The notes below the pieces were generated by a model, which saw only the letters and a program-made list of their open reading frames with translations, was not told where the DNA came from and did no database searches. A DNA stretch of 64,000 bases. It comes from Bacteroidota bacterium (GTDB lineage: Bacteria; Bacteroidota; Bacteroidia; Bacteroidales; UBA12077). Below, piece after piece: positions 1-64,000 of this stretch. Made by a program: the position numbers and the translations under genes. Position 1 is the stretch's first letter; every line of letters begins with the position of its first letter. The stretch is from NCBI GenBank assembly GCA_020444275.1, contig JAHLLG010000007.1, positions 1-64,000 of the forward strand. The letters run 5' to 3'.

Positions 1-86
1 AATTATTAATCTAAAAAATAACCAAAAAAAGGTCAACCTATTTCAGTATAATACACTCGCGTTTTTAGTAAACAAAACATTTCAAT

Positions 87-719
87 ATGAAACAAATTTA
101 TATACTGATAGTTTTTTTAATGTTTTTGGTCATTTTCTCAAGTTGTAACAGTAAATACTCAACACAGGTAGTTGCTGTTGACAGAATTGATACTAGTGGA
201 ATTTATTTTTCATATACTTACCTTGAGAAAAATTACACAGGTCATTTTGGATTGAATGAAATAGCGGAAGATTTTTCTACATCAGATAGTTTGAAAATTA
301 AGATTGAAAAAGATCAACCTGATAGGTATGAATTTATATCGGTTGTGAAACGTGTTTGGAAAACTGAAAATGCTATTGTAAGCACTGTGAAAAATAATGA
401 AAGTGGTGTTTACAGCTATCATGATGTTGACCAAAAACCATTATTTGCTGATGCCGACAACGAATTTGAAAATGACTCATTAATTTTTGATTATGTTAAA
501 AGACAATCAAATTCTTCAAATGAATTTACTAAAGTAAGAGTTTATATTTTAATAAATGAAACTGGAAAAGTTACTTTAAAAAATGCAATGACAAATAATA
601 AAGATGAATTGGTTTCAATAAAAAAGATAGTTGAGAAGTTTCCAGACTTTACACCAGCAATTAATAATAATGAAAATGTTACAGTAAGTTATTTAATTGA
701 AATTCCAATAGCTAAATGA
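87..719 (+). CDS. Predicted lipoprotein with a TonB-C-like C-terminus
   Basis: This 210-residue protein begins with a hydrophobic signal peptide ending in a lipobox (FSSC, Cys20), so it should be exported and lipid-anchored. The last ~60 residues follow the pattern of TonB C-terminal-like domains: a strand (VRVYILINETGKV), a helix holding KIVEKFPDFTPA, then a strand before IPIAK. In such proteins this domain usually binds a partner; here the match is by pattern only. The middle has no motif I recognise. The gene stands alone and is followed 18 bp later by an attC-like repeat, so it may be the first visible cassette of a mobile array. The ATG start gives a good signal peptide. Function is unknown. 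Confidence 0.6.
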   Translation: MKQIYILIVFLMFLVIFSSCNSKYSTQVVAVDRIDTSGIYFSYTYLEKNYTGHFGLNEIAEDFSTSDSLKIKIEKDQPDRYEFISVVKRVWKTENAIVSTVKNNESGVYSYHDVDQKPLFADADNEFENDSLIFDYVKRQSNSSNEFTKVRVYILINETGKVTLKNAMTNNKDELVSIKKIVEKFPDFTPAINNNENVTVSYLIEIPIAK

Positions 720-736
720 TTTGCTAGTAGTCGTAA

Positions 737-880
737 AATACACGCCATCACAAGCCATACGGGGGGGGGGGGGGTTGGTGGTTTTGTGACTTTTAATTAT
801 ATTAGTGTAATTTTTTAACGGGTGACCGTGAAACACGGCGGGGAAACCCGCACAGGCTTGTATGGCGGGACCGTTATAAA
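737..880. repeat. attC-like imperfect inverted repeat, copy 1
   Basis: Unit of about 140 bp. The outer arms GCCAT..CAAGCC..ACGGG and CCCG..GGCTTG..ATGGC pair with each other, and the right end reads GGACCGTTATAA. The centre contains ACGGGTGACC and TGAAACACGGCG. A second copy at 1645-1781 keeps the centre and the ends, while an internal stem segment differs in both arms (AAGCC/GGCTT here, TGGC/GCCA there). Such paired change with conserved ends is what integron attC sites show. The toxin-antitoxin pair lies between the two copies. Confidence 0.55.
761..774. repeat. Run of 14 G
   Basis: A homopolymer of 14 consecutive G lies just inside the left arm of the first attC-like repeat. The second copy has only GGG at this spot. 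In an AT-rich genome this is striking. It may be a slippage-prone tract, or its length may be an assembly or sequencing error. Confidence 0.85.
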
Positions 881-925
881 AGCATTTTTTAATTCACCAA
901 AATAGACACAATCAGAAATATTTAT

Positions 926-933
926 TACTTTTG
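926..933 (+). promoter_or_regulatory. Bacteroidota -7 element (TACTTTTG) for the MNT/HEPN pair
   Basis: TACTTTTG matches the Bacteroidota -7 consensus TAnnTTTG and ends 4 bp before the ATG of the nucleotidyltransferase. Transcription would begin at or next to the start codon, giving a nearly leaderless message. No clear -33 TTG is seen. Confidence 0.4.
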
Positions 934-937
934 AAAT

Positions 938-1255
938 ATGAAGAGAAGAACGAGACATATAAGCACTTTGATAAAGCAGGCAGTTGCGAGAATTGACTCC
1001 AAAGCTCAAATAATTCTTTATGGATCAAGAGCAAGGGGAAATGAAAGACCAGATTCTGATTGGGATGTTTTAATACTTACAGAATACCCTGTTGATATAA
1101 TTAAAGAAAGACAGTTTCGTAATGCTCTTTATGACTTAGAATTGGAAACAGGGGAACCTTTTTCTGTATTTGTATACTCCGAGAATGACTGGAATACCAG
1201 GCAAAATATTACTCCTTTTCATACAAATGTTACAAGAGAAGGAATAAGTCTATGA
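938..1255 (+). CDS. MNT-type nucleotidyltransferase, probable antitoxin of a HEPN/MNT pair
   Basis: A 105-residue minimal nucleotidyltransferase. The signature GSRARG (from Gly29) followed by SDWDVLIL (Asp41 and Asp43 as metal ligands) is the MNT active site. In characterised HEPN/MNT systems the MNT protein neutralises the HEPN RNase by transferring AMP to it; that role is inferred here. The stop codon overlaps the ATG of the downstream HEPN gene in an ATGA, the usual arrangement for such pairs. The pair sits between two copies of a ~140 bp inverted repeat and has its own -7 element, consistent with a self-contained cassette. The family call is firm; antitoxin activity is not tested. Confidence 0.8.
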   Translation: MKRRTRHISTLIKQAVARIDSKAQIILYGSRARGNERPDSDWDVLILTEYPVDIIKERQFRNALYDLELETGEPFSVFVYSENDWNTRQNITPFHTNVTREGISL

Positions 1256-1650
1256 AGCCAATTGATAGAAATGAATATGTTAAGAATAGGATAGAGACTG
1301 CTTATAAAACATTTAAAGCTGCAAAAGTATTATCAGAAAATGGTTTCTGGAATTCAGCTGTGAATCGATTGTATTATTCTGTATTTTATGCAGTCAATGC
1401 AATTTTAGTTCAGAATGAAATAATAGCTCAGTCTCATTCAGGTGTAAAGAGTCAATTTTCATTGCATTTTATCAAGACAGGTAAACTGGAAAAGAAATAT
1501 GGAAAGCTTTTAGCAGAATTATATGATTGGAGACAGAAAGGTGATTATGAAAGCTTATATGAATTTGACTCAAAATCTGTTCTTCCTCTATTTGATTCTG
1601 TCTTAGAAATGATCCAGGTTATTGAAAAAGAATTAAAAAACGCTTTATAA
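1252..1650 (+). CDS. HEPN domain protein, probable toxin partner of the MNT protein
   Basis: A 132-residue all-helical HEPN protein of the UPF0332-like branch, with N-terminal helices containing NSAVNRLYYSVFYAVNAIL and a central YDWRQKGDY (Arg94 to Tyr99). Toxic HEPN RNases usually carry Rx4-6H; here the motif reads R-x3-D-Y without the His. This is common in this branch and leaves RNase activity uncertain. The Tyr could be the AMP-acceptor position. Translation is coupled to the upstream MNT gene by ATGA overlap. The stop codon TAA lies inside the left end of the next attC-like repeat, as is typical of cassette genes. Confidence 0.75.
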   Translation: MKPIDRNEYVKNRIETAYKTFKAAKVLSENGFWNSAVNRLYYSVFYAVNAILVQNEIIAQSHSGVKSQFSLHFIKTGKLEKKYGKLLAELYDWRQKGDYESLYEFDSKSVLPLFDSVLEMIQVIEKELKNAL

Positions 1651-1781
1651 CACGCCATCAAATGGCATACGGGTGTATGGTGTTGGTTTGACAAGTATTT
1701 ATTATATTTGTTTCAGGGTCAACGGGTGACCCTGAAACACGGCGAGCTCCCGCACCGCCACTTATGGCGGGACCGTTATAA
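1645..1781. repeat. attC-like imperfect inverted repeat, copy 2
   Basis: Second copy of the ~140 bp unit. It starts with TTATAAC overlapping the HEPN stop codon and ends with GTTATAA, so the outermost bases are inverted copies of each other. The arms GCCATCAAATGGC and GCCACTTATGGC pair imperfectly. Inside, 1710-1738 is a perfect 12 bp hairpin (arms GTTTCAGGGTCA and its complement, loop ACGGG). The ends resemble the RYYYAAC/GTTRRRY boxes of attC with one deviating base. No integrase gene is in the window. Confidence 0.55.
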
Positions 1782-2118
1782 AAACATGCCGATATTTTCT
1801 GAGGTAACCCAACCCGGGCTTCGTTTTTTTAAGTGATAAGTTTTTTCAATTCTGATAAGTAAATTAAATCTGATATTTTAAGTAAGTATGTTTACGTTTT
1901 TTCGTTCTGACTTTTAATCCTATTTTGAATCCAATCAGTTTGACTGGTTTGTTAAAAACTCCGCATTGCTCCCCCACTCCATTCCAAACTTTAATGTTTG
2001 TAGTTCTTAGATTGGTTTTCTAGTGTTTTGTCAATAGCTATCTGACAAGCAATTTGTTGGTCGTCCGGTCTTGTCTCGTGCTAAAATAAGTTGACATAAT
2101 ATTAGCACAGGACACAAT
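1782..2118. other. Gene-free stretch between the cassette-like region and katG
   Basis: No open frame with family features was found on either strand. The base composition is uneven, with short GC-rich islands such as CAACCCGGGCTTCG and CCCCCACTCC. A 43 bp imperfect palindrome at 2072-2114 is the only structure seen. The stretch may be decayed accessory DNA. Confidence 0.5.
2072..2114. repeat. 43 bp imperfect palindrome resembling two abutted IS ends
   Basis: TGTCTCGTGCTAA (2072-2084) is an almost exact inverted copy of TTAGCACAGGACA (2102-2114), separated by 17 bp that include GTTGACA. The TGT..GTTGACA pattern recalls the ends of IS3/IS481-type elements, but no transposase is present. It could be an excision scar or a small non-autonomous remnant. 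Confidence 0.35.
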
Positions 2119-2153
2119 AAAAAAAGGTGACCAAATATTTAATCACCCTTTAT
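2119..2153 (-). terminator. Rho-independent-like terminator after katG
   Basis: On the minus strand an AAGGGTGA/TCACCTTT stem closes a loop of about 13 bases and is followed by a run of T. It lies 18 bp past the katG stop codon. Confidence 0.6.
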
Positions 2154-2170
2154 TAAAATGTCTTTACATA

Positions 2171-4342
<2,172 letters not shown>

Positions 4343-4410
4343 TTATTTATTTTTTAAGATTCTTAGCTGTATTGGAATTTCAATATTCCCTGTTGCAATT
4401 TGGTAAGTTA

Positions 4411-4418
4411 CAAAATTA
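4411..4418 (-). promoter_or_regulatory. -7-like element upstream of katG
   Basis: On the minus strand the sequence is TAATTTTG, matching TAnnTTTG, about 80 bp before the katG start. No well-spaced -33 TTG is visible, so this is a weak prediction. Confidence 0.3.
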
Positions 4419-4541
4419 TAGCACCTTATTCAAGATATTCATAACTGGCAACAACAGATAAAAACTAAGGTATTTAATTAATTTTCAATGACTAAGCGAC
4501 AGACTACAGTATTAGAAGATAGTAAATAATCCAATTTTATT

Positions 4542-4549
4542 TATATTTG
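4542..4549 (+). promoter_or_regulatory. -7 element (TATATTTG) upstream of the matrixin-like gene
   Basis: TATATTTG lies 18 bp before the ATG at 4568. A longer reading frame opening at a TTG within this element is possible, but the element argues for the ATG. Confidence 0.4.
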
Positions 4550-4567
4550 TTATATTCATTCTTTTTT

Positions 4568-5272
4568 ATGAAGCAACTAGTACTAATAATAGCAGCAATA
4601 TTCTTTTACAGCTTTACAGCTGACGCACAATCGGCAAAAGTTAAAAACTTAACCAACAACTACCTAAGTGTTGCCTTCAATAGTGTAGATGGAAAAAGAT
4701 TCCCTTTGACCAAATGGGAAAATAGAGATACCATCTATTATTTTATTGAAGGTGATCTGCACTATATAAATGCGAAGAGATGGAATATATTTTTAGAGGA
4801 GATTGAAAAAATTACAAATCTTCACTTTTGTAAAAGCACAGACATAAATAGCACAAATATTTTGATCTATTTTGGTAATCTTAGTGACTTTTTCGAAGTT
4901 AGCAATGCTGATTTACCATATACAATCAAAAATGATTTTAGCACATGGAGCAGCAAACGATGGAATAACTCTTATCAGTTGAGTTGGACAGGATTTTGTA
5001 TGGTTCCGGAACTCATAAAAAACAATCAAATCGGAGCTTATTATCTAAAAAGATTATTCTTAAAATCTATAGGATTATTAGGTGAATCTGAAGATCCTTA
5101 CAGTATTTATTCACGATACTATAATAGAAACAGCACCTTTAACAGAAATGACAAAAGGTTGTTAAAACTGCACTATAATAGTATTATAGAAGCAGGAATG
5201 ACCTATACAGAAGTTAAGGAAACAATTACCAAACTTGTTGATTTGAAATCACTTATTAAGGAAAAACTATAA
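4568..5272 (+). CDS. Exported protein resembling a degenerate zincin/matrixin
   Basis: A 234-residue protein starting with a signal peptide (MKQLVLIIAAIFFYSFTADAQ), so it is probably secreted or periplasmic. Its layout recalls matrixin or DUF2927-type zincins: an N-terminal strand region (DTIYYFIEGDLHYIN), a helix, a strand with ILIYFGN, and a helix followed by GLLGESEDPYSIYS and a late NDKRLLKLHYN. In active members the helix carries HExxHxxG; here the equivalent stretch reads LFLKSIGLLG with neither His nor Glu, so peptidase activity is unlikely. I chose the ATG at 4568 because it starts the signal peptide directly. The resemblance is by pattern only and the function is unknown. Confidence 0.55.
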   Translation: MKQLVLIIAAIFFYSFTADAQSAKVKNLTNNYLSVAFNSVDGKRFPLTKWENRDTIYYFIEGDLHYINAKRWNIFLEEIEKITNLHFCKSTDINSTNILIYFGNLSDFFEVSNADLPYTIKNDFSTWSSKRWNNSYQLSWTGFCMVPELIKNNQIGAYYLKRLFLKSIGLLGESEDPYSIYSRYYNRNSTFNRNDKRLLKLHYNSIIEAGMTYTEVKETITKLVDLKSLIKEKL

Positions 5273-5296
5273 TCTATCCGATAACCGGACAGATTA
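5270..5296. terminator. Imperfect hairpin between convergent genes
   Basis: AATCT.TCCG..CCGGA.AGATT forms an imperfect hairpin between the convergent stop codons of the matrixin-like gene and acr3. The T-tract is poor, so efficiency is uncertain. Confidence 0.4.
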
Positions 5297-6367
5297 TCAA
5301 AAGTATTTCCTTTTAAATCTAAATGCCAGATTTACTAGTGCGATCATAACAGGAACTTCAACAAGCGGCCCAATAACTGCTGCAAATGCCTCGCCTGAAT
5401 TCATTCCAAATATTGCAATGGCAACTGCTATGGCTAACTCAAAATTATTGCTTGCTGCCGTAAAAGATAAAGTTGTCGACTGTTCGTAATTTGCCCCTAT
5501 TTTTTTGCTCATTGCAAATGATAACACAAACATTACAATAAAATAGATTAGCAGCGGAATAGCAATTATTACCACATCCATTGGAATTTTTATAATATAC
5601 TCTCCTTTTAAAGAGAACATCACAATGATTGTAAATAACAAAGCAATTAGCGTTACTGGACTAATTTTTGGAATAAATTTAGTGTGATACCAGGTTTTGT
5701 CCTTAATCCTTATTAAAATAAATCGTGTTAAAAAACCTGCAATAAATGGAATCCCCAAATAGATGAAAACACTTTCGGCAATCTGCCCGATGGTAATATT
5801 TTCTACTGCATGATTTGTAGGAATTCCAAACCATCCAGGAAGTATAGCAATAAAGAAATAGGCATACACAGAAAAGAAAAGAACCTGAAATATGGAATTG
5901 AAGGCGACTAATCCGGCTGCATATTGTGTATCTCCCTTTGCCAGATCGTTCCATACAATTACCATGGCTATGCAGCGTGCTAAACCAATCATGATGATTC
6001 CATACATGTAAGGAAGGTTAGCATTATTTTCACCGGGAAATAGTTTAAAGAAAATAATTGCCAACGCAAACATTAACACCGGACCAATAATCCAATTTTG
6101 CACAAGCGATAATGAAAGTACCTTATAGTTCCTAAAAACATCACCTAATTCTTCATATTTTACTTTTGCCAATGGTGGATACATCATCAGAATCAAGCCT
6201 ATTGCAATAGGAATGTTAGTTGTGCTTTCCGGAGATGATTTTAACGACTCCCAAAAATCAGCTATTCCCGGGAAAAAGTATCCTGATAATACTCCTATGG
6301 CCATTGCCAGAAAGATCCATAAAGTTAAAAATCGGTCTAAAAATTTTAAACGTGGTTTTGATGGCAT
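5297..6367 (-). CDS. acr3: Arsenite efflux permease, ACR3 family
   Basis: A 356-residue inner-membrane protein with about ten hydrophobic segments. It carries the ACR3 signature [19 protein letters not shown], with the essential Cys132 in the fourth segment, and the conserved Glu337 in [13 protein letters not shown]3 proteins expel arsenite using the proton gradient. It is the last gene of the arsR1 module, after arsM (22 bp gap), so it should be expressed with arsenate reductase ArsC and remove its product. The length is usual for the family. Closely related bile acid:sodium symporters lack the RCIAM motif, so the ACR3 call is strong. Confidence 0.95.
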
Positions 6368-6389
6368 AATTTTTAATTTTAATATAACA

Positions 6390-7187
6390 CTATTTTTTAG
6401 CTAATACAGTAATACTATAAATTCCGGTTTTTTCTTTTTTATAAGTTCTTAATTCGTCGATCGAAATATAGTTTAACATAATGATATTAGGAATTTTAAT
6501 CTCCTTTTCCTTTTTAATTTCTATTCTATTAAACTGATTATCTTTAATTATCTGCAAATAATCGTCTTTCTGCAGTGCTCCTGAAACACAACCTGCATAC
6601 ATTTCAGCATTATCTTTAACTTTTTCAGGCAGGTTACCTGAAATAACTACATCAGAAACACAGAAATGTCCACCTGCCTTTAATACGCGATATATTTCCT
6701 TAAACGCTTTCCGTTTATCAGGCACTAAGTTCAGAACACAATTCGAGATAACTACATCAAAAGAGTTATCCGGCAAAGGCATTTCTTCAATATCTCCCTG
6801 AACAAATTCAACATTTTGGTAACCAAGTTTTGCGTTATTAATACGAGCTTTCTCAATCATTGCTTCTGTAAAATCTATTCCGGTAACCTTTCCAGACTCA
6901 CCAACAATGGCTCTCGCAACAAAACAATCGTTTCCTGCTCCTGAACCCAAATCCAATACAGAATCACCAGGCTTAAGATGAGCAAATTCTGTTGGAATAC
7001 CACAACCTAATCCCAGATCTGAATCGGCGTTATATCCTTCAAGATTTGAGTAATCATCACTAAAAATAGTATAATCTATGGATTCGCAACAACCTGTACT
7101 TCCGCAACACGATGTCTCATTTTGATCTTTTGATTGTTTAGCTATCTGGCTGTACTTTTCTTGTACTACACGTTTAATATCTTTCAT
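6390..7187 (-). CDS. arsM: Arsenite S-adenosylmethionine methyltransferase ArsM
   Basis: A 265-residue class I methyltransferase. The SAM site is [15 protein letters not shown] (motif I, from about residue 78) followed by GIDFTEAMI. The arsenic-binding cysteines of the family are present: Cys62 (GLGCGIPT), Cys150 (SNCVLNL) and Cys200 (AGCVSGAL); the 50-residue spacing of the last two equals that of characterised ArsM. The N-terminus has two CC pairs (27-28 and 33-34), common in ArsM. The enzyme methylates trivalent arsenic to mono- and dimethyl species. It follows the C_GCAxxG_C_C gene by 9 bp in the arsR1 module. Confidence 0.95.
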
Positions 7188-7196
7188 AATATTTTT

Positions 7197-7646
7197 TTAT
7201 TCGTTATTTATTAACTGTTCGGTAATATCAACAGCTTGCTTAATATAATTGATACAATCTGTTTCGAACAGTCCCAGTTCATGTATTTTTATCAAATCCT
7301 TCTCTTTTTTCATATCTAGTTCTTGCAATAGCTGTTTACAATATATAGATTCATTTTTTGATTCAAAACGTTTCAAAAACTCTGCAGCTTTATCATATGT
7401 ATTTTCCTTATTCGATTCCGGATCATTTAAGGCTTTTCCAAATTTTAATCCTAATACCATTAGTGCACCAGAAACTGCACCACAAACATGCTGTTGTTTT
7501 CCCATACCTGCGCCAAAAGCAGTGGCAATTCTTAAACATTCATCTTTGCCTAATCCCAGTTCCGGACCAAATGTTGTTAGAACAGATTGAGCGCAATTAA
7601 AACTATTGTTAAAATACGATAAGGCTTTGTTCTTTTTATCTTGCAT
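7197..7646 (-). CDS. C_GCAxxG_C_C family redox protein
   Basis: A 149-residue small protein with the family pattern: an early Cys18 (NCAQSVL), DECLRIATAFGAGMGK, then HVCGAVSGALMVLGLKFG and later Cys residues (YCKQ, TDCINY). Proteins of this family are predicted cysteine-based redox proteins, sometimes near oxidoreductases; their biochemical role is not established. Placed between arsC (3 bp away) and arsM (9 bp away), it is surely cotranscribed. A role in supplying electrons or thiols to arsenic reduction is inferred from position only. Confidence 0.85.
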   Translation of the reverse strand: MQDKKNKALSYFNNSFNCAQSVLTTFGPELGLGKDECLRIATAFGAGMGKQQHVCGAVSGALMVLGLKFGKALNDPESNKENTYDKAAEFLKRFESKNESIYCKQLLQELDMKKEKDLIKIHELGLFETDCINYIKQAVDITEQLINNE

Positions 7647-7649
7647 CTA

Positions 7650-8066
7650 TTATTTTATTTTTTCGTTGTAAAGCTTAAAAAAAGCTTCTTTTATTTCATC
7701 TCTAACTCTTCTGTATTCGCTCCAAACAAACTCTTCAGATCCTTCTGCATAAGTAGGGTCATCAAATCCAATGTGAATTCTATTTTTTACTTTCCCCAAG
7801 AAAGTTGGACAATTTTCATTTGCTCCGCCGCAAACAGTTATTACGTAATCCCACTCATCACCTAAATACAAATCAACAGAATCGGAAGTGTGCTGACTAA
7901 TATCTATACCAATTTCCTTCATTACGTTAACTGCTTTTTCGTTAAGTTTCCCAGATGCTTCTGTTCCTGCCGACCGAACCATAAGGTTTTTATCAAACGA
8001 TTGAAGGAAACCATGAGCTATTTGACTTCGGCATGAGTTACCTGTACACAGAATTAATACTTTCAT
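7650..8066 (-). CDS. arsC: Thioredoxin-coupled arsenate reductase ArsC (LMW-PTP type)
   Basis: A 138-residue enzyme of the low-molecular-weight phosphatase fold. The P-loop CTGNSCRSQ gives the nucleophile Cys7 and is followed by the disulfide relay pair Cys79 and Cys86 (VCGGANENCP), the same 7-residue spacing as in the Staphylococcus aureus enzyme. It reduces arsenate to arsenite, with electrons from thioredoxin. It is the third gene of the arsR1 module, between the rhodanese-like gene (7 bp) and the C_GCAxxG_C_C gene (3 bp). All three catalytic cysteines are intact. Confidence 0.95.
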   Translation of the reverse strand: MKVLILCTGNSCRSQIAHGFLQSFDKNLMVRSAGTEASGKLNEKAVNVMKEIGIDISQHTSDSVDLYLGDEWDYVITVCGGANENCPTFLGKVKNRIHIGFDDPTYAEGSEEFVWSEYRRVRDEIKEAFFKLYNEKIK

Positions 8067-8072
8067 AAATTA

Positions 8073-8501
8073 TTATTTATTATTTTTTTCTCGTTTTCTT
8101 AACATACAAGCACATGAGCCACTTAAACGTTCCTTTTTATCTATTTTTAAAGGTAATCCGTCTCTTTCCCACTCAACCAATCCTCCAGCCATGTTGGCTA
8201 TGTTTTCAAATCCCTTTTCTTTCAAAAAAAGAACAGCTTCTTTGCTATGAATTCCTGTTGCATCAGCAAATATTAATGCTTTATCATTAGGTAAGTCCTG
8301 ATAGTTATCTTTTAAAACACTATAAGGGCAATAAAGCAATTCATCCACATCGAACATCTTAAAACAGTTCATATATTCTTCGCGCACATCAACTATAATT
8401 GCACTTTGCTTGCAAAGATCATAGGTTTCTTTTGGTGATACATGAAGTATACCTGATGATTTTATTCCCATTTTCTGAAAAAAAACTCTCATAATTAACA
8501 T
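8073..8501 (-). CDS. Rhodanese-like protein with the catalytic Cys replaced
   Basis: A 142-residue single rhodanese fold (VSPKETYDL, IIVDVREEY, AGGLVEWERDGLPL). The active-site loop, normally CxxGxRS, reads DATGIHS, so the sulfur-carrying Cys is an Asp and classical sulfurtransferase activity is unlikely. A CAC motif near the C-terminus (GSCACMLRKR) offers other thiols, perhaps for metalloid binding. The reading starts at an ATG overlapping the end of arsR1; a second ATG 9 bp later avoids the overlap. It is the second gene of the arsR1 module, so a role in arsenic handling is likely but unproven. Confidence 0.8.
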   Translation of the reverse strand: MLIMRVFFQKMGIKSSGILHVSPKETYDLCKQSAIIVDVREEYMNCFKMFDVDELLYCPYSVLKDNYQDLPNDKALIFADATGIHSKEAVLFLKEKGFENIANMAGGLVEWERDGLPLKIDKKERLSGSCACMLRKREKNNK

Positions 8502-8827
8502 TGATTTGGTTGATTAACCGATATTTCTTTTAAAAAACCTTCAATTAACTTTTTAACATCCTTTATACAATCGCTGCAAAGACAATAGTTTACCTTTAAA
8601 CCATCTATTGTACCATGAATTAATCCAACTTTTTTTAATTCCTGTAAGTGCTGAGAAACTGTTGTTCGACTTAAGGGAATTTCGTTACTGATGTCGCCTG
8701 ATATACAGGTACTGCATTTTGCCAGATAACGCAATATTGCCAGGCGTGCAGGATGACTCATTACCCTTGCTATTTCTGCAAGCTTTTGCAAATCATCGTC
8801 GAATAAACTGGATTTTTTATATGTCAT
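8495..8827 (-). CDS. arsR: ArsR/SmtB family repressor, copy 1
   Basis: A 110-residue winged-helix repressor. The recognition region reads LSRTTVSQHLQELKKVGLI and is preceded by Cys38 and Cys41 (KCSTCISGD), placed to bind As(III) in or before the DNA-contacting helices. Further cysteines (NYCLCSDC) could complete the site. An in-frame TTG lies 21 bp upstream, but the ATG at 8827 lies just past a 20 bp palindrome at 8840-8859 and is preferred. It heads the module running to acr3. By family, it should leave DNA when arsenite binds. Confidence 0.92.
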   Translation of the reverse strand: MTYKKSSLFDDDLQKLAEIARVMSHPARLAILRYLAKCSTCISGDISNEIPLSRTTVSQHLQELKKVGLIHGTIDGLKVNYCLCSDCIKDVKKLIEGFLKEISVNQPNQC

Positions 8828-8839
8828 TTTAATTGTTTT

Positions 8840-8859
8840 ATGTCGCAAACATACGGCAT
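8840..8859 (-). promoter_or_regulatory. Predicted ArsR operator enclosing a -7 element
   Basis: ATGTCG-N8-CGGCAT is an imperfect palindrome (5 of 6 pairs) 12 bp upstream of arsR1. Read on the minus strand the 8 bp spacer is exactly TATGTTTG, a TAnnTTTG -7 element, so bound repressor would cover the promoter. Three other sites in the island share the 6-8-6 layout. Confidence 0.6.
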
Positions 8860-8903
8860 TAAATCAGATAAAAAAATCTTTATTTATTCTTTTATGGTAC
8901 AAT

Positions 8904-9398
8904 TTATTTCTGATTAATCTGTTTGATTAACTTTTTAGTTTCATAATATCCGGTATGCCTAAAAAACTCTTCCCCGTTTTTATCCAGTAAAATTTGAGTA
9001 GGAATGGCCGCAACTCCAAAATATTTCATTAAATCCTGATTCTGTCGGTAAGTTACATTATAAAATATCACATTAACCCTATCGGGATACTTTTCCTTTA
9101 TTTCATCCATAACACTTTCCATTCGTTTACATGCCGAACATCCTGTTGAACCAAATTCCAGAAAAGTTATTTCGTAAGGCAATCTGTTTTTTGAATAATT
9201 ATATAACGAATCAATTTCAAATTGCAATTCCCTTTCTACCACTGAACCTGTTTTTAGTTTTACAGCTTGTGAAGCAAAATCGTTAAGTCTGCTTTTTGAA
9301 AGAAACAAAATGATGAAAAATAACACCGATAAACTAACAAAAACAATCGGTGTTATACTTTTCAGTTTGATATGTTTATTCTGATTATTCATCTTCAT
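8904..9398 (-). CDS. Membrane-anchored thioredoxin-like protein
   Basis: A 164-residue protein with one N-terminal membrane segment (ITPIVFVSLSVLFFIILFL) and a thioredoxin fold carrying a CSAC redox pair in EFGSTGCSACKRMESVMDEI. VAAIPTQILLDKNG supplies the cis-Pro. The topology puts the thioredoxin domain outside the cytoplasm. An upstream TTG is in frame, but ATG at 9398 is preferred. It lies downstream of the arsP-like permease (126 bp gap) and before arsR1, probably the last gene of the arsP unit. A role in thiol-disulfide exchange with exported arsenic chemistry is inferred from position. Confidence 0.8.
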   Translation of the reverse strand: MKMNNQNKHIKLKSITPIVFVSLSVLFFIILFLSKSRLNDFASQAVKLKTGSVVERELQFEIDSLYNYSKNRLPYEITFLEFGSTGCSACKRMESVMDEIKEKYPDRVNVIFYNVTYRQNQDLMKYFGVAAIPTQILLDKNGEEFFRHTGYYETKKLIKQINQK

Positions 9399-9523
9399 AC
9401 ATGATTTCGCAACATTGCTACATGTTTGCAATTAACTAGAATTATGTCCAGTTTTAATCACATGATAAACCAGTTATTTACTGCTACTATCTGCTTTTAA
9501 TGACTACTTAATTTCTTCTAGTC

Positions 9524-10840
9524 TTATATTGCACCAAATATTAACCCCGACACAGTAGCCATAACAACAACTAATAAAACATAAACTAACGTTTTTTGTG
9601 TTCCCATAACTCCACGGATAACCAACATGTTAGGTAGTGACAACGAAGGACCGGCTAACAATAACGCAAGTGCTGGCCCCTTCCCCATTCCTGCTGCCAT
9701 TAATCCTTGCAAAATAGGTACTTCCGTTAAGGTTGCAAAGTACATAAAGGCGCCTACAATGGATGCAAAGAAATTGGAAAAAACGGAGTTTCCACCTACA
9801 AGATTAGATACCCATTCATTTGGAATAATTCCTGCTATAACAGTATTATCATGTGTTGAACCTAAGAGAAAACCAGCTATTAATACACCTATTGCCAATA
9901 GAGGCAAAATTTGTTTTGCAAAATCCCAAGTTGATAAAGTCCATTCTTTGTTTTCAGGCTCTTTTTTATCAAATAAAGTAATAATACTTAAACCAGCAAT
10001 TGCAACTAGCATTGGCACTAACGGTGAACTACTAATAAATCCTAAGATTCCGGTAACTAATGCTACAAGTGAAACATGCTTCCAATTTAATTTTAATATG
10101 TATATTAATGAAAACATTAAAAATAGTCCGAAGAATGATGTGATATACCACTTATTTGACCATATCCAATACCATGCTCCACTTGTAACTCCTTCGCCAG
10201 GTTTTCCCCAGTTCGCAAAAACAAGAATTAAAACCAATGTAAAAAAATGAAATGCAGTTTGCCACATTGGTCTCTTTTCTGGCATATTTGGAAAGTTTAT
10301 TTGCTCTTCACGCTTTGCTCTTTCCTCTTTTCTATAAATTAAAGACATTGCAGAACCGATAACCACAGCAAAAACAACTGCTCCAATAATACGTGCAACC
10401 CCCATTTCAAATCCAAGAATTCGCGCTGTTAATATAATGGCCAGTATATTAATTGCCGGACCTGAATATAAAAAAGCCACTGCGGGTCCTAAGCCGGCTC
10501 CTCTTTTATGAATACTTGAAAACAGTGGTAAAATAGTACAGCTACATACCGCCAATATTGTTCCGGAAACAGAGGCAACAGTATATGCAAGCCATTTTTT
10601 TGCATTGGCACCAAAATATTTCATTACTGCACCCTGGCTAACAAAAACGGCAATTACTCCTGCAATAAAAAATGCCGGTAAAAGACATAAAACGACATGC
10701 TCCTGTGCATACCATTTTGTTAAATCAAGCATCGCGTAGATAGCACTACTAAATCGCTCACTTTCAATTGGCATAAAATATGCAAATACAAATACTACAG
10801 ATATCCATAGCAATATTTTAATCTCTTTTTTAACTTCCAT
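9524..10840 (-). CDS. ArsP-like permease (COG0701/DUF318)
   Basis: A 438-residue inner-membrane protein with about ten hydrophobic segments. It has the COG0701 signature around CSCTILPLFSSIHKRGAG (Cys99, Cys101) followed by LGPAVAFLYSGPAINI, and a second related half containing GKGPALALLLAGPSLSLPN. ArsP, the studied member, exports trivalent organoarsenicals; other COG0701 permeases are uncharacterised, so the substrate is inferred from the arsenic context. A palindromic operator with the same half-sites as that of arsR2 lies 29 bp upstream of the ATG. It could equally move another metalloid. Confidence 0.85.
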   Translation of the reverse strand: MEVKKEIKILLWISVVFVFAYFMPIESERFSSAIYAMLDLTKWYAQEHVVLCLLPAFFIAGVIAVFVSQGAVMKYFGANAKKWLAYTVASVSGTILAVCSCTILPLFSSIHKRGAGLGPAVAFLYSGPAINILAIILTARILGFEMGVARIIGAVVFAVVIGSAMSLIYRKEERAKREEQINFPNMPEKRPMWQTAFHFFTLVLILVFANWGKPGEGVTSGAWYWIWSNKWYITSFFGLFLMFSLIYILKLNWKHVSLVALVTGILGFISSSPLVPMLVAIAGLSIITLFDKKEPENKEWTLSTWDFAKQILPLLAIGVLIAGFLLGSTHDNTVIAGIIPNEWVSNLVGGNSVFSNFFASIVGAFMYFATLTEVPILQGLMAAGMGKGPALALLLAGPSLSLPNMLVIRGVMGTQKTLVYVLLVVVMATVSGLIFGAI

Positions 10841-10869
10841 CTTTATTAAATTTTAAAACTCGCTTCCGC

Positions 10870-10889
10870 TGTTCGTAATTAAACGAACA
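10870..10889 (-). promoter_or_regulatory. Predicted ArsR operator upstream of the arsP-like gene
   Basis: A perfect palindrome TGTTCG-N8-CGAACA with spacer TAATTAAA. Its half-sites and spacing are identical to the site upstream of arsR2 at 12851-12870. On the minus strand it overlaps TATGTTCG, a near match to the -7 consensus, so repression by blocking the promoter is plausible. Confidence 0.65.
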
Positions 10890-10904
10890 TAATGTTCAAA
10901 TTTT

Positions 10905-11129
10905 TTATTTACCGCAACAACAATTTCTTTCTAATTTATTATTTAACTTTAATAACTCAATAATATCTTCAGAGCAGCAAACGCCCTTTGGGTTTAATTC
11001 GGCACATGTATTACCTGTGAAGGCAGAAGTTGCAAGCTGAATATCTTTTAAGTTTTTTGCTCCTTGACTTACTGCACTTTCAATTTCACTTTCAGAAACA
11101 CCCTTACAAAAACAAATTATACGCTCCAT
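10905..11129 (-). CDS. Small BFD-like [2Fe-2S]-binding protein
   Basis: A 74-residue Cys-rich protein resembling bacterioferritin-associated ferredoxin domains: CFC at residues 6-8, the helical region SESEIESAVSQGAKNLKDIQ, then a C-terminal cysteine group (NTCAELNPKGVCCSEDI). The BFD domain normally binds a [2Fe-2S] cluster by CxC and CxxC; here the second pair is spread differently (Cys, 9 residues, CC), and the tail ends CCCGK. The gene overlaps the arsG stop codon, so it belongs to the arsEFG unit. An electron-carrier or As(III)-binding role is inferred only. Confidence 0.7.
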   Translation of the reverse strand: MERIICFCKGVSESEIESAVSQGAKNLKDIQLATSAFTGNTCAELNPKGVCCSEDIIELLKLNNKLERNCCCGK

Positions 11130-11836
11130 TACTTAACTATATAAATTATTATTACGTAGTATATTCCTATACCAATAAAAACAACTGACACGATTCTTCG
11201 AAACCAAATCTCAAAAATCTTTATGCTATTATATAATTTACCTACACCCGATATGGTATATGCAAGCAACCATGCAAAAATAATTACAGGAATTCCTGTT
11301 GCAATCGCAAATACCACCGGCAAATATAAGCCCGAAGCACTGCTAATGGTCATAGGTATTAACATTCCAAAATAGAGAACCCCACTGTAAGGACAAAATG
11401 CTAACGCAAAAACAATTCCTAAGAGTAAAACTTCCCAATAATTTCTGGTTCCATTTTCCTGAAATCTTTTTGTAAAACCATTGAATCCTGGAAATTTTAT
11501 TCTAAGAATATCCAACATCAATAATCCTATGACTATTAGTATCGGACCTAAAATCTTTTCACCATATTGTTGAAACCATCCTGAAAGTTTAAACTGATCA
11601 GCACCTATAAAGATGATTACAGCTAATAATGTGTACGATATTGCTCTTCCCAAGGTATAAACTAACCCGTTTCTAAAAACCTTTTTTTGATGCTCAACAT
11701 CTTTACTAATAAAACCAATGGCTGTAATATTGGTTGCAAGCGGACAGGGACTGATGGCAGTCATCAGTCCAAGCACAAATGCAGAGAGTATTGGTAACGA
11801 ACTGTTACTCATTAAATTTGACAAAAATTCCTCCAT
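11129..11836 (-). CDS. arsG: ArsG-family membrane protein (CcdA-like)
   Basis: A 235-residue integral membrane protein with about six segments in the CcdA/DsbD-transmembrane fold. The two paired cysteine motifs of that fold are visible: AISPCPLATN near residue 31 and AFCPYSGVLYFG near the middle. The order thioredoxin - ArsF-like - this gene matches the arsEFG operon, in which ArsG was described as an aromatic arsenical efflux permease. The intact CcdA-type cysteines also permit a role moving electrons across the membrane. Start and stop codons overlap both neighbours, so translation is coupled. Confidence 0.8.
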   Translation of the reverse strand: MEEFLSNLMSNSSLPILSAFVLGLMTAISPCPLATNITAIGFISKDVEHQKKVFRNGLVYTLGRAISYTLLAVIIFIGADQFKLSGWFQQYGEKILGPILIVIGLLMLDILRIKFPGFNGFTKRFQENGTRNYWEVLLLGIVFALAFCPYSGVLYFGMLIPMTISSASGLYLPVVFAIATGIPVIIFAWLLAYTISGVGKLYNSIKIFEIWFRRIVSVVFIGIGIYYVIIIYIVK

Positions 11837-12246
11837 TACAATATAGGATCAATTTTTTCTTTAATAATCTCTTTAAGTTTCTCAGGATTTGTTCTGGCAT
11901 TCATAAATCCTTCGTTTGTAATATTGATTTTATTTTCGCCACTTACTATGATTAATGTTTGTCCAGACACACCGATTTCTTCGGCCTTTTCTTTACCATC
12001 AGCTTCATCAAGATTGTATGATACAAAGAAAACATCATCCCCATAATACTCTTCTACAGCTTCTTTTGCTACATCTTCTACAGCATTGCATGTAGCACAA
12101 CGACGCGTGTAATGAAAATAAAAAACTTCAACATTATTTGCTTGGACAGTAGTTTCTTTCTTTTCATCTTTATTAGCCTGAGCTGTGCAAGCAAAGTTTA
12201 TGCTTATAGCTAATAATACAAGAGTTAAAAATTTAACACATTTCAT
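11836..12246 (-). CDS. arsF: ArsF-family lipoprotein with a thioredoxin-like CATC motif
   Basis: A 136-residue protein with a signal peptide and a probable lipobox (NFAC, Cys20), placing it outside the inner membrane. The rest is a thioredoxin-like fold with CATC at residues 50-53 (HYTRRCATCNAVEDVA). In arsEFG operons this family is called the nitrophenyl-arsenical nitroreductase subunit. No flavin site is evident here, so a redox-relay subunit is the safer reading. It overlaps arsG and follows arsE by 3 bp. Confidence 0.8.
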   Translation of the reverse strand: MKCVKFLTLVLLAISINFACTAQANKDEKKETTVQANNVEVFYFHYTRRCATCNAVEDVAKEAVEEYYGDDVFFVSYNLDEADGKEKAEEIGVSGQTLIIVSGENKINITNEGFMNARTNPEKLKEIIKEKIDPIL

Positions 12247-12249
12247 AAT

Positions 12250-12489
12250 TTATAGATTTTTAGTTATTAATTCTTTGATTTCAGCTGATGATGGAACTCT
12301 TCCGGCAATTACAACATTCCCGTTAATAACTAATCCGGGCGTATGCATAATTCCGTATTCCATAATTTTCATAATGTCTTCAACTTTTGCAATGTTTGCT
12401 TCTACATTCATCTCAGCAACAGCTTCTCGTGTTGCTTTTTCCAGTGATTTACACTTCGGACAACCTGTCCCTAATACTTTAATTTCCAT
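12250..12489 (-). CDS. arsE: ArsE-like small thioredoxin (MTH895/TM0996 family)
   Basis: A 79-residue glutaredoxin-like thioredoxin with CPKC at residues 10-13 (VLGTGCPKCKSLEKA) and cis-Pro in MHTPGLVING. There is no signal peptide, so it is cytoplasmic. It is the first structural gene after arsR2, and followed immediately by arsF and arsG, the order of the arsEFG operon that handles nitroaromatic arsenicals. A palindrome at 12512-12531 lies 22 bp upstream of the start. It likely passes reducing power to ArsG or another membrane partner (inference). Confidence 0.85.
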   Translation of the reverse strand: MEIKVLGTGCPKCKSLEKATREAVAEMNVEANIAKVEDIMKIMEYGIMHTPGLVINGNVVIAGRVPSSAEIKELITKNL

Positions 12490-12511
12490 AATTGAATCTG
12501 TTTTATTTCGT

Positions 12512-12531
12512 ATTTCGTAGAATCACGAAAT
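12512..12531 (-). promoter_or_regulatory. Predicted ArsR operator upstream of arsE
   Basis: A perfect palindrome ATTTCG-N8-CGAAAT between arsR2 and arsE, with the same 6-8-6 layout as the other island operators. On the minus strand it overlaps TAATTTCG, one base off the TAnnTTTG -7 element. It suggests arsEFG has its own promoter besides that of arsR2. Confidence 0.55.
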
Positions 12532-12551
12532 TATAGGTTAAAAAATTTTTA

Positions 12552-12845
12552 TTATGATAAAAAGGTCTCAAAAAGACTCTTTGCTTCTTTCCAGTTTTCT
12601 TGATTAATGCAATACTTAATTTTCGGCGCTTCTATCTCACCCTGAATTAATCCAGCATCTTTTAATTCCTTTAAATGCTGAGATAAAGTTGATTTTGCAA
12701 TGGGTAAAATTTCTGATAAATCGCCACTGTAACAACAACTTTGTTTCGAAAGAATTTCAAGGACATACAATCTTATTGGATGTCCGATAGCCTTAGCATA
12801 TCGTGCAAGGCGTTTCTGTTTTTCGTTGATAACTTCCTTCTTCAT
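12552..12845 (-). CDS. arsR: ArsR/SmtB family repressor, copy 2
   Basis: A 97-residue winged-helix repressor with recognition region IAKSTLSQHLKELKDAGLI. Adjacent Cys37-Cys38 (QSCCYSGDL) and Cys78 (KYCIN) could form an As(III) site different from the CxxC of the first repressor. It precedes arsE by 62 bp and is preceded by a perfect palindrome that overlaps its own -7 element, which indicates autoregulation. The two ArsR copies are clearly different proteins, so they may sense different arsenic species. Confidence 0.92.
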   Translation of the reverse strand: MKKEVINEKQKRLARYAKAIGHPIRLYVLEILSKQSCCYSGDLSEILPIAKSTLSQHLKELKDAGLIQGEIEAPKIKYCINQENWKEAKSLFETFLS

Positions 12846-12850
12846 TTCAT

Positions 12851-12876
12851 TGTTCGTTAAATACCGAACAAAAGTA
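12851..12876 (-). promoter_or_regulatory. arsR2 promoter with overlapping operator
   Basis: TGTTCG-N8-CGAACA at 12851-12870 is a perfect palindrome. On the minus strand TACTTTTG (12876-12869), a -7 element, runs into its first half-site. The arsR2 ATG follows 5 bp after the palindrome. Confidence 0.65.
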
Positions 12877-12980
12877 TAACTATTTTGTAAAACACTAAAA
12901 TAAAATACAAAATACTTTTTTAAAAAAACAACTTTTATTTGATCAGATTTACTGTTAGGAAATTAGCAAGTATAATTAAA

Positions 12981-13007
12981 TAAAAAAGCTCCTTAAAAAG
13001 GAGCTTC
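12981..13007 (-). terminator. dnaB terminator that includes the end of the gene
   Basis: The stem AAGCTCCTT/AAGGAGCTT is followed on the minus strand by a T run. The dnaB stop codon lies in the loop and the last codons form one arm, so coding and termination share the same bases. Confidence 0.7.
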
Positions 13008-14543
13008 ATTATCAAAGTTCTTATTACTTCCTATATCAAAAATATCATCATTTGAACTTTGATGACCATGATTAGGTTCCTGGTTCATTTTTGATCCGAA
13101 AGTTTTCGCTCCTCCATTCATATCATTCTCAACCGGAAAATCTCCGATGAAATCTTCCTCAAGATCTTCAAATTTAGCCAACTCATTTCTAAAGCGAAGC
13201 TTAATATCTGCCAATGCACCATTTCTGTGCTTAGCCAGAATTATCTCTGCCATTCCGAGTAACGAATTACCTTCTTCATCCTCTATAAATCCATATTTTT
13301 CCGGACGGTGAATGAATAATACCATATCGGCATCCTGCTCAATTGCTCCCGATTCACGTAAATCGGAAAGCTGTGGCCGCTTGGTTCCCGAACGCATTTC
13401 CACTGAACGATTCAACTGCGATAATGCGATAATTGGCACATTCAATTCTTTGGCAATTCCTTTTAATGATCTTGAAATCATACTTACCTCCTGCTCACGA
13501 TTACCTTTTGTTTCGGCCGGACCAGTCATCAACTGCAAGTAGTCAATAATGATAATATCCACCTTTTGCTGGCTCATTAACCGTCGACATTTTGCCCGAA
13601 GCTCAAATACAGAAATTGCCGGGGTATCATCAATAAAAATATTGGCATCGACTAATCTTTTAATTTTATATTCAAGCTGTTCCCACTCAAAAGGCTCTAA
13701 TTTTCCGTTTCGTATTTTATCAGATGACAATTCTGTTTCACTTACAATTAATCGGTTTACCAGCTGCACGGATGACATCTCCAACGAAAACAGTGCCACT
13801 CCCTGCTGATGATCAATGGCCATATTTCTTGTCATAGAAAGCACAAACGCTGTTTTACCCATGGAAGGACGAGCCGCAATAATAACTAAATCGGAACGCT
13901 GCCAACCTGAAGTTACCCTGTCCAGTTTGGTATATCCTGAAGGTACACCACTTAAGCCATCTTCACGTTTTCCTGCCTCTTCAATTTGCGTAATAGCCTC
14001 CTGAATAACTACGTTAATCTTTGTAGTTTCTTTTTTAATATTTCCCTCTGCAACCTTGAACAATTCCGATTCTGAAAAATCAATCAGATCATTTACATCT
14101 ATGGTATCATCATAAGCTCTCCCCTGAATTTCAGTTGAAACCCTGATTAACTCACGCTGAATATGCTTTTGCGCTATTATTCTGGCATGATACTCGATGT
14201 GGGCGGCAGATGAAACCTTACTTGCAAGTTGCGTAATATAAAACGGACCTCCTACTAAATCGAGTTCGTCACGCTTTCTTAACTCCTCAGTAACCGTAAG
14301 AATATCAATTGGCTGCAGCTCCTGTGATAAATCCAGTACTGCTTTAAATATTTTCTGATGTCCCTCTTTATAAAAACTTTCCGGACGAATAATATCCATT
14401 ACTGCAATAATCGCATCTTTTTCCAGCATTATTGCACCTAACACGGCTTCTTCCAAATCGAGTGCCTGAGGCGGAAGCTTACCATAATCAAGCATCTGAT
14501 CCATATTATTTTTCCTCGGATAGTTTTTTGTATTTCCTGCCAT
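12993..14543 (-). CDS. dnaB: Replicative DNA helicase DnaB
   Basis: A 516-residue hexameric helicase that unwinds DNA ahead of the fork. The N-terminal DnaB domain begins PPQALDLEEAVLGAIMLEKDAI (from about residue 24). The RecA-like domain has Walker A AARPSMGKTAF, Walker B IIIIDYLQLM, and the motif GAIEQDADMVLFIHRP. There is no intein. The C-terminal ~60 residues are a low-complexity polar tail (Asn/Gly/His-rich). Transcribed alone, with its terminator overlapping the stop codon. Confidence 0.97.
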   Translation of the reverse strand: MAGNTKNYPRKNNMDQMLDYGKLPPQALDLEEAVLGAIMLEKDAIIAVMDIIRPESFYKEGHQKIFKAVLDLSQELQPIDILTVTEELRKRDELDLVGGPFYITQLASKVSSAAHIEYHARIIAQKHIQRELIRVSTEIQGRAYDDTIDVNDLIDFSESELFKVAEGNIKKETTKINVVIQEAITQIEEAGKREDGLSGVPSGYTKLDRVTSGWQRSDLVIIAARPSMGKTAFVLSMTRNMAIDHQQGVALFSLEMSSVQLVNRLIVSETELSSDKIRNGKLEPFEWEQLEYKIKRLVDANIFIDDTPAISVFELRAKCRRLMSQQKVDIIIIDYLQLMTGPAETKGNREQEVSMISRSLKGIAKELNVPIIALSQLNRSVEMRSGTKRPQLSDLRESGAIEQDADMVLFIHRPEKYGFIEDEEGNSLLGMAEIILAKHRNGALADIKLRFRNELAKFEDLEEDFIGDFPVENDMNGGAKTFGSKMNQEPNHGHQSSNDDIFDIGSNKNFDNEAPF

Positions 14544-14690
14544 TTCTGATCAAATTTTTAGGGAGATCAAAGGTAAGCATACAATCATCAAAACTGATAT
14601 TATTTAAAGATTTCTTTTCTTACTTTTTTTAACCGAAGTTATTAACAATTGTTAATTAAATTTTTATAGCAGGGAGTTGCAGTAAAATAG

Positions 14691-14698
14691 TAAATTTG
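14691..14698 (+). promoter_or_regulatory. -7 element (TAAATTTG) for ispE
   Basis: TAAATTTG matches TAnnTTTG and lies 23 bp before the ispE ATG. The nearest upstream TTG (14677-14679) is too close to be a normal -33 element. Confidence 0.4.
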
Positions 14699-14721
14699 CA
14701 GCAGACATTAATTAAATTTCA

Positions 14722-15531
14722 ATGATAGTATTCCCAAACGCAAAAATAAACATAGGACTGAATGTTACTGAAAAAAGGCCTGATGGATTTCACAATATCG
14801 AAACAGTTTTTTATCCTATAGGTTTATCGGACATTTTAGAAATCAACCCTTCAGATACAGTTCAATTTACAAATTCAGGTTTAGTTGTTGAAGATAAAAA
14901 TTTCGAATCAAATCTTTGTTATAAAGCCTTCAAGCTTCTTCATAAAAATTTTGATTTAAATCCTGTAAACATACATTTGCATAAAATAATACCGTTTGGA
15001 GCCGGTTTAGGTGGAGGATCTTCTGATGCGACTTTTACATTAAAAACGTTAAACTCCATTTATAAACTTAACCTAGACAATCAAGAATTACTTAAATATG
15101 CAGAAAAAATTGGTAGCGATTGTCCGTTCTTTATTCTTAATAAACCCTCTTATGCTGAAGGGAAAGGAGAAATCTTAAGCGAGATAGATTTAAAGTTAAA
15201 AGGCTATCATCTTGTTATCATTCATCCTGGAATTCATGTAGATACTGCAAGTGCATATTTAAAGATTAAACCTGCTAAACCTGAAGTTAGTATTAAGGAG
15301 CTCATAAAACAACCACTCGTTAAATGGAAAGAATTCATAAAAAATGATTTTGAAGGATCTGTTTTTCAGGAACAGCCAAAACTAAAAGATATTAAGAAAA
15401 AATTATATGACCTGGGAGCTCTTTATGCGTCCATGTCGGGCAGTGGATCTGCTATTTATGGATTTTTTGATCACAAACCAAACGTCCAGAAATATTTTGA
15501 AAAATATTTTGTCTGGACAGAAAGCTTATAA
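14722..15531 (+). CDS. ispE: 4-diphosphocytidyl-2-C-methyl-D-erythritol kinase
   Basis: A 269-residue GHMP kinase that phosphorylates CDP-methylerythritol in the non-mevalonate isoprenoid pathway. Visible motifs are FPNAKINIGLNVTEKRPDGFHNIET at the start, the ATP loop PFGAGLGGGSSDA, DCPFFIL, and the C-terminal ASMSGSGSAIYG. Length is slightly below the E. coli enzyme but complete. The gene is single, divergent from dnaB, and ends at a strong shared terminator. Confidence 0.96.
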   Translation: MIVFPNAKINIGLNVTEKRPDGFHNIETVFYPIGLSDILEINPSDTVQFTNSGLVVEDKNFESNLCYKAFKLLHKNFDLNPVNIHLHKIIPFGAGLGGGSSDATFTLKTLNSIYKLNLDNQELLKYAEKIGSDCPFFILNKPSYAEGKGEILSEIDLKLKGYHLVIIHPGIHVDTASAYLKIKPAKPEVSIKELIKQPLVKWKEFIKNDFEGSVFQEQPKLKDIKKKLYDLGALYASMSGSGSAIYGFFDHKPNVQKYFEKYFVWTESL

Positions 15532-15591
15532 TTGATGTAGTAAACTCTATATAAAAACAGAAGAAAATTTATGCGCCAATGGTTATCAATA

Positions 15592-15682
15592 TGGGCTAAA
15601 GCCCAGGTAAGATTGAATTATTATTAACCCCAGACTTAAGTCTGGGCTAGGGAATGCACGAATTCAAGGACTTTAGTCCGTT
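15592..15682. repeat. Cluster of dispersed palindromes (copy A)
   Basis: Three short palindromes in tandem: TGGGCTAAAGCCCA (15592-15605), CCCAGACTTAAGTCTGGG (15629-15646) and AAGGACTTTAGTCCGTT (15666-15682). The last, and a GGGCTNNAGCCC core, recur at 59283-59347 in the same order, marking a repeat family. Confidence 0.75.
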
Positions 15683-15706
15683 CTTATACACTTCAACTGA
15701 ATACTT

Positions 15707-15742
15707 AAAGAAAATTCGGAACAATTGTTCCGAATTTTCTTT
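15707..15742. terminator. Strong bidirectional terminator
   Basis: A perfect 16 bp stem (AAAGAAAATTCGGAAC and its complement) with loop AATT, flanked by T-rich sequence on the plus strand and A-rich on the other. It separates ispE from the convergent biotin carrier gene and should serve both. Confidence 0.85.
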
Positions 15743-15747
15743 TGTTT

Positions 15748-16167
15748 TTATTTTAGTTCGATCATTAAATGATCTTTCGGCACCCTTTGTTCCTCTTTAA
15801 CATATATCTTTTTTACCGTTCCGTCGATAGGAAAGTAAATTTTATTTTTCATCTTCATTGCCTCCAAAATCATCATTAGATCACCTTCTTTGACCTTTTG
15901 CCCCTCTTCAACATAAATTTTAACAACAGTTCCAGGGATTACCGATTTTATTTTTTTGAAATTTGGTTTCTCCCACTTTCTTCTGTTCTTATATTTTTCT
16001 GTTAAAAGAGTTCTATATCTTGCGCCCTGTTCCTGAAGAACTAAACTGCTATAACGAACTTTTGGAGCATTTTCTCTTGCTTTAGCTGATTTTTGCTCTT
16101 TCGTTTTTGCAGGTTCTTTCTTTTGTGAAACAGTAGCTTTTTTAGTTTCGGTTTTCTTTGTTGCCAT
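15748..16167 (-). CDS. Biotin/lipoyl carrier protein of an acyl-CoA carboxylase
   Basis: A 139-residue protein. The C-terminal half is a biotinyl domain with the biotin-lysine motif EAMKMKN, flanked by VEEGQKVKEGDLMMIL and VKEEQRVPKDHLMIEL. The N-terminal ~35 residues are a Lys/Ala/Glu-rich linker (MATKKTETKKATVSQKKEP). It lies 11 bp downstream of the carboxyltransferase gene, so the two are subunits of one complex. It would carry carboxybiotin between active sites. Confidence 0.9.
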   Translation of the reverse strand: MATKKTETKKATVSQKKEPAKTKEQKSAKARENAPKVRYSSLVLQEQGARYRTLLTEKYKNRRKWEKPNFKKIKSVIPGTVVKIYVEEGQKVKEGDLMMILEAMKMKNKIYFPIDGTVKKIYVKEEQRVPKDHLMIELK

Positions 16168-16178
16168 AAGCTTAGTTT

Positions 16179-17726
16179 TTAAAATGGAGGAATTCCATGT
16201 TTTTTAATCGGCTTACGTTCCACTTTATTATGAGAAACCTCAATTGCATGTAATAATAGCTTTCGGGTTTCTTCCGGTTCAATTACCGAATCGACATACC
16301 CTTTTGCCGCTGCGACATATGGATTAGCAAATTTCTCTTTGTATTCCTTAACTTTTTGCTTACGCATCTGGTCAGGATCATCAGCTGCCATAATTTCTTT
16401 TCTAAAGATAATGTTTGCTGCACCTTCTGGACCCATAACCGCAATTTCAGCTCCTGGCCATGCAAATACGAAATCGGCATTTAAATGACGAGAATTCATA
16501 GCAATATATCCACCACCGTAAGCTTTTCTAAGAATTACTGTAATTTTTGGAACTGTAGCCTCAGAATAAGCATAAAGAACTTTCGCACCGTGACGGATAA
16601 CACCTGCATGTTCCTGATCAACTCCGGGAAGATATCCCGGTAAGTCAACTAATGTTACAAGTGGAATATTAAACGAATCGCAATAACGAATAAATCGAGC
16701 TGCCTTATCAGATGAATCAACATCTAAAACACCAGCCATTACCAGCGGTTGATTGCAAACAAAACCTACTGTTTGACCATCTAAACGACCAAATCCGATA
16801 ACAATGTTGGCTGCCCACATCGCTTGAATTTCAAAGAAATCAGAATCATCGGTAATTGCACGAACCACATCACGAACATCGTAAGGTTCCTTAGGATTGC
16901 CAGGTACAATTTCGTCGATCTTGTATTGATCAATTTTGGGTTCTTTAGCCTCGAATGCTTGGGCTTTTTTACTGTTATTCCATGGGATATAGGTAATTAG
17001 CTTCTTAATCTGATCAAAACATTCAATTTCGCTTTCTGCATAAAAATGCGCATTACCTGTTATCTCACTATGAACTTTTGCACCACCAAGATCTTCCATC
17101 GAAATTTCTTCACCTAAAACAGTTTTAATTACCTCAGGTCCGGTAATAAACATCTTAGATATTTTATCCACAACAAATACAAAGTCTGTTAAGGCGGGAG
17201 AATATACAGCTCCACCAGCACAAGGACCAAGTATTACAGAAATCTGAGGAATAACACCTGAAGATATGGTATTACGATAAAAAATTTCACCATAACCAGC
17301 TAACGAATTCACACCTTCTTGAATACGAGCTCCACCTGAATCGTTAATTCCGATAATAGGAACTCTCATTTTCATGGCATGATCCATGATTTTTGTAATC
17401 TTTCTGGCATGCATTAATCCTAATGATCCGCCTGCAACAGTAAAATCCTGAGCATAAATACAAATGGGAGCGCCATAGATTGTTCCTGTCCCGATGATAA
17501 CACCATCACCATGAAGTACTTTTTTATCCATGTTAAAGTCACGCGCTTCGTGCTCAACAAACAGATCGTACTCATGGAATGAGTCCTCATCTAAAAGCGT
17601 AATAATTCGCTCACGGGCTGTCATCTTACCCATGGCAACTTGTTTCTCAATGGCTTTTTCACCACCACCTTGAAGAACTTTTTCTCGCTTCTTTTGAAGT
17701 TCAAGAATTTTTCTTTTCAAAGACAT
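16179..17726 (-). CDS. Acyl-CoA carboxylase carboxyltransferase subunit (PccB/MmdA-like)
   Basis: A 515-residue crotonase-fold carboxyltransferase of the propionyl-CoA carboxylase beta / methylmalonyl-CoA decarboxylase alpha group. Family motifs are MGKMTARERI, FTVAGGSLGLMHARKI, INDSGGARIQEGVNSLAGYGEIF, GPCAGGAVYSPA and VDLPGYLPGVDQEHAGVIRHGAK. It is cotranscribed with a biotin carrier. No biotin carboxylase gene or membrane decarboxylase subunit is nearby, so carboxylase versus decarboxylase cannot be decided here. In Bacteroidota this pair often works in propionate/succinate metabolism. Confidence 0.93.
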   Translation of the reverse strand: MSLKRKILELQKKREKVLQGGGEKAIEKQVAMGKMTARERIITLLDEDSFHEYDLFVEHEARDFNMDKKVLHGDGVIIGTGTIYGAPICIYAQDFTVAGGSLGLMHARKITKIMDHAMKMRVPIIGINDSGGARIQEGVNSLAGYGEIFYRNTISSGVIPQISVILGPCAGGAVYSPALTDFVFVVDKISKMFITGPEVIKTVLGEEISMEDLGGAKVHSEITGNAHFYAESEIECFDQIKKLITYIPWNNSKKAQAFEAKEPKIDQYKIDEIVPGNPKEPYDVRDVVRAITDDSDFFEIQAMWAANIVIGFGRLDGQTVGFVCNQPLVMAGVLDVDSSDKAARFIRYCDSFNIPLVTLVDLPGYLPGVDQEHAGVIRHGAKVLYAYSEATVPKITVILRKAYGGGYIAMNSRHLNADFVFAWPGAEIAVMGPEGAANIIFRKEIMAADDPDQMRKQKVKEYKEKFANPYVAAAKGYVDSVIEPEETRKLLLHAIEVSHNKVERKPIKKHGIPPF

Positions 17727-17947
17727 AAATTGTTCATTTAGTTAATAAATACCTATGATCTAGTCGTTATATCATAAGCAGTAACTTAAAAAATAAGTGC
17801 AACATTACAAAATCCATCTTATTTATGAAAATTTAACAATGATTTAAATTACACTTGATAATATAAAGTTTTAGTAATCAGAAAAATAATTTAATTTTTA
17901 CTAATTAATTCAATTCAAAGTTAGACAATTTTATGCTATATAAAACT

Positions 17948-19039
17948 TTATTTAGGTGCTAAACGATATAGGAAAATGCTTATTACAGCATATATTATAT
18001 TCGGCAACCATACTGCGAATAATGGCTGCATGCTTCCACTAATAGCAAACATTGTAGTAAATCTCATAAATAAAATATATGAGAAGCTTAATAACAATCC
18101 AAATCCGATGTGCATACCGATACCTCCTCTCACTTTTCGGGAAGAAAGTGCCACACCAATTAGCGTTAAGATAAATGTTGAAAATGGGTAAGCAAAGCGG
18201 CTATATTTATCGATTAATAACTCTACTACATTATCTGCACCTTGCATATATTGCTCCTCAATATAATCGTTAAGCTGAGGAAGCGTCATGGTTTCAGTAA
18301 AGTTTTGCATTCGCTTAAACTCTTCAGGATACATATTAATTGCCGTATCGATTATCGTTCCTGTGGTTATTGTTTCGTTTAAGCTATCTATTTCGCGTAT
18401 GTAATAATTACGTATGGTCCATTTTGCTTTTGTCGAATCCCATTTTGCGTAATCAGACATCAATTTAGATTTTAAAACACCATCTTCAAACTTTTCCATA
18501 CCAAACCGAAAAGCCACATCATTTGAGGTATTATAACTTTTCATATAGATAAATACACCGGGTTCAATTTGCCGATGAATATCTTTATCAGTATTTCGTA
18601 TTGGGTTTTTTACATAGGTATATTCAAAAGTCTTACGAGTTGCATTAGCAGGCGGAATTATATAAGCCATCAACACAAAAGACAAAAGGGCTATTACCAG
18701 CGCAGATATAAAATAAGGATACATTAATCGCTTAAAACTTACTCCACTACTTAAGATGGCTATAATTTCCGTATTATAAGCCATTTTTGAGGTAAAAAAG
18801 ATAACTGCAATAAACGTAAAAAGTGAACTAAAGAGGTTAGCAAAGTAGGGTATCCAATTTAAATAATAATCGAAAGCTATAGCTTTTAAAGGAGCTGATT
18901 TTTCAATAAAATCCTCGACCTTTTCGGAGATATCAAAAATAATTGCAATGCTAATAATAATAACGATTGCAAAAAAGTACGTTCCAAGGAACTTTTTAAT
19001 AATATAATAATCTATTTTTTTTAGACCTAAAAATCTCAT
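17948..19039 (-). CDS. LptF/LptG family lipopolysaccharide transport permease
   Basis: A 363-residue YjgP/YjgQ-family protein. Three N-terminal membrane segments start at YYIIKKFLGTYFFAIVIII, a ~140-residue periplasmic domain follows, and three C-terminal segments complete the permease (ending PNIIYAVISIFLYRLA). With LptB it drives LPS from the inner membrane to the outer. Whether this copy is LptF or LptG cannot be told. It overlaps the tgt stop codon by 4 bp, so the two are cotranscribed. Confidence 0.92.
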   Translation of the reverse strand: MRFLGLKKIDYYIIKKFLGTYFFAIVIIISIAIIFDISEKVEDFIEKSAPLKAIAFDYYLNWIPYFANLFSSLFTFIAVIFFTSKMAYNTEIIAILSSGVSFKRLMYPYFISALVIALLSFVLMAYIIPPANATRKTFEYTYVKNPIRNTDKDIHRQIEPGVFIYMKSYNTSNDVAFRFGMEKFEDGVLKSKLMSDYAKWDSTKAKWTIRNYYIREIDSLNETITTGTIIDTAINMYPEEFKRMQNFTETMTLPQLNDYIEEQYMQGADNVVELLIDKYSRFAYPFSTFILTLIGVALSSRKVRGGIGMHIGFGLLLSFSYILFMRFTTMFAISGSMQPLFAVWLPNIIYAVISIFLYRLAPK

Positions 19040-20166
19040 AATCTAACCGATAGCTTTTGAACCATTTCGTTTTTCCAACTATAAAACGATCCGTCTAATA
19101 TTTTATTTCTTGCTTCGCCAACCAACCAAAGATAAAAACTTAAATTATGTAAACTAGCAATTGTTGCTCCTAATATCTCCTTTGAGGTTATCAGGTGTCG
19201 TAAATAAGCCTTTGAAAACTTTGTGTCTACAAATGACGCACCATTTTCTTCAATGGGAGAAAAATCATTCTTCCATTTAACATTTTTTATGTTTATGATA
19301 CCCTCTTTTGTAAATAGCATTCCATTTCGACCATTACGTGTTGGCATTACACAATCGAACATATCAATACCTCTGGCAATCCCTTCTAAAATATTTACCG
19401 GAGTACCAACACCCATTAAATATCTTGGTTTGTCTTCAGGGAGAATTTCATTAACTACCTCAATCATATCGTACATTTCATCAACGGGCTCGCCAACAGA
19501 TAAACCACCAATAGCATAACCGTCTCTTTCGTGCGATGCAATTGTTTTTGCCGATTCAATTCTTAAATCTTTAAATACACTTCCCTGCACAATTGGGAAA
19601 AAGGTTTGTTTATGTCCGTATAAGGGTTCAGTAGCATCAAAATGTTTTAACCCACGTGCTAACCAGCGGTGTGTAAGCTCCATTGATCTTTTTGCATAAT
19701 CGTAATCACAAGGATATGGTGTACATTCATCAAATGCCATGATAATATCAGCTCCTATTATACGCTGAATATCCACAATATTTTCTGGTGTAAAAATATG
19801 TTTTGAACCATCAATATGTGACCTGAAATGCGCTCCATCCTCCTTAAGCTTTCGATTCTCAGCTAACGAGAAAACCTGGTATCCTCCACTATCAGTTAAA
19901 ATTGGACGATCCCAATTTATAAATTTATGCAAACCTCCGGCCTTTTGCATAGTATCCATACCCGGCCGTAAATATAAATGATAGGTATTACCCAAAATAA
20001 TTTGTGCTTTTACATCATCTATTAAATCACGCTGATTAACTCCTTTTACACTACCAACAGTACCTACAGGCATAAAGATCGGAGTTTGTATTTTACCATG
20101 ATCCGTAGTAATCTCCCCTGCCCTAGCCTTTGTCTTAGGCTCTTTTTCAAATATCTCAAATTTCAT
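19036..20166 (-). CDS. tgt: Queuine tRNA-ribosyltransferase
   Basis: A 376-residue enzyme that exchanges guanine-34 for the queuine precursor in GU(N) tRNAs. Motifs seen are PIFMPVGTVGSVKG, the catalytic LTDSGGYQVFSL, AFDECTPYP, the nucleophile region GIDMFDCVMPTRNGRNG and YLMGVGTPVNILEGI. The C-terminal zinc site normally reads CxCxxC; here that region (SKAYLRHLITSKEILGA) lacks the cysteines. The ATG at 20166 starts the conserved N-terminus; an upstream in-frame start adds seven unlikely residues. Confidence 0.95.
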   Translation of the reverse strand: MKFEIFEKEPKTKARAGEITTDHGKIQTPIFMPVGTVGSVKGVNQRDLIDDVKAQIILGNTYHLYLRPGMDTMQKAGGLHKFINWDRPILTDSGGYQVFSLAENRKLKEDGAHFRSHIDGSKHIFTPENIVDIQRIIGADIIMAFDECTPYPCDYDYAKRSMELTHRWLARGLKHFDATEPLYGHKQTFFPIVQGSVFKDLRIESAKTIASHERDGYAIGGLSVGEPVDEMYDMIEVVNEILPEDKPRYLMGVGTPVNILEGIARGIDMFDCVMPTRNGRNGMLFTKEGIINIKNVKWKNDFSPIEENGASFVDTKFSKAYLRHLITSKEILGATIASLHNLSFYLWLVGEARNKILDGSFYSWKNEMVQKLSVRL

Positions 20167-20295
20167 AAAGGTCAAATTTCGGGGCAAAGATAAAAAATGT
20201 GAATAAATATTTTATTTATTGGAATCACAATTCTTGTTTTACACCAAAATGTTTAATAAAATTGCCAATTAACATTATTAAACTCAAAAATAAAA

Positions 20296-21438
20296 GTGGA
20301 GTACATCGATTTTGTCATAGCAAATCCCATATATAGCATTCTTATAGCTTTCGGACTAATGTTATTAATTCAAGCATATTACTATCTGATATTCTACTCC
20401 AGAATTTTGTTTTACAAAAATCATAAAGATAAAAAAGAAACACAAGAACCTGTTTCTGTCATTATATGTGCACGCAATGAAGAAGTGAACCTTGAGAAAA
20501 ATCTACCCTCTATCTTAACACAAGATTACCCTGATTATGAAGTCATAGTTGTGAACGATTGCTCAGAAGATGAAACAGAGTTTGTTTTAGAACGATTTCA
20601 AAAAAAATACAAGCACTTAAAAACAACCACCATAAAACAAGACGAGAAATTTTACCACAGTAAAAAGCTTGCATTGACAATCGGTATTAAAGCAGCTAAA
20701 AATGAATTTCTTTTATTAACAGATGCCGATTGTATTGCAACCAGCAACCAATGGATTAAACAAATGCAAGCAAACTTTTCGGATAAAAAAGAGATTATTT
20801 TAGGATATGGTGGTTATAAGAGAGAAAAGAAGTTAATTAATAACCTTATTCGGTTTGACACGCTGTTTATAGCCCTTCAGTACCTTACTTTTGCCCTTTC
20901 AAAAAGGCCATACATGGGTGTAGGAAGGAACCTGGCATATAGAAAATCTTTGTTTTTTAAACACAAGGGATTTGCACAACATAATCACATTGAATCAGGA
21001 GATGATGATCTTTTTGTTAGTCAGGCTGCCACAAAGCGAAATACTGCAATTGAAATATCCAAAGAATCTATTACAAGATCGAAAGCTGAACAAAGTTTTA
21101 GGTCATGGTTTAAGCAGAAAAAAAGACACATCTCAACAAGTAAACTTTATAAATTTGGAACAAAATGGAGACTTTTTTGGGAAAATTTTAGCAGAGTAAG
21201 CTTTTACATTTTATTTGTATTATCACTGGTGTTTTTTCCATCATATTATATTTATATCTTAGGTGCATTCGCATTCAGAATGATTTTACAACTTATCATA
21301 TTTAAGGTTGCTATACATAAACTTGACGAAAAAAATCTGTGGTTACCTTCACTTCTTTACGATTTTTTCATACCTTTTTTAAGTTTTTCGTTTATTTTAG
21401 CAAACTATTTCACCTCAAAAAGAAATAAATGGAAGTAA
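20296..21438 (+). CDS. Family 2 glycosyltransferase with membrane segments
   Basis: A 380-residue GT2 enzyme. One N-terminal segment (YSILIAFGLMLLIQAYYYLIFY) precedes the GT-A domain with VSVIICARNEEVNLEKNL, NDCSEDETEF and the metal-binding LLTDADCIA; RSWFKQKKRH resembles the QxxRW motif. Two to three C-terminal segments follow. It probably adds a sugar to a membrane-linked acceptor. The start is a GTG at 20296, the only good codon ahead of the first segment. It overlaps the sigma factor gene by 10 bp. Confidence 0.85.
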   Translation: MEYIDFVIANPIYSILIAFGLMLLIQAYYYLIFYSRILFYKNHKDKKETQEPVSVIICARNEEVNLEKNLPSILTQDYPDYEVIVVNDCSEDETEFVLERFQKKYKHLKTTTIKQDEKFYHSKKLALTIGIKAAKNEFLLLTDADCIATSNQWIKQMQANFSDKKEIILGYGGYKREKKLINNLIRFDTLFIALQYLTFALSKRPYMGVGRNLAYRKSLFFKHKGFAQHNHIESGDDDLFVSQAATKRNTAIEISKESITRSKAEQSFRSWFKQKKRHISTSKLYKFGTKWRLFWENFSRVSFYILFVLSLVFFPSYYIYILGAFAFRMILQLIIFKVAIHKLDEKNLWLPSLLYDFFIPFLSFSFILANYFTSKRNKWK

Positions 21439-22031
21439 GTCCAAATTTATCAGATAAAGCGAAGCACGATTATAAGCTTGTTAAACTTGCCATTGCTGGT
21501 GATGAAAAAGCTTATGCAGAATTGCTGGAAAGATACCGGGACGCCATTTATTATATGCTTCTTAAAATGGTGAATAACAAGAGTGATGCTGAAGATTTAA
21601 CCATCGAAGCTTTTGGAAAAGCATTTAAGAATATCGCTCAGTATACTCCGAACTATGCTTTTAGCACCTGGCTGTTTAAAATTGCAACCAATAACTGTAT
21701 TGATTTTATTCGAAAGAAAAAAGCCAATTTGGTTTCTCTGGATCATACTTCCGATGATCAAGAGAATATGACCACTCCACTGCAATCCGACTCTCCTGAC
21801 CCAGAAGAGGATATGATAAAAAGCCAACGAATGGCTTTAACCCGGAGTGTTGTTGAGAAACTAAAACCCCGGTACAGAACATTGGTTGAACTAAGATACT
21901 TTAAAGAATACTCGTACGAAGAAATTGCAAATGAGCTAAACCTGCCTCTAGGTACGGTTAAAGCGCAACTCTTTAGGGCCAGAGAACTTCTTTTCAATAT
22001 CTTAAAAAATAGCAATCCGAACATAAAGTAG
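21429..22031 (+). CDS. ECF-type sigma-70 family RNA polymerase sigma factor
   Basis: A 200-residue sigma factor. Region 2 (YAELLERYRDAIYYMLLKMVNNKSDAEDLTIEAFGKAF and FSTWLFKIATNNCIDFIRKK) binds core polymerase and the -10, and region 4 (RTLVELRYFKEYSYEEIANELNLPLGTVKAQLFRAREL) the -35. No anti-sigma gene is adjacent; the neighbours are a glycosyltransferase (overlapping) and rsmG. The regulon is unknown. Confidence 0.92.
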   Translation: MEVSPNLSDKAKHDYKLVKLAIAGDEKAYAELLERYRDAIYYMLLKMVNNKSDAEDLTIEAFGKAFKNIAQYTPNYAFSTWLFKIATNNCIDFIRKKKANLVSLDHTSDDQENMTTPLQSDSPDPEEDMIKSQRMALTRSVVEKLKPRYRTLVELRYFKEYSYEEIANELNLPLGTVKAQLFRARELLFNILKNSNPNIK

Positions 22032-22040
22032 TAACACCTT

Positions 22041-22661
22041 ATGGAAATCATTCATAAATACTTTCCCGATTTAACGGAAAAGCAATACGAGCAATTTGAA
22101 ATGCTTCAGACTCTATATAACGAGTGGAATAATAAAATTAATGTAATTTCAAGAAAAGATATTGATCAATTGTACGAACGCCATATACTGCACTCATTGG
22201 CTATTGCTAAAGTAATTCAGTTTACCAAAAATTCTCATATTCTTGATGTAGGAACCGGCGGCGGATTTCCCGGAATTCCACTGGCTATTTTCTTTCCCGC
22301 ATGTAATTTTCATTTAATCGATTCTATTGGCAAGAAGATAAAAGTTGTACAGGAAATTTCAAATTCACTCGGTCTTCAAAATGTTTCGTCGGAACAGGTA
22401 CGAGCAGAAAAAATAAAAGATAAATACGATTTTGTAGTAAGCAGAGCAGTAACAGCTTTTCCTGTTTTTTATAACTGGGTAAGAGAAAAAATAAAGAGCC
22501 AATCGAAAAACAGTTTAAAAAACGGGATATTATACTTAAAAGGTGGCGATTTGGATGAAGAATTAAAAAAAATTAAATCCAGAATTACATCCTACAATAT
22601 TTCTGATTACTTTACCGAACCTTTTTTTGAAACCAAAAGAGTTATTTATCTTCCTATTTAA
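22041..22661 (+). CDS. rsmG: 16S rRNA (guanine527-N7)-methyltransferase RsmG
   Basis: A 206-residue SAM methyltransferase. Motif I is ILDVGTGGGFPGIPLAIFFP, preceded by the family RHILHSLAI-type segment (ERHILHSLAIAKVI), and VSRAVTAFPVFYNWV matches the conserved RAV block. It methylates G527 of 16S rRNA. It follows the sigma factor gene by 9 bp. Confidence 0.95.
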   Translation: MEIIHKYFPDLTEKQYEQFEMLQTLYNEWNNKINVISRKDIDQLYERHILHSLAIAKVIQFTKNSHILDVGTGGGFPGIPLAIFFPACNFHLIDSIGKKIKVVQEISNSLGLQNVSSEQVRAEKIKDKYDFVVSRAVTAFPVFYNWVREKIKSQSKNSLKNGILYLKGGDLDEELKKIKSRITSYNISDYFTEPFFETKRVIYLPI

Positions 22662-22685
22662 TTTAATAATATTTTCAAAATCTTT

Positions 22686-22714
22686 TTGCAGGAAAGAAAA
22701 AAACATTACTTTTG
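22686..22714 (+). promoter_or_regulatory. rpmH promoter (-33 TTG, -7 TACTTTTG)
   Basis: TTG at 22686-22688 and TACTTTTG at 22707-22714 are separated by 18 bp, a good Bacteroidota housekeeping promoter. The rpmH ATG lies 44 bp further on. Confidence 0.6.
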
Positions 22715-22758
22715 CAGTTCCAAAAGAAAAAGTAAAAACATTGTAAAAATATTTTGAG

Positions 22759-22917
22759 ATGAAAAGAACATTTCAACCTTCGAACAGAAAGAGAAAGAAC
22801 AAGCACGGATTCAGAGAAAGAATGTCAACTGTAAATGGAAGAAAAGTGCTTTCGGCACGCAGAGCTAAAGGAAGAAAAAAATTATCTGTATCTAGCGAGT
22901 TTAATTCAAAGAAATAA
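22759..22917 (+). CDS. rpmH: 50S ribosomal protein L34
   Basis: A 52-residue highly basic protein beginning [20 protein letters not shown] and continuing [24 protein letters not shown], the invariant L34 pattern, with a short Ser/Asn/Lys tail. It is a component of the large ribosomal subunit. The usual rnpA and yidC partners do not follow; it stands alone between its own promoter and terminator. Confidence 0.97.
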
Positions 22918-22941
22918 TTTAATTACTCCATAAAGTATTTA

Positions 22942-22977
22942 AGTAAGGAACGGTTTATATTGTTCCTTACTTTTTTG
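22942..22977 (+). terminator. rpmH terminator
   Basis: A perfect stem AGTAAGGAAC/GTTCCTTACT with a 10-base loop is followed by TTTTTTGT. It lies 24 bp after the rpmH stop codon. Confidence 0.85.
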
Positions 22978-23066
22978 TATATATACCTCACATCAAACAA
23001 TACTTTGTTAACGTTTGTTATTTCCTTATATAGAAAAAATTTATTTTTACATTCAAAAAACAAGAC

Positions 23067-24185
23067 GTGCTTAAACAAGAAATAACCTTGGATAATTTAT
23101 CCAACCAACAAAAAGATATAGTACATAAAGTAACCAGCCAGCAAAGGTTATCTATAGAAGAAGGAATTGAACTATTTAATTTTGATCTTGGTGTTTTAGG
23201 AATCTTAGCTTCTGAAATCAATAAGAATAAGAATAAAAATCAACAGAAGGTATTTTTTAATAAAAACTTTCATATTGAACCCACTAATATTTGTATTTAC
23301 GACTGTAAATTTTGTTCGTATCACCGAAAAATAAACCAGGAAGGTAGTTGGGAATATTCATTGGATGATATCCTGAAAACAGCAGAATCGTATAAAGATA
23401 AGGATATTACAGAAGTTCATATTGTGGGAGGGGTTCATCCACATCGCGATTTACATTATTATGGTGAAATGATCCGGAAGATCAAAGATATACTACCCGA
23501 AATTCATGTAAAAGCATTTACAGCAGTAGAATTAGACTTCATGATTAAAAAAGCACACGTGTCGCTGGAAGAAGGACTAAAAAAACTAAAAGAATATGGC
23601 CTGGACAGTATCCCTGGTGGTGGTGCGGAAATATTTGAACCGGAGATCAGAAAACAGGTATGCCATGAAAAATCTACTGCAGAGCAGTGGTTAACTATTC
23701 ACGAAACCGCTCATAAAGTGGGATTACCATCCAATGCAACCATGCTTTATGGACATCTTGAAAGTAAAAAACACAGAATTGAACATCTTGATCAGTTAAG
23801 ATCACTTCAAGATAAAACGAAAGGTTTTAACACATTTATCCCGTTAAAATTTAAAAAAGCAAATAATCCTTTATCTTATATTGGTGAAGTAAACACGCTG
23901 GAAGATCTAAAAACGTTTGCTGTTTCAAGAATTTACCTCGACAACTTCGATCATATTAAAGCTTACTGGCCTATGTTAGGTAAAGATGTTTCGCAAATTA
24001 CGTTATCGTTTGGTGTAGATGATATAGATGGAACCATCGACGATTCTACAAAAATTTACTCCATGGCAGGTGCTAAAGATCAAAAACCAACCATGACAAC
24101 AGATGAGTTAATAAAACTAATAAAAGAAGCTGGTAAAATACCGGTCGAACGCGATACAGTATACAATACAATTAAAGAATACTAA
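23067..24185 (+). CDS. mqnE: Aminofutalosine synthase MqnE
   Basis: A 372-residue radical SAM enzyme of the futalosine menaquinone pathway, which joins 3-[(1-carboxyvinyl)oxy]benzoate to adenosyl. The cluster motif is Cys76-x3-Cys80-x2-Cys83 (CIYDCKFCSYHR). GLDSIPGGGAEIFEPEIRKQ followed by TAHKVGLPSNATMLYGHLE matches MqnE better than its paralogue MqnC. The start is a GTG; no in-frame ATG is close. Other mqn genes are not in the window. Confidence 0.9.
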   Translation: MLKQEITLDNLSNQQKDIVHKVTSQQRLSIEEGIELFNFDLGVLGILASEINKNKNKNQQKVFFNKNFHIEPTNICIYDCKFCSYHRKINQEGSWEYSLDDILKTAESYKDKDITEVHIVGGVHPHRDLHYYGEMIRKIKDILPEIHVKAFTAVELDFMIKKAHVSLEEGLKKLKEYGLDSIPGGGAEIFEPEIRKQVCHEKSTAEQWLTIHETAHKVGLPSNATMLYGHLESKKHRIEHLDQLRSLQDKTKGFNTFIPLKFKKANNPLSYIGEVNTLEDLKTFAVSRIYLDNFDHIKAYWPMLGKDVSQITLSFGVDDIDGTIDDSTKIYSMAGAKDQKPTMTTDELIKLIKEAGKIPVERDTVYNTIKEY

Positions 24186-24226
24186 GTTTTGCTTAAAATT
24201 AATTTTAGTTTGTGGTTACATAATTT

Positions 24227-24234
24227 TATATTTG
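24227..24234 (+). promoter_or_regulatory. -7 element (TATATTTG) before the PASTA gene
   Basis: TATATTTG matches the -7 consensus and lies 40 bp before the ATG at 24275. A TTTG 14 bp upstream is a poorly spaced -33 candidate. Confidence 0.4.
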
Positions 24235-24274
24235 TCTCACCGTTAACTATATTATAGATATTAGCAACAAGATA

Positions 24275-25096
24275 ATGACTCTATTTAAATTTCTTACCAG
24301 CAAAACATTTTTAAAACATTTGTTATATGCTATCGGGGGTGTAGCTGCGCTCCTTATCTTAACTTTTTTAATTTTAAGAATTTATACTCATCATGGTCAG
24401 GCACTATCGGTTCCAGATTTTTCCGGTTTAACCCTGGAGGAATCTCAGAAATTAGCTAAAAAGGAAAAATTACGCATTGAAGTAGCTGATTCGGTATTTA
24501 ACAACAATCTGCCACGAGGTACTGTAATAGAACAAAACCCTGATTCGGGATTTAAGGTAAAAAAACGCCGTCGTATATTTCTTATTATGAATGCCAACGT
24601 TCCTGAAAAAGTTCAAATGCCGAATATTGTTGGTGTTTCCCACAGGCAGGCAGAAGCTGTGCTTAAAAATGTAGGACTCGAAATCGGAAAATTAATTCAT
24701 GTTCCCGATATTGCAGTAAATAATGTATTAAAGCAAAAATATAATGGTGAAGAAATTCAGGAAGGCGAGCTGATTCCTAAAGGTTCAAAGATTGATTTGG
24801 TATTAGGCATGGGACTAAGCAACCAAACTACACAGGTTCCTGATTTGAATCATTACACACTGGGAAGAGCCAAAAACAGAATTTTGCGATCTGCATTAAA
24901 TATAGGTGCTGTAATTTATGATGAATCCATTAAAGATGAGACAGATTCAACAGAAGCTAAAGTTTGGAGGCAATATCCTTCATATAAAGAGCATAAGAAA
25001 ATAAGATTGGGATCTACCATTGATGTATGGTTAACAGTTGATTCAGCTATTTTATACCCTGAGTTAATGGCAGACACAACAGTAATTACTGAATAA
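24275..25096 (+). CDS. Membrane-anchored protein with three PASTA domains
   Basis: A 273-residue protein with one N-terminal membrane segment (LLYAIGGVAALLILTFLILRIY) followed by three PASTA repeats, starting near residues 45 (SVPDFSGLTLEESQKLA), 115 (QMPNIVGVSHRQAEAVL) and 185 (QVPDLNHYTLGRAKNRI). PASTA domains often bind peptidoglycan, and in this phylum such proteins lack the kinase domain found in Firmicutes. It precedes a T9SS cargo gene by 11 bp and an rluD gene, a grouping likely to be one operon. Confidence 0.9.
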   Translation: MTLFKFLTSKTFLKHLLYAIGGVAALLILTFLILRIYTHHGQALSVPDFSGLTLEESQKLAKKEKLRIEVADSVFNNNLPRGTVIEQNPDSGFKVKKRRRIFLIMNANVPEKVQMPNIVGVSHRQAEAVLKNVGLEIGKLIHVPDIAVNNVLKQKYNGEEIQEGELIPKGSKIDLVLGMGLSNQTTQVPDLNHYTLGRAKNRILRSALNIGAVIYDESIKDETDSTEAKVWRQYPSYKEHKKIRLGSTIDVWLTVDSAILYPELMADTTVITE

Positions 25097-25107
25097 AACA
25101 TTGTTTT

Positions 25108-27078
25108 TTGAGAAAAGTTACACATTATATTACCATTATTCTTTTATTCTTATCGTTTTCGCTTAATGCACAAGAAACGTTAAGAGGCCTTCAGGTTAAT
25201 TCTGCAGTTCAAAAGTTACATAAGGCAGTAAAAAACAAAATAGAACAAAAAACAAAACAAGAGAAAGCTGCGCTTGAACTACCTTTTTTCGATGATTTTG
25301 CCAAATCAGTTGGATATCCTGATGAATCGTTGTGGACCAACAAGTACACTTTTACCAATAAAAGTTACGCATACTTGCCTATATCTGTAGGCGTTGCAAC
25401 CTTTGATGCGATTGATGGCACAGGGGCAATCTATCCTGATGCGGGAACATTTGCATTTCCGGCGGACACACTTACTTCCACATATATCAATCTTGACTAT
25501 CCGGGAGACAATACTATTTTCCTCAGCTTCTTTTATCAACCCGGAGGATTAGGAGATACACCTGAAATAAAAGATTCATTGCTGCTGGAATTTTTCTCGG
25601 CCGATTCGGCAAAATGGTATAAAAAATGGCATGTTGTATATAACGCCAACGATTCAGTTTTAACAGAAAAATATTTTTTAAAAGATGACACAACAAATAC
25701 TACCATTAAGGCTGATTCTTTAGATAATTTAAATCATCGTTTTCAGCAGGTATTTATTCCTGTAAATGAAGACCAATACCTAACCGATACATTTCAATTC
25801 AGATTTAGAAATTATGCCAGTTTATCTGTCGGATCATCAACTGAAAGCCAAGCTAGCAATGTTGATCAGTGGAATTTAGATTATGTACTATTGGATCAAA
25901 ACAGAAGTGCTAATGATACCATATACAACGATTTTGCTTTTGTTGAACCGGTAAGCTCTTTACTAAACAACTACGAAGCAATTCCATGGCCACATTATCA
26001 AAGAGCCAGTGCTTACGAAATTAACGATAGTGTTACTACTGTATACCGAAATCTTTACGGAAATCCAACAGAAAAGGAAAAATGGTTAAAAGTAACAGAT
26101 TTATTAGGACCAACAGGTGTTTATGATGGCAAGATAGGTGCTGTAGATCCAATTTTATATATGCAAATTGATACGCTGTCAACAAATATCGATTATAATT
26201 TTCCAATTAGTTTGGATGAAGATTCTGCGCTCTTTGAGGTTCAAACATACTTCAAAAACAGTTCTGAAAGTGATCTTCGTTATCAATGGAACGATACTAC
26301 CACTCGTTACCAGAAATTTTATAATTATTATGCCTACGACGATGGCACCTCAGAAAGCGGTTATGGAATAATTGGCGAAGGCACAGAAAATGCAATGGTT
26401 GCCATGAGATTCAGAACTTATGAAGAAGATACGTTGAGAGGTGTTCAATTTTACTTTAATCAGGTGCTGAATAACGCAAATCAGTATTCATTCAAATTTC
26501 ACGTTTGGAAAGAATCAGAGAATCTACCTGGTAATATAGTGTACACACAAGAAGGATTAAAACCTGAAAATGCTGATGAACTGAATAAGTTTATTACCTA
26601 CAAACTGGATAGTGCCATTGTGCTCAATGGAAACTTTTTTATTGGCTGGCAAAAAATTGGCACAACCGAAATGCTTAATGTAGGTTTTGATGTAAATAAG
26701 GTTAATAACAACAAGTTATATTACAACTTTGCCGGAAGCTGGATAAAATCTCAACTTGAAGGAACGGTAATGATCAGACCTGTATTTGGCAAAGACATTA
26801 ACATTTCAACAAATGTAGAACAACCTGATCCTTTTGATCAAACTGAATATACTATTTATCCGAACCCGGCTCAGGATATACTAAATATCAATATAAAAGA
26901 CAATAGTACCAATCAATACAGAGTAACCATATTTGATATTTATGGCAAAACTTACCTTGACCGATCGCTTGATGAATCATATATAGATATTTCAACAATC
27001 AATAACGGAGTATATTTTATCCGTATAACAGATAACCAAAGAGTGAGTACAACCAAGAAATTTATAATTATTCGATAG
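25108..27078 (+). CDS. Secreted protein with a type IX secretion C-terminal sorting domain
   Basis: A 656-residue protein with a signal peptide (RKVTHYITIILLFLSFSLNAQ) and a C-terminal Por-secretion type A domain of about 85 residues (EYTIYPNPAQDILNI, VTIFDIYGKTYL, INNGVYFIRITDNQRVSTTKKFIIIR). It should cross the outer membrane by T9SS and be surface-attached or released. The large middle part has repeated Tyr/Asp-rich beta-sandwich-like stretches but no catalytic motif that I recognise. The start is a TTG directly ahead of the signal peptide. Confidence 0.85.
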   Translation: MRKVTHYITIILLFLSFSLNAQETLRGLQVNSAVQKLHKAVKNKIEQKTKQEKAALELPFFDDFAKSVGYPDESLWTNKYTFTNKSYAYLPISVGVATFDAIDGTGAIYPDAGTFAFPADTLTSTYINLDYPGDNTIFLSFFYQPGGLGDTPEIKDSLLLEFFSADSAKWYKKWHVVYNANDSVLTEKYFLKDDTTNTTIKADSLDNLNHRFQQVFIPVNEDQYLTDTFQFRFRNYASLSVGSSTESQASNVDQWNLDYVLLDQNRSANDTIYNDFAFVEPVSSLLNNYEAIPWPHYQRASAYEINDSVTTVYRNLYGNPTEKEKWLKVTDLLGPTGVYDGKIGAVDPILYMQIDTLSTNIDYNFPISLDEDSALFEVQTYFKNSSESDLRYQWNDTTTRYQKFYNYYAYDDGTSESGYGIIGEGTENAMVAMRFRTYEEDTLRGVQFYFNQVLNNANQYSFKFHVWKESENLPGNIVYTQEGLKPENADELNKFITYKLDSAIVLNGNFFIGWQKIGTTEMLNVGFDVNKVNNNKLYYNFAGSWIKSQLEGTVMIRPVFGKDINISTNVEQPDPFDQTEYTIYPNPAQDILNINIKDNSTNQYRVTIFDIYGKTYLDRSLDESYIDISTINNGVYFIRITDNQRVSTTKKFIIIR

Positions 27079-27087
27079 AAAAACAGG

Positions 27088-28131
27088 ATGAAAGAAGAAG
27101 AAGAATTTATTGAAAACGAAGAGAATGAATTATACGAACACTATCGAATAGAAGTTGATGCAGGACAAAAACCACTTCGCATAGATAAATTTCTTGTAAA
27201 TCGTATAGAAAATGCTTCAAGAAGTAAAATCCAAAGTGCTGCCGATGCTGAAAATATATTGGTTAATCAGAAACCTGTAAAATCGAACTATAAAGTTAAG
27301 CCCAATGACATTATTTCAATTGTTATGGCTTATCCACCAAGAGAAATAGAGTTAATTCCTGAAAATATTCCATTGGATATTGTTTATGAAGATGATGCAT
27401 TAGTTATTGTGAATAAAAAACCCGGAATGGTAGTGCATCCCTCCTATGGTCACTATTCAGGAACATTGGTTAATGCCATGATGTATCATCTAAAAGACTT
27501 ACCCCTTTTTAACAGTGGCGATATGCGCCCTGGATTGGTACATCGCATTGACAAAAACACTTCCGGCTTACTGGTTCTTGCTAAAACTGAACAAGCGCTT
27601 AATAAACTAGCCAAGCAGTTTTTCGATAAAACTACAGAACGAAAATATTATGCACTGGTTTGGGGAACATTTGACGAAGAATACGGAACAATTACAGGCC
27701 ACATTGGACGTAATATCAAAAACCGTAAGGTGATGCAGGTCTTTCCTGATGGTTCACAAGGAAAAGATGCTGTTACACATTATAAAGTATTAGAAGAATT
27801 AGGTTATGTTACCCTTGTTGAATGTAAACTGGAAACCGGACGAACGCATCAAATAAGAGTTCATTTTCAGCATATTGGTCATCCGTTATTTAACGATTTT
27901 GAGTATGGTGGCGACCAGATTTTAAAAGGTACAACATTTACAAAATATAAGCAGTTCGTTCAAAACTGTTTTAAAATTCTACCACGCCAAGCTCTACATG
28001 CAAAAACACTTGGTTTCAGGCATCCTGTAAACGATGAGTTTATGCGATTTAATTCGGAATTACCGGATGATATGGTGCAAGTTGTTGAAAAGTGGAGAAG
28101 ATACCTTTCAGGCAGAGAAAATTTCGAATAG
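27088..28131 (+). CDS. rluD: RluD-type 23S rRNA pseudouridine synthase
   Basis: A 347-residue RluA-family enzyme. An S4 RNA-binding domain (about residues 28-90, PLRIDKFLVNRIENASRSKIQ) precedes the synthase domain with catalytic Asp155 in PGLVHRIDKNTSGLLVLAKT and the later GRTHQIRVHFQHIGHPL. RluD isomerises uridines in helix 69 of 23S rRNA; assignment to RluD over RluA/RluC rests on the S4 domain and overall order. The acidic N-terminus (KEEEEFIENEENE) is unusual. It follows the T9SS gene by 9 bp. Confidence 0.9.
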   Translation: MKEEEEFIENEENELYEHYRIEVDAGQKPLRIDKFLVNRIENASRSKIQSAADAENILVNQKPVKSNYKVKPNDIISIVMAYPPREIELIPENIPLDIVYEDDALVIVNKKPGMVVHPSYGHYSGTLVNAMMYHLKDLPLFNSGDMRPGLVHRIDKNTSGLLVLAKTEQALNKLAKQFFDKTTERKYYALVWGTFDEEYGTITGHIGRNIKNRKVMQVFPDGSQGKDAVTHYKVLEELGYVTLVECKLETGRTHQIRVHFQHIGHPLFNDFEYGGDQILKGTTFTKYKQFVQNCFKILPRQALHAKTLGFRHPVNDEFMRFNSELPDDMVQVVEKWRRYLSGRENFE

Positions 28132-28192
28132 TTTTATTGTTTATATTTTCTCAAAATATTTGTAACTTACCCACTTAAATATGGTATTTATT

Positions 28193-28732
28193 ATGCGTAT
28201 AGTTACACATACAACTAAAATCATTTTTACAATGCTTCTCTTTCTATCATTTTCGTGCAAATCAGGTAAACCCTTAAAAACAGTCGACCACGTTGATTTA
28301 AAAAAATATATGGGTAAGTGGTATGAAATAGCAACGATTCCTCAAAAATTTCAAAAAGGCTGCCGCTGCACTATTGCAGAATATTCCCTAACAGATAAAG
28401 GATATGTTAGGGTATTAAATTCATGTAGAAAAGATTCAGTTAATGGTCCGGCAAATCAAATTGAAGGCAAAGCATTTGTAAATAAACAAAACCCCGCCAA
28501 ATTAAAAGTTCAGTTCTTTTGGCCGTTTAAAGGAAAGTACTGGATTATTGATTTAGCAGATGATTATAGTTACGCTGTAGTAGGTCACCCCAACAGAAAA
28601 TATCTTTGGGTTTTATCGCGAAAACCAACCATGGATAGTAAAATATATGAAGAAATTATTACCCGTTTGAAAGACCAAGATTACAATACCGATTTACTGG
28701 TTAAAACAAATCAAAATTGCAATTCGCTATGA
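28193..28732 (+). CDS. blc: Outer-membrane-type lipocalin lipoprotein
   Basis: A 179-residue lipocalin of the Blc branch. The signal ends in lipobox FSC (LFLSFSCKSG), then the lipocalin motif KYMGKWYEIATIPQKFQKGC, and the late YAVVGHPNRKYLWVLSRKP. Blc proteins bind lipids at the outer membrane under stress. An ATG 12 bp further upstream is also in frame; I prefer the one giving a positively charged signal start. The stop overlaps the cyanophycinase ATG (ATGA), so translation is coupled. Confidence 0.88.
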   Translation: MRIVTHTTKIIFTMLLFLSFSCKSGKPLKTVDHVDLKKYMGKWYEIATIPQKFQKGCRCTIAEYSLTDKGYVRVLNSCRKDSVNGPANQIEGKAFVNKQNPAKLKVQFFWPFKGKYWIIDLADDYSYAVVGHPNRKYLWVLSRKPTMDSKIYEEIITRLKDQDYNTDLLVKTNQNCNSL

Positions 28733-29574
28733 AAAGAGTTCTGTTCCTCTTTATACTCTGCTTTATTTTTATACCATTAACAAAATCCCAAACAACCGGC
28801 CCCGAATCAGGAAAACTTTTAATTATTGGAGGCCATGCAAATGACAGTATTTTTATTCCTATGTTTAAAAAACTAGCTGGTGGAGATCAGGCTGAAATTG
28901 TTATTATACCAACAGCTCGCGATGATGAAAGCATTTCCGGAGATCCCGATTTTAAAACACTAATTGCTCGTTTCGAAAAATTCGGTTTTAAGAAAGTCAG
29001 TGTTTTGCATACCCGGAACCCACAAGAAGCTAATTCACCCGAATTTACCGAACCGTTAAAAACTGCCACAGGAGTTTGGTTTCAAGGCGGGCGTCAATGG
29101 CGACTGGCAGATTCGTATTTAAATACTTTAACTCATCTTGACATTTATGGCGTACTGCATAGAAATGGTGTTGTTGCAGGAACATCGGCAGGTGCAACAA
29201 TCCAGGGCTCCTATCTGGCACGTGGCGATACAAAAGCCAATACCATTATGATGGGCGATCATGAAGAAGGATTGTCATTCATCAAGAATATTGCCATTGA
29301 TCAGCATTTACTGGCTCGTAACCGGCATTTTGATATGTTCGAAATTTTAGCTGAAAAACCTCAATTATTAGGAATGGGATTAGATGAAAATACCGGAATA
29401 ATTGTAAAAGGAAATACTTTTAAAGTTGTCGGTGAGCATTATGTTGCCGTATACGACAATACACGTTGGTCAGAGGAACGGGATACCACAATTCAATTGA
29501 ACAACAGAAAAGAGTTTTACTTCTTAAAACCAGGCGATCAGTATGATCTATTGAACAGAAAAATATTAAAATAA
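28729..29574 (+). CDS. Exported cyanophycinase-like peptidase (S51 family)
   Basis: A 281-residue protein with a signal peptide (VLFLFILCFIFIPLTKSQ) and an S51/class I glutamine amidotransferase-like fold. LLIIGGHANDS, the nucleophile GTSAGATIQG and the region NRHFDMFEILAEKPQLLGMGLDENTGIIV are family features. Cyanophycinases cut Asp-Arg cyanophycin dipeptides; secreted members in non-cyanobacteria may use other beta-Asp or Asp-Xaa peptides. Coupling with a lipocalin gene is unexplained. The catalytic Ser is intact. Confidence 0.85.
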   Translation: MKRVLFLFILCFIFIPLTKSQTTGPESGKLLIIGGHANDSIFIPMFKKLAGGDQAEIVIIPTARDDESISGDPDFKTLIARFEKFGFKKVSVLHTRNPQEANSPEFTEPLKTATGVWFQGGRQWRLADSYLNTLTHLDIYGVLHRNGVVAGTSAGATIQGSYLARGDTKANTIMMGDHEEGLSFIKNIAIDQHLLARNRHFDMFEILAEKPQLLGMGLDENTGIIVKGNTFKVVGEHYVAVYDNTRWSEERDTTIQLNNRKEFYFLKPGDQYDLLNRKILK

Positions 29575-29776
29575 CTGCTTTAAATTTTTCTTAAAAACTT
29601 AAATCAGCATAGTACCTAATCTGGTCCGCACACATTTCAGCACAGATCGTATTAATACAATTTTAAAGTTCATTTATCATCAAAATAATCACATTCGTCA
29701 TAAGGTTAAAACAAATTAGAAAACCTACCGTAATCAACCATAGAAACACTAAAGAACGAAAACAACAAAATTGAAA

Positions 29777-30337
29777 ATGGCTGATCGAAAATTAAGAAAA
29801 CTGGATGACGAAGTTTGGAAAGAAATTCCATTTGCAGATAAAAAATACGAGGTAAGTAATTACGGTCGGGTAAAAAGTTATTGTTACGATAAAGTGAATG
29901 GTAAAATACTAAGGCCCGGGTTAACCAAGGGGTTTTACACCGTAACATTTAAAACAAACGAAAAAAAGAAAACGTTCCTTGTGCACAAGTTGGTTGCCAT
30001 GGTATTTGTTCCGAAAGAAAACGACGATCAAACCATTGCTATTCACTTAGACTGGAATAAACGTAATAATCATTATAAAAACCTTCAATGGGTTACAAAA
30101 GACGAAGCATACGCCCGTATTATGCCTCGTTTGCAAGAAATAAACAAAATAAAAAATAAAGGCATTATCCGAAATTCAAAATTAAAACCCGAAGATGTAA
30201 AGGTTTTAAAAGGAATGTTGGAAAAAGGAGTAAAACAAAATGTTATTGCTAAACTTTTTTCAATAAGTGAAATGCAAGTTACCAGAATTAAGCGAGGGGA
30301 AAACTGGAGTAAAATAAAAGCTCCGGTGGAGAATTAG
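29777..30337 (+). CDS. NUMOD4/HNH endonuclease-like protein with C-terminal HTH
   Basis: A 186-residue protein. NUMOD4 (EVWKEIPFADKKYEVSNYGRVKS) is followed by an HNH_3-like core (VHKLVAMVFVP, AIHLDWNKRNNHYKNLQWVT) and a C-terminal helix-turn-helix (LLEKGVKQNVIAKLFSISEMQVTRIKRGENW-like). This is the architecture of intron/phage homing endonucleases, but here it is a free-standing gene with its own terminator and no intron or phage neighbours. It may be domesticated as a DNA-binding protein. ATG at 29777 is preferred over a TTG two codons earlier. Confidence 0.75.
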   Translation: MADRKLRKLDDEVWKEIPFADKKYEVSNYGRVKSYCYDKVNGKILRPGLTKGFYTVTFKTNEKKKTFLVHKLVAMVFVPKENDDQTIAIHLDWNKRNNHYKNLQWVTKDEAYARIMPRLQEINKIKNKGIIRNSKLKPEDVKVLKGMLEKGVKQNVIAKLFSISEMQVTRIKRGENWSKIKAPVEN

Positions 30338-30356
30338 AAACACAACGAGTACTTCA

Positions 30357-30396
30357 GCCGCTATATCGCCCGATATGGCGGCTTTTTTATTTTTTG
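30357..30396 (+). terminator. Terminator after the NUMOD4/HNH gene
   Basis: The GCCGCTATATCG/CGATATGGCGGC stem (one wobble pair) is followed by a run of T interrupted once. Confidence 0.85.
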
Positions 30397-30462
30397 TAAT
30401 TCAAACCTTTTTGGCAAACTATTTGTTATCATTTATCCAGTTATACATTTAAAAAATATCTT

Positions 30463-31068
30463 ATGAAAAATATTTTATTACCTATTCTTATACTTATCAG
30501 CACCTTTAGTTTTGTGCAAGCGCAGGATAATGATAAAGATCAAATTAAAACCATTTTAACTAAACCTTCAAAAGTTAGAGGTTTCATTGGCCCAATAACC
30601 AATACAACAACATTGGATGGTGATGTTGCCTATATGACCGGAGTAAATGCCGGAGGAATTTTCAACGATCATTTCATTTTTGGATTTTACAAAGTTGATC
30701 TCGAAAATAGTGTTTATTCAAGCAATAGCAGTTACAATGGATCAAGTATGGACTTTGATCATAAAGGTCTTTGGTTGGGTTACATTTTTATGCCTCAAAG
30801 CATGATTCATTTTAATGTTAACGTGCAAGCAGGTAAAGGAAATCTTGAAATCTATGATACTATTTTTGATACCTGGATTGAGGATGACTTTATATTTGTA
30901 CTGACACCAAGCTTAGAGGCAGAATTTAATGTGGCTAAATTTTTACGTGTTGGCATTGGCGCAAACTATCGCCTAATGTTTGATGTAGACAGATTTGATA
31001 ACTATTCAGATAAAGATTTCTCTGAACTTGGAGCATTCGTTAGCTTTAAGTTCGGGTGGTTTAATTAA
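30463..31068 (+). CDS. Outer membrane beta-barrel-like protein
   Basis: A 201-residue protein with a clear signal peptide (ILLPILILISTFSFVQAQ). The rest shows alternating aromatic and small residues typical of small barrels (GLWLGYIFMPQSMIHFNVNVQAGKG, LRVGIGANYRLMF) and ends in a C-terminal aromatic strand (GAFVSFKFGWFN). No enzymatic motif is present. It stands alone between two terminators. Function unknown. Confidence 0.7.
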   Translation: MKNILLPILILISTFSFVQAQDNDKDQIKTILTKPSKVRGFIGPITNTTTLDGDVAYMTGVNAGGIFNDHFIFGFYKVDLENSVYSSNSSYNGSSMDFDHKGLWLGYIFMPQSMIHFNVNVQAGKGNLEIYDTIFDTWIEDDFIFVLTPSLEAEFNVAKFLRVGIGANYRLMFDVDRFDNYSDKDFSELGAFVSFKFGWFN

Positions 31069-31107
31069 TTTTTGCAGCTAAATTTTATAATGAACCGAAA
31101 TTACGCG

Positions 31108-31132
31108 GGAGCTTGAAAAAGCTCCTTTTTTT
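31108..31132 (+). terminator. Terminator after the beta-barrel gene
   Basis: GGAGCTT/AAGCTCC with a four-base loop, followed by seven T. Confidence 0.8.
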
Positions 31133-31196
31133 ATTCTTATCCTAAGAATTACAGAAGTTTTTCCCTATCATCTTATCACATTATCTCTATAAATCT

Positions 31197-31204
31197 TATT
31201 TTTG
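31197..31204 (+). promoter_or_regulatory. -7 element (TATTTTTG) before the ddl operon
   Basis: TATTTTTG matches TAnnTTTG and ends 25 bp before the ATG of the D-Ala-D-Ala ligase. Confidence 0.4.
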
Positions 31205-31229
31205 ATAAATAATAATTTGATTTAACAAG

Positions 31230-32228
31230 ATGAAGAAAAATATTGCCATTGTTGCAGGAGGAGATTCTTCCGAATATGTAGTTTCCATAAATAGTGCCAA
31301 ACAAGTTGCGAATTGGGTAGATAAAGAAAAGTACAATGTGTACACTGTATTGGTAAAAGGTACGGAATGGATTGTAAATAGTGAATCATTTTGCGATGTT
31401 ATTGTTAACAAAGATGATTTTAGTTTTACTCTTAACAATCAGAAAACAACTTTCGATTGCGCATTAATTATTATCCATGGCACACCAGGTGAAGATGGTA
31501 AGCTACAGGGATATTTTGACACGCTGCAAATTCCTTATACAACTGCAAATACATTAGCATCAGCAATAACATTTAATAAAATATTCAGCAAAAATTACGT
31601 TAAACCTTTCAATATCTCTATTGCAAAATATGTTACGGTAAAAAAAGGAGATGTTATTGATGCGGATGCTATTTTAAATGTAACCGGTTTACCTTGTTTT
31701 GTTAAGCCTAACTGCGGAGGATCAAGTTTTGGAATAACCAAACTTAAAGACAAGGAAAAGTTATTAGAAGCCATTGAAGAAGCATATAAAGAAGATCATG
31801 AGGTAATAATTGAAGAATTCCTTGAAGGCATGGAACTTACTTGTGGATTAGTTAAAACAACAAAACAATCGTATATCTTCCCTCCTACAGAAATTGTAAG
31901 TAAAAACGAGTTTTTCGATTACGAAGCCAAATATACAAAGGGAATGGCCGATGAAATTACACCGGCACGTATTTCCGATAAACTTGCGAAAGAAGTCCAG
32001 CAGCTTTCATCTCAAATTTATGATATTTTTCAACTGAACGGAATTGTTCGGGTTGATTACATTTATACCAACAAGCAACTCTATTTTATGGAGGTAAATA
32101 CTGTTCCGGGTATGAGTGCTGCCAGCATTGTTCCTCAACAGATCGAAGCTGCAGGATACAATCCCAAAGATATTTTTACCATTGTAATTGAAGATGCACT
32201 GGAAAGAGATCAGAGCATAAAAAAGTAG
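31230..32228 (+). CDS. ddl: D-alanine--D-alanine ligase
   Basis: A 332-residue ATP-grasp enzyme. It has the N-terminal GGDSSEYVVSINSAKQV, the HGTPGEDGKLQGYFD loop, the ATP-binding PCFVKPNCGGSSFGITK and the C-terminal YFMEVNTVPGMSAASIVPQQ. It makes the D-Ala-D-Ala end of peptidoglycan. The gene is followed after only 2 bp by a molybdopterin oxidoreductase, an odd partner for a wall enzyme. Residues determining D-Ala versus D-Lac or D-Ser preference cannot be settled by eye. Confidence 0.92.
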   Translation: MKKNIAIVAGGDSSEYVVSINSAKQVANWVDKEKYNVYTVLVKGTEWIVNSESFCDVIVNKDDFSFTLNNQKTTFDCALIIIHGTPGEDGKLQGYFDTLQIPYTTANTLASAITFNKIFSKNYVKPFNISIAKYVTVKKGDVIDADAILNVTGLPCFVKPNCGGSSFGITKLKDKEKLLEAIEEAYKEDHEVIIEEFLEGMELTCGLVKTTKQSYIFPPTEIVSKNEFFDYEAKYTKGMADEITPARISDKLAKEVQQLSSQIYDIFQLNGIVRVDYIYTNKQLYFMEVNTVPGMSAASIVPQQIEAAGYNPKDIFTIVIEDALERDQSIKK

Positions 32229-32230
32229 AC

Positions 32231-34267
32231 ATGAAGAAAGTTCATAACACAGCTTGTCCGCGGAATTGTTACAGCACCTGTTCATTCAAAGTATGGACCG
32301 ACGATGGAAAGGTTGTTAATATCGATCCGCAACCGTTGAACAAGGCTACACCTGAAGGAATCTGCCTTAAAGGACTAAGCTATGTTGAACGAGTAAACTC
32401 TCCAAGAAGAATTCTGCATCCATTAAAAAAAGTTAATGGTGAATTTCAAAGAATTACGTGGGATGAAGCTTTGAACGAAATCTCTGAAAAGCTCCAATAC
32501 TTTAAAGAAAAATTCTCTCCACAAAGTATTTTATTTTATTATGCCAGCGGAATGTCTGGTCTGTTAAACTCTGTGAGCACCAATTTCTGGAAAATGTTTG
32601 GCGGAGCAACCACTGTGTATGGAAATCTATGCTGGCCTGCTGGTTTAGAAGCTACCAGGTTAACTCTTGGAGAAAATAAACACAATGTTCCGTGGGATGT
32701 AGAAAATGCCAAACTCATTCTGGTATGGGGAAAAAATCCAGCTGAATCAAATATTCAGCAAATGATCCCCATTGAAAAAGCCCAGCACAATGGAGCCAAA
32801 CTTATTTTTGTTGATCCAAGGCGAACACTATCAACAGAAAGAGCCGATCTGTTGATACAACCTAAACCTGGCACCGACGGAATACTTGCATTAGCAATTG
32901 CCAAGATTTTAATAGAAAACAACTGGATAGACAAGTCATTTATAGATAAATATGTTCTGGGTTTTACTGAATTTAAAGAATCGGTTCTTAAAATAAACAT
33001 TGATGAAGCAAGTAAAGAGTGCGGTGTTTCTGTTGAATTTATTAAAGAACTTGCACAAACTATTGGTACAACAAAACCTATGACACTCATTCCGGGTTAT
33101 GGAATGCAACGTTATACCAATGGAGGACAAACAACAAGGTGTTTACTGGCATTATCTGTAATAACCGGAAATATTGGCAAACCGGGAGCTTGTTGGCATT
33201 ACGCCGATCTGCAAGGCGATATATTTAGCGAAATAAAAGAACCTTTAAGCTACTTTCCACCTGAAAAACCAGATGGTATATTCCGCAGAGAAATTGCCAC
33301 AGCGCGTTTAGGTGAAGATATGCTCCATTTAAAAGATCCGGAACTAAAAATGGCCTGGGTTGAGCGAGGAAATCCATTATCACAAAATCCGGATAGCAAT
33401 AGAATTAAAGAAGCTTTTCGAAAACTTGAATTCCGCGTGGTTGTAGAGCAATTTATGACCGACACTGCTCGCGAAGCTGATATTGTTTTGCCTGCAAAAA
33501 CCATGTTTGAGCAATCGGATGTTATATCATCCTATTGGAACCCTTATGTTCAGTTACGTCAGAAAGTAATAGAACCTATTGGTGAGGTAAAACCCGAAAC
33601 AGAAATTTACTATTTGCTGGCAAAAAAACTAGGTTTCTCAGATAAAGAAATTGAACAAAATATTCCGGAACCAAACGATGAATCTATTGAAAAATGGCTA
33701 ACCAATATATTGAAACCCTGGTCTGAAATTACACTCAAAAAATTAAAAGACGGGCCTGTTTTGTCGCCCGTTTTGCAAGAGATTGCATTTTCGGATTATA
33801 AATTCAATACTCCTTCAGGGAAAATAGAACTGTTATCGGAAACAGCGTATAAAAAATGGGGAGTAAATCCTCTGCCAAGTTATGAAAAGACGGTAGAAAG
33901 AGATCAGAAGCGATATCCTTTTAACCTGATGTCGCCAAATACTAAAAACAGGATCCATTCCCAATTTGGAAATCTGGAAAGTATAAAGCTTATAGATCCG
34001 GAACCTCTGGCAACTATTAATTTGGGCGATGCTACAAAAAAAGATATTCAGGACAATGATTTTATCCGGGTTTTTAACGACCGTGGCGAACTTACTATAA
34101 AAGTTAAAATTGATGCCAGCTTACGCCCCGGGAATATCGTAATTGTGAATGGATATTGGCACGAAGAAGGTGCCTGCCCGAACAGTTTATCCAAAGGGCG
34201 CGAAACAGATATGGGGCACGGAACCGCATTTCACGATAATATGGTGAACTACGAAAAAGCAGATTAG
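32231..34267 (+). CDS. Molybdopterin oxidoreductase, DMSO reductase family catalytic subunit
   Basis: A 678-residue bis-MGD oxidoreductase. The N-terminal 4Fe-4S ligands are Cys9, Cys13, Cys17 and Cys45 (CPRNCYSTC, GICLKG). Cys134 in VYGNLCWPAG is placed where Mo is coordinated, as in PsrA/PhsA-type enzymes. The C-terminal molydopterin dinucleotide-binding domain ends NDRGELTIKVKIDASLRPGNIVI. There is no Tat signal, so it faces the cytoplasm or moves otherwise. It pairs with the fused ferredoxin/membrane subunit 2 bp downstream. The substrate is unknown; thiosulfate, polysulfide or an N/S-oxide are possible. Confidence 0.88.
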   Translation: MKKVHNTACPRNCYSTCSFKVWTDDGKVVNIDPQPLNKATPEGICLKGLSYVERVNSPRRILHPLKKVNGEFQRITWDEALNEISEKLQYFKEKFSPQSILFYYASGMSGLLNSVSTNFWKMFGGATTVYGNLCWPAGLEATRLTLGENKHNVPWDVENAKLILVWGKNPAESNIQQMIPIEKAQHNGAKLIFVDPRRTLSTERADLLIQPKPGTDGILALAIAKILIENNWIDKSFIDKYVLGFTEFKESVLKINIDEASKECGVSVEFIKELAQTIGTTKPMTLIPGYGMQRYTNGGQTTRCLLALSVITGNIGKPGACWHYADLQGDIFSEIKEPLSYFPPEKPDGIFRREIATARLGEDMLHLKDPELKMAWVERGNPLSQNPDSNRIKEAFRKLEFRVVVEQFMTDTAREADIVLPAKTMFEQSDVISSYWNPYVQLRQKVIEPIGEVKPETEIYYLLAKKLGFSDKEIEQNIPEPNDESIEKWLTNILKPWSEITLKKLKDGPVLSPVLQEIAFSDYKFNTPSGKIELLSETAYKKWGVNPLPSYEKTVERDQKRYPFNLMSPNTKNRIHSQFGNLESIKLIDPEPLATINLGDATKKDIQDNDFIRVFNDRGELTIKVKIDASLRPGNIVIVNGYWHEEGACPNSLSKGRETDMGHGTAFHDNMVNYEKAD

Positions 34268-34269
34268 TT

Positions 34270-35556
34270 ATGGAAAAGAACATTTTTATATTCGATCAGA
34301 ATAAATGTGTTGCCTGCCATGCATGCGTAGTTGCTTGTATAAATGAGAATGGATTTCAGGAACCTTCACAATGGAGAAATGTGCACAAATCTCAGGAATC
34401 GCATTTCCCCGATTTGCCGCTTTTTTGTCTCTCCATTGCTTGTAATCATTGTGATGATGCTCCTTGTTTAAAAAACTGCCCCGCCAATGCCTATTCTCGT
34501 GATGAAAAGACTGGAACCGTAATTCATCATCCCGAAAAATGCATTGGATGCAGATATTGCACCTGGGCCTGCCCGTATGATGCTCCTAAGTTTAACCCAA
34601 AACAAGGTATTATTGAAAAATGCACATTCTGTAATCATCGAATTGAGGATGATCTTAAACCAGCCTGTGCAAACTTATGCCCAGTTGGAGCTTTAGATTT
34701 TACTGCAAAAGAATTTAACAGGGAAGATTCCAATCAGTCTACTCCTATTCCTGTTGATGTGGGATCAAAAATTGAAATAAAGAAGTTACGCAACATAAAA
34801 CCTAGAATAGATCACGAAATTTTTAAAAATCAACCGAAAGAAATCAAATCACAAAAAAAGCATGCTAAAATATCGGCAATTGAGGAATGGCCTTTATTGA
34901 TTTTTACCTTGCTATGTACATTGTTAGTTAGCTTCTTTGCATCCGGCAAAACAGAAAACTTTACATTAACATATAAAATAATATACCTGGCTTTTGCCAC
35001 CGCCGCTGCTATTCTTAGCACATTACATTTAGGAAAAAAACAGCGCGCCTGGAGATCATTACTAAATATTAAAAACTCCTGGCTTAGCAAAGAAATACTC
35101 CTGTTTTCGTTATTTTTCAGTGCCGTTTTTCTTGATTTTTTTATTCTACACATCCCCTATATAATTATTACTTTATTAGGAATATTGCTATTACTGGCCA
35201 TTGATATGCTTTACTATCTGGCAACCTGGCGATGGCCTTTAAAGGTTCACTCTGCACAAACCTTATTTATTGGTATTACTATTTATGCTTTATTAACAGC
35301 CAACATGTATCTTCTTGCTTTTATAACGGGTTTTCGTTTAACAATTTACTTGTACAAAAGCAAACAATACAAAAAGTTCGGCCTACAAGCTTTTATAAGA
35401 ATACTTTTACTTTTATCCTCGTTTGGACTTTTTGCGGCCAACCAGCATATAATTCTGATACTCATTTTAGCAGGAGTTGGCGAAATTATTGACCGTATAG
35501 AATTTTATAATGAGCTAAATGTTCCTGAACCAGGGAAAGAAATTCAATTACACTAA
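34270..35556 (+). CDS. Fused DmsB-like ferredoxin and DmsC-like membrane anchor
   Basis: A 428-residue two-part protein. Residues 1-155 hold four cysteine clusters for 4Fe-4S centres (CVACHACVVAC, CNHCDDAPCLKNCP, CIGCRYCTWACP, CTFCNH..CANLCP), the DmsB/PhsB pattern. From about residue 200 come seven to eight hydrophobic segments of DmsC type, which usually oxidise menaquinol. B and C subunits are normally separate genes, so this is a fusion. It should pass quinol electrons to the molybdoenzyme encoded just upstream. Confidence 0.87.
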   Translation: MEKNIFIFDQNKCVACHACVVACINENGFQEPSQWRNVHKSQESHFPDLPLFCLSIACNHCDDAPCLKNCPANAYSRDEKTGTVIHHPEKCIGCRYCTWACPYDAPKFNPKQGIIEKCTFCNHRIEDDLKPACANLCPVGALDFTAKEFNREDSNQSTPIPVDVGSKIEIKKLRNIKPRIDHEIFKNQPKEIKSQKKHAKISAIEEWPLLIFTLLCTLLVSFFASGKTENFTLTYKIIYLAFATAAAILSTLHLGKKQRAWRSLLNIKNSWLSKEILLFSLFFSAVFLDFFILHIPYIIITLLGILLLLAIDMLYYLATWRWPLKVHSAQTLFIGITIYALLTANMYLLAFITGFRLTIYLYKSKQYKKFGLQAFIRILLLLSSFGLFAANQHIILILILAGVGEIIDRIEFYNELNVPEPGKEIQLH

Positions 35557-35596
35557 GTAAATTCTAACCTTGGCAGTTAATAAAAATTGTCCGATA

Positions 35597-35614
35597 ATGA
35601 ACATTAATGTTCAT
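35597..35614. promoter_or_regulatory. Perfect 18 bp palindrome
   Basis: ATGAACATT joined to its inverted copy AATGTTCAT, in the intergenic space 114 bp before a GNAT gene. It may be an operator; no T-tract suggests it is not a terminator. Confidence 0.4.
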
Positions 35615-35727
35615 AAATAAACAACATTAATCCTGTGGGAAAACTTGGTTCTTCGCTATAAATAAATATTTTATAATTCATGGCATTATTTTTATTGTAA
35701 GAAACGTTAAACTTAATCGTCGACATA

Positions 35728-36225
35728 ATGAGGAATATTTCTTTCGAACCACTTACTGAAAAGCATAGAACTCCTGTAATGGATATTTACAACTATTATA
35801 TTGAGAATAGTTTTTCAGCCTATCCGGAAAAAACATTTGATTATGACTTTTATGATAAATTTCTGGAGATTTCTACACAATATCCGGCCTATGCTATTGA
35901 AGTTGAAGGAAAAACAGTTGGATTCTGCTATCTTAGCGCATATAATCCTCTTTCATCTTTTCGTGAAACAGCACAGATCACTTATTTTATTTTAAAAGAT
36001 TATACCGGGAAAGGAGTTGGAAAAATTGCCTTAGAAAAATTGAAGAGAGAAGCTAAAAAGTTTGGTATAAAAACAATCTTAGCACACATATCCTCCTTGA
36101 ACACAAAAAGTGTAGCATTTCACGCAAGAAATGGATTTAAAGAATGTGGCAGATTTAAGAAAATAATAAGAAAACAAGACAGATACTTTGACATCATTTG
36201 GATGCAAAAAACCCTAAAAGCCTAA
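35728..36225 (+). CDS. GNAT-family N-acetyltransferase
   Basis: A 165-residue acetyltransferase close to the phosphinothricin/methionine-sulfoximine type: N-terminal EKHRTPVMDIYNYYIENSFSAYPEK, acetyl-CoA loop (YTGKGVGKIALEKLK) and C-terminal NTKSVAFHARNGFKECGRFKKI. It likely acetylates a small amine such as an amino acid analogue. Substrate uncertain. It stands alone. Confidence 0.85.
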   Translation: MRNISFEPLTEKHRTPVMDIYNYYIENSFSAYPEKTFDYDFYDKFLEISTQYPAYAIEVEGKTVGFCYLSAYNPLSSFRETAQITYFILKDYTGKGVGKIALEKLKREAKKFGIKTILAHISSLNTKSVAFHARNGFKECGRFKKIIRKQDRYFDIIWMQKTLKA

Positions 36226-36395
36226 GCTTTAATAAAATGAAGAAATCTAATTTACGTAGATCATGATGAATAAATCAGTAAAAGAAAGCGTTATACCTAG
36301 TGGTTTACGTTACAAAAATGCCTTGTTTTTCAAACAAAAGACATAAAATTAACTGTTGAAGTCATTCTCCAAGTTCAATAAAACAATAAATTAGA

Positions 36396-37103
36396 ATGCC
36401 TGGAATAATAGATAACGTTCGAAAAGAATTACATCAACATATTGATGAAAAAACGCAAAGAAACAGTCAGAATTTTTTTAAAGAAAAAATTCAGTTTTAT
36501 GGTGTGAAAGTACCTGTGGTTCACAGAATCAGTAAAGAATTGTTTAAATCCATTGAAAGCAGTAATAAAAGTGAAATTTTTGAACTCTGCGAAATTTTAT
36601 GGCAATCGGGTAAACTGGAAGAATCATTTGTAGCGTGCAATTGGTCATACTACATAAAAAAAAGATATAAACCCGAAGATATTAAGCTATTCGAAAAATG
36701 GATAGCCCAATATGTAAATAACTGGGCATCGTGCGATACCTTCTGCAATCACAGTGTTGGCGAATTACTGGAGCAGTATCCCGAACAAATTGATTATATA
36801 AAAAATTGGGCAACCTCAGATAATCGATGGATGCGAAGAGCTTCGGCTGTTTCGCTTATAATTCCGGCACGAAAAGGAAAGTTTCTGAATGATATTTTTG
36901 AAATTGCCGACTTGCTATTGCAGGACAAGGATGATCTTGTTCAAAAAGGCTATGGATGGATGTTAAAAGTTACCAGCCAGTTCTACCAGAAAGAAGTATT
37001 CAACTACGTTATAAAAAACAAATCCATTATGCCGAGAACAACACTCCGATATGCCATAGAAAAAATGCCCAAAGAATTAAGAACTGAAGCAATGAAAAAA
37101 TAA
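36396..37103 (+). CDS. DNA alkylation repair protein, AlkD family
   Basis: A 235-residue all-helical HEAT-like protein (PVVHRISKELFKSI, CNWSYYIKKRYKPEDIKLFEKWIAQYVNNWASCDTFCNHSVGELLEQYP, WMRRASAVSLIIPARKG). AlkD glycosylases excise N3- and N7-alkyl purines without base flipping. The WASCDTFC and WMRRASAV motifs typical of the family are intact. The next gene starts 11 bp downstream. Confidence 0.9.
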   Translation: MPGIIDNVRKELHQHIDEKTQRNSQNFFKEKIQFYGVKVPVVHRISKELFKSIESSNKSEIFELCEILWQSGKLEESFVACNWSYYIKKRYKPEDIKLFEKWIAQYVNNWASCDTFCNHSVGELLEQYPEQIDYIKNWATSDNRWMRRASAVSLIIPARKGKFLNDIFEIADLLLQDKDDLVQKGYGWMLKVTSQFYQKEVFNYVIKNKSIMPRTTLRYAIEKMPKELRTEAMKK

Positions 37104-37114
37104 AGACTAAAACA

Positions 37115-37774
37115 ATGAAAACAAAAGCAATTTTTAACGGTTTATTGGCCCTTACATTTGTTGGCTTTTTTACACAAGCCTATTCACAAGAAAACAAAAC
37201 ACTGACAAACATCACAAAGGTTTTAGAAATATTTGAACAGGGATATCTCGAAAGAGATACGGCCAAGCTGAATGAATGGTGCAGTACAATACTTTTCGAT
37301 AATGTTGAAATTATTGGTACCTACTCTATGCATATTGATACGCGGGAGTGGTGCACCGGACTGGAAAAGGCAACTGAATTATTCCGCAACGACTGGTTAA
37401 ACTGGGGCGACTTAACCATAAATTTAAATAATGCGCATATTAATTACGATAATGATCTGGCCTGGGTTAGCTTTGAAGCAACATTAACCAAATCGCCGGA
37501 AAACTCCAATGGCAGAACAATTGAAGAAAGTGCAGGGAATTTATTACGATCAATCAATGCTAATTCAGAGAAAGAAGACAGTATATCTAATAAATTTAAA
37601 TTGTTAGAAACCGCATATCTGGCCAATCTTGTGCTCTATCAATACGAACAAGGCGAAGAATTTGTGTGGCCGGTAAGAGTTTCAGGTGTTTTACAGAAAA
37701 AAAGCGGCAACTGGAAATTCAGGCAACTGCATTTTTCGTATCCGAACCAAGGTTTTCCGAATGTGAGGTTATAG
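37115..37774 (+). CDS. Exported NTF2-like protein
   Basis: A 219-residue protein with a signal peptide (AIFNGLLALTFVGFFTQAYSQ) and a SnoaL/NTF2-like fold: an early helix (VLEIFEQGYLERDTAKL), DNAHINYDNDLAWVSFEATL-like strands and the C-terminal KKSGNWKFRQLHFSYP. Such domains often bind small ligands or act in oligomers; no catalytic residue is assigned. It may share an mRNA with alkD (11 bp gap). Confidence 0.7.
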   Translation: MKTKAIFNGLLALTFVGFFTQAYSQENKTLTNITKVLEIFEQGYLERDTAKLNEWCSTILFDNVEIIGTYSMHIDTREWCTGLEKATELFRNDWLNWGDLTINLNNAHINYDNDLAWVSFEATLTKSPENSNGRTIEESAGNLLRSINANSEKEDSISNKFKLLETAYLANLVLYQYEQGEEFVWPVRVSGVLQKKSGNWKFRQLHFSYPNQGFPNVRL

Positions 37775-37860
37775 AAAATCTGTTCGACCACAAATCTATG
37801 TAATGATTAATTCGCGTACCTTTTGATAACGAAGAAAAACAATTAAAAAATGAATTAAAT

Positions 37861-38490
37861 ATGTTTGGAATTGAAAATTATTTAGGATTTATTCTGGCTG
37901 GCATTGTTTTAAATATCACCCCAGGTGCAGACTCAATTTATATTATGACCAGAAGCATTGCCCAAGGTAAAAGGGCAGGTATTTATTCAGTACTGGGTGT
38001 ATCAACAGGTGGTTTAATACACACTGTTTTTGCTTCTTTCGGATTATCAATAATTCTGGCAAAATCAGCATTCGCATTTATGATAGTTAAATATTTTGGG
38101 GCTGCTTACTTAATATATCTTGGTATTAAAATGCTGATCGAAAAAAATAATTTATTTGAAAGCAAAACGCAAAATTTTGATAAATTAAGTCTGGGTAAAA
38201 TTTATCGACAAGGACTAATAACTAACATCTTAAATCCAAAAGTTGCTTTATTTTTCCTCGCTTTTTTACCACAATTTATCGAACCACAGTATACAAATAG
38301 TGCTATTCCGTTCTTAATACTTGGTGTCACATTTATGACAACCGGCACACTTTGGTGTCTCTTTTTAGCATACGCATCTTCCTTAATAACTAAGACATTA
38401 AGAAACAATAATCGAATTGGTAAGATTTTGCAAAAAGTAAATGGTTTAATATTCATAGGACTGGGAGCGAAATTATTATTAGATAAATAA
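37861..38490 (+). CDS. LysE family translocator
   Basis: A 209-residue membrane protein with six segments and the RhtB/LysE signature NITPGADSIYIMTRSIAQGKRAGIYSVLGV, followed by FGAAYLIYLGIKM and NPKVALFFLAFLPQFI. Family members export amino acids. The substrate is not known; the neighbouring NTF2-like genes give no hint. Confidence 0.9.
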   Translation: MFGIENYLGFILAGIVLNITPGADSIYIMTRSIAQGKRAGIYSVLGVSTGGLIHTVFASFGLSIILAKSAFAFMIVKYFGAAYLIYLGIKMLIEKNNLFESKTQNFDKLSLGKIYRQGLITNILNPKVALFFLAFLPQFIEPQYTNSAIPFLILGVTFMTTGTLWCLFLAYASSLITKTLRNNNRIGKILQKVNGLIFIGLGAKLLLDK

Positions 38491-38590
38491 AAAAGAGACT
38501 AACATATAATTATTTACGAGCTGCTTTCTGTAGATCTGATAAAATCAATTCGTTCTATTCTACTGGCGTCTTTTTATATTAAACACATCT

Positions 38591-38983
38591 ATGAAAGAAA
38601 CAATCGAAAACAAAATTATCTCATTGGAAAAAAAAGCACTTGAACGATGGAACCAGGGTGATCCTTCGGGATTTTTAGAGTTATCAGCAAATGATGTGGT
38701 TTACTTTGATCCCTTTACAGAGCATCGAATTGATGGATTAGAGAAACTCACACAGCTTTACGAAACCATTCGCGGAGAAATAAAGGTTGATCGATACGAA
38801 ATGATTAATCCCAAAGTTCATTGTTCCGAAGAAATGGCTGTGTTAACTTATAATCTTATTTCGCATATTAATAATGATACTGTTCGCTGGAACTGTACCG
38901 AGGTTTTCAGGAAAGACAGTAATAATGAGTGGAAAATTATCCAAACACACTGGTCACTTACAAAACCTAAGCTAAATACTTAA
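38591..38983 (+). CDS. SnoaL/DUF4440-like protein
   Basis: A 130-residue cytosolic NTF2-fold protein (ALERWNQGDPSGFLELSANDVVYFDPFTEHRIDGLEKLTQLYETI; VTYNLISHINNDTVRWNCTEVFRKDSNNEWKIIQTHWSL). These small cone-shaped proteins bind ligands or catalyse varied reactions; no specific role can be read here. Confidence 0.8.
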   Translation: MKETIENKIISLEKKALERWNQGDPSGFLELSANDVVYFDPFTEHRIDGLEKLTQLYETIRGEIKVDRYEMINPKVHCSEEMAVLTYNLISHINNDTVRWNCTEVFRKDSNNEWKIIQTHWSLTKPKLNT

Positions 38984-39003
38984 TGAGAATATCACAAATA
39001 AAC

Positions 39004-39036
39004 AAAGCCGATTCTTAAACAGAACCGGCTTTTAAA
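39004..39036. terminator. Terminator between convergent genes
   Basis: Imperfect stem AAAGCCG.TTCT/AGAA.CGGCTTT with a T/A-rich flank, placed between the DUF4440 gene and the convergent small Lys/Glu/Cys-rich gene. Confidence 0.6.
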
Positions 39037-39059
39037 ATCAACTTACATGAAAAAATTCA

Positions 39060-39266
39060 CTATTTCTTTTCTTCTTTTTTCTCTTCTTTATCGCACTCTT
39101 TTGCTTTCTTTTCGCAAGTGCTAGGACACTTCTTTGACTTCTCTTCTGAACATTTTTCTGTTTTTGCTTTTTCAGCTTTCTTTTCTGGTTCTTGTGCATT
39201 CGCAGTTCCTAAAGAAATAACAGCAATAAATGCTATGCTTGATAGTACTACTAAAAACTTCTTCAT
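39060..39266 (-). CDS. Small exported Lys/Glu/Cys-rich protein
   Basis: A 68-residue protein. A normal signal peptide (FLVVLSSIAFIAVISLGTANAQ) is followed by about 43 residues of which 16 are Lys, 12 Glu and 4 Cys (KCSEEKSKKCPSTCEKKAKEC). The mature part cannot fold as a classic domain; it looks like a disordered, possibly metal- or thiol-binding peptide. It is divergent from a two-component sensor gene 145 bp away. I know no function for it. Confidence 0.7.
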   Translation of the reverse strand: MKKFLVVLSSIAFIAVISLGTANAQEPEKKAEKAKTEKCSEEKSKKCPSTCEKKAKECDKEEKKEEKK

Positions 39267-39398
39267 AATTAATAATTTTTTGTTTGTAATTAATTTCTAC
39301 TAACAAATATAACAAGAGATCGATCGCGTTAAAGTTATTGCGAGGTTAATTCATGTTAATGCGATGTTAAAAAAAGTGTAAAACATTCATTTTCTGGC

Positions 39399-39406
39399 TA
39401 CATTTG
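39399..39406 (+). promoter_or_regulatory. -7 element (TACATTTG) next to the sensor kinase start
   Basis: TACATTTG ends only 5 bp before the ATG at 39412, so transcription would start at about the first codon. The message would be leaderless or nearly so. Confidence 0.4.
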
Positions 39407-39411
39407 TGCTA

Positions 39412-40668
39412 ATGAAAAACAACAAACAACAAATAGCTTATATTGCCATAACATTCATCAGTCTGTTGGCTCTATTGATTATTCAGATCACATGGATTGT
39501 AAAGGCAGCCAATATACAGGAAAAACAATTTAGCCACAGCGTGAAAATGGCTATGGAAGAGATTGTAACTAAAATTGCAGATGATCAGTCTATTTGTAAA
39601 GAAGTGTCGAATTGCATCGGGGAGGATGGTTACCCATCGTGTTATAATTCCATGAAAAATAATCTGCAGTGGGAAAAAATTGATGCCATTGTCAAAAAGT
39701 GTTTAAGTAATTATAACATAGAAACAGATTATGAGTTCGATATCGTAGATACCAGAAAGGATAAAGATTATAATACATGCAGAAAAACATATTTCTCAAA
39801 AAATCTTGAAAATGTTCTGCTAGCAAATGCCATAGAACTAAAAATTCGTTTTCCCAAAAAACGTGAATTCATAGCTGCGCAAATTGGGCTGATGTTTATA
39901 TCATCTATTTTACTTATTGGCTTAATCACAGTTTCGTTTTTAATTATCCTTAAATATTACAGAAGAGAAAAAGCTTTATATAAGAGCACACGTGATTTTA
40001 TCAATAACATAACCCACGAATTTAAAACACCAATTACAAACATTGCGCTTGCAAATAGTATGTTATCTAAAAACGATAAAGTCCGGCAAGATGAAAAGCT
40101 GCATGAATATTCAAAAATTATTAAAGTTGAACAGAAGAAGCTAAAAAACAGAGTTGAAGGATTATTAGATGCAGCACGAATTGAAAACAGCAATGGAGAA
40201 AACTGTGAAACCATAGATATTTGCAATTTTATAAAATGTACCGTTGATTCGTACCAGGTTCAGGTTCAAGAACTAAAAGGTAAGATAGAATATGAGAAAT
40301 TATCCCAAAAATGTACAGTGCATGCAGATAAAGAGCAATTTCAAACAGCTATTTCAAATTTAATTGATAATGCATTAAAATACTGTGAAAAAGAACCGAA
40401 CATAATAATTAGAACATACGATAAATCAGATTATATATTTATTGAGATTACAGACAATGGTATAGGAATAAAGCGCGAACACCAGCAGCAAATATTCGAA
40501 AAGTACTTTAGGGTTCCTACCGGCGATGTGCATAATGTAAAAGGTTCGGGCATAGGTTTATCTACGGTAAAATCAATTGTTGAATCCATACAGGGAGAAA
40601 TAACTGTACAAAGTAAACCGGGCGAGGGAGCTACATTTATCATTAAATTACCTTACTGCCATGAGTAA
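39412..40668 (+). CDS. Sensor histidine kinase with Cys-rich extracytoplasmic domain (RprX-like)
   Basis: A 418-residue sensor kinase. Two membrane segments (about residues 10-30 and 157-180) flank a ~125-residue outer domain with five Cys (62, 68, 77, 97, 123). The HisKA box FINNITHEFKTPITN gives phospho-His202, followed by an HATPase with DNALKYC, ITDNGIGI and VKGSGIGLSTVKSIV. ATG at 39412 is preferred to a GTG six bases earlier. It overlaps the response regulator gene by 8 bp. The sensed signal is unknown; the cysteines suggest a redox or metal stimulus. Confidence 0.92.
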   Translation: MKNNKQQIAYIAITFISLLALLIIQITWIVKAANIQEKQFSHSVKMAMEEIVTKIADDQSICKEVSNCIGEDGYPSCYNSMKNNLQWEKIDAIVKKCLSNYNIETDYEFDIVDTRKDKDYNTCRKTYFSKNLENVLLANAIELKIRFPKKREFIAAQIGLMFISSILLIGLITVSFLIILKYYRREKALYKSTRDFINNITHEFKTPITNIALANSMLSKNDKVRQDEKLHEYSKIIKVEQKKLKNRVEGLLDAARIENSNGENCETIDICNFIKCTVDSYQVQVQELKGKIEYEKLSQKCTVHADKEQFQTAISNLIDNALKYCEKEPNIIIRTYDKSDYIFIEITDNGIGIKREHQQQIFEKYFRVPTGDVHNVKGSGIGLSTVKSIVESIQGEITVQSKPGEGATFIIKLPYCHE

Positions 40669-41356
40669 AAGAAAATGGAAAATATTACTCGTTGAAGATG
40701 ATACCAATCTTGGATTTTTGTTACTAGAGTTCCTTGAAAGCAACGGATTTGATGTTAAACTTTATCGTGATGGTATTTCCGGATTGAATGGTTTTCGTGC
40801 ATCAGAATTTGATTTTTGTATTCTGGATGTTATGATGCCATTAATGGATGGTTTTACTCTGGCCGAAAAGATTCGTGAGCAAAATCAAAAAATTCCAATT
40901 ATCTTTCTTACTGCACGATCCATGAAGGAAGATAAGTTAAAAGGTTTTAGAATAGGTATTGATGACTATATAACCAAACCATTCGACGAAGAAGAACTTC
41001 TGTTTCGTATCCAGTCCATTTTAAAAAGAGTAAATCCCGAAGAAGAAACCCAAAAAGTACTTTACCAACTAGGTAAAATAACATTTGATGCCCAGAATCA
41101 GGTTATAAAAATTGATGGCCAATCGAAAAGATTAACCTCCAAAGAGAGTAAAATTTTGGAACTACTGGCTAAATCAAAGAATAATATTGTCAACCGCGAA
41201 ACTTTGATGAAAGAGATCTGGGGCGAGACCGATTATTTTATAGGTAGAAGTCTTGATGTTTTTATTTCTAAACTCAGAAAACATTTAAAAGATGAACCTA
41301 AACTAAAAATAGAAACCATTCCAACTGTTGGTATAATTTTAAGTATGGAAGAGTAA
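40661..41356 (+). CDS. OmpR-family response regulator
   Basis: A 231-residue two-domain regulator. The receiver has KILLVEDDTNLG and phospho-Asp in CILDVMMPLMDG with ITKPFDEEEL at the end. The C-terminal winged helix (TSKESKILELLAKSKNNIVNRETLMKEIWG, SLDVFISKLRKHLK) binds DNA. It overlaps the sensor gene, so the two form one two-component system. Confidence 0.95.
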   Translation: MSKRKWKILLVEDDTNLGFLLLEFLESNGFDVKLYRDGISGLNGFRASEFDFCILDVMMPLMDGFTLAEKIREQNQKIPIIFLTARSMKEDKLKGFRIGIDDYITKPFDEEELLFRIQSILKRVNPEEETQKVLYQLGKITFDAQNQVIKIDGQSKRLTSKESKILELLAKSKNNIVNRETLMKEIWGETDYFIGRSLDVFISKLRKHLKDEPKLKIETIPTVGIILSMEE

Positions 41357-41410
41357 TCTGTATTCCATAAAAATTCTTATTTTCACCATCAAATTCTTAA
41401 AATCACACAA

Positions 41411-41653
41411 ATGAACCTACCAGACATTATTGGATCAGCTGGTGTAGCCATGATTCTAATCGCGTTTATTCTTAACTTAATGCAAGTTATATCTACCAAA
41501 AATTTTTGGTACATCCTCATGAACTTTTTTGGCGCAGGATTAGCTTGTTATGCTTCTGTTTTATTAAAGTATGTACCCTTTATTATATTAGAAGCAACAT
41601 GGACTTCCGTTTCTCTCGGAGCATTAATAAATCATTTCCGAAGAAGAACTTAG
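41411..41653 (+). CDS. Small CBU_0592-like membrane protein
   Basis: An 80-residue protein with three hydrophobic segments (IIGSAGVAMILIAFILNLM, FWYILMNFFGAGLACYASVLL, FIILEATWTSVSLGALI). It resembles the CBU_0592 family of small membrane proteins, whose function is unknown. It follows the response regulator by 54 bp and may be cotranscribed. Confidence 0.7.
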   Translation: MNLPDIIGSAGVAMILIAFILNLMQVISTKNFWYILMNFFGAGLACYASVLLKYVPFIILEATWTSVSLGALINHFRRRT

Positions 41654-41825
41654 CCATAGTTATAGAAGTATTAAAAGCCATATTTTTATTGTGTGAACCC
41701 TTTTTAGAAAGAAATTACTACTGGAGTTACGTTAAAAAATATAAAATAATACTAAATGCATCCCATTCGGCATATATATTGATGTGTAATAAATGAAATT
41801 AATTTTTAATCTAAAACTTAATAGC

Positions 41826-42413
41826 ATGAAAAAACACTCCTTTTTATTAATTGCTTTACTATTCCCTTTTTTATTATCTGCACAGAATATTAAACGAAAT
41901 GAAGCAGGTATAACCTTTTCTAGTCTTAACAGCTTTGGAATTTCTTATAAAACAGGAAATGACCACTCTCTTTGGCGATTTAATACCCTGGTAATTAACG
42001 GAAGTAATATTGAGGAAAATTCAGATAGCCTTGATACCAAAAATGAAAATACGGGAATCGAACTTAAAGTAGGACATGAATTTATTAAGACTATAACCGA
42101 AAAAGTTGAGTTCAGATATGGAACCGATATCTCGTTTGGTTATAATCACGCATTATATGATCGCAATGATAAATCAATAAACGATAGTGATCGTTCACAA
42201 GAACGTTCAACTTTTACTCCGGGACTAAATCTTGTACTTGGATTAAACTACCTAATTAATGATCATTTCATTGTAGGAGCCGAAATTCTTCCCTATGTGC
42301 GCTACCAGTTTGGCGAAATAAAAGAAGATAACGACCAAAAAAGAGATATATCCGGAATGCAATATGGATTATCCAATACCTCAGCAAGAATATCGCTGGT
42401 GTATCGATTTTAA
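41826..42413 (+). CDS. Outer membrane beta-barrel-like protein
   Basis: A 195-residue protein with a signal peptide (HSFLLIALLFPFLLSAQ) and strand-rich sequence (EFRYGTDISFGYNHALYD, FTPGLNLVLGLNYLI, FIVGAEILPYVRYQFGE) ending in the aromatic ISLVYRF expected of an outer-membrane barrel. An upstream ATG adds 11 non-signal residues and is disfavoured. Function unknown. Confidence 0.72.
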   Translation: MKKHSFLLIALLFPFLLSAQNIKRNEAGITFSSLNSFGISYKTGNDHSLWRFNTLVINGSNIEENSDSLDTKNENTGIELKVGHEFIKTITEKVEFRYGTDISFGYNHALYDRNDKSINDSDRSQERSTFTPGLNLVLGLNYLINDHFIVGAEILPYVRYQFGEIKEDNDQKRDISGMQYGLSNTSARISLVYRF

Positions 42414-42443
42414 TATAAAATCCCTTCCAGGTGACAAAAATAA

Positions 42444-42473
42444 AAAAGCTGGTAAATAATTCTACCAGCTTTT
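42444..42473. terminator. Bidirectional terminator
   Basis: Perfect stem AAAAGCTGGTA/TACCAGCTTTT with an 8-base loop, between the barrel gene and the convergent gcvP. Confidence 0.8.
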
Positions 42474-42492
42474 CAATTATATAAGACTTCTT

Positions 42493-45384
42493 TTATTTCA
42501 AATTCTCAAAAGTAAATTCACCTTCGCGATATTCTTCAATTGGTGCACAAGTGCACATTAGGTTTCTATCGCCATAGCCATCGTCAATACGGCTAACAGA
42601 AGGCCAGAACTTATTATCACGAATCCAATCTATTGGGAATGCCGCCTTCTCGCGATCGTAAGGTCGTGTCCAGTCATTGGCAGCAACAACATCTTGCGTG
42701 TGTGGTGCATTTCGCAAAACATTATTCTCAGCATCTGTTTTTCCATCCTTCACTTCAATAATTTCCTTATGGATAGAAATCATAGCATCCACAAAACGAT
42801 CTAACTCTTGCTTTGATTCACTCTCGGTTGGTTCAACCATTAAGGTACCGTGAACCGGGAACGAAAGTGTTGGAGCATGGAATCCATAATCCATTAAACG
42901 TTTTGCAATATCCGCTTCGGTAATATTTGCCATTGGCTTAAAGTTACGGCACTCAACAATCATTTCATGTGCAACAAATCCGGTTTCGCCTGTATAAAGA
43001 ATATCATAATATCCTTTTAACGAAGCAGCCAGGTAATTTGCATTCAGAATCGATATTTTACTAACACTGGTTAAACCTTCGCCACCCATCATTTTAATAA
43101 ATGAGTGTGAAATGGTTAAGATATGTGCACTTCCCCAAGGTGCTGCTGCAACTGCATCAATTGCTTTTTCACCACCAGTTTTAACAACCGGATGCGAAGG
43201 CAAGTAAGGTTTTAGTTTTGCGTTTACACCAATTGGCCCTACTCCTGGTCCGCCACCTCCGTGTGGAATTGCAAAAGTCTTGTGTAAGTTCAAGTGACAT
43301 ACATCTGCTCCGATAATTGCAGGATTGGTTAATCCAAGCTGTGCATTCATGTTTGCACCGTCCATATATACTAAACCACCGTTATCATGAACGATCTTGT
43401 TCATCTCTTTAATCTTACTTTCGAACACACCATGTGTTGAAGGATAGGTTACCATCCATGCAGCCAAATTATCCTTATGCTCTTCAGCTTTCTTTTTTAG
43501 ATCTTCTATATCGATGTTACCATTGTCGTCGCAATCTACAACCACAACTTTCATTCCGGCCATTACAGCACTTGCAGGGTTTGTTCCGTGGGCCGACGAA
43601 GGAATTAAGGCAATGTTACGATGTTCTTCACCATGTTCAATATGATACTGGCGAATAACCATTAATCCGGTATATTCACCTGCAGCACCAGAATTTGGCT
43701 GGAATGATATAGCCTCAAAACCGGTAATTACTTTTAAATCTTCTTCTAACTCGGTAAACAACTGATGATATCCCTCTGCCTGATCAGCAGGAACAAACGG
43801 ATGAAGACCACCAAACTCAGGCCAGCTCAGTGCGAAAAGTTCTGTAGCTGCATTCAATTTCATAGTACAAGAACCTAATGAAATCATAGAATGTGTTAAC
43901 GAGAAATCTCTTCGTTCCAACTTCTTAATATAACGCATCATTTCCGTTTCAGAACGATAACGATTAAATAAATCAAGTGTTAGAAAATCACTTGTACGTG
44001 CAAACTTCTTATCGAAAGCAGCTTTCTCGTTGATGTGACAAGCTTCTTCCTTTTTACCTTTTGCTGAAGCAAAAATCTCAATCACATTATTCACATCCTG
44101 AATAAGTGTAGTTTCGTCGGTGCTGATACTAATGGTAATATCATCAATATAGTTGAAGTTAATCTCTTTTTCTAATGCAAGTTTTCGAATATCTTCTGCT
44201 TTAACATCGCCTAATTTGATCATCAGCGTATCGAAGAAATCTTTATTTTCTTGCTCATAACCCAACGATTGCAGTTTTTCGTTTAAGGTAACTGCCATGC
44301 TATGAATATGATTTGCAATACGCTTAAGTCCTTCCGAACCATGATATACTGCATACATACCAGCCATAGTAGCAAGTAATGCTTGTGCTGTACAAATATT
44401 TGAAGTAGCGCGCTCACGCTTAATATGTTGCTCGCGTGTTTGAAGCGCCATACGTAAAGCTAGTTTTCCTTGTGCATCTTTGGATACTCCAATAATACGT
44501 CCCGGAATATTTCTTTTATATTTTTCTGATGTAGCAAAATAACCGGCATGTGGTCCGCCATATCCCATCGGAATACCAAATCGTTGTGTTGAACCTACCA
44601 CTACATCAGCTCCCCATTCACCGGGAGGTGTTAACAATACAAGGCTCATTATATCTGCTGCAACGGCTACTGCAGTATTATTTTCGTGTGCTTTATTTAC
44701 AAAATCACCATAGCCTTCTATTTTTCCGTCGGCAGCAGGATATTGCACAATTGCTCCAAAAACCTTATCGGTTAGTTCAAAGCTTTTATAATCACCCTTT
44801 ACAATCTCAATTCCTAATGGAACGGCACGCGTATGAATTACATCAAACGTTTGAGGGAAGATATTCTCATCAACAAAAAATACATTTGCGCCTGCCTTTG
44901 CCTGAGCTCTAGGTCGTGCATTAAAAAGCATGATCATAGCCTCAGAAGCAGCCGTTGCCTCATCTAACAAGGATGCATTAGCCAATTCCATTCCGGTTAA
45001 ATCGGAAACAACTGTTTGGAAATTTAGCAATGCCTCTAAGCGTCCCTGAGAAATTTCTGCCTGGTAAGGAGTATATGAAGTATACCAGCTTGGATTTTCC
45101 AAAATATTACGCTGAATTACAGCAGGCATAATAGTATCGTAATATCCCAAACCAATAAACGATTTATACAGCTTATTTTTAGCAGCAATTCTTCTTAATT
45201 TGCTGGAATATTCGTACTCACTCATACCTTTTCCTATTGCCATTGGTTTATCTAAACGAATAGAAGAAGGAACCGTTTTATTAATTAATTCATCTAAGCT
45301 TGAAACGCCAATTTTATCAATCATTTCATCGATTTCGTGGTCTCTTGGACCATTATGACGTTGAATAAAATTATCTAGAGCCAT
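42493..45384 (-). CDS. gcvP: Glycine dehydrogenase (decarboxylating), P protein
   Basis: A 963-residue PLP enzyme, the P protein of the glycine cleavage system. Both halves of P are in one chain: the N-terminal half (FIGLGYYDTIMPAVIQRNILENPSWYT, PYQAEISQGRLEALLNFQ) and the C-terminal half with the PLP-Lys motif HLNLHKTFAIPHGGGGPG. It decarboxylates glycine and transfers the aminomethyl group to the H protein. Some bacteria split this into gcvPA and gcvPB. No gcvT or gcvH is adjacent. Confidence 0.97.
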   Translation of the reverse strand: MALDNFIQRHNGPRDHEIDEMIDKIGVSSLDELINKTVPSSIRLDKPMAIGKGMSEYEYSSKLRRIAAKNKLYKSFIGLGYYDTIMPAVIQRNILENPSWYTSYTPYQAEISQGRLEALLNFQTVVSDLTGMELANASLLDEATAASEAMIMLFNARPRAQAKAGANVFFVDENIFPQTFDVIHTRAVPLGIEIVKGDYKSFELTDKVFGAIVQYPAADGKIEGYGDFVNKAHENNTAVAVAADIMSLVLLTPPGEWGADVVVGSTQRFGIPMGYGGPHAGYFATSEKYKRNIPGRIIGVSKDAQGKLALRMALQTREQHIKRERATSNICTAQALLATMAGMYAVYHGSEGLKRIANHIHSMAVTLNEKLQSLGYEQENKDFFDTLMIKLGDVKAEDIRKLALEKEINFNYIDDITISISTDETTLIQDVNNVIEIFASAKGKKEEACHINEKAAFDKKFARTSDFLTLDLFNRYRSETEMMRYIKKLERRDFSLTHSMISLGSCTMKLNAATELFALSWPEFGGLHPFVPADQAEGYHQLFTELEEDLKVITGFEAISFQPNSGAAGEYTGLMVIRQYHIEHGEEHRNIALIPSSAHGTNPASAVMAGMKVVVVDCDDNGNIDIEDLKKKAEEHKDNLAAWMVTYPSTHGVFESKIKEMNKIVHDNGGLVYMDGANMNAQLGLTNPAIIGADVCHLNLHKTFAIPHGGGGPGVGPIGVNAKLKPYLPSHPVVKTGGEKAIDAVAAAPWGSAHILTISHSFIKMMGGEGLTSVSKISILNANYLAASLKGYYDILYTGETGFVAHEMIVECRNFKPMANITEADIAKRLMDYGFHAPTLSFPVHGTLMVEPTESESKQELDRFVDAMISIHKEIIEVKDGKTDAENNVLRNAPHTQDVVAANDWTRPYDREKAAFPIDWIRDNKFWPSVSRIDDGYGDRNLMCTCAPIEEYREGEFTFENLK

Positions 45385-45548
45385 ATTTTTGAAAGTTATT
45401 AAAGTATTGAATTATTTATTTATTTTTCTGTTTGAGTTCAAAATTAAAAATAAGTATCATGAATTACCATTAAAAATATCATGTTATTTACTTTCTAAAC
45501 ATGTTATAAAACAACAAGCCATAACCATTGTTCAGCACTAACATTCAA

Positions 45549-46187
45549 TTAATTAAAAAACGGATTTGTGCTTTTTTCATGGGCTACTGTTGTTTTTTCA
45601 CCATGCCCTGGATAAACTTCAGTATCGGCAGGGAGTGTAAACAACTTATCATTGATACTAGCAATTAGTGTGTCATAATCTCCTCCAGGCAAATCGGTTC
45701 TACCAATACTACCCGTAAACAATACATCCCCTACAATAACAAAACTCTCCGTTTCGCAATATAAGGCAATACTACCAGGTGAATGACCAGGCACATGTTT
45801 AACTTCTAGTTCTGTATTACCAAATGTTATTTTTTCACCTTCGGTCACAAACTGATTAGGTACCGGTGGTTCTTCAACTTTAAATCCAAAAGCAAGCGCC
45901 ATATCATTTGAGCGTTCCAGTAATGGCATATCATCTTTATGTGCAACAGACGGTACTTTGTACTTATTCACCAAATATGCATTCCCCATAATATGATCGA
46001 TATGGCAATGTGTATTCACAATTGATCTTAAAATCAAATTGTTTTCTTCAATAAATTTATCGATAGCTTCAAATTCATGCTCTTCATTACATCCGGCATC
46101 TATAATAATACATTCATTCGTTTCGTCATACAATAAAAAAGTGTTTTCCTGAAAAGGATTAAATACAAATGTCTTTATCTTGGTCAT
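45549..46187 (-). CDS. MBL-fold hydrolase, glyoxalase II-like
   Basis: A 212-residue metallo-beta-lactamase-fold protein. The metal site is NTHCHIDHIMGN (HxHxDH), with later His and Asp ligands in HVPGHSPGSIALYCE, IVGDVLFTGSIGRTDLPGGDYDTL and YPGHGEKTTV. The group includes hydroxyacylglutathione hydrolases and unspecified thioester hydrolases; the size is that of the short bacterial branch. It lies 12 bp from pcm, so the two are cotranscribed. Confidence 0.9.
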   Translation of the reverse strand: MTKIKTFVFNPFQENTFLLYDETNECIIIDAGCNEEHEFEAIDKFIEENNLILRSIVNTHCHIDHIMGNAYLVNKYKVPSVAHKDDMPLLERSNDMALAFGFKVEEPPVPNQFVTEGEKITFGNTELEVKHVPGHSPGSIALYCETESFVIVGDVLFTGSIGRTDLPGGDYDTLIASINDKLFTLPADTEVYPGHGEKTTVAHEKSTNPFFN

Positions 46188-46199
46188 AATTAGTTTATA

Positions 46200-46841
46200 T
46201 TATTGTTTACCTTTTAACATAGGAACAAACGAAAAGTACCCATGTTCAGTTTGTTTAAAATCATCATCACCCAAACGATCTATTGCTGTCATTACCTGAC
46301 CACTTCCATCGCCCACAGGCACAACCATTCTTCCGCCTATCTTTAGTTGTTTTAATAACTCTTGCGGAATATCAGGTGCTCCGGCGGTTATTAATATTTT
46401 GTCGAAAGGAGCAAATTTAGGTTGCCCCAAATAACCATCGCCATAAAAAAAGTAAGGCTTATATCCCATTTTATTTAACAATGCACGCGATTTTAAATAC
46501 AACTCCCGCTGTCGCTCAATAGTATACACCTTCGCTCCCAGTTCAAGTAAAATAGAACATTGATAACCAGATCCGGTTCCTACCTCTAAAATTTTATCGT
46601 GTTTCTGAACATTTAAGAGTTCTGTCTGAAACGCTACAGTATATGGTTGAGAAATTGTTTGTTCTGATCCGATTGGAAAAGCCTGATCACGATACGCAAA
46701 CTCAATAAAACCACTATCCATAAATTGATGTCGAGGAACTTTTCCAATGGCCTCCAAAACCTTCATGTCCGTAATTCCCTTTTCTGCTATGGTTTCAACC
46801 AGTTTTTTTCGAAGCCCTTTATGTCTGTACGAATCAATCAT
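46200..46841 (-). CDS. pcm: Protein-L-isoaspartate O-methyltransferase
   Basis: A 213-residue SAM methyltransferase that repairs isoaspartyl residues in aged proteins. Motifs are VPRHQFMD, IGSEQTISQPYTVAFQTELL, ILEVGTGSGYQCSILLELGAKVYTIER and RMVVPVGDGSGQVM. Length fits the family. It is the first gene of a two-gene unit with the MBL hydrolase. Confidence 0.95.
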   Translation of the reverse strand: MIDSYRHKGLRKKLVETIAEKGITDMKVLEAIGKVPRHQFMDSGFIEFAYRDQAFPIGSEQTISQPYTVAFQTELLNVQKHDKILEVGTGSGYQCSILLELGAKVYTIERQRELYLKSRALLNKMGYKPYFFYGDGYLGQPKFAPFDKILITAGAPDIPQELLKQLKIGGRMVVPVGDGSGQVMTAIDRLGDDDFKQTEHGYFSFVPMLKGKQ

Positions 46842-47088
46842 CTAATTATTACTCACTTTTTAAATGTTCACGCAAATATAACAGAACAATTCACAATTAT
46901 CAATACAATGCTTAATCCTTATCTTCTTCGAAACTAGAATAATTCATTAGAATGAACTAGTTATCCCAAACAAATTGATAAAAACCTCTTTAGAAAAGTT
47001 TATTAACATAAAATGGTTAATAAAATGATCGACTTTACACCGCTGTAGTTTATCAAAACAATTAAGTTTGTATAAAACATCAGAAGTT

Positions 47089-48003
47089 ATGAAAATTGGA
47101 CTTATCGGCATCAATAATTTAAAACAGGAAGATCATTTCAAAATTATTAAGCAGGCATTAAATAAAAACCTGTATGGAATATTCTCTCACTCTGATGATA
47201 TACTTGCTATAAGTACAAAATATAATATTAAGTTATACGATTCGGCTACAGTTCTTTTTGAAAATGTAGAAGCCGTTTATTTTGCACAAGCGTTAAAGCC
47301 AAATTACGATTTTGCAATAAGTGCACTAAAAAAATCTTGTCATCTTTTTATCGAAGATGTTTCAAATCTTACGATCGATGAAATAAAACATCTTTATAAA
47401 GTAGCTTTTGAAGCCAGAACAAAAATCCAGTTAAAACTAACGAAAGCCTTTACTCCTGAATACATTGAAATTAGAGATTATTTGAAGGATACCAAATTAA
47501 TTGAGATCAATAAAACCTATTCGAAATTTCTAAGACACGACGATTACTTCACAGAGATTTTAAACAATCTCTATTTTGCTTATCAAAATATTAATTCTGG
47601 AATAAAGAAAATATCGACCCTGGCATTGCCGATTGACCACAACCACTTTAGTTTAATCCAAATAAGACTGGATTATGACAATGGTGCAGTTGTAAATATG
47701 AATTTCAGTAACATATCGGATGAAAACAGGAGTTTTGCCGATTTTTATGAAAAAGACCGAATGATACAGGTTGATTTTAACGATCATTTTGCTGTAAAAC
47801 AAAGGTTTTCAGAGGGACAAATTGTACGAAGAGAATTTAACATACCCAAAGAAACGGCATTTAATACTGAAATGATGAATTTTATAACCTCATGTAAAAA
47901 TCTTGATCTGCAAAATATTTCGGAATCGCCCAAGGAATTAAAACTTATTCAGGTTACGAACGATATTATGGACCGCCTAATACAATCGACACATCCCAGA
48001 TAA
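47089..48003 (+). CDS. Gfo/Idh/MocA-like oxidoreductase, divergent
   Basis: A 304-residue protein with a Rossmann-like N-terminus (MKIGLIGINNLKQEDHFKII) and a GFO_IDH_MocA-like plan (AVYFAQALKPNYDFAISALKKSCHLFIEDVSNL). The canonical EKP motif is replaced by IEDVSN, and the glycine-rich loop GIGxxG is weak, so NAD(P) binding is doubtful. It precedes a sugar transferase gene by 86 bp. Substrate unknown; the enzyme may be degenerate. The ATG at 47089 starts the Rossmann strand. Confidence 0.65.
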   Translation: MKIGLIGINNLKQEDHFKIIKQALNKNLYGIFSHSDDILAISTKYNIKLYDSATVLFENVEAVYFAQALKPNYDFAISALKKSCHLFIEDVSNLTIDEIKHLYKVAFEARTKIQLKLTKAFTPEYIEIRDYLKDTKLIEINKTYSKFLRHDDYFTEILNNLYFAYQNINSGIKKISTLALPIDHNHFSLIQIRLDYDNGAVVNMNFSNISDENRSFADFYEKDRMIQVDFNDHFAVKQRFSEGQIVRREFNIPKETAFNTEMMNFITSCKNLDLQNISESPKELKLIQVTNDIMDRLIQSTHPR

Positions 48004-48089
48004 AACTACAAAAGGTTTTATATTAGCAACAAATTTATTTCTTTTACGTTGTTAAAATACTCTGATTTTTTGCCAACGAACTAAACCAG

Positions 48090-49505
48090 ATGAACAAGCG
48101 TTTACATACGGTAAAATACCTTTTTTTCGATTTATTATCGGCAGTAATAAGCTGGACTTCGTTTTACATCTACAGAAAAACTTTTATTGAACCGTTGAAA
48201 CTGGGTTACAAAGCACCTGTTGAGTTCAACGATAGATACTGGCTCGGCATTATAATTATTCCTCTGTTTTGGATCTTTTTATATTACCTGAGCGGCTACT
48301 ATAAAGATATTTACAGAAAATCGAGATTAAAGGAGCTTGCACAAACATTTTTTACCATTCTAATTGGAACTACCATACTTTTCTTTATTGCAATTCTCGA
48401 TGATGAAGTATTAAACTACAAACACTATTATAAACTCTTTTCATCACTTTTCATTTTACAGTTCACGTTAACCTATTTTCCCCGGTTAATTTTAACTTCC
48501 ATAACCAACCATAGAGTACACACCCGTAAAATTGGATTTAATACTATTATTATTGGTGGGAACAGAAAGGCTGTTGATATTTTTACAAAAATTGAGAATC
48601 AACCCAAATCGATAGGTAATAAGTTTATTGGCTTTATAAGTATTGTTGAAAAAGAAAGATACTTACTAAGTAAACATCTCCAAAAACTGGGTAATTTAGC
48701 AGAAGTGCGTCAAATAATTGATACATATAAAATCGAAGAAGTAATTATAGCTCTTGAATCTACCGAGCATAAAGAAGTTGAAAAAATAATTAATTATCTG
48801 GACGACAAGAATGTAACCATAAAAGCAATTGCAAGCATGTACGACATTTTAACCGGAAAAGTTAAAATGGCGCATATCTACAGTACTCCTTTAATTCAGA
48901 TATCACACAGCCTAATGCCTACGTGGCAGTTGCAAACAAAACAGCTTATAGATATTACTTTTTCCATAATTGCTTTGGTGGTCTTTTCACCTTTGATTTT
49001 ATTTCTTGCCCTGGGCATAAAACTAACATCAAAAGGACCAGTTATATACAGTCATGAGCGAATAGGACAATTTGGGAAACCATTTACATTATACAAGTTT
49101 CGTTCGATGTATACCGATGCCGAAAAGAATGGTCCTGCTCTATCGTCGATGGATGATGACCGAATTACTCGTTTTGGAAAATTCATGCGCAAATCGAAAC
49201 TTGATGAGCTACCCAATTTTTATAATGTGTTGAAAGGTGACATGTCTTTGGTTGGACCACGTCCGGAACGAAAACACTACATAGATCAAATCATACAAAA
49301 GGCTCCTCACTATCTGCATTTACAAAAAGTTAAACCAGGAATAACATCCTGGGGACAAGTAAAATATGGATATGCAGAAAATGTTGATCAGATGATTGAA
49401 CGGTTACAATATGACATCTTATATATTGAAAACATGTCGGTGTATGTCGATTTTAAAATAATGATCTACACTATACTGAAAATCTTAAAAGGGAAACATA
49501 TTTAA
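48090..49505 (+). CDS. Polyprenyl-phosphate sugar-1-phosphate transferase (WcaJ/WbaP-like)
   Basis: A 471-residue membrane enzyme. About four N-terminal segments, a CoA-binding-like middle domain (IIIGGNRKAVDIFTKIE) and a fifth segment (LIDITFSIIALVVFSPLILFLAL) precede the catalytic sugar transferase domain with YKFRSMYTDAEKNG, SKLDELPNFYNVLKGDMSLVGPRPE and PGITSWGQVKYGYAENV. It should transfer a sugar phosphate to undecaprenyl phosphate at the start of exopolysaccharide or O-antigen synthesis. No glycosyltransferase cluster is next to it. The stop overlaps that of convergent thpR by 4 bp. Confidence 0.92.
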   Translation: MNKRLHTVKYLFFDLLSAVISWTSFYIYRKTFIEPLKLGYKAPVEFNDRYWLGIIIIPLFWIFLYYLSGYYKDIYRKSRLKELAQTFFTILIGTTILFFIAILDDEVLNYKHYYKLFSSLFILQFTLTYFPRLILTSITNHRVHTRKIGFNTIIIGGNRKAVDIFTKIENQPKSIGNKFIGFISIVEKERYLLSKHLQKLGNLAEVRQIIDTYKIEEVIIALESTEHKEVEKIINYLDDKNVTIKAIASMYDILTGKVKMAHIYSTPLIQISHSLMPTWQLQTKQLIDITFSIIALVVFSPLILFLALGIKLTSKGPVIYSHERIGQFGKPFTLYKFRSMYTDAEKNGPALSSMDDDRITRFGKFMRKSKLDELPNFYNVLKGDMSLVGPRPERKHYIDQIIQKAPHYLHLQKVKPGITSWGQVKYGYAENVDQMIERLQYDILYIENMSVYVDFKIMIYTILKILKGKHI

Positions 49506-50059
49506 GCTAGATCAAATTTCTGGATAACACTATAAATTGGTCCTTTAGGTGTAAGTTTGCTTTCATAAAACAAAACCTCAGTAATATTAAAATCTTGTAG
49601 ATGCGTATTTCTATATTCGTTTAAAACATCACTTAATGTATTCTTATCCTTAATGAATTTTATTCTACCAATAGTTAAGTGCGGTTTAAACATTCTTCCC
49701 TCTTTAAAAAAACCAAAAGGTTTTAGTGCATCATCTACTTTTTCTTTTAAATAATTTAACTCATCTGAGGGATTAATCCCAAACCACAACACCTTCGGAT
49801 TATGAATATTTTTAAATAGTCCTAAACCATTGCACCGTAAAGTAAAAGGTTTAGAATCTTTTAACTGCTTCTTAAGTTCTGTTCCAATATCATCAAGAAT
49901 TGTTTCATCTGTATCACCCAAAAAATGCAAGGTAATATGCATATTCCACGTATCAACCCATTTAATTTTTTCAGTAACTAATTGTTTTTTCACATCATCA
50001 ATAATTTCGGCCGACTGTCTGGATAATGGAATTTTTATGGCAATAAATGTTCTTTTCAT
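49502..50059 (-). CDS. thpR: RNA 2',3'-cyclic phosphodiesterase ThpR (LigT-like)
   Basis: A 185-residue 2H phosphoesterase. The two catalytic HxT motifs are visible: HITLHFLGD and HLTIGRI. It opens 2',3'-cyclic phosphates on RNA and was first described as 2'-5' RNA ligase. Single gene, convergent with the sugar transferase. Confidence 0.92.
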   Translation of the reverse strand: MKRTFIAIKIPLSRQSAEIIDDVKKQLVTEKIKWVDTWNMHITLHFLGDTDETILDDIGTELKKQLKDSKPFTLRCNGLGLFKNIHNPKVLWFGINPSDELNYLKEKVDDALKPFGFFKEGRMFKPHLTIGRIKFIKDKNTLSDVLNEYRNTHLQDFNITEVLFYESKLTPKGPIYSVIQKFDLA

Positions 50060-50154
50060 CTTAATTTCATCTTGAAATCAAGCTAAATTAAAATTATATT
50101 TACAATTAATCCAGAAAGTATTGTTTAATTCAATTAATCTAAAAATAAATTAGC

Positions 50155-50802
50155 ATGAAAAAAATTGCACTAATATTATCCGGAAGCGGAGTTTTTGACG
50201 GAGCAGAAATTCATGAAGCAACACTAACCATGTATTCTATTGCAAAAAACGGTGCCAGCTATGAAATTTTTGCCCCAGATATCGAACAACATCATGTAAT
50301 AAACCACATTACGGGTGAAGAGATGCCCGAGAAACGCAATGTTCTTATCGAATCGGCACGAATAGCCAGAGGAAACATCAAAAACTTATCAGAATTTAAG
50401 GCCAAAGATTTTGATGCACTGATTTTACCAGGAGGATTTGGTGCAGCTAAAAACCTATCTACTTTTGCTTTTGATGGTGCCGATTGCAAGATCAATCTTG
50501 ATGTTGAAAAAGCGATTCGGGCAATGATAGAACAAAACAAACCGATTGGTGCATTATGCATTGCTCCTGTTCTATTAGCAAAAATTCTTGGCGATGTTGA
50601 ATTAACCATCGGACAAGACAAAGGAACAGCCGACGCTGTTAAAATCATGGGAGCCAATCATAAAGACACTACACATGGCGAAGTAGTAATTGATAAAAAA
50701 TATAAAATAGCAACCACACCGTGCTATATGCTTGATGCAACTATTGCCCAGATTGGAGATGGCGCACAAAACGTTGTAAAAGCCGTTTTAGATCTTATTT
50801 AA
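50155..50802 (+). CDS. elbB: ElbB-type DJ-1/PfpI-like glyoxalase III-like protein
   Basis: A 215-residue DJ-1/PfpI-fold protein. It starts KKIALILSGSGVFDGAEIHEATL and has the nucleophile elbow GALCIAPVLLAKILG and ALILPGGFGAAKNLSTFAFDG, features of ElbB (isoprenoid biosynthesis protein with amidotransferase-like domain). ElbB has glyoxalase III activity in E. coli. A MITE-like repeat begins 7 bp after the stop. Confidence 0.9.
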   Translation: MKKIALILSGSGVFDGAEIHEATLTMYSIAKNGASYEIFAPDIEQHHVINHITGEEMPEKRNVLIESARIARGNIKNLSEFKAKDFDALILPGGFGAAKNLSTFAFDGADCKINLDVEKAIRAMIEQNKPIGALCIAPVLLAKILGDVELTIGQDKGTADAVKIMGANHKDTTHGEVVIDKKYKIATTPCYMLDATIAQIGDGAQNVVKAVLDLI

Positions 50803-50809
50803 AATGTTA

Positions 50810-50974
50810 ATGAGGCTGTCTGAAAAGTCTTAGTGGTCCTTTGTGTCTTCTTAGTGAAACTTTGTGGTGTAATTATAAAAAGCTGTTACACAAAGAATCA
50901 CAAAGAAGACACAGAGTTACTCAAAGAAAAGTATACTAATAAACGTAATTATTTAACTTTTCAGACAGCCTCAT
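50810..50974. mobile_element. MITE-like element with perfect terminal inverted repeats
   Basis: A 165 bp element with 19 bp perfect inverted ends (ATGAGGCTGTCTGAAAAGT and complement). The ends are flanked by TTA on both sides (50807-50809 and 50975-50977), a possible 3 bp target duplication, and the flanking base match extends the palindrome to 20 bp. The interior is also largely self-complementary (GTGTCTTCTTAGTG-type arm against CACAAAGAAGACAC), so it can fold into one long hairpin. It holds no gene and fills the convergent gap between elbB and the DUF4294 gene. The TNA duplication fits IS5-type transposases; the parent element is not in the window. Confidence 0.7.
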
Positions 50975-50982
50975 TTATCTTT

Positions 50983-51615
50983 TTAATTAGACCTTTCCAA
51001 ACGCTTCCTAACATTTGGATCGACCGTTAGCTGCCCCGTTTCAATCATTCTTACTACCCGCTCTATTAAATAATCATCGCCTTTGGGATCATAACGCGAT
51101 TTTAGATCGGATCCAAATAAACGGGCAATAGCCTGCCAAAATACTGCAGAAACCGTCCCTCTGAGTTCTTTAAGTAACACATATGATGTATTACCAGTTT
51201 CTCTATCGATAAGCTTAAGTAAAATCCTTCCTTGCGTAATGGTTAATTTTTTTAACTCATTACCAAACTCATCCATCAGTTGTTTTTCGACGGTTTTAAT
51301 ATATTTCTTTCGTTCTTTTTCCGTCTCAAGCTTAAGAAATTCCCTTTCCATCTCATCCAGCATCTGTTTTGCATATTGTGCATAGGGATAAGCTTTTCGT
51401 ACATCACGAACTAACTTTCTGTATCGGTATTCACGATATCTGTTCTTAAATACTAAACGTGGAAAAATTACAATTTCTTCCAAGCTAACATTAGGTATGG
51501 TATCCCCATCTACAATTACCGAACGGGCAACTGTAACCGAATCTTTACTATTCTGCGATAAAGCTTTACCAAACAATAGTAAAAATATACATACGAATAA
51601 AAAATACCCTTTCAT
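50983..51615 (-). CDS. DUF4294 domain exported protein
   Basis: A 210-residue protein with signal peptide MKGYFLFVCIFLLLFGKALSQ, then DUF4294 (IVIFPRLVFKNRYREYRYRKLVRDVRKAYPYAQYAKQMLDEME, KYIKTVEKQLMDEFGNELKKLTITQGRILLKLIDRETGNTSY). This domain is found in Bacteroidota, function unknown. The ATG at 51615 begins the signal peptide; a longer frame upstream lacks one. It ends next to the MITE-like element. Confidence 0.8.
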   Translation of the reverse strand: MKGYFLFVCIFLLLFGKALSQNSKDSVTVARSVIVDGDTIPNVSLEEIVIFPRLVFKNRYREYRYRKLVRDVRKAYPYAQYAKQMLDEMEREFLKLETEKERKKYIKTVEKQLMDEFGNELKKLTITQGRILLKLIDRETGNTSYVLLKELRGTVSAVFWQAIARLFGSDLKSRYDPKGDDYLIERVVRMIETGQLTVDPNVRKRLERSN

Positions 51616-51789
51616 GGTTCTTCTAAAATTTCCAACAATAATACGAATGAATTTGAAATTTGTTGTGTTAGATTTTTTGCGCAAGATAAATTATGTTAAG
51701 CAATTGTTAATAACTATATAGATATTTTTTAGCAATGTTCAAATTGCATTTATACATTGTAAAGTTTTTAAAATATTGTGCTAACAACA

Positions 51790-54180
51790 ATGAAAAACCA
51801 ACCGAATAATCAGGATACTATCCATTCTGTTAATTTTGACTCTAAGTTAATCATCAAAGCTATACAAGAACTATCCGACGAGTTATTTAAAGAAAACTTA
51901 TTTACCAAAATTCTTACGATTACAAATAAACTTTTCTTTGCAACAAAATCGATTCTTCTCATAGAAGAAAATAATTCAATAAATATTCGGGCTATAAAAA
52001 ACACAGTTATAAAAGAGCCTATTATTGTTGACTCAATGCCTTACCAAAATTCAAAGGATTTATCTCACCAAATTATAGAATCGGTCATAAAAAGCAATCA
52101 ATTTGCATGCTACAATAGTACATTAGAAACAAATTGTAAAGGAGGATTAGATTATATTCATAACAACAATATTAAATCTTTACTTTGTTATCCTCTTAGC
52201 TATCAGAGTAAAAACATTGGAATTTTATACCTCGAAAGCGATAAGGTGATAGAACCTTTTTCTGATACTGAAAGAGTATTAACTATAGCTTTAATGGATC
52301 AGATTGCTATTGCCATGCGAAATGCCATTTTATACTCTAAAATGGAAAAAAAGCTACTGGACCGGAATCAGGAAATTGAGCAGCAAATTGAAGAAAATCT
52401 TGTTCAAACCGAACATCTTCGATTAATAAACAGAGATCTTGAAGATAAGAACACAAAAATCAATCAGCAAAAAAGAGAGATCGAAGAACAAGCCCGGCAA
52501 CTTGAAATAAAAAACAAGGAACTGGAAAAACTCTACATTACAGCGCAAAAAACCGACAATGCAATTGTAATTGCTGACGAGAATGGTGAAATAGAATGGG
52601 TTAATGAGGGATTTACCAGAATCTATGGCTATTCTTTACCTGAATTTATTGAAGAAAAAGGTTTATCGTTAATCTCGGCAAGCACTAACCCAAACATAAG
52701 AGAGATTATTGCTGAAGTTGCCATTACCAAAAAAACATACCGATATAATTCAAGAGGAGTTGGAAAAAATAATGCTTCCATGTGGATGCGAACAACGCTA
52801 ACCCCTATTCTTGACGAAAATGGTGAAATATACAAACTGGTTGCTATCGATTCTGATATTACGAAGTTAAAAGAAGCCGAAGAAGAAATCTTAAAACAAA
52901 AAGAAGAAATTGAAGCACAAAGAGATCTGGCCAACGAACAAAATAAGCAGATACAGAAACAAAATAAAGAACTGGAAAAGCATCAGTCGCAACTAGAAAA
53001 GCTTGTTGAACAACGTACTGCTCAGCTCAAATTTGCGAAAGAAAGAGCTGAAGAATCTGATCGTTTAAAATCATCATTCCTGGCCAATATGTCGCATGAA
53101 ATCCGCACTCCGATGAATGCCATTATTGGATTTGCTGAACTAATATCCGATCCTGAAATACATCATGATCAACGAACTGAGCTTGTTACTCACTTAAACA
53201 GCAATTGTAATTCATTATTGCACTTAATAGACGACATTATAGACATTGCAAGGATTGAAGCAGGACAATTGCGTATTTTTAAGCAGGATTGTTTTATTAA
53301 CAGATCTTTTATTGAGCTTTACGAATCGTTCAGTGAAACACATTTAAAAGATAATAAAAATGTTGAGCTGATTGCAGAAATTGAAAATACCGACGAAAAC
53401 CTCTCTATTCATACCGACCCTTATCGTTTTAAACAAATTATGAATAACCTCATTGGTAATGCCATAAAATTTACCGACCAAGGGTTTATTAAATTCGGAT
53501 ACCAGATTGAACCGGAGGGATATGATGGATTTATTAAATTTTTCGTACAAGATACCGGAATAGGTTTAAGTCAGAAAGAGCAAGATGAAGTATTCCATCA
53601 ATTCCGGAAAGGTGATTCGGAGAAAAATAACAAACTCTATCGTGGAGCCGGATTGGGTCTTGCCATATCCAGAAATCTTATTGAAGAACTGGGAGGTGAC
53701 ATCTGGGTTGAGTCTGAGCAAGGTATCGGATCAACATTCTATTTTACACTTCCATATATAAAAACAGAAACAACATACACCGAAGCAGAATCATCAAACG
53801 TTAACTACAACTGGGAAAATAAAACTATTCTGGTGGCTGAAGATGAAGATAATAACATCAAGATGTTAAGTATGCTGCTTCAAAAAACCAAGGTTAATAT
53901 TGTTCATGTTAAAAACGGGAAGGATGCTGTTAAACAAAGCATAGAAAACCCTGACATTGAACTGGTACTTCTTGATATCAAAATGCCGAAGCTAAATGGT
54001 TTAGATGCTACCAGAGAGATACGCAGATTTAATAACAATATCCCGATTATAGCTTTTACAGCTTATGCTATGCCTTCTGATCAGCAAAAGGCAATAGATG
54101 TAGGTTGTACAGATTTTATTGCCAAACCAATCAAAAAAGATAAGCTGCTGGGTAAACTGGATTATTATCTGAATAAATAA
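51790..54180 (+). CDS. Hybrid histidine kinase: GAF - PAS - HisKA - HATPase - receiver
   Basis: A 796-residue cytoplasmic hybrid kinase without membrane segments. An N-terminal GAF-like domain (about residues 25-180, LCYPLSYQSKNIGILYLESDKV) is followed by a coiled coil, a PAS domain (about 255-365, AIVIADENGEIEWVNEGFTRIYG), a second coiled coil, the HisKA box FLANMSHEIRTPMNAIIGFAEL (phospho-His near 436), HATPase motifs (GNAIKFTD, GAGLGLAISRNLIEELGG) and a C-terminal receiver with LLDIKMPKLNG. ATG at 51790 and a GTG at 51778 both fit. No output gene is adjacent. Confidence 0.92.
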   Translation: MKNQPNNQDTIHSVNFDSKLIIKAIQELSDELFKENLFTKILTITNKLFFATKSILLIEENNSINIRAIKNTVIKEPIIVDSMPYQNSKDLSHQIIESVIKSNQFACYNSTLETNCKGGLDYIHNNNIKSLLCYPLSYQSKNIGILYLESDKVIEPFSDTERVLTIALMDQIAIAMRNAILYSKMEKKLLDRNQEIEQQIEENLVQTEHLRLINRDLEDKNTKINQQKREIEEQARQLEIKNKELEKLYITAQKTDNAIVIADENGEIEWVNEGFTRIYGYSLPEFIEEKGLSLISASTNPNIREIIAEVAITKKTYRYNSRGVGKNNASMWMRTTLTPILDENGEIYKLVAIDSDITKLKEAEEEILKQKEEIEAQRDLANEQNKQIQKQNKELEKHQSQLEKLVEQRTAQLKFAKERAEESDRLKSSFLANMSHEIRTPMNAIIGFAELISDPEIHHDQRTELVTHLNSNCNSLLHLIDDIIDIARIEAGQLRIFKQDCFINRSFIELYESFSETHLKDNKNVELIAEIENTDENLSIHTDPYRFKQIMNNLIGNAIKFTDQGFIKFGYQIEPEGYDGFIKFFVQDTGIGLSQKEQDEVFHQFRKGDSEKNNKLYRGAGLGLAISRNLIEELGGDIWVESEQGIGSTFYFTLPYIKTETTYTEAESSNVNYNWENKTILVAEDEDNNIKMLSMLLQKTKVNIVHVKNGKDAVKQSIENPDIELVLLDIKMPKLNGLDATREIRRFNNNIPIIAFTAYAMPSDQQKAIDVGCTDFIAKPIKKDKLLGKLDYYLNK

Positions 54181-54244
54181 ACAATACCCCTTCTTTTATT
54201 GTATTTATCAAATAGTTGCTTATTTTCGAAAAAAATATCAGGTT

Positions 54245-54718
54245 ATGGATAAGAACGACCGCGATTACAGTAATGGTGAAATAACAGTACACTGGCGACC
54301 TTCAGAATGCATTCATTCTACTATTTGTTATGCTAAGCTACGATCAGTTTTTGATCCGAGCAGGCGCCCCTGGATAAGATTAGATAAAGGAACAACAGAA
54401 GAAATAATCGATATTGTTAATCAATGCCCTACGGATGCATTAACCTATACAAGAAATAAAGAATCGGTTAAATCAGAAAAAATGCCGGAAAAAACCGAAA
54501 CCAAAACTCCTGTAAACGAAACCAGGGAACCAGAGACAAAAATACAAATCATGGAAAATGGTCCGGCCTTAATATCAGGCGATTTTGTTGTGAAAGATAT
54601 TCATGGTTCAAAAATATCAACCGCTAGAAATATTGCCTTATGTCGATGCGGAAAATCATCGGCACAGCCATTTTGCGATGGTACACACAATAAAACCGGG
54701 TTTAAAGAAAACAGATAA
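54245..54718 (+). CDS. Fer4_19 and CDGSH iron-sulfur fusion protein
   Basis: A 157-residue protein with two iron-sulfur parts. Residues 12-70 are a mono-cluster ferredoxin-like Fer4_19 domain (Cys22, Cys28, Cys61 visible: SECIHSTIC, NQCPTDAL). Residues 125-155 are a CDGSH domain with the 3Cys-1His set Cys133, Cys135, Cys144, His148 (CRCGKSSAQPFCDGTH), which holds a labile [2Fe-2S]. A Glu/Lys/Thr-rich linker joins them. Role unknown; CDGSH proteins sense or transfer clusters. Confidence 0.9.
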   Translation: MDKNDRDYSNGEITVHWRPSECIHSTICYAKLRSVFDPSRRPWIRLDKGTTEEIIDIVNQCPTDALTYTRNKESVKSEKMPEKTETKTPVNETREPETKIQIMENGPALISGDFVVKDIHGSKISTARNIALCRCGKSSAQPFCDGTHNKTGFKENR

Positions 54719-54721
54719 CAA

Positions 54722-55120
54722 GTGACAAGGACAATACAACAACCTACTAATAAACTCATTAAATACATTTTAGCTTTTCTTGGTTTAGTATCTCTGGTTC
54801 TGGGCATTTTAGGAATTTTTCTGCCATTGCTTCCAACCACGCCATTTCTATTATTATCGGCAGCTCTGTTTATGAAAAGTTCAAGGAGACTTTACAATTG
54901 GCTGATGAACAATAAATTTCTGGGCAAATACTTATGTGATTATGTTCATAATCGCACCATATCAGTACAATCCAAAATAATTTCCATAACAATACTATGG
55001 GTTACAATTTTGGCTTCTTCAATTTTTGTAGTCGAAAAAGTTATCATAAAAATAGTACTTTTGATCATTGCAGCTGTAGTTACACTGCATATTTTATCAT
55101 TTAAATCAACCAACGAATAA
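54722..55120 (+). CDS. DUF454 (YbaN) membrane protein
   Basis: A 132-residue YbaN-family inner-membrane protein. Hydrophobic segments IKYILAFLGLVSLVLGILGIFLPLLPTTPFLLLSAALFM carry the family LPLLPTTPFLLL motif, followed by RLYNWLMNNKFLG and two more segments. Start is GTG. Function unknown. It overlaps the next gene's start and follows the iron-sulfur fusion by 3 bp. Confidence 0.85.
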   Translation: MTRTIQQPTNKLIKYILAFLGLVSLVLGILGIFLPLLPTTPFLLLSAALFMKSSRRLYNWLMNNKFLGKYLCDYVHNRTISVQSKIISITILWVTILASSIFVVEKVIIKIVLLIIAAVVTLHILSFKSTNE

Positions 55121-55398
55121 TGATTACAGTTTTAGCCATAATGACAGCCGGCATCTTTTTAGGATGGCTATTGCATCATAAAAAGCAATTTCTAAAAATT
55201 GTTTCCCACACTACCAATTGGGCCATTTACGCGCTTCTTTTTTTGCTGGGTGTATCGGTAGGAACCAACGAAAAGATTTTAAATAATTTCGATAAAATAG
55301 GAGTTCAGTCAATTGTTATTACACTATTTGCTGTAGCAGGCAGCATTTTAGTTTCATGGTTAACTTATATACTATTTTTTAAAAACAATGAAGGGTAG
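55120..55398 (+). CDS. LysO-type lysine exporter, N-terminal part
   Basis: A 92-residue membrane protein with three segments, the N-terminal DUF340 portion of LysO: LLHHKKQFLKIVSHTTNWAIYALLFLLGVSVGTNE. In E. coli LysO is one chain of about 300 residues; here the two parts are separate genes overlapping by 11 bp. It probably assembles with the 198-residue partner to export lysine. Confidence 0.82.
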   Translation: MITVLAIMTAGIFLGWLLHHKKQFLKIVSHTTNWAIYALLFLLGVSVGTNEKILNNFDKIGVQSIVITLFAVAGSILVSWLTYILFFKNNEG

Positions 55399-55984
55399 CT
55401 TAATTATATTACTGTTTTTTGTTCTCGGTATTTTTGCCGGAATCTATCAAATGTTGCCGGATCATTTTTTAGAAAATGATTATAGTATGTATGCACTCTA
55501 TTTTCTGATGTTTTTGGTAGGAATAGGAATTGGCAGTAATAAAAAATCACTCGATTTAATTAAATCTGTTAATTTCAAGATTTTGTTGGTGCCATTATCT
55601 GTAATCGTAGGTACTTATATTGGTGTATCGGTTTTTGCCCTGGTTCAAGATAATTTAACCTGGATTGATTCTTTGGCCATAGGTTCGGGATTTGGATATT
55701 ATAGTTTATCCAGCGTGTTAATTTCCGAGGTGTCGACTGATGTGTTGGGTGTTATTGCTTTACTTTCAAATATTACACGCGAAATTATAACTTTATTGTT
55801 AACCCCGGTTTTTGCCAGATATTTTGGTAAACTGGCTCCCATATCGTCGGGAGGAGCAACTGCTATGGATACAACTTTGCCTATAATAACAAAATACATT
55901 GGGTCAGATTATGCTGTCATCTCGGTGTTCAGTGGAGTTGTGCTCACTATTTTGGTTCCTTTTTTGATTGCTCTTATACTTTAA
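55388..55984 (+). CDS. LysO-type lysine exporter, C-terminal part
   Basis: A 198-residue membrane protein with about six segments, matching the C-terminal LysO region: YFLMFLVGIGIGSNK, AIGSGFGYYSLSSVLISEV, ALLSNITREIITLLLTPVF, GGATAMDTTLPIITKYIG. The charge- and Gly-rich motifs are intact. With the upstream 92-residue gene it makes a split LysO exporter. Confidence 0.87.
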   Translation: MKGSLIILLFFVLGIFAGIYQMLPDHFLENDYSMYALYFLMFLVGIGIGSNKKSLDLIKSVNFKILLVPLSVIVGTYIGVSVFALVQDNLTWIDSLAIGSGFGYYSLSSVLISEVSTDVLGVIALLSNITREIITLLLTPVFARYFGKLAPISSGGATAMDTTLPIITKYIGSDYAVISVFSGVVLTILVPFLIALIL

Positions 55985-55993
55985 TAAAAAGAC

Positions 55994-56018
55994 CTTAAAG
56001 GTTTTTGAAACCTTTAAG
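55994..56018 (+). terminator. Perfect hairpin after the LysO gene (no T-run)
   Basis: CTTAAAGGTTT/AAACCTTTAAG with a 3-base loop, 9 bp after the stop. No T-tract follows, so it may be a weak terminator or an mRNA stabiliser. Confidence 0.4.
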
Positions 56019-56140
56019 TAAGATCTATAAATAGTGCTTAATAACATGTAAAGAATTATTCACATTTTTTTATTCAATTATTTGAATAACAATTCATAAT
56101 TTTGTGCGCTCTTAGTTAAGTAAATTAATACAATAATATC

Positions 56141-57406
56141 ATGGCAGGTAAAATGAATATAAGTGTAAGATCTGAAATAGGTGAATTAGAAGGTGTTATA
56201 TTGCACACACCTGGTAGCGAAGTGGAAAATATGACTCCTAAGAATGCTGAAAGAGCATTATATAGTGATATCCTAAACCTAAAAGTGGCACAAAAGGAAT
56301 ATTCCCAACTTAGCGGTGTACTTGGAAAACTTACAAAAACTTTCCAGGTAAAAGATCTTTTAACAGATATCCTGGCCAACGAAAAGGTAAAAGAAAATTT
56401 ACTGGGAAAAATTTGTCAGCATGAGCATAAGTGTACTTTAAATGATTATTTAATGACACTTGATGCAAAAGAGCTTTCAAGGCAATTAATTGAAGGTGTA
56501 ATTGAAGAAAAAGATACGCTAACCAAATATCTAAATAAAGAAAGGTACTCATTACGACCTTTACATAACTTTTTCTATACACGTGATGCTGCTATGACAG
56601 TATTAGATGATGTTTTAATTGGAAGAATGGCAAGTAATGTACGTGAAAGAGAATCGATTATCATGGAATCTATTTTTGATTATCATGAGAACTTTGTTAC
56701 TAAAACTGTAAACCCTATCAATAGTCCGAAATTTAGTGATAAAACCTCTATTGAAGGTGGAGATGTTTTAATTGCCCGTGATGATATTTTATGCATTGGA
56801 ACAGGTCTGCGCACTACATCGCAGGGAATTGACTTTATTTTAGAAAGATTACTAGCTCAGGGTGAGAAAAACCGTCATATTTTGGTTCAGGAACTTCCAT
56901 ACAAACCTGAATCGTTCATTCACCTAGATATGGTATTTACATTCCTCGATAAAGATACGTGCATGGTTTACGAGCCATTAATTATGCAAACCAATCGATT
57001 TGAAACCATACATATTACAATTGAAAATGGTAAAGTAACTTCAATACAGGAAGAAGATAACTTACTTAGCTCATTAAAAAATCTTGGAATGGATCTAAAA
57101 CCAGTTCTTTGCGGTGGAAGTAAAGATCCTTGGGTACAGGAAAGAGAACAGTGGCATAGTGGAGCTAACTTTTTTGCTGTGGGTCCCGGAAAAGTAATTG
57201 GTTATGGCAGAAATGTTTATACCATTGATGAAATGAATAAAAACGGGTTCGAGGTGTTAAAAGCCAACGATGTTATCAGTGGTAAAGTTGATCCGAAAAC
57301 CTATAAAAAATATGTAATTACATTAGAAGGTTCAGAATTGCCAAGAGGTGGTGGCGGAGCCCGATGCATGACTATGCCAATAAAAAGAAAACCTGTTAAA
57401 TGGTAA
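56141..57406 (+). CDS. arcA: Arginine deiminase family amidinohydrolase
   Basis: A 421-residue pentein-fold enzyme. It has the ADI N-terminus (SVRSEIGELEGVILHTPGSEVENMTP), the FYTRDAAMTV loop, GGDVLIARDDI, the QEREQWHSGANFFAVGPGKVIGY segment and catalytic Cys409 in GGGGARCMTMP. Arginine deiminase makes citrulline and ammonium. No ornithine carbamoyltransferase or carbamate kinase gene follows, so it is not in a standard arc operon. Confidence 0.92.
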   Translation: MAGKMNISVRSEIGELEGVILHTPGSEVENMTPKNAERALYSDILNLKVAQKEYSQLSGVLGKLTKTFQVKDLLTDILANEKVKENLLGKICQHEHKCTLNDYLMTLDAKELSRQLIEGVIEEKDTLTKYLNKERYSLRPLHNFFYTRDAAMTVLDDVLIGRMASNVRERESIIMESIFDYHENFVTKTVNPINSPKFSDKTSIEGGDVLIARDDILCIGTGLRTTSQGIDFILERLLAQGEKNRHILVQELPYKPESFIHLDMVFTFLDKDTCMVYEPLIMQTNRFETIHITIENGKVTSIQEEDNLLSSLKNLGMDLKPVLCGGSKDPWVQEREQWHSGANFFAVGPGKVIGYGRNVYTIDEMNKNGFEVLKANDVISGKVDPKTYKKYVITLEGSELPRGGGGARCMTMPIKRKPVKW

Positions 57407-57412
57407 TAAATA

Positions 57413-57441
57413 AAAAGGATGTTGAGTTACAACATCCTTTT
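57413..57441. terminator. Bidirectional terminator between arcA and sucC
   Basis: Perfect stem AAAAGGATGTTG/CAACATCCTTTT with a 5-base loop AGTTA and T-rich flank, between convergent genes. Confidence 0.85.
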
Positions 57442-57458
57442 TTCTATTCATGTTATGT

Positions 57459-58646
57459 TTACACCAGTTTCTTAACCAAATCTGCAGCCTCCTGAAGTGT
57501 TATTGCCGAGTAAACTTTTAATCCTGATTCGTCAATTAGTTCTTTTCCTTCTTTTGCATTTGTACCCTGTAAGCGAACAATAACAGGAACATTAATGGTT
57601 CCTATTGATTTGTAAGCATCAACCACACCTTGGGCAACACGATCGCAACGCACAATACCACCGAAAATATTTATGAGAATAGCTTTTACTCTGGGGTCTT
57701 TTAGTATGATTCTAAATCCTGCCTCAACAGTTTCTGCATTTGCAGTACCTCCCACATCAAGAAAGTTTGCAGGATCGCCACCTGCCAGTTTTATAATATC
57801 CATGGTTGCCATAGCCAGGCCGGCACCATTTACCATACAACCAACATTTCCATCCAATTTTACAAAATTCAGATTATATTTTCCGGCTTCTAATTCTGCA
57901 GGGTCTTCTTCCGATGTATCGCGCATGGCTTCATAATCTTTATGCCTGAAAAGTGCGTTATCATCCAGGTTAACTTTTGCATCGGCAGCAAAAACTCTAT
58001 CGTCTGAAGTTTTAAAAACAGGATTAATTTCAAAAAGAGAAGAATCACTTTTTTCATATGCTGCATATAAAGCCATCACAAACTTTACCATCTCTTTAAA
58101 TGCTTTGCCACTTAACCCAAGATTGAAAGCAACTTTTCGCGCCTGATAAGCCTGAATTCCAACACGAGGATCAATTTCCTCTTTAAATATTAAATGAGGT
58201 GTTTTTTCTGCAACGGTTTCAATATCCATACCTCCTTCGGTTGAATACATGATTATATTTCGCCCTGAATCTCTATTCAACAGCACACTCATATAGTACT
58301 CTTTTATCTCACTTTCTCCCGGATAATAAATACCCTGTTCAATTAAAACCTTGTTTACCTTCTTTCCTTCAGGACCCGTTTGGTGGGTAACCAGCTGCAT
58401 TCCTAAAATATCAGAAGCATACTGTTTTACATCCTCCAGAGATTTTGCAATTTTAACTCCGCCTCCTTTTCCTCTACCCCCGGCGTGAATTTGTGCTTTA
58501 ACAGCCCAGGTATCCATCCCGGTTTTTTGTTGTATCTCTTTTGCCGCTTCAATTGCTTTGTCTACATCATCAATAACTATTCCCTCTGGAACAGCTACAC
58601 CAAATTGTTTTAATATACTCTTTGCCTGATATTCGTGGATATTCAT
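57459..58646 (-). CDS. sucC: Succinate--CoA ligase subunit beta
   Basis: A 395-residue ATP-grasp subunit that forms succinyl-CoA in the citric acid cycle with SucD. Motifs are [64 protein letters not shown] and [27 protein letters not shown]. The sucD gene is not adjacent, as in some Bacteroidota. Confidence 0.96.
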
Positions 58647-58741
58647 GGTATAGATATTTTTGTATATAAATTAATATCACGAAATTATCGATTTTTTATA
58701 CATTTAACCAATTTTTCGATTACAATTTAACTTGAAATACC

Positions 58742-59275
58742 ATGCGTAAATTAAAGAATAGTGAATTAGACCGATTAAGTGTTGATGGATTTAAACAATC
58801 AGAGAAAACTCCAATAGTAGTTGTTTTAGACAATATCAGAAGTCTGAATAATATTGGAAGCGTATTTAGAACCTCGGATGCATTTTTAGTTGAGAAAATT
58901 TATTTATGTGGTATTACAGCACAACCTCCTCATAAAGATATTCATAAAACAGCTCTTGGTGCAACCGAATCGGTTCAGTGGGAACATCACAAAAATACCT
59001 TAGATGTAATACAAGAACTAAAAAAAGAAGGATACATTATTTTATCTATTGAACAAACAGAGAAAGCTTTAATGCTTCAGGATTTTGAACCGGAAGAAAA
59101 CAAAAAATATGCTGTGGTATTTGGTAACGAAGTAAAAGGTGTGCAGCAAGAAGTAGTTAATGAAAGTCATTATGCAATTGAAATTCCACAATACGGAACC
59201 AAACATTCGTTTAATATTTCGGTAAGCGCCGGTATTGTATTATGGGAACTGTTCAGGAAGATTAAAACTTTATAA
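58742..59275 (+). CDS. SpoU/TrmH-family RNA 2'-O-methyltransferase
   Basis: A 177-residue SPOUT methyltransferase. The knot motifs are VVLDNIRSLNNIGSVFRTSDAFLVEKIYLCG, YAVVFGNEVKGVQQEVV and IPQYGTKHSFNISVSAGIVLWEL. It methylates a tRNA or rRNA ribose; which one is not known. Single gene. Confidence 0.9.
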   Translation: MRKLKNSELDRLSVDGFKQSEKTPIVVVLDNIRSLNNIGSVFRTSDAFLVEKIYLCGITAQPPHKDIHKTALGATESVQWEHHKNTLDVIQELKKEGYIILSIEQTEKALMLQDFEPEENKKYAVVFGNEVKGVQQEVVNESHYAIEIPQYGTKHSFNISVSAGIVLWELFRKIKTL

Positions 59276-59278
59276 ATA

Positions 59279-59405
59279 TTCTGGGCTTAAGCCCAATTAA
59301 TTGATGCTTCTTTGACAGATACAGACATACAAGGACTTTAGTCCGTTAAAAAAATCAATCCAAAGTTTTAAAATCCTGCCAGAGGTTAAAACTCTGACAG
59401 GGTTA
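59279..59405. repeat. Cluster of dispersed palindromes (copy B)
   Basis: TGGGCTTAAGCCCA, then AAGGACTTTAGTCCGTT (near 59331-59347), repeats the order of palindromes at 15592-15682. A further inexact hairpin CCTGCCAGAG/CTCTGACAGG lies near 59376-59402. This marks a genome-wide repeat family. Confidence 0.7.
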
Positions 59406-59410
59406 ATCTT

Positions 59411-59770
59411 TTACTTATCGGAATATAATCCAAGCTGGTTGCCTTCCGAATCGATAAAGAGAGCAAAATATCCTCTGCCTTCTGCTTCAATTTTTGTTTT
59501 TGGCTTAGTTACTTTTCCTCCACCGTTCCAAACTTTTTCCAACGTAGCTTCCATATCACCTCCGACAAAAAAGCTTACAATAACACCATCTTTAGATGGT
59601 TTAAAATCCGGAGCTAATGAAATAGCACCTTCTCCGTTTGGGAAACAAGCCATCTTCTCAGTCCCAAAATCCAAAACTTCTAATTTCAAATCCAATACTG
59701 CATTATAAAATTTCACAGCTCGTTGAATGTCTGTTGCAGGTATCTCTACCCAGGAAATTAATTTACTCAT
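59411..59770 (-). CDS. VOC-superfamily (glyoxalase-like) protein
   Basis: A 119-residue glyoxalase/bleomycin-resistance-fold protein with ISWVEIPATDIQRAVKFYNAVL and the C-terminal GRGYFALFIDSEGNQLGLYSDK, which carries the late Glu-type region. It is close to a divergently annotated AraC gene and may be regulated by it. Substrate unknown. Confidence 0.85.
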   Translation of the reverse strand: MSKLISWVEIPATDIQRAVKFYNAVLDLKLEVLDFGTEKMACFPNGEGAISLAPDFKPSKDGVIVSFFVGGDMEATLEKVWNGGGKVTKPKTKIEAEGRGYFALFIDSEGNQLGLYSDK

Positions 59771-59844
59771 AGCTTTTACGTTTAATTTGTTTACGCAACA
59801 AAAGTAGTTTGATGAGTATTTGGGAAATTGTAAAAAAGGGACAA

Positions 59845-60657
59845 TTAAGAAAAATAATCAGAATGAGGTTCACACATCTTAAAGAAATCTTTTGGAGCGT
59901 ATCCTGTAAATGACTTGAACTCATTTGTGAAATGTGCCTGATCGTAATAACCGCATTTGTATGCCAGTTCTGTTAACGATTTTACCGATTGGGTTTGCTG
60001 ACTATAAATTGCGTATTGAAATCGTACGATTCGTGTAAACTGTTTTGGCTGAATTCCAACAAATTCTGTAAATTTTCTATTAAACTGCTTTGTACTTAAA
60101 CAGGCTTCACTGGCCAAGCTATCTACAGAAATAAGTCCCCGGCTTTGATTAATCTTATTTACACTATGATTAATCCTCTTATAATAATCAGTATATAATT
60201 CCTTTAACTGATTAATCAAAAACTCTTCGATTGTTTGTATCCGCTCCTGATTATCCGCAGCAGTTTGCAATTTATATTCAAGATTTACCATTGATCTACC
60301 CAATACATTTTCAAGAGCTACAAAATTATTTTCAACATCGGAAATTGGCATTTTAAAGAAAAGCTTTGCTGCATCAGGTTTAAAGGTAATGGCTATTAAT
60401 CCGATTTTCCCTGTTGGTGCAATATTATAATAAGAGCTACTTTGTCCTATAAAGAAGAATGATGGTTGAAGTGTTTCTGAACTATTTTTATCAATATGCA
60501 GATACCGGTCTCCATAATAAAGTATGAGTTCGGTAAAACCTGTTGGAAATATCCGTAAAGGAGAAGTATTTTTAACAGGTTTATTTACTTCTAAAACCCA
60601 GTATTGCTTTATAAAGGGCTCTAATATTTTCGAAGGTTTAATATATTGATATACCAT
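59845..60657 (-). CDS. AraC-family transcriptional regulator
   Basis: A 270-residue regulator. The N-terminal DUF6597-like domain (KPSKILEPFIKQYWVLEV, FPTGFTELILYYGD) precedes the AraC HTH (ISVDSLASEACLSTKQFNRKFTEFVGIQPKQFTRIVRFQYA; SLTELAYKCGYYDQAHFTNEFKSFTGYAPKDFF). It lies 74 bp upstream of the VOC gene on the same strand and may control it. Confidence 0.92.
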   Translation of the reverse strand: MVYQYIKPSKILEPFIKQYWVLEVNKPVKNTSPLRIFPTGFTELILYYGDRYLHIDKNSSETLQPSFFFIGQSSSYYNIAPTGKIGLIAITFKPDAAKLFFKMPISDVENNFVALENVLGRSMVNLEYKLQTAADNQERIQTIEEFLINQLKELYTDYYKRINHSVNKINQSRGLISVDSLASEACLSTKQFNRKFTEFVGIQPKQFTRIVRFQYAIYSQQTQSVKSLTELAYKCGYYDQAHFTNEFKSFTGYAPKDFFKMCEPHSDYFS

Positions 60658-60731
60658 CAGTTACTATTTTCGGTACAAAGATAATGATGATATACTAAAA
60701 AAATTGTAAAAAAGAGACATTTCAACAAGAA

Positions 60732-60767
60732 GAAAAAAAAAAGGTGGCTCTTTATGAACCACCTTTT
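60732..60767 (-). terminator. Terminator of the OmpA/TPR lipoprotein gene
   Basis: AAAAGGTGG/CCACCTTTT with a long loop, with an A-run on the plus strand that is the T-tract on the minus strand. It lies 20 bp past the stop codon. Confidence 0.7.
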
Positions 60768-60787
60768 AAATATTTTGATATAATTAC

Positions 60788-62506
60788 TTATTCAACGATC
60801 GTTTTGAATGTTTCGTTTTCGAAGTAATTTCTAAATTCTAAATCTGTTTTAGCCATACCTTTAAGGTCAGCATCTTTTTCAATAGCAGTTCTTAAATTAT
60901 TCATAACAGCTGCTTCGTCACCAATACGTGCATTAATAACAGCTTTTAAGTAATAATTCATTGGATGCTCTTTTTCAACTACATCAATAGTTTTGTTAGC
61001 TGAATCGTTCTTACCAGCTAATAACATTGCTAATGCAGTGTTGAATGATTTGTGGTCTTGGAAATAGTTAACTGCAGCTTCGTATTCACCATCCATAATG
61101 TTAATGATACCTAAGTTATAGTCAACAGCATTTCCAGCATCGGTAGCTGCTAAAAATTTCTCTTTTGCAGTTTCTTTATCACCTTCCATAAGTGCAATAA
61201 CACCTAAGTTGTTGGTAACAATAGCATCGCCTTCTTTAATTTCATTTGCTTTTTCAAGAGCAGCTTTAGCATCAGTTAAGTTACCTTGTAAGATATAAAC
61301 ATAACCTAAATTGTTAAATGCTCTGAAACAACCTTCATGCTTTTCTGTTGTTGTTTTGTAAATTGTAGCTTTAGTTTCTAAGTCTTCAGCCATTTTACCA
61401 GCATATAACAACTCTTCAAGACCTAAAGTATCAGGATTGTTGATTGCATAATCAGCAATTTCTTCATCGGAGAAACCAATTTGATCAACTTTAACTTTAA
61501 TTTCTGATCTTCTTAGCTTAGGTAAGATATCATCAGCTAATACCTCGTATGTTGCTGACATATTCTTAATTTCCTTCTCACGTACAACAGGATCTGAGTA
61601 CATAGAAAGAACTCTTAAGATAAGTTCTTTGTCTTCGATGCTAGAACCCTCAACTAATTCTTTAAAACCATCCCAGTCTTCTGCAGTTGATTTTAAGCTA
61701 TATAAAGTTTCAGCGTCCTCTTTACTAACTTTTGCTTTACCAATAACTTTCTCAAGATAATTATCAGCAGATTTCTTTCTTTGTTCTGATAATCTTTCAT
61801 TTAACTTTTCTGGTCCATCAGGAGAAGCATATGCAGCAACTTCAATACCTTTGAATTCTTCGTTTTCAGCTTCGTTAGCTTCCTTAACAAATTTTTCAAG
61901 TTCTTTGATGTCCTCAGCAGTTAATTCTGATCTTCTTACATTTGATCTTTGAATTAGATAATGAATGTCTGCTAATTTCTCTTTTTCAATAACTCTTTGG
62001 AATTTATCTTTAGCAGCTATCGGCATAGGGTCAACCATAACGAGTAATGGAGTAGAGATAACACCATCGGCTAATTTAACAGGCAATAAAGCAACTTCAT
62101 TGTCCTTAATAGTAGCAACAGCTCTCATTTCAAGATCACCAGTTCTCATGGCTTCTTTGTACTCGAATTCACCGGCAAATTCAACAGATCCACCAGTTTC
62201 AAAACCTATTACCTTATTATTAGCTTCTACACTTTCTCCCTGGTAAGTTTTAGACTCTAACAATTCTTCTCCACCGTCATATTTGTAAGCAGGAGTAAAT
62301 TCAACAATTGCTTTTTTGTTGAACCATTCAGCAGGTATATCACCCTTAATTTCGTATTTTACTTTGCCAGCATGCATTTCTAATACTTTTGGCGTAACAC
62401 TGTACTGAAGATTAGAAGCTTCTTCTTTCATTTTATCTAATCCACCGCAGCTACTTAGTATTACTGCAGCAAATAAGAAAGATGCTAAATAGTTGATTCT
62501 TTTCAT
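60788..62506 (-). CDS. OmpA-like and TPR-containing lipoprotein
   Basis: A 572-residue lipoprotein with lipobox SSC (AAVILSSCGGLD). The middle has an OmpA-like peptidoglycan-binding segment (IEVAAYASPDGPEKLNERLSEQRKKSADNYLEKV) and the C-terminal third has tetratricopeptide repeats (AFNNLGYVYILQGNLTDAKAALEKANEI, AIVTNNLGVIALMEGDKETAKEKFLAATDAGN). It probably anchors outer membrane to cell wall. It is a single gene with a strong terminator. Confidence 0.85.
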   Translation of the reverse strand: MKRINYLASFLFAAVILSSCGGLDKMKEEASNLQYSVTPKVLEMHAGKVKYEIKGDIPAEWFNKKAIVEFTPAYKYDGGEELLESKTYQGESVEANNKVIGFETGGSVEFAGEFEYKEAMRTGDLEMRAVATIKDNEVALLPVKLADGVISTPLLVMVDPMPIAAKDKFQRVIEKEKLADIHYLIQRSNVRRSELTAEDIKELEKFVKEANEAENEEFKGIEVAAYASPDGPEKLNERLSEQRKKSADNYLEKVIGKAKVSKEDAETLYSLKSTAEDWDGFKELVEGSSIEDKELILRVLSMYSDPVVREKEIKNMSATYEVLADDILPKLRRSEIKVKVDQIGFSDEEIADYAINNPDTLGLEELLYAGKMAEDLETKATIYKTTTEKHEGCFRAFNNLGYVYILQGNLTDAKAALEKANEIKEGDAIVTNNLGVIALMEGDKETAKEKFLAATDAGNAVDYNLGIINIMDGEYEAAVNYFQDHKSFNTALAMLLAGKNDSANKTIDVVEKEHPMNYYLKAVINARIGDEAAVMNNLRTAIEKDADLKGMAKTDLEFRNYFENETFKTIVE

Positions 62507-62583
62507 AGTTTGATTAAGTTATTTGTTTTTAAAATTGTTACTTTCTACCTTCTGTAAAATACAAACTTAATAATGTTTTAGCT

Positions 62584-62598
62584 AAAAAAAAAAAAAAA
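62584..62598. repeat. Run of 15 A
   Basis: A homopolymer of 15 A between the lipoprotein and the deoxynucleoside kinase genes. On the minus strand it is a T15 tract 29 bp after the kinase stop, which may add to termination. Such runs are prone to length error. Confidence 0.8.
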
Positions 62599-62626
62599 GG
62601 GCCTAAAATATATATTGTATAAGGGG

Positions 62627-63262
62627 TTATATCGTTATTCTATTAATTCCTACCGGATATTGCCTCTCGAAAATCAGTTCTTTTATTTTAGCATAATCTC
62701 TCTGATTTTCAACAAAATCCAACGAATTAGTGTCTATGATCAAATATTTTATATCGTTTTGCTGCCTAAAGAAGTCGAAATAACCATCCTGAACCCGAGC
62801 AAGATATTCTTCGCTAATTTCCTTTTCATAATCTCTTCCGCGATTTGAGATATTTCTTTTTAAATTTTTAACATCGACATGCAGGTATACGTACAGATCG
62901 GGCTTAGGAATTGATTTATAAATAATATTAAAAATCTGGCGGTACAAATTATATTCATCTTCCTTTAACGTTGCTCGTGCAAAAATTAACGATTTCATAA
63001 AATAGTAATCGGCTAAGGTAAACGGCCGAAATAAATCTCTTGATGTTAACTCCTGGTTAAGCTGCTGGTATCTTTCCGCAAGAAACGAAAGTTCCAGTTG
63101 AAATGAATATTTATCGGGTTCTTTGTAAAATTTTGGTAAGAAAGGATTATCGGCAAATTGCTCCAAAATAAGCTTCGCATTGTATTCTTTGGCAATCATT
63201 TTGGAAAGGGTTGTTTTCCCTGCGCCTATATTTCCCTCTATTACAATATAATTCAAATTCAC
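62627..63262 (-). CDS. Deoxynucleoside kinase (dGK/dAK family)
   Basis: A 211-residue P-loop kinase. Walker A is IEGNIGAGKTTLSKMIAKEYNAKLILEQF, with the FLPKFYKEPDKYSFQLELSFLAERYQQ helix, SDYYFMKS-like LADYYFMKSLIFA and the LID RGRDYEKEISEEYLARV. It phosphorylates deoxynucleosides for salvage. Specificity is not clear. Confidence 0.9.
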   Translation of the reverse strand: MNLNYIVIEGNIGAGKTTLSKMIAKEYNAKLILEQFADNPFLPKFYKEPDKYSFQLELSFLAERYQQLNQELTSRDLFRPFTLADYYFMKSLIFARATLKEDEYNLYRQIFNIIYKSIPKPDLYVYLHVDVKNLKRNISNRGRDYEKEISEEYLARVQDGYFDFFRQQNDIKYLIIDTNSLDFVENQRDYAKIKELIFERQYPVGINRITI

Positions 63263-63352
63263 CGATAATTAAATTAAAAACTGCTTCAAAGATAAACTTC
63301 AAAGCAGTTTTTAATACATAATATTTTAAATTTTTATAAACAATACATTTTA

Positions 63353-64000
63353 TTACTTAGAATATATCGGTTTTACTCCCATGTTATAGAAAGCAAACGC
63401 CCATTTATCAGCTGCTTCTGCAATTCTCATTCTGGTAGGTTTACCGGCACTATGACCTGCTTTTGTTTGTATTCTGATGAGTGTTGGATTTCTTCCATTA
63501 TACTTATCTTGCAATGTTGCGATGTACTTAAATGAATGTGCAGGCACTACCCGATCGTCATGATCGGCTGTAATTACCATTACTGCAGGATAATCCAAGT
63601 CACTACTAATATTATGTAATGGAGAATAATTATATAGATTCTCGAATTGTATTGAATCGTCGCTTGATCCATACTCATCAACCCAGGCCCAACCAATGGT
63701 AAATTTATGAAAACGAAGCATATCCATAACTCCTACTTCGGGAAACGCCACTTTATATAAATCGGGACGTTGGTTAATAACAGCTCCGATTAATAAACCT
63801 CCGTTTGATCCACCTTGTATTGTAAGATGATCTGGATCAGTATACTTCTGATCAATTAAATATTCAGATGCGGCAATAAAATCATCAAATACATTTTGCT
63901 TATTCAAACGCATTCCTGCTCTGTGCCAGTTTTCTCCATACTCACCACCACCTCGTATATTAGCTAATGCGAAAACGCCATTATTTTCCAACCAAACTAA
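63353..64000 (-). CDS. Prolyl oligopeptidase family peptidase, C-terminal part (cut by the window edge)
   Basis: The last ~216 residues of a prolyl oligopeptidase (S9). The frame is open to the end of the window, so the N-terminal beta-propeller lies outside. Visible are [19 protein letters not shown], the nucleophile [24 protein letters not shown], the Asp in [16 protein letters not shown] and the His in [13 protein letters not shown], the full S9 catalytic triad. It cuts short peptides after proline. Confidence 0.92.

Follow-up and report, generated by a model that had tools for sequence, protein, structure and literature searches.

The window, by which we mean the whole stretch of 64,000 nucleotides analysed, contains an arsenic resistance cluster in which the arsE, arsF and arsG genes are consecutive on the minus strand (12489 to 11129), between arsR (12845-12552) and the gene of an ArsP-type permease (10840-9524). 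The features that concern us here are the following, in the order in which they would be transcribed:

12552..12845, minus strand: ArsR1, an ArsR/SmtB-type repressor and the first gene of the operon (NF033788, 61.5 bits for a cut-off of 55)
12250..12489, minus strand: ArsE, 79 aa, a cytoplasmic thioredoxin fold of the MTH895/ArsE family (TIGR00412, 4e-35)
11836..12246, minus strand: ArsF, 136 aa, an extracytoplasmic thioredoxin fold with an N-terminal signal sequence (NF040494, 2e-27)
11129..11836, minus strand: ArsG, 235 aa, a six-helix DsbD/CcdA homologue (NF040495, 6e-95; Pfam DsbD_2, 2e-22)
10905..11129, minus strand: a BFD-like [2Fe-2S] small protein, 74 aa, an optional accessory (Pfam Fer2_BFD, 3e-9)
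9524..10840, minus strand: an ArsP-type permease in its long form, 438 aa, the fifth member of the module (Pfam ArsP_1, 6e-74)
8904..9431, minus strand: TrxP, a membrane-anchored extracytoplasmic thioredoxin fold with a CSAC motif (Pfam Thioredoxin, 5e-12)

Beyond ArsP, the cluster comprises the anchored thioredoxin, a second arsR, a rhodanese, arsC, a C_GCAxxG_C_C protein, arsM and acr3. The three central proteins exceed the NCBIfam cut-offs of their families, with 120 against 62 bits for ArsE (TIGR00412), 95 against 60 for ArsF (NF040494) and 317 against 200 for ArsG (NF040495). Only 3 bp separate arsE from arsF, and the boundaries of arsF with arsG and of arsG with the next gene are TAATG stop/start overlaps; the overlaps and the 3-bp spacing make it very likely that arsE, arsF and arsG share a single transcript. 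The gene whose start overlaps the arsG stop (10905-11129) encodes the BFD-like protein, which is related to the N-terminal domain of CopZ and is rare, as it occurs in 8-9 of 80-86 ArsG loci. At the head of the operon, ArsR1 has a candidate arsenical-sensing site, suggested by sequence conservation, in C37, C38 and C79, which are kept in 60/70, 69/70 and 69/70 of the regulators adjoining ArsG.

Each protein of the trio has two conserved cysteines. In ArsE they form the CPKC motif (residues 10-13; Cys codons 12460-12462 and 12451-12453) and in ArsF the CATC motif (residues 50-53; Cys codons 12097-12099 and 12088-12090), while in ArsG C31 is found in SPCP of TM1 (codon 11744-11746) and C148 in AFCPYS of TM4 (codon 11393-11395). 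The first-pass annotation had described CcdA-type cysteine pairs in ArsG; the homology to CcdA/DsbD stands, but since there is only one cysteine in AISPCP and one in AFCPYS, the protein has a single pair, split between TM1 and TM4. Across 86 loci the CxxC motif is present in 81/81 ArsE and in all 83 ArsF scored, and C31 and C148 in 86/86 ArsG. Since the patterns used in the first scan for these loci included the cysteines themselves, the counts were repeated on sequences found by HMM and not selected by motif: C31 and C148 are kept in 58/58 ArsG, and CxxC in 50/50 ArsF and 46/48 ArsE; of the two ArsE that lack it, one is a truncated frame and one has a shifted CAC motif. The only further cysteine column above 15% in the trio is C20 of ArsF (37/84).

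The loops of ArsG show a marked charge asymmetry: over 86 homologues the mean number of K+R is 3.6, 4.7 and 4.2 in the cytoplasmic loops versus 0.1, 1.0 and 0.05 in those outside. From this positive-inside pattern and from the helix pattern of the model, ArsG is predicted to have six helices with both the N- and the C-terminus outside. ArsE lacks a signal sequence in 79/81 homologues, which fits a cytoplasmic location and, with the TIGR00412 match, bears out its earlier description as a cytoplasmic thioredoxin with CPKC. The N-terminus of ArsF is hydrophobic in 82/84 homologues, and the remaining two are truncated. Of its earlier description as a lipidated, extracytoplasmic protein with CATC, the predicted export and the motif hold, but lipidation finds no general support: the window sequence reads INFAC, with Asn at -3, 37/84 homologues carry the aligned cysteine, and only 7/84 have a strict lipobox. 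Judged from these sequences, ArsF is better termed exported.

ArsG scores above the gathering thresholds of two Pfam families, DsbD_2 (80.5 versus 24.9 bits, 2e-22) and DsbD_TM (37.3 versus 27.1 bits, 2e-9), and hhalign aligns it with a CcdA-like profile over 203 columns (probability 99.2, E 2.6e-19). Like CcdA (5vkv) and the DsbD beta domain, to which it is thus homologous by profile and Pfam, ArsG is predicted to have six helices, with one cysteine in each of a broken TM1 and TM4; moreover, those proteins work with a thioredoxin donor on the cytoplasmic side and a thioredoxin-fold acceptor outside, the parts that ArsE and ArsF would play here. In the profile alignment C31 falls on the TM1 cysteine of CcdA; C148, however, lies two residues ahead of the TM4 cysteine, where ArsG has Y150 (FCPY, not xxPC), and because of this displacement we call ArsG CcdA-like and not CcdA. 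It also differs from CcdA and DsbD beta in being a separate family, with its own ArsE and ArsF partners and sited in ars operons. That the family is distinct follows from a sharp gap in NF040495 scores, with about 200-320 bits for ArsG and at most 58 for the other DsbD-like proteins of the phylum. A DsbD_2 protein labelled sulfite exporter TauE/SafE, encoded near copper resistance genes on an Alkalihalophilus plasmid (L172:4932-5666), places its cysteine in the FCP register, as ArsG does. ArsF and ArsG have weak matches to two selenoprotein families, TsoX and TsoB; these were dropped as an argument, TsoB being nearer to CcdA.

The predicted ArsG model is of moderate confidence (pLDDT 73.6, pTM 0.68); in it TM1 is broken at residue 29 and TM4 at 146-150, i.e., at both cysteines. 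The top Foldseek match in the PDB is CcdA 5vkv, with a probability of 1.00 and TM scores of 0.56/0.58 but an E of 0.029; the next is NqrE, an electron-transfer subunit. With VIA-align, CcdA reached a Z of 6.6 over 194 residues (rmsd 4.6), a value not above unrelated rows; NqrE/RnfA gave Z 7.4-7.9 over 120-138 residues. As transporters (LAT family, MntH) also score Z 5-7, the fold on its own is indecisive. The fold-search lists for ArsG contained no dedicated arsenical transporter, which is no proof in itself, and sequence searches of solved structures gave no useful match for ArsG; the nearest solved relative of ArsE is MtH895 (1ilo, 5e-17).

The distribution of the genes was determined in 99 Bacteroidales genomes, nearly all of different genera. 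ArsG is present in 62 of them and ArsF in 60, every one of which also has ArsG (ArsG and ArsF 60, ArsG only 2, ArsF only 0, neither 37). A high-scoring ArsP group is found in 58/62 genomes with ArsG, two partial copies counted, versus 3/37 of the others (58/4/3/34; Fisher p ~1e-18, uncorrected for phylogeny), and 57 ArsP copies lie at most 5 kb from ArsG, with a median gap of 200 bp. The linkage to Acr3 is looser (both 45, ArsG only 17, Acr3 only 6), and ArsP is present in 14 of the 17 ArsG genomes without Acr3. At the level of loci, some of them incomplete, ArsP stands within 3 kb of ArsG in 81/86 and arsC within 9 kb in 32/86.

When the neighbours in 80 ArsG loci were clustered without bias, ArsR, E, F, G and P alone proved near-universal; the ArsC/ArsM cluster was represented in 40 loci, Acr3 was present in 32, and neither a nitroreductase nor any other envelope enzyme was conserved near ArsG. 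The commonest gene order is R-E-F-G-P (49/80 loci), and in one such locus (L163) neither arsC nor acr3 is present in the stretch seen. The module is therefore ArsR-E-F-G-P. ArsF and ArsG show the best correlation of divergence (rho 0.53), whereas that between ArsG and ArsP is weak (0.12). Taken with the exchange of ArsP forms described below, this makes ArsF and ArsG close partners and ArsP an exchangeable partner of the same pathway. Among the frames examined there was no fusion of ArsG to ArsE or ArsF.

ArsP is an efflux permease for methylarsenite and trivalent roxarsone. It exports trivalent organoarsenicals, and neither arsenite nor pentavalent forms (PMC6205960). Like the known ArsP, the adjacent permease of the window belongs to Pfam ArsP_1 (249 versus 32.3 bits) and has the family-wide CSC motif, here the invariant C99-S-C101; its transport of arsenicals is putative. 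A difference from the known ArsP is that two divergent forms of about 347 and 439 aa, some 22% identical, alternate beside the same ArsEFG. A tight ArsG-ArsP interface is not supported, as ArsG divergence is the same whether the accompanying ArsP are of one type or of both. The CSC motif is present in all intact copies and sits, in the predicted ArsP model, in a helix break; the idea that it is a target peculiar to the ArsP linked to ArsEFG was rejected, since ArsP_1 proteins that do not adjoin ArsG carry it too. Its occurrence throughout the family and its place in the helix break speak more for a substrate site than for a target of the relay in particular. In two loci (L205:1165-3976, L206:4312-5590) ArsE is encoded beside or close to ArsP while ArsF and ArsG are missing, an arrangement which suggests that ArsE has a role of its own with ArsP.

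Judged from NCBIfam model names, ArsEFG of Shewanella putrefaciens 200 belong to the same three families. In 2019, Chen, Zhang and Rosen reportedly assigned nitroreduction to ArsE and ArsF and efflux to ArsG, and we know of no other experimental study of the trio. The Shewanella set has been read in the literature as nitroreduction plus efflux; here, in contrast, we take ArsG for an electron carrier and link the trio with ArsP. Earlier, Castillo and Saier (2010; PMC2963123) had described a CcdA, a thioredoxin and a redox-active disulfide protein 2 in ars operons, by description the same genes, and had raised electron transfer to the periplasm, which they judged less likely, ArsC being cytoplasmic. 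Their set differs from ours in comprising 8 instances linked to ArsC, with no ArsP link, conservation or topology analysis. The idea of a transmembrane relay is hence not new; what is new is the evidence from cysteines, topology and co-occurrence, and the replacement of ArsC by ArsP as the partner, which gives the relay idea a concrete genetic partner.

We propose, with a probability of roughly 0.68, that ArsE, ArsG and ArsF together constitute a transmembrane thiol relay, resembling that of CcdA/DsbD, which, alongside ArsP, serves organoarsenical resistance. Cytoplasmic reducing power, from thioredoxin or ArsE, would pass to the membrane pair C31/C148 of ArsG, and the reduced pair would in turn hand it on to CATC of the extracytoplasmic ArsF. 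Probably co-transcribed with ArsP, and co-inherited with it, the relay would supply thiol reductant at the outer membrane face, where ArsP would deliver trivalent organoarsenicals. The families, the invariance of the cysteines, the topology pattern, the homology and the co-occurrence of ArsF with ArsG, all read from sequence, together with the fold comparison, in itself indecisive, support the relay architecture that the first-pass annotation had put forward; its further claim, of reduction outside the membrane as the true function, is an inference. Electrons would then flow outwards, with ArsE as the direct donor of ArsG, and the final target may be arsenicals or arsenical-blocked thiols. Nitro-group chemistry finds no support in this analysis. 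As no partner is stronger than the ArsP-type permease, the context is at least as likely to be trivalent organoarsenicals as nitroaromatics. The conserved cysteines of the trio could instead bind As(III), and an operon of two exporters would account just as well for the synteny with ArsP.

In a rival reading ArsG would be a true efflux permease for trivalent (amino)aromatic arsenicals, with C31 and C148 as As(III) ligands along the path of transport and ArsE and ArsF as the reductases that prepare the substrate. NF040495 is indeed named 'aromatic aminobenezylarsenical efflux permease', PMC9144182 gives ArsG as an efflux transporter, citing Chen, Zhang and Rosen 2019, transporters do appear in the fold list, and ArsG adjoins another exporter, ArsP. 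However, ArsG falls within the DsbD families and Foldseek matches it best to an electron carrier; ArsF, predicted on the outer face, would not prepare a cytoplasmic substrate for export; and a transporter alone leaves unexplained why ArsF is restricted to genomes with ArsG (60/62, and 0 without). We thus regard a permease as rather unlikely, and lean, with a little less assurance than for the relay itself, towards the ArsG family being an electron carrier and ArsR-E-F-G-P a five-gene module of relay plus organoarsenical exporter in most of the Bacteroidales families sampled.

Some loci depart from the common arrangement. Three ArsG variants with a His-rich C-terminal tail have no ars genes nearby and keep both cysteines (L151:5991-6866, L152:5564-6280, L154:6269-7042); those of L151 and L152 adjoin ArsE, and in L154 ArsG is alone, with ArsF elsewhere in the genome. 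Possibly these variants are a metal-related thiol relay. In a 70% complete genome (G312) ArsF was not detected, and a thioredoxin with CAAC and a membrane anchor, like the one at 8904-9431 in the window, lies near ArsG. These variants, G312 and the DsbD_2 protein of the Alkalihalophilus plasmid lead us to favour a redox role independent of arsenic binding. TrxP-like genes were found in about 18-19 of 80 ArsG loci, with CxxC in 16/18 and an N-terminal hydrophobic anchor in 17/18, and TrxP is a possible second terminal thiol of the relay.

The His-tailed variants would also suit a broader function, in which ArsEFG is a general CcdA-like system of extracytoplasmic thiol homeostasis, recruited as arsenic oxidises or blocks periplasmic thiols and with no dedicated arsenical or ArsP-related target; the lack of any sign of a specific ArsG-ArsP interface, ArsG divergence being unaffected by ArsP types only ~22% identical, points the same way. 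Nevertheless, a full-length DsbD (681 aa) is already encoded separately in the same genome, and co-inheritance with ArsP is very strong (p ~1e-18); we hold this reading to be improbable. Least probable of all is that the trio is the redox supply of the cytoplasmic arsenate reductase ArsC, a proposal that goes back to 2010, the membrane protein being incidental: arsC is downstream in the window and in 7/8 such operons of the 2010 survey (PMC2963123), but it is far less often near ArsG than ArsP is (32/86 against 81/86 loci), R-E-F-G-P loci such as L163 show neither arsC nor acr3 in the stretch seen, and ArsF is predicted to be exported.

If the relay reading is true, one component of arsenic resistance is a system dedicated to bringing reducing power to the cell envelope, and the curated family name (aromatic arsenical efflux permease), which is spreading into public annotations, gives the wrong chemistry. 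Among the plasmids searched there was one clear ArsG, in an R-F-G-E-P-ArsC-Acr3 cluster flanked by mobilisation and integrase genes on a plasmid of Prevotella nigrescens from the human mouth (L171:7108-11614). Trivalent organoarsenicals have been proposed as antibiotics in anoxic communities (PMC11868830); given the presence of ArsG in 62/99 Bacteroidales genomes and on this oral plasmid, they, and not the man-made roxarsone, may be the everyday context of the module.

Distant ArsG-like genes lie on three contigs labelled phage or viral (H20, MT836950.1; H21, MT836000.1; L173), the first two from human faeces. A second ArsF copy with an in-frame TGA upstream of CxxC is found beside an intact copy in L129 (G328:C81:37511-37828); selenocysteine was considered as proof of a redox use of ArsF and rejected, as a TGA in this position does not encode an active-site Sec. 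ArsF paralogues also stand in tandem ahead of ArsG in L112, L115, L117, L123, L130 and L137 (two copies) and in L161 (three).
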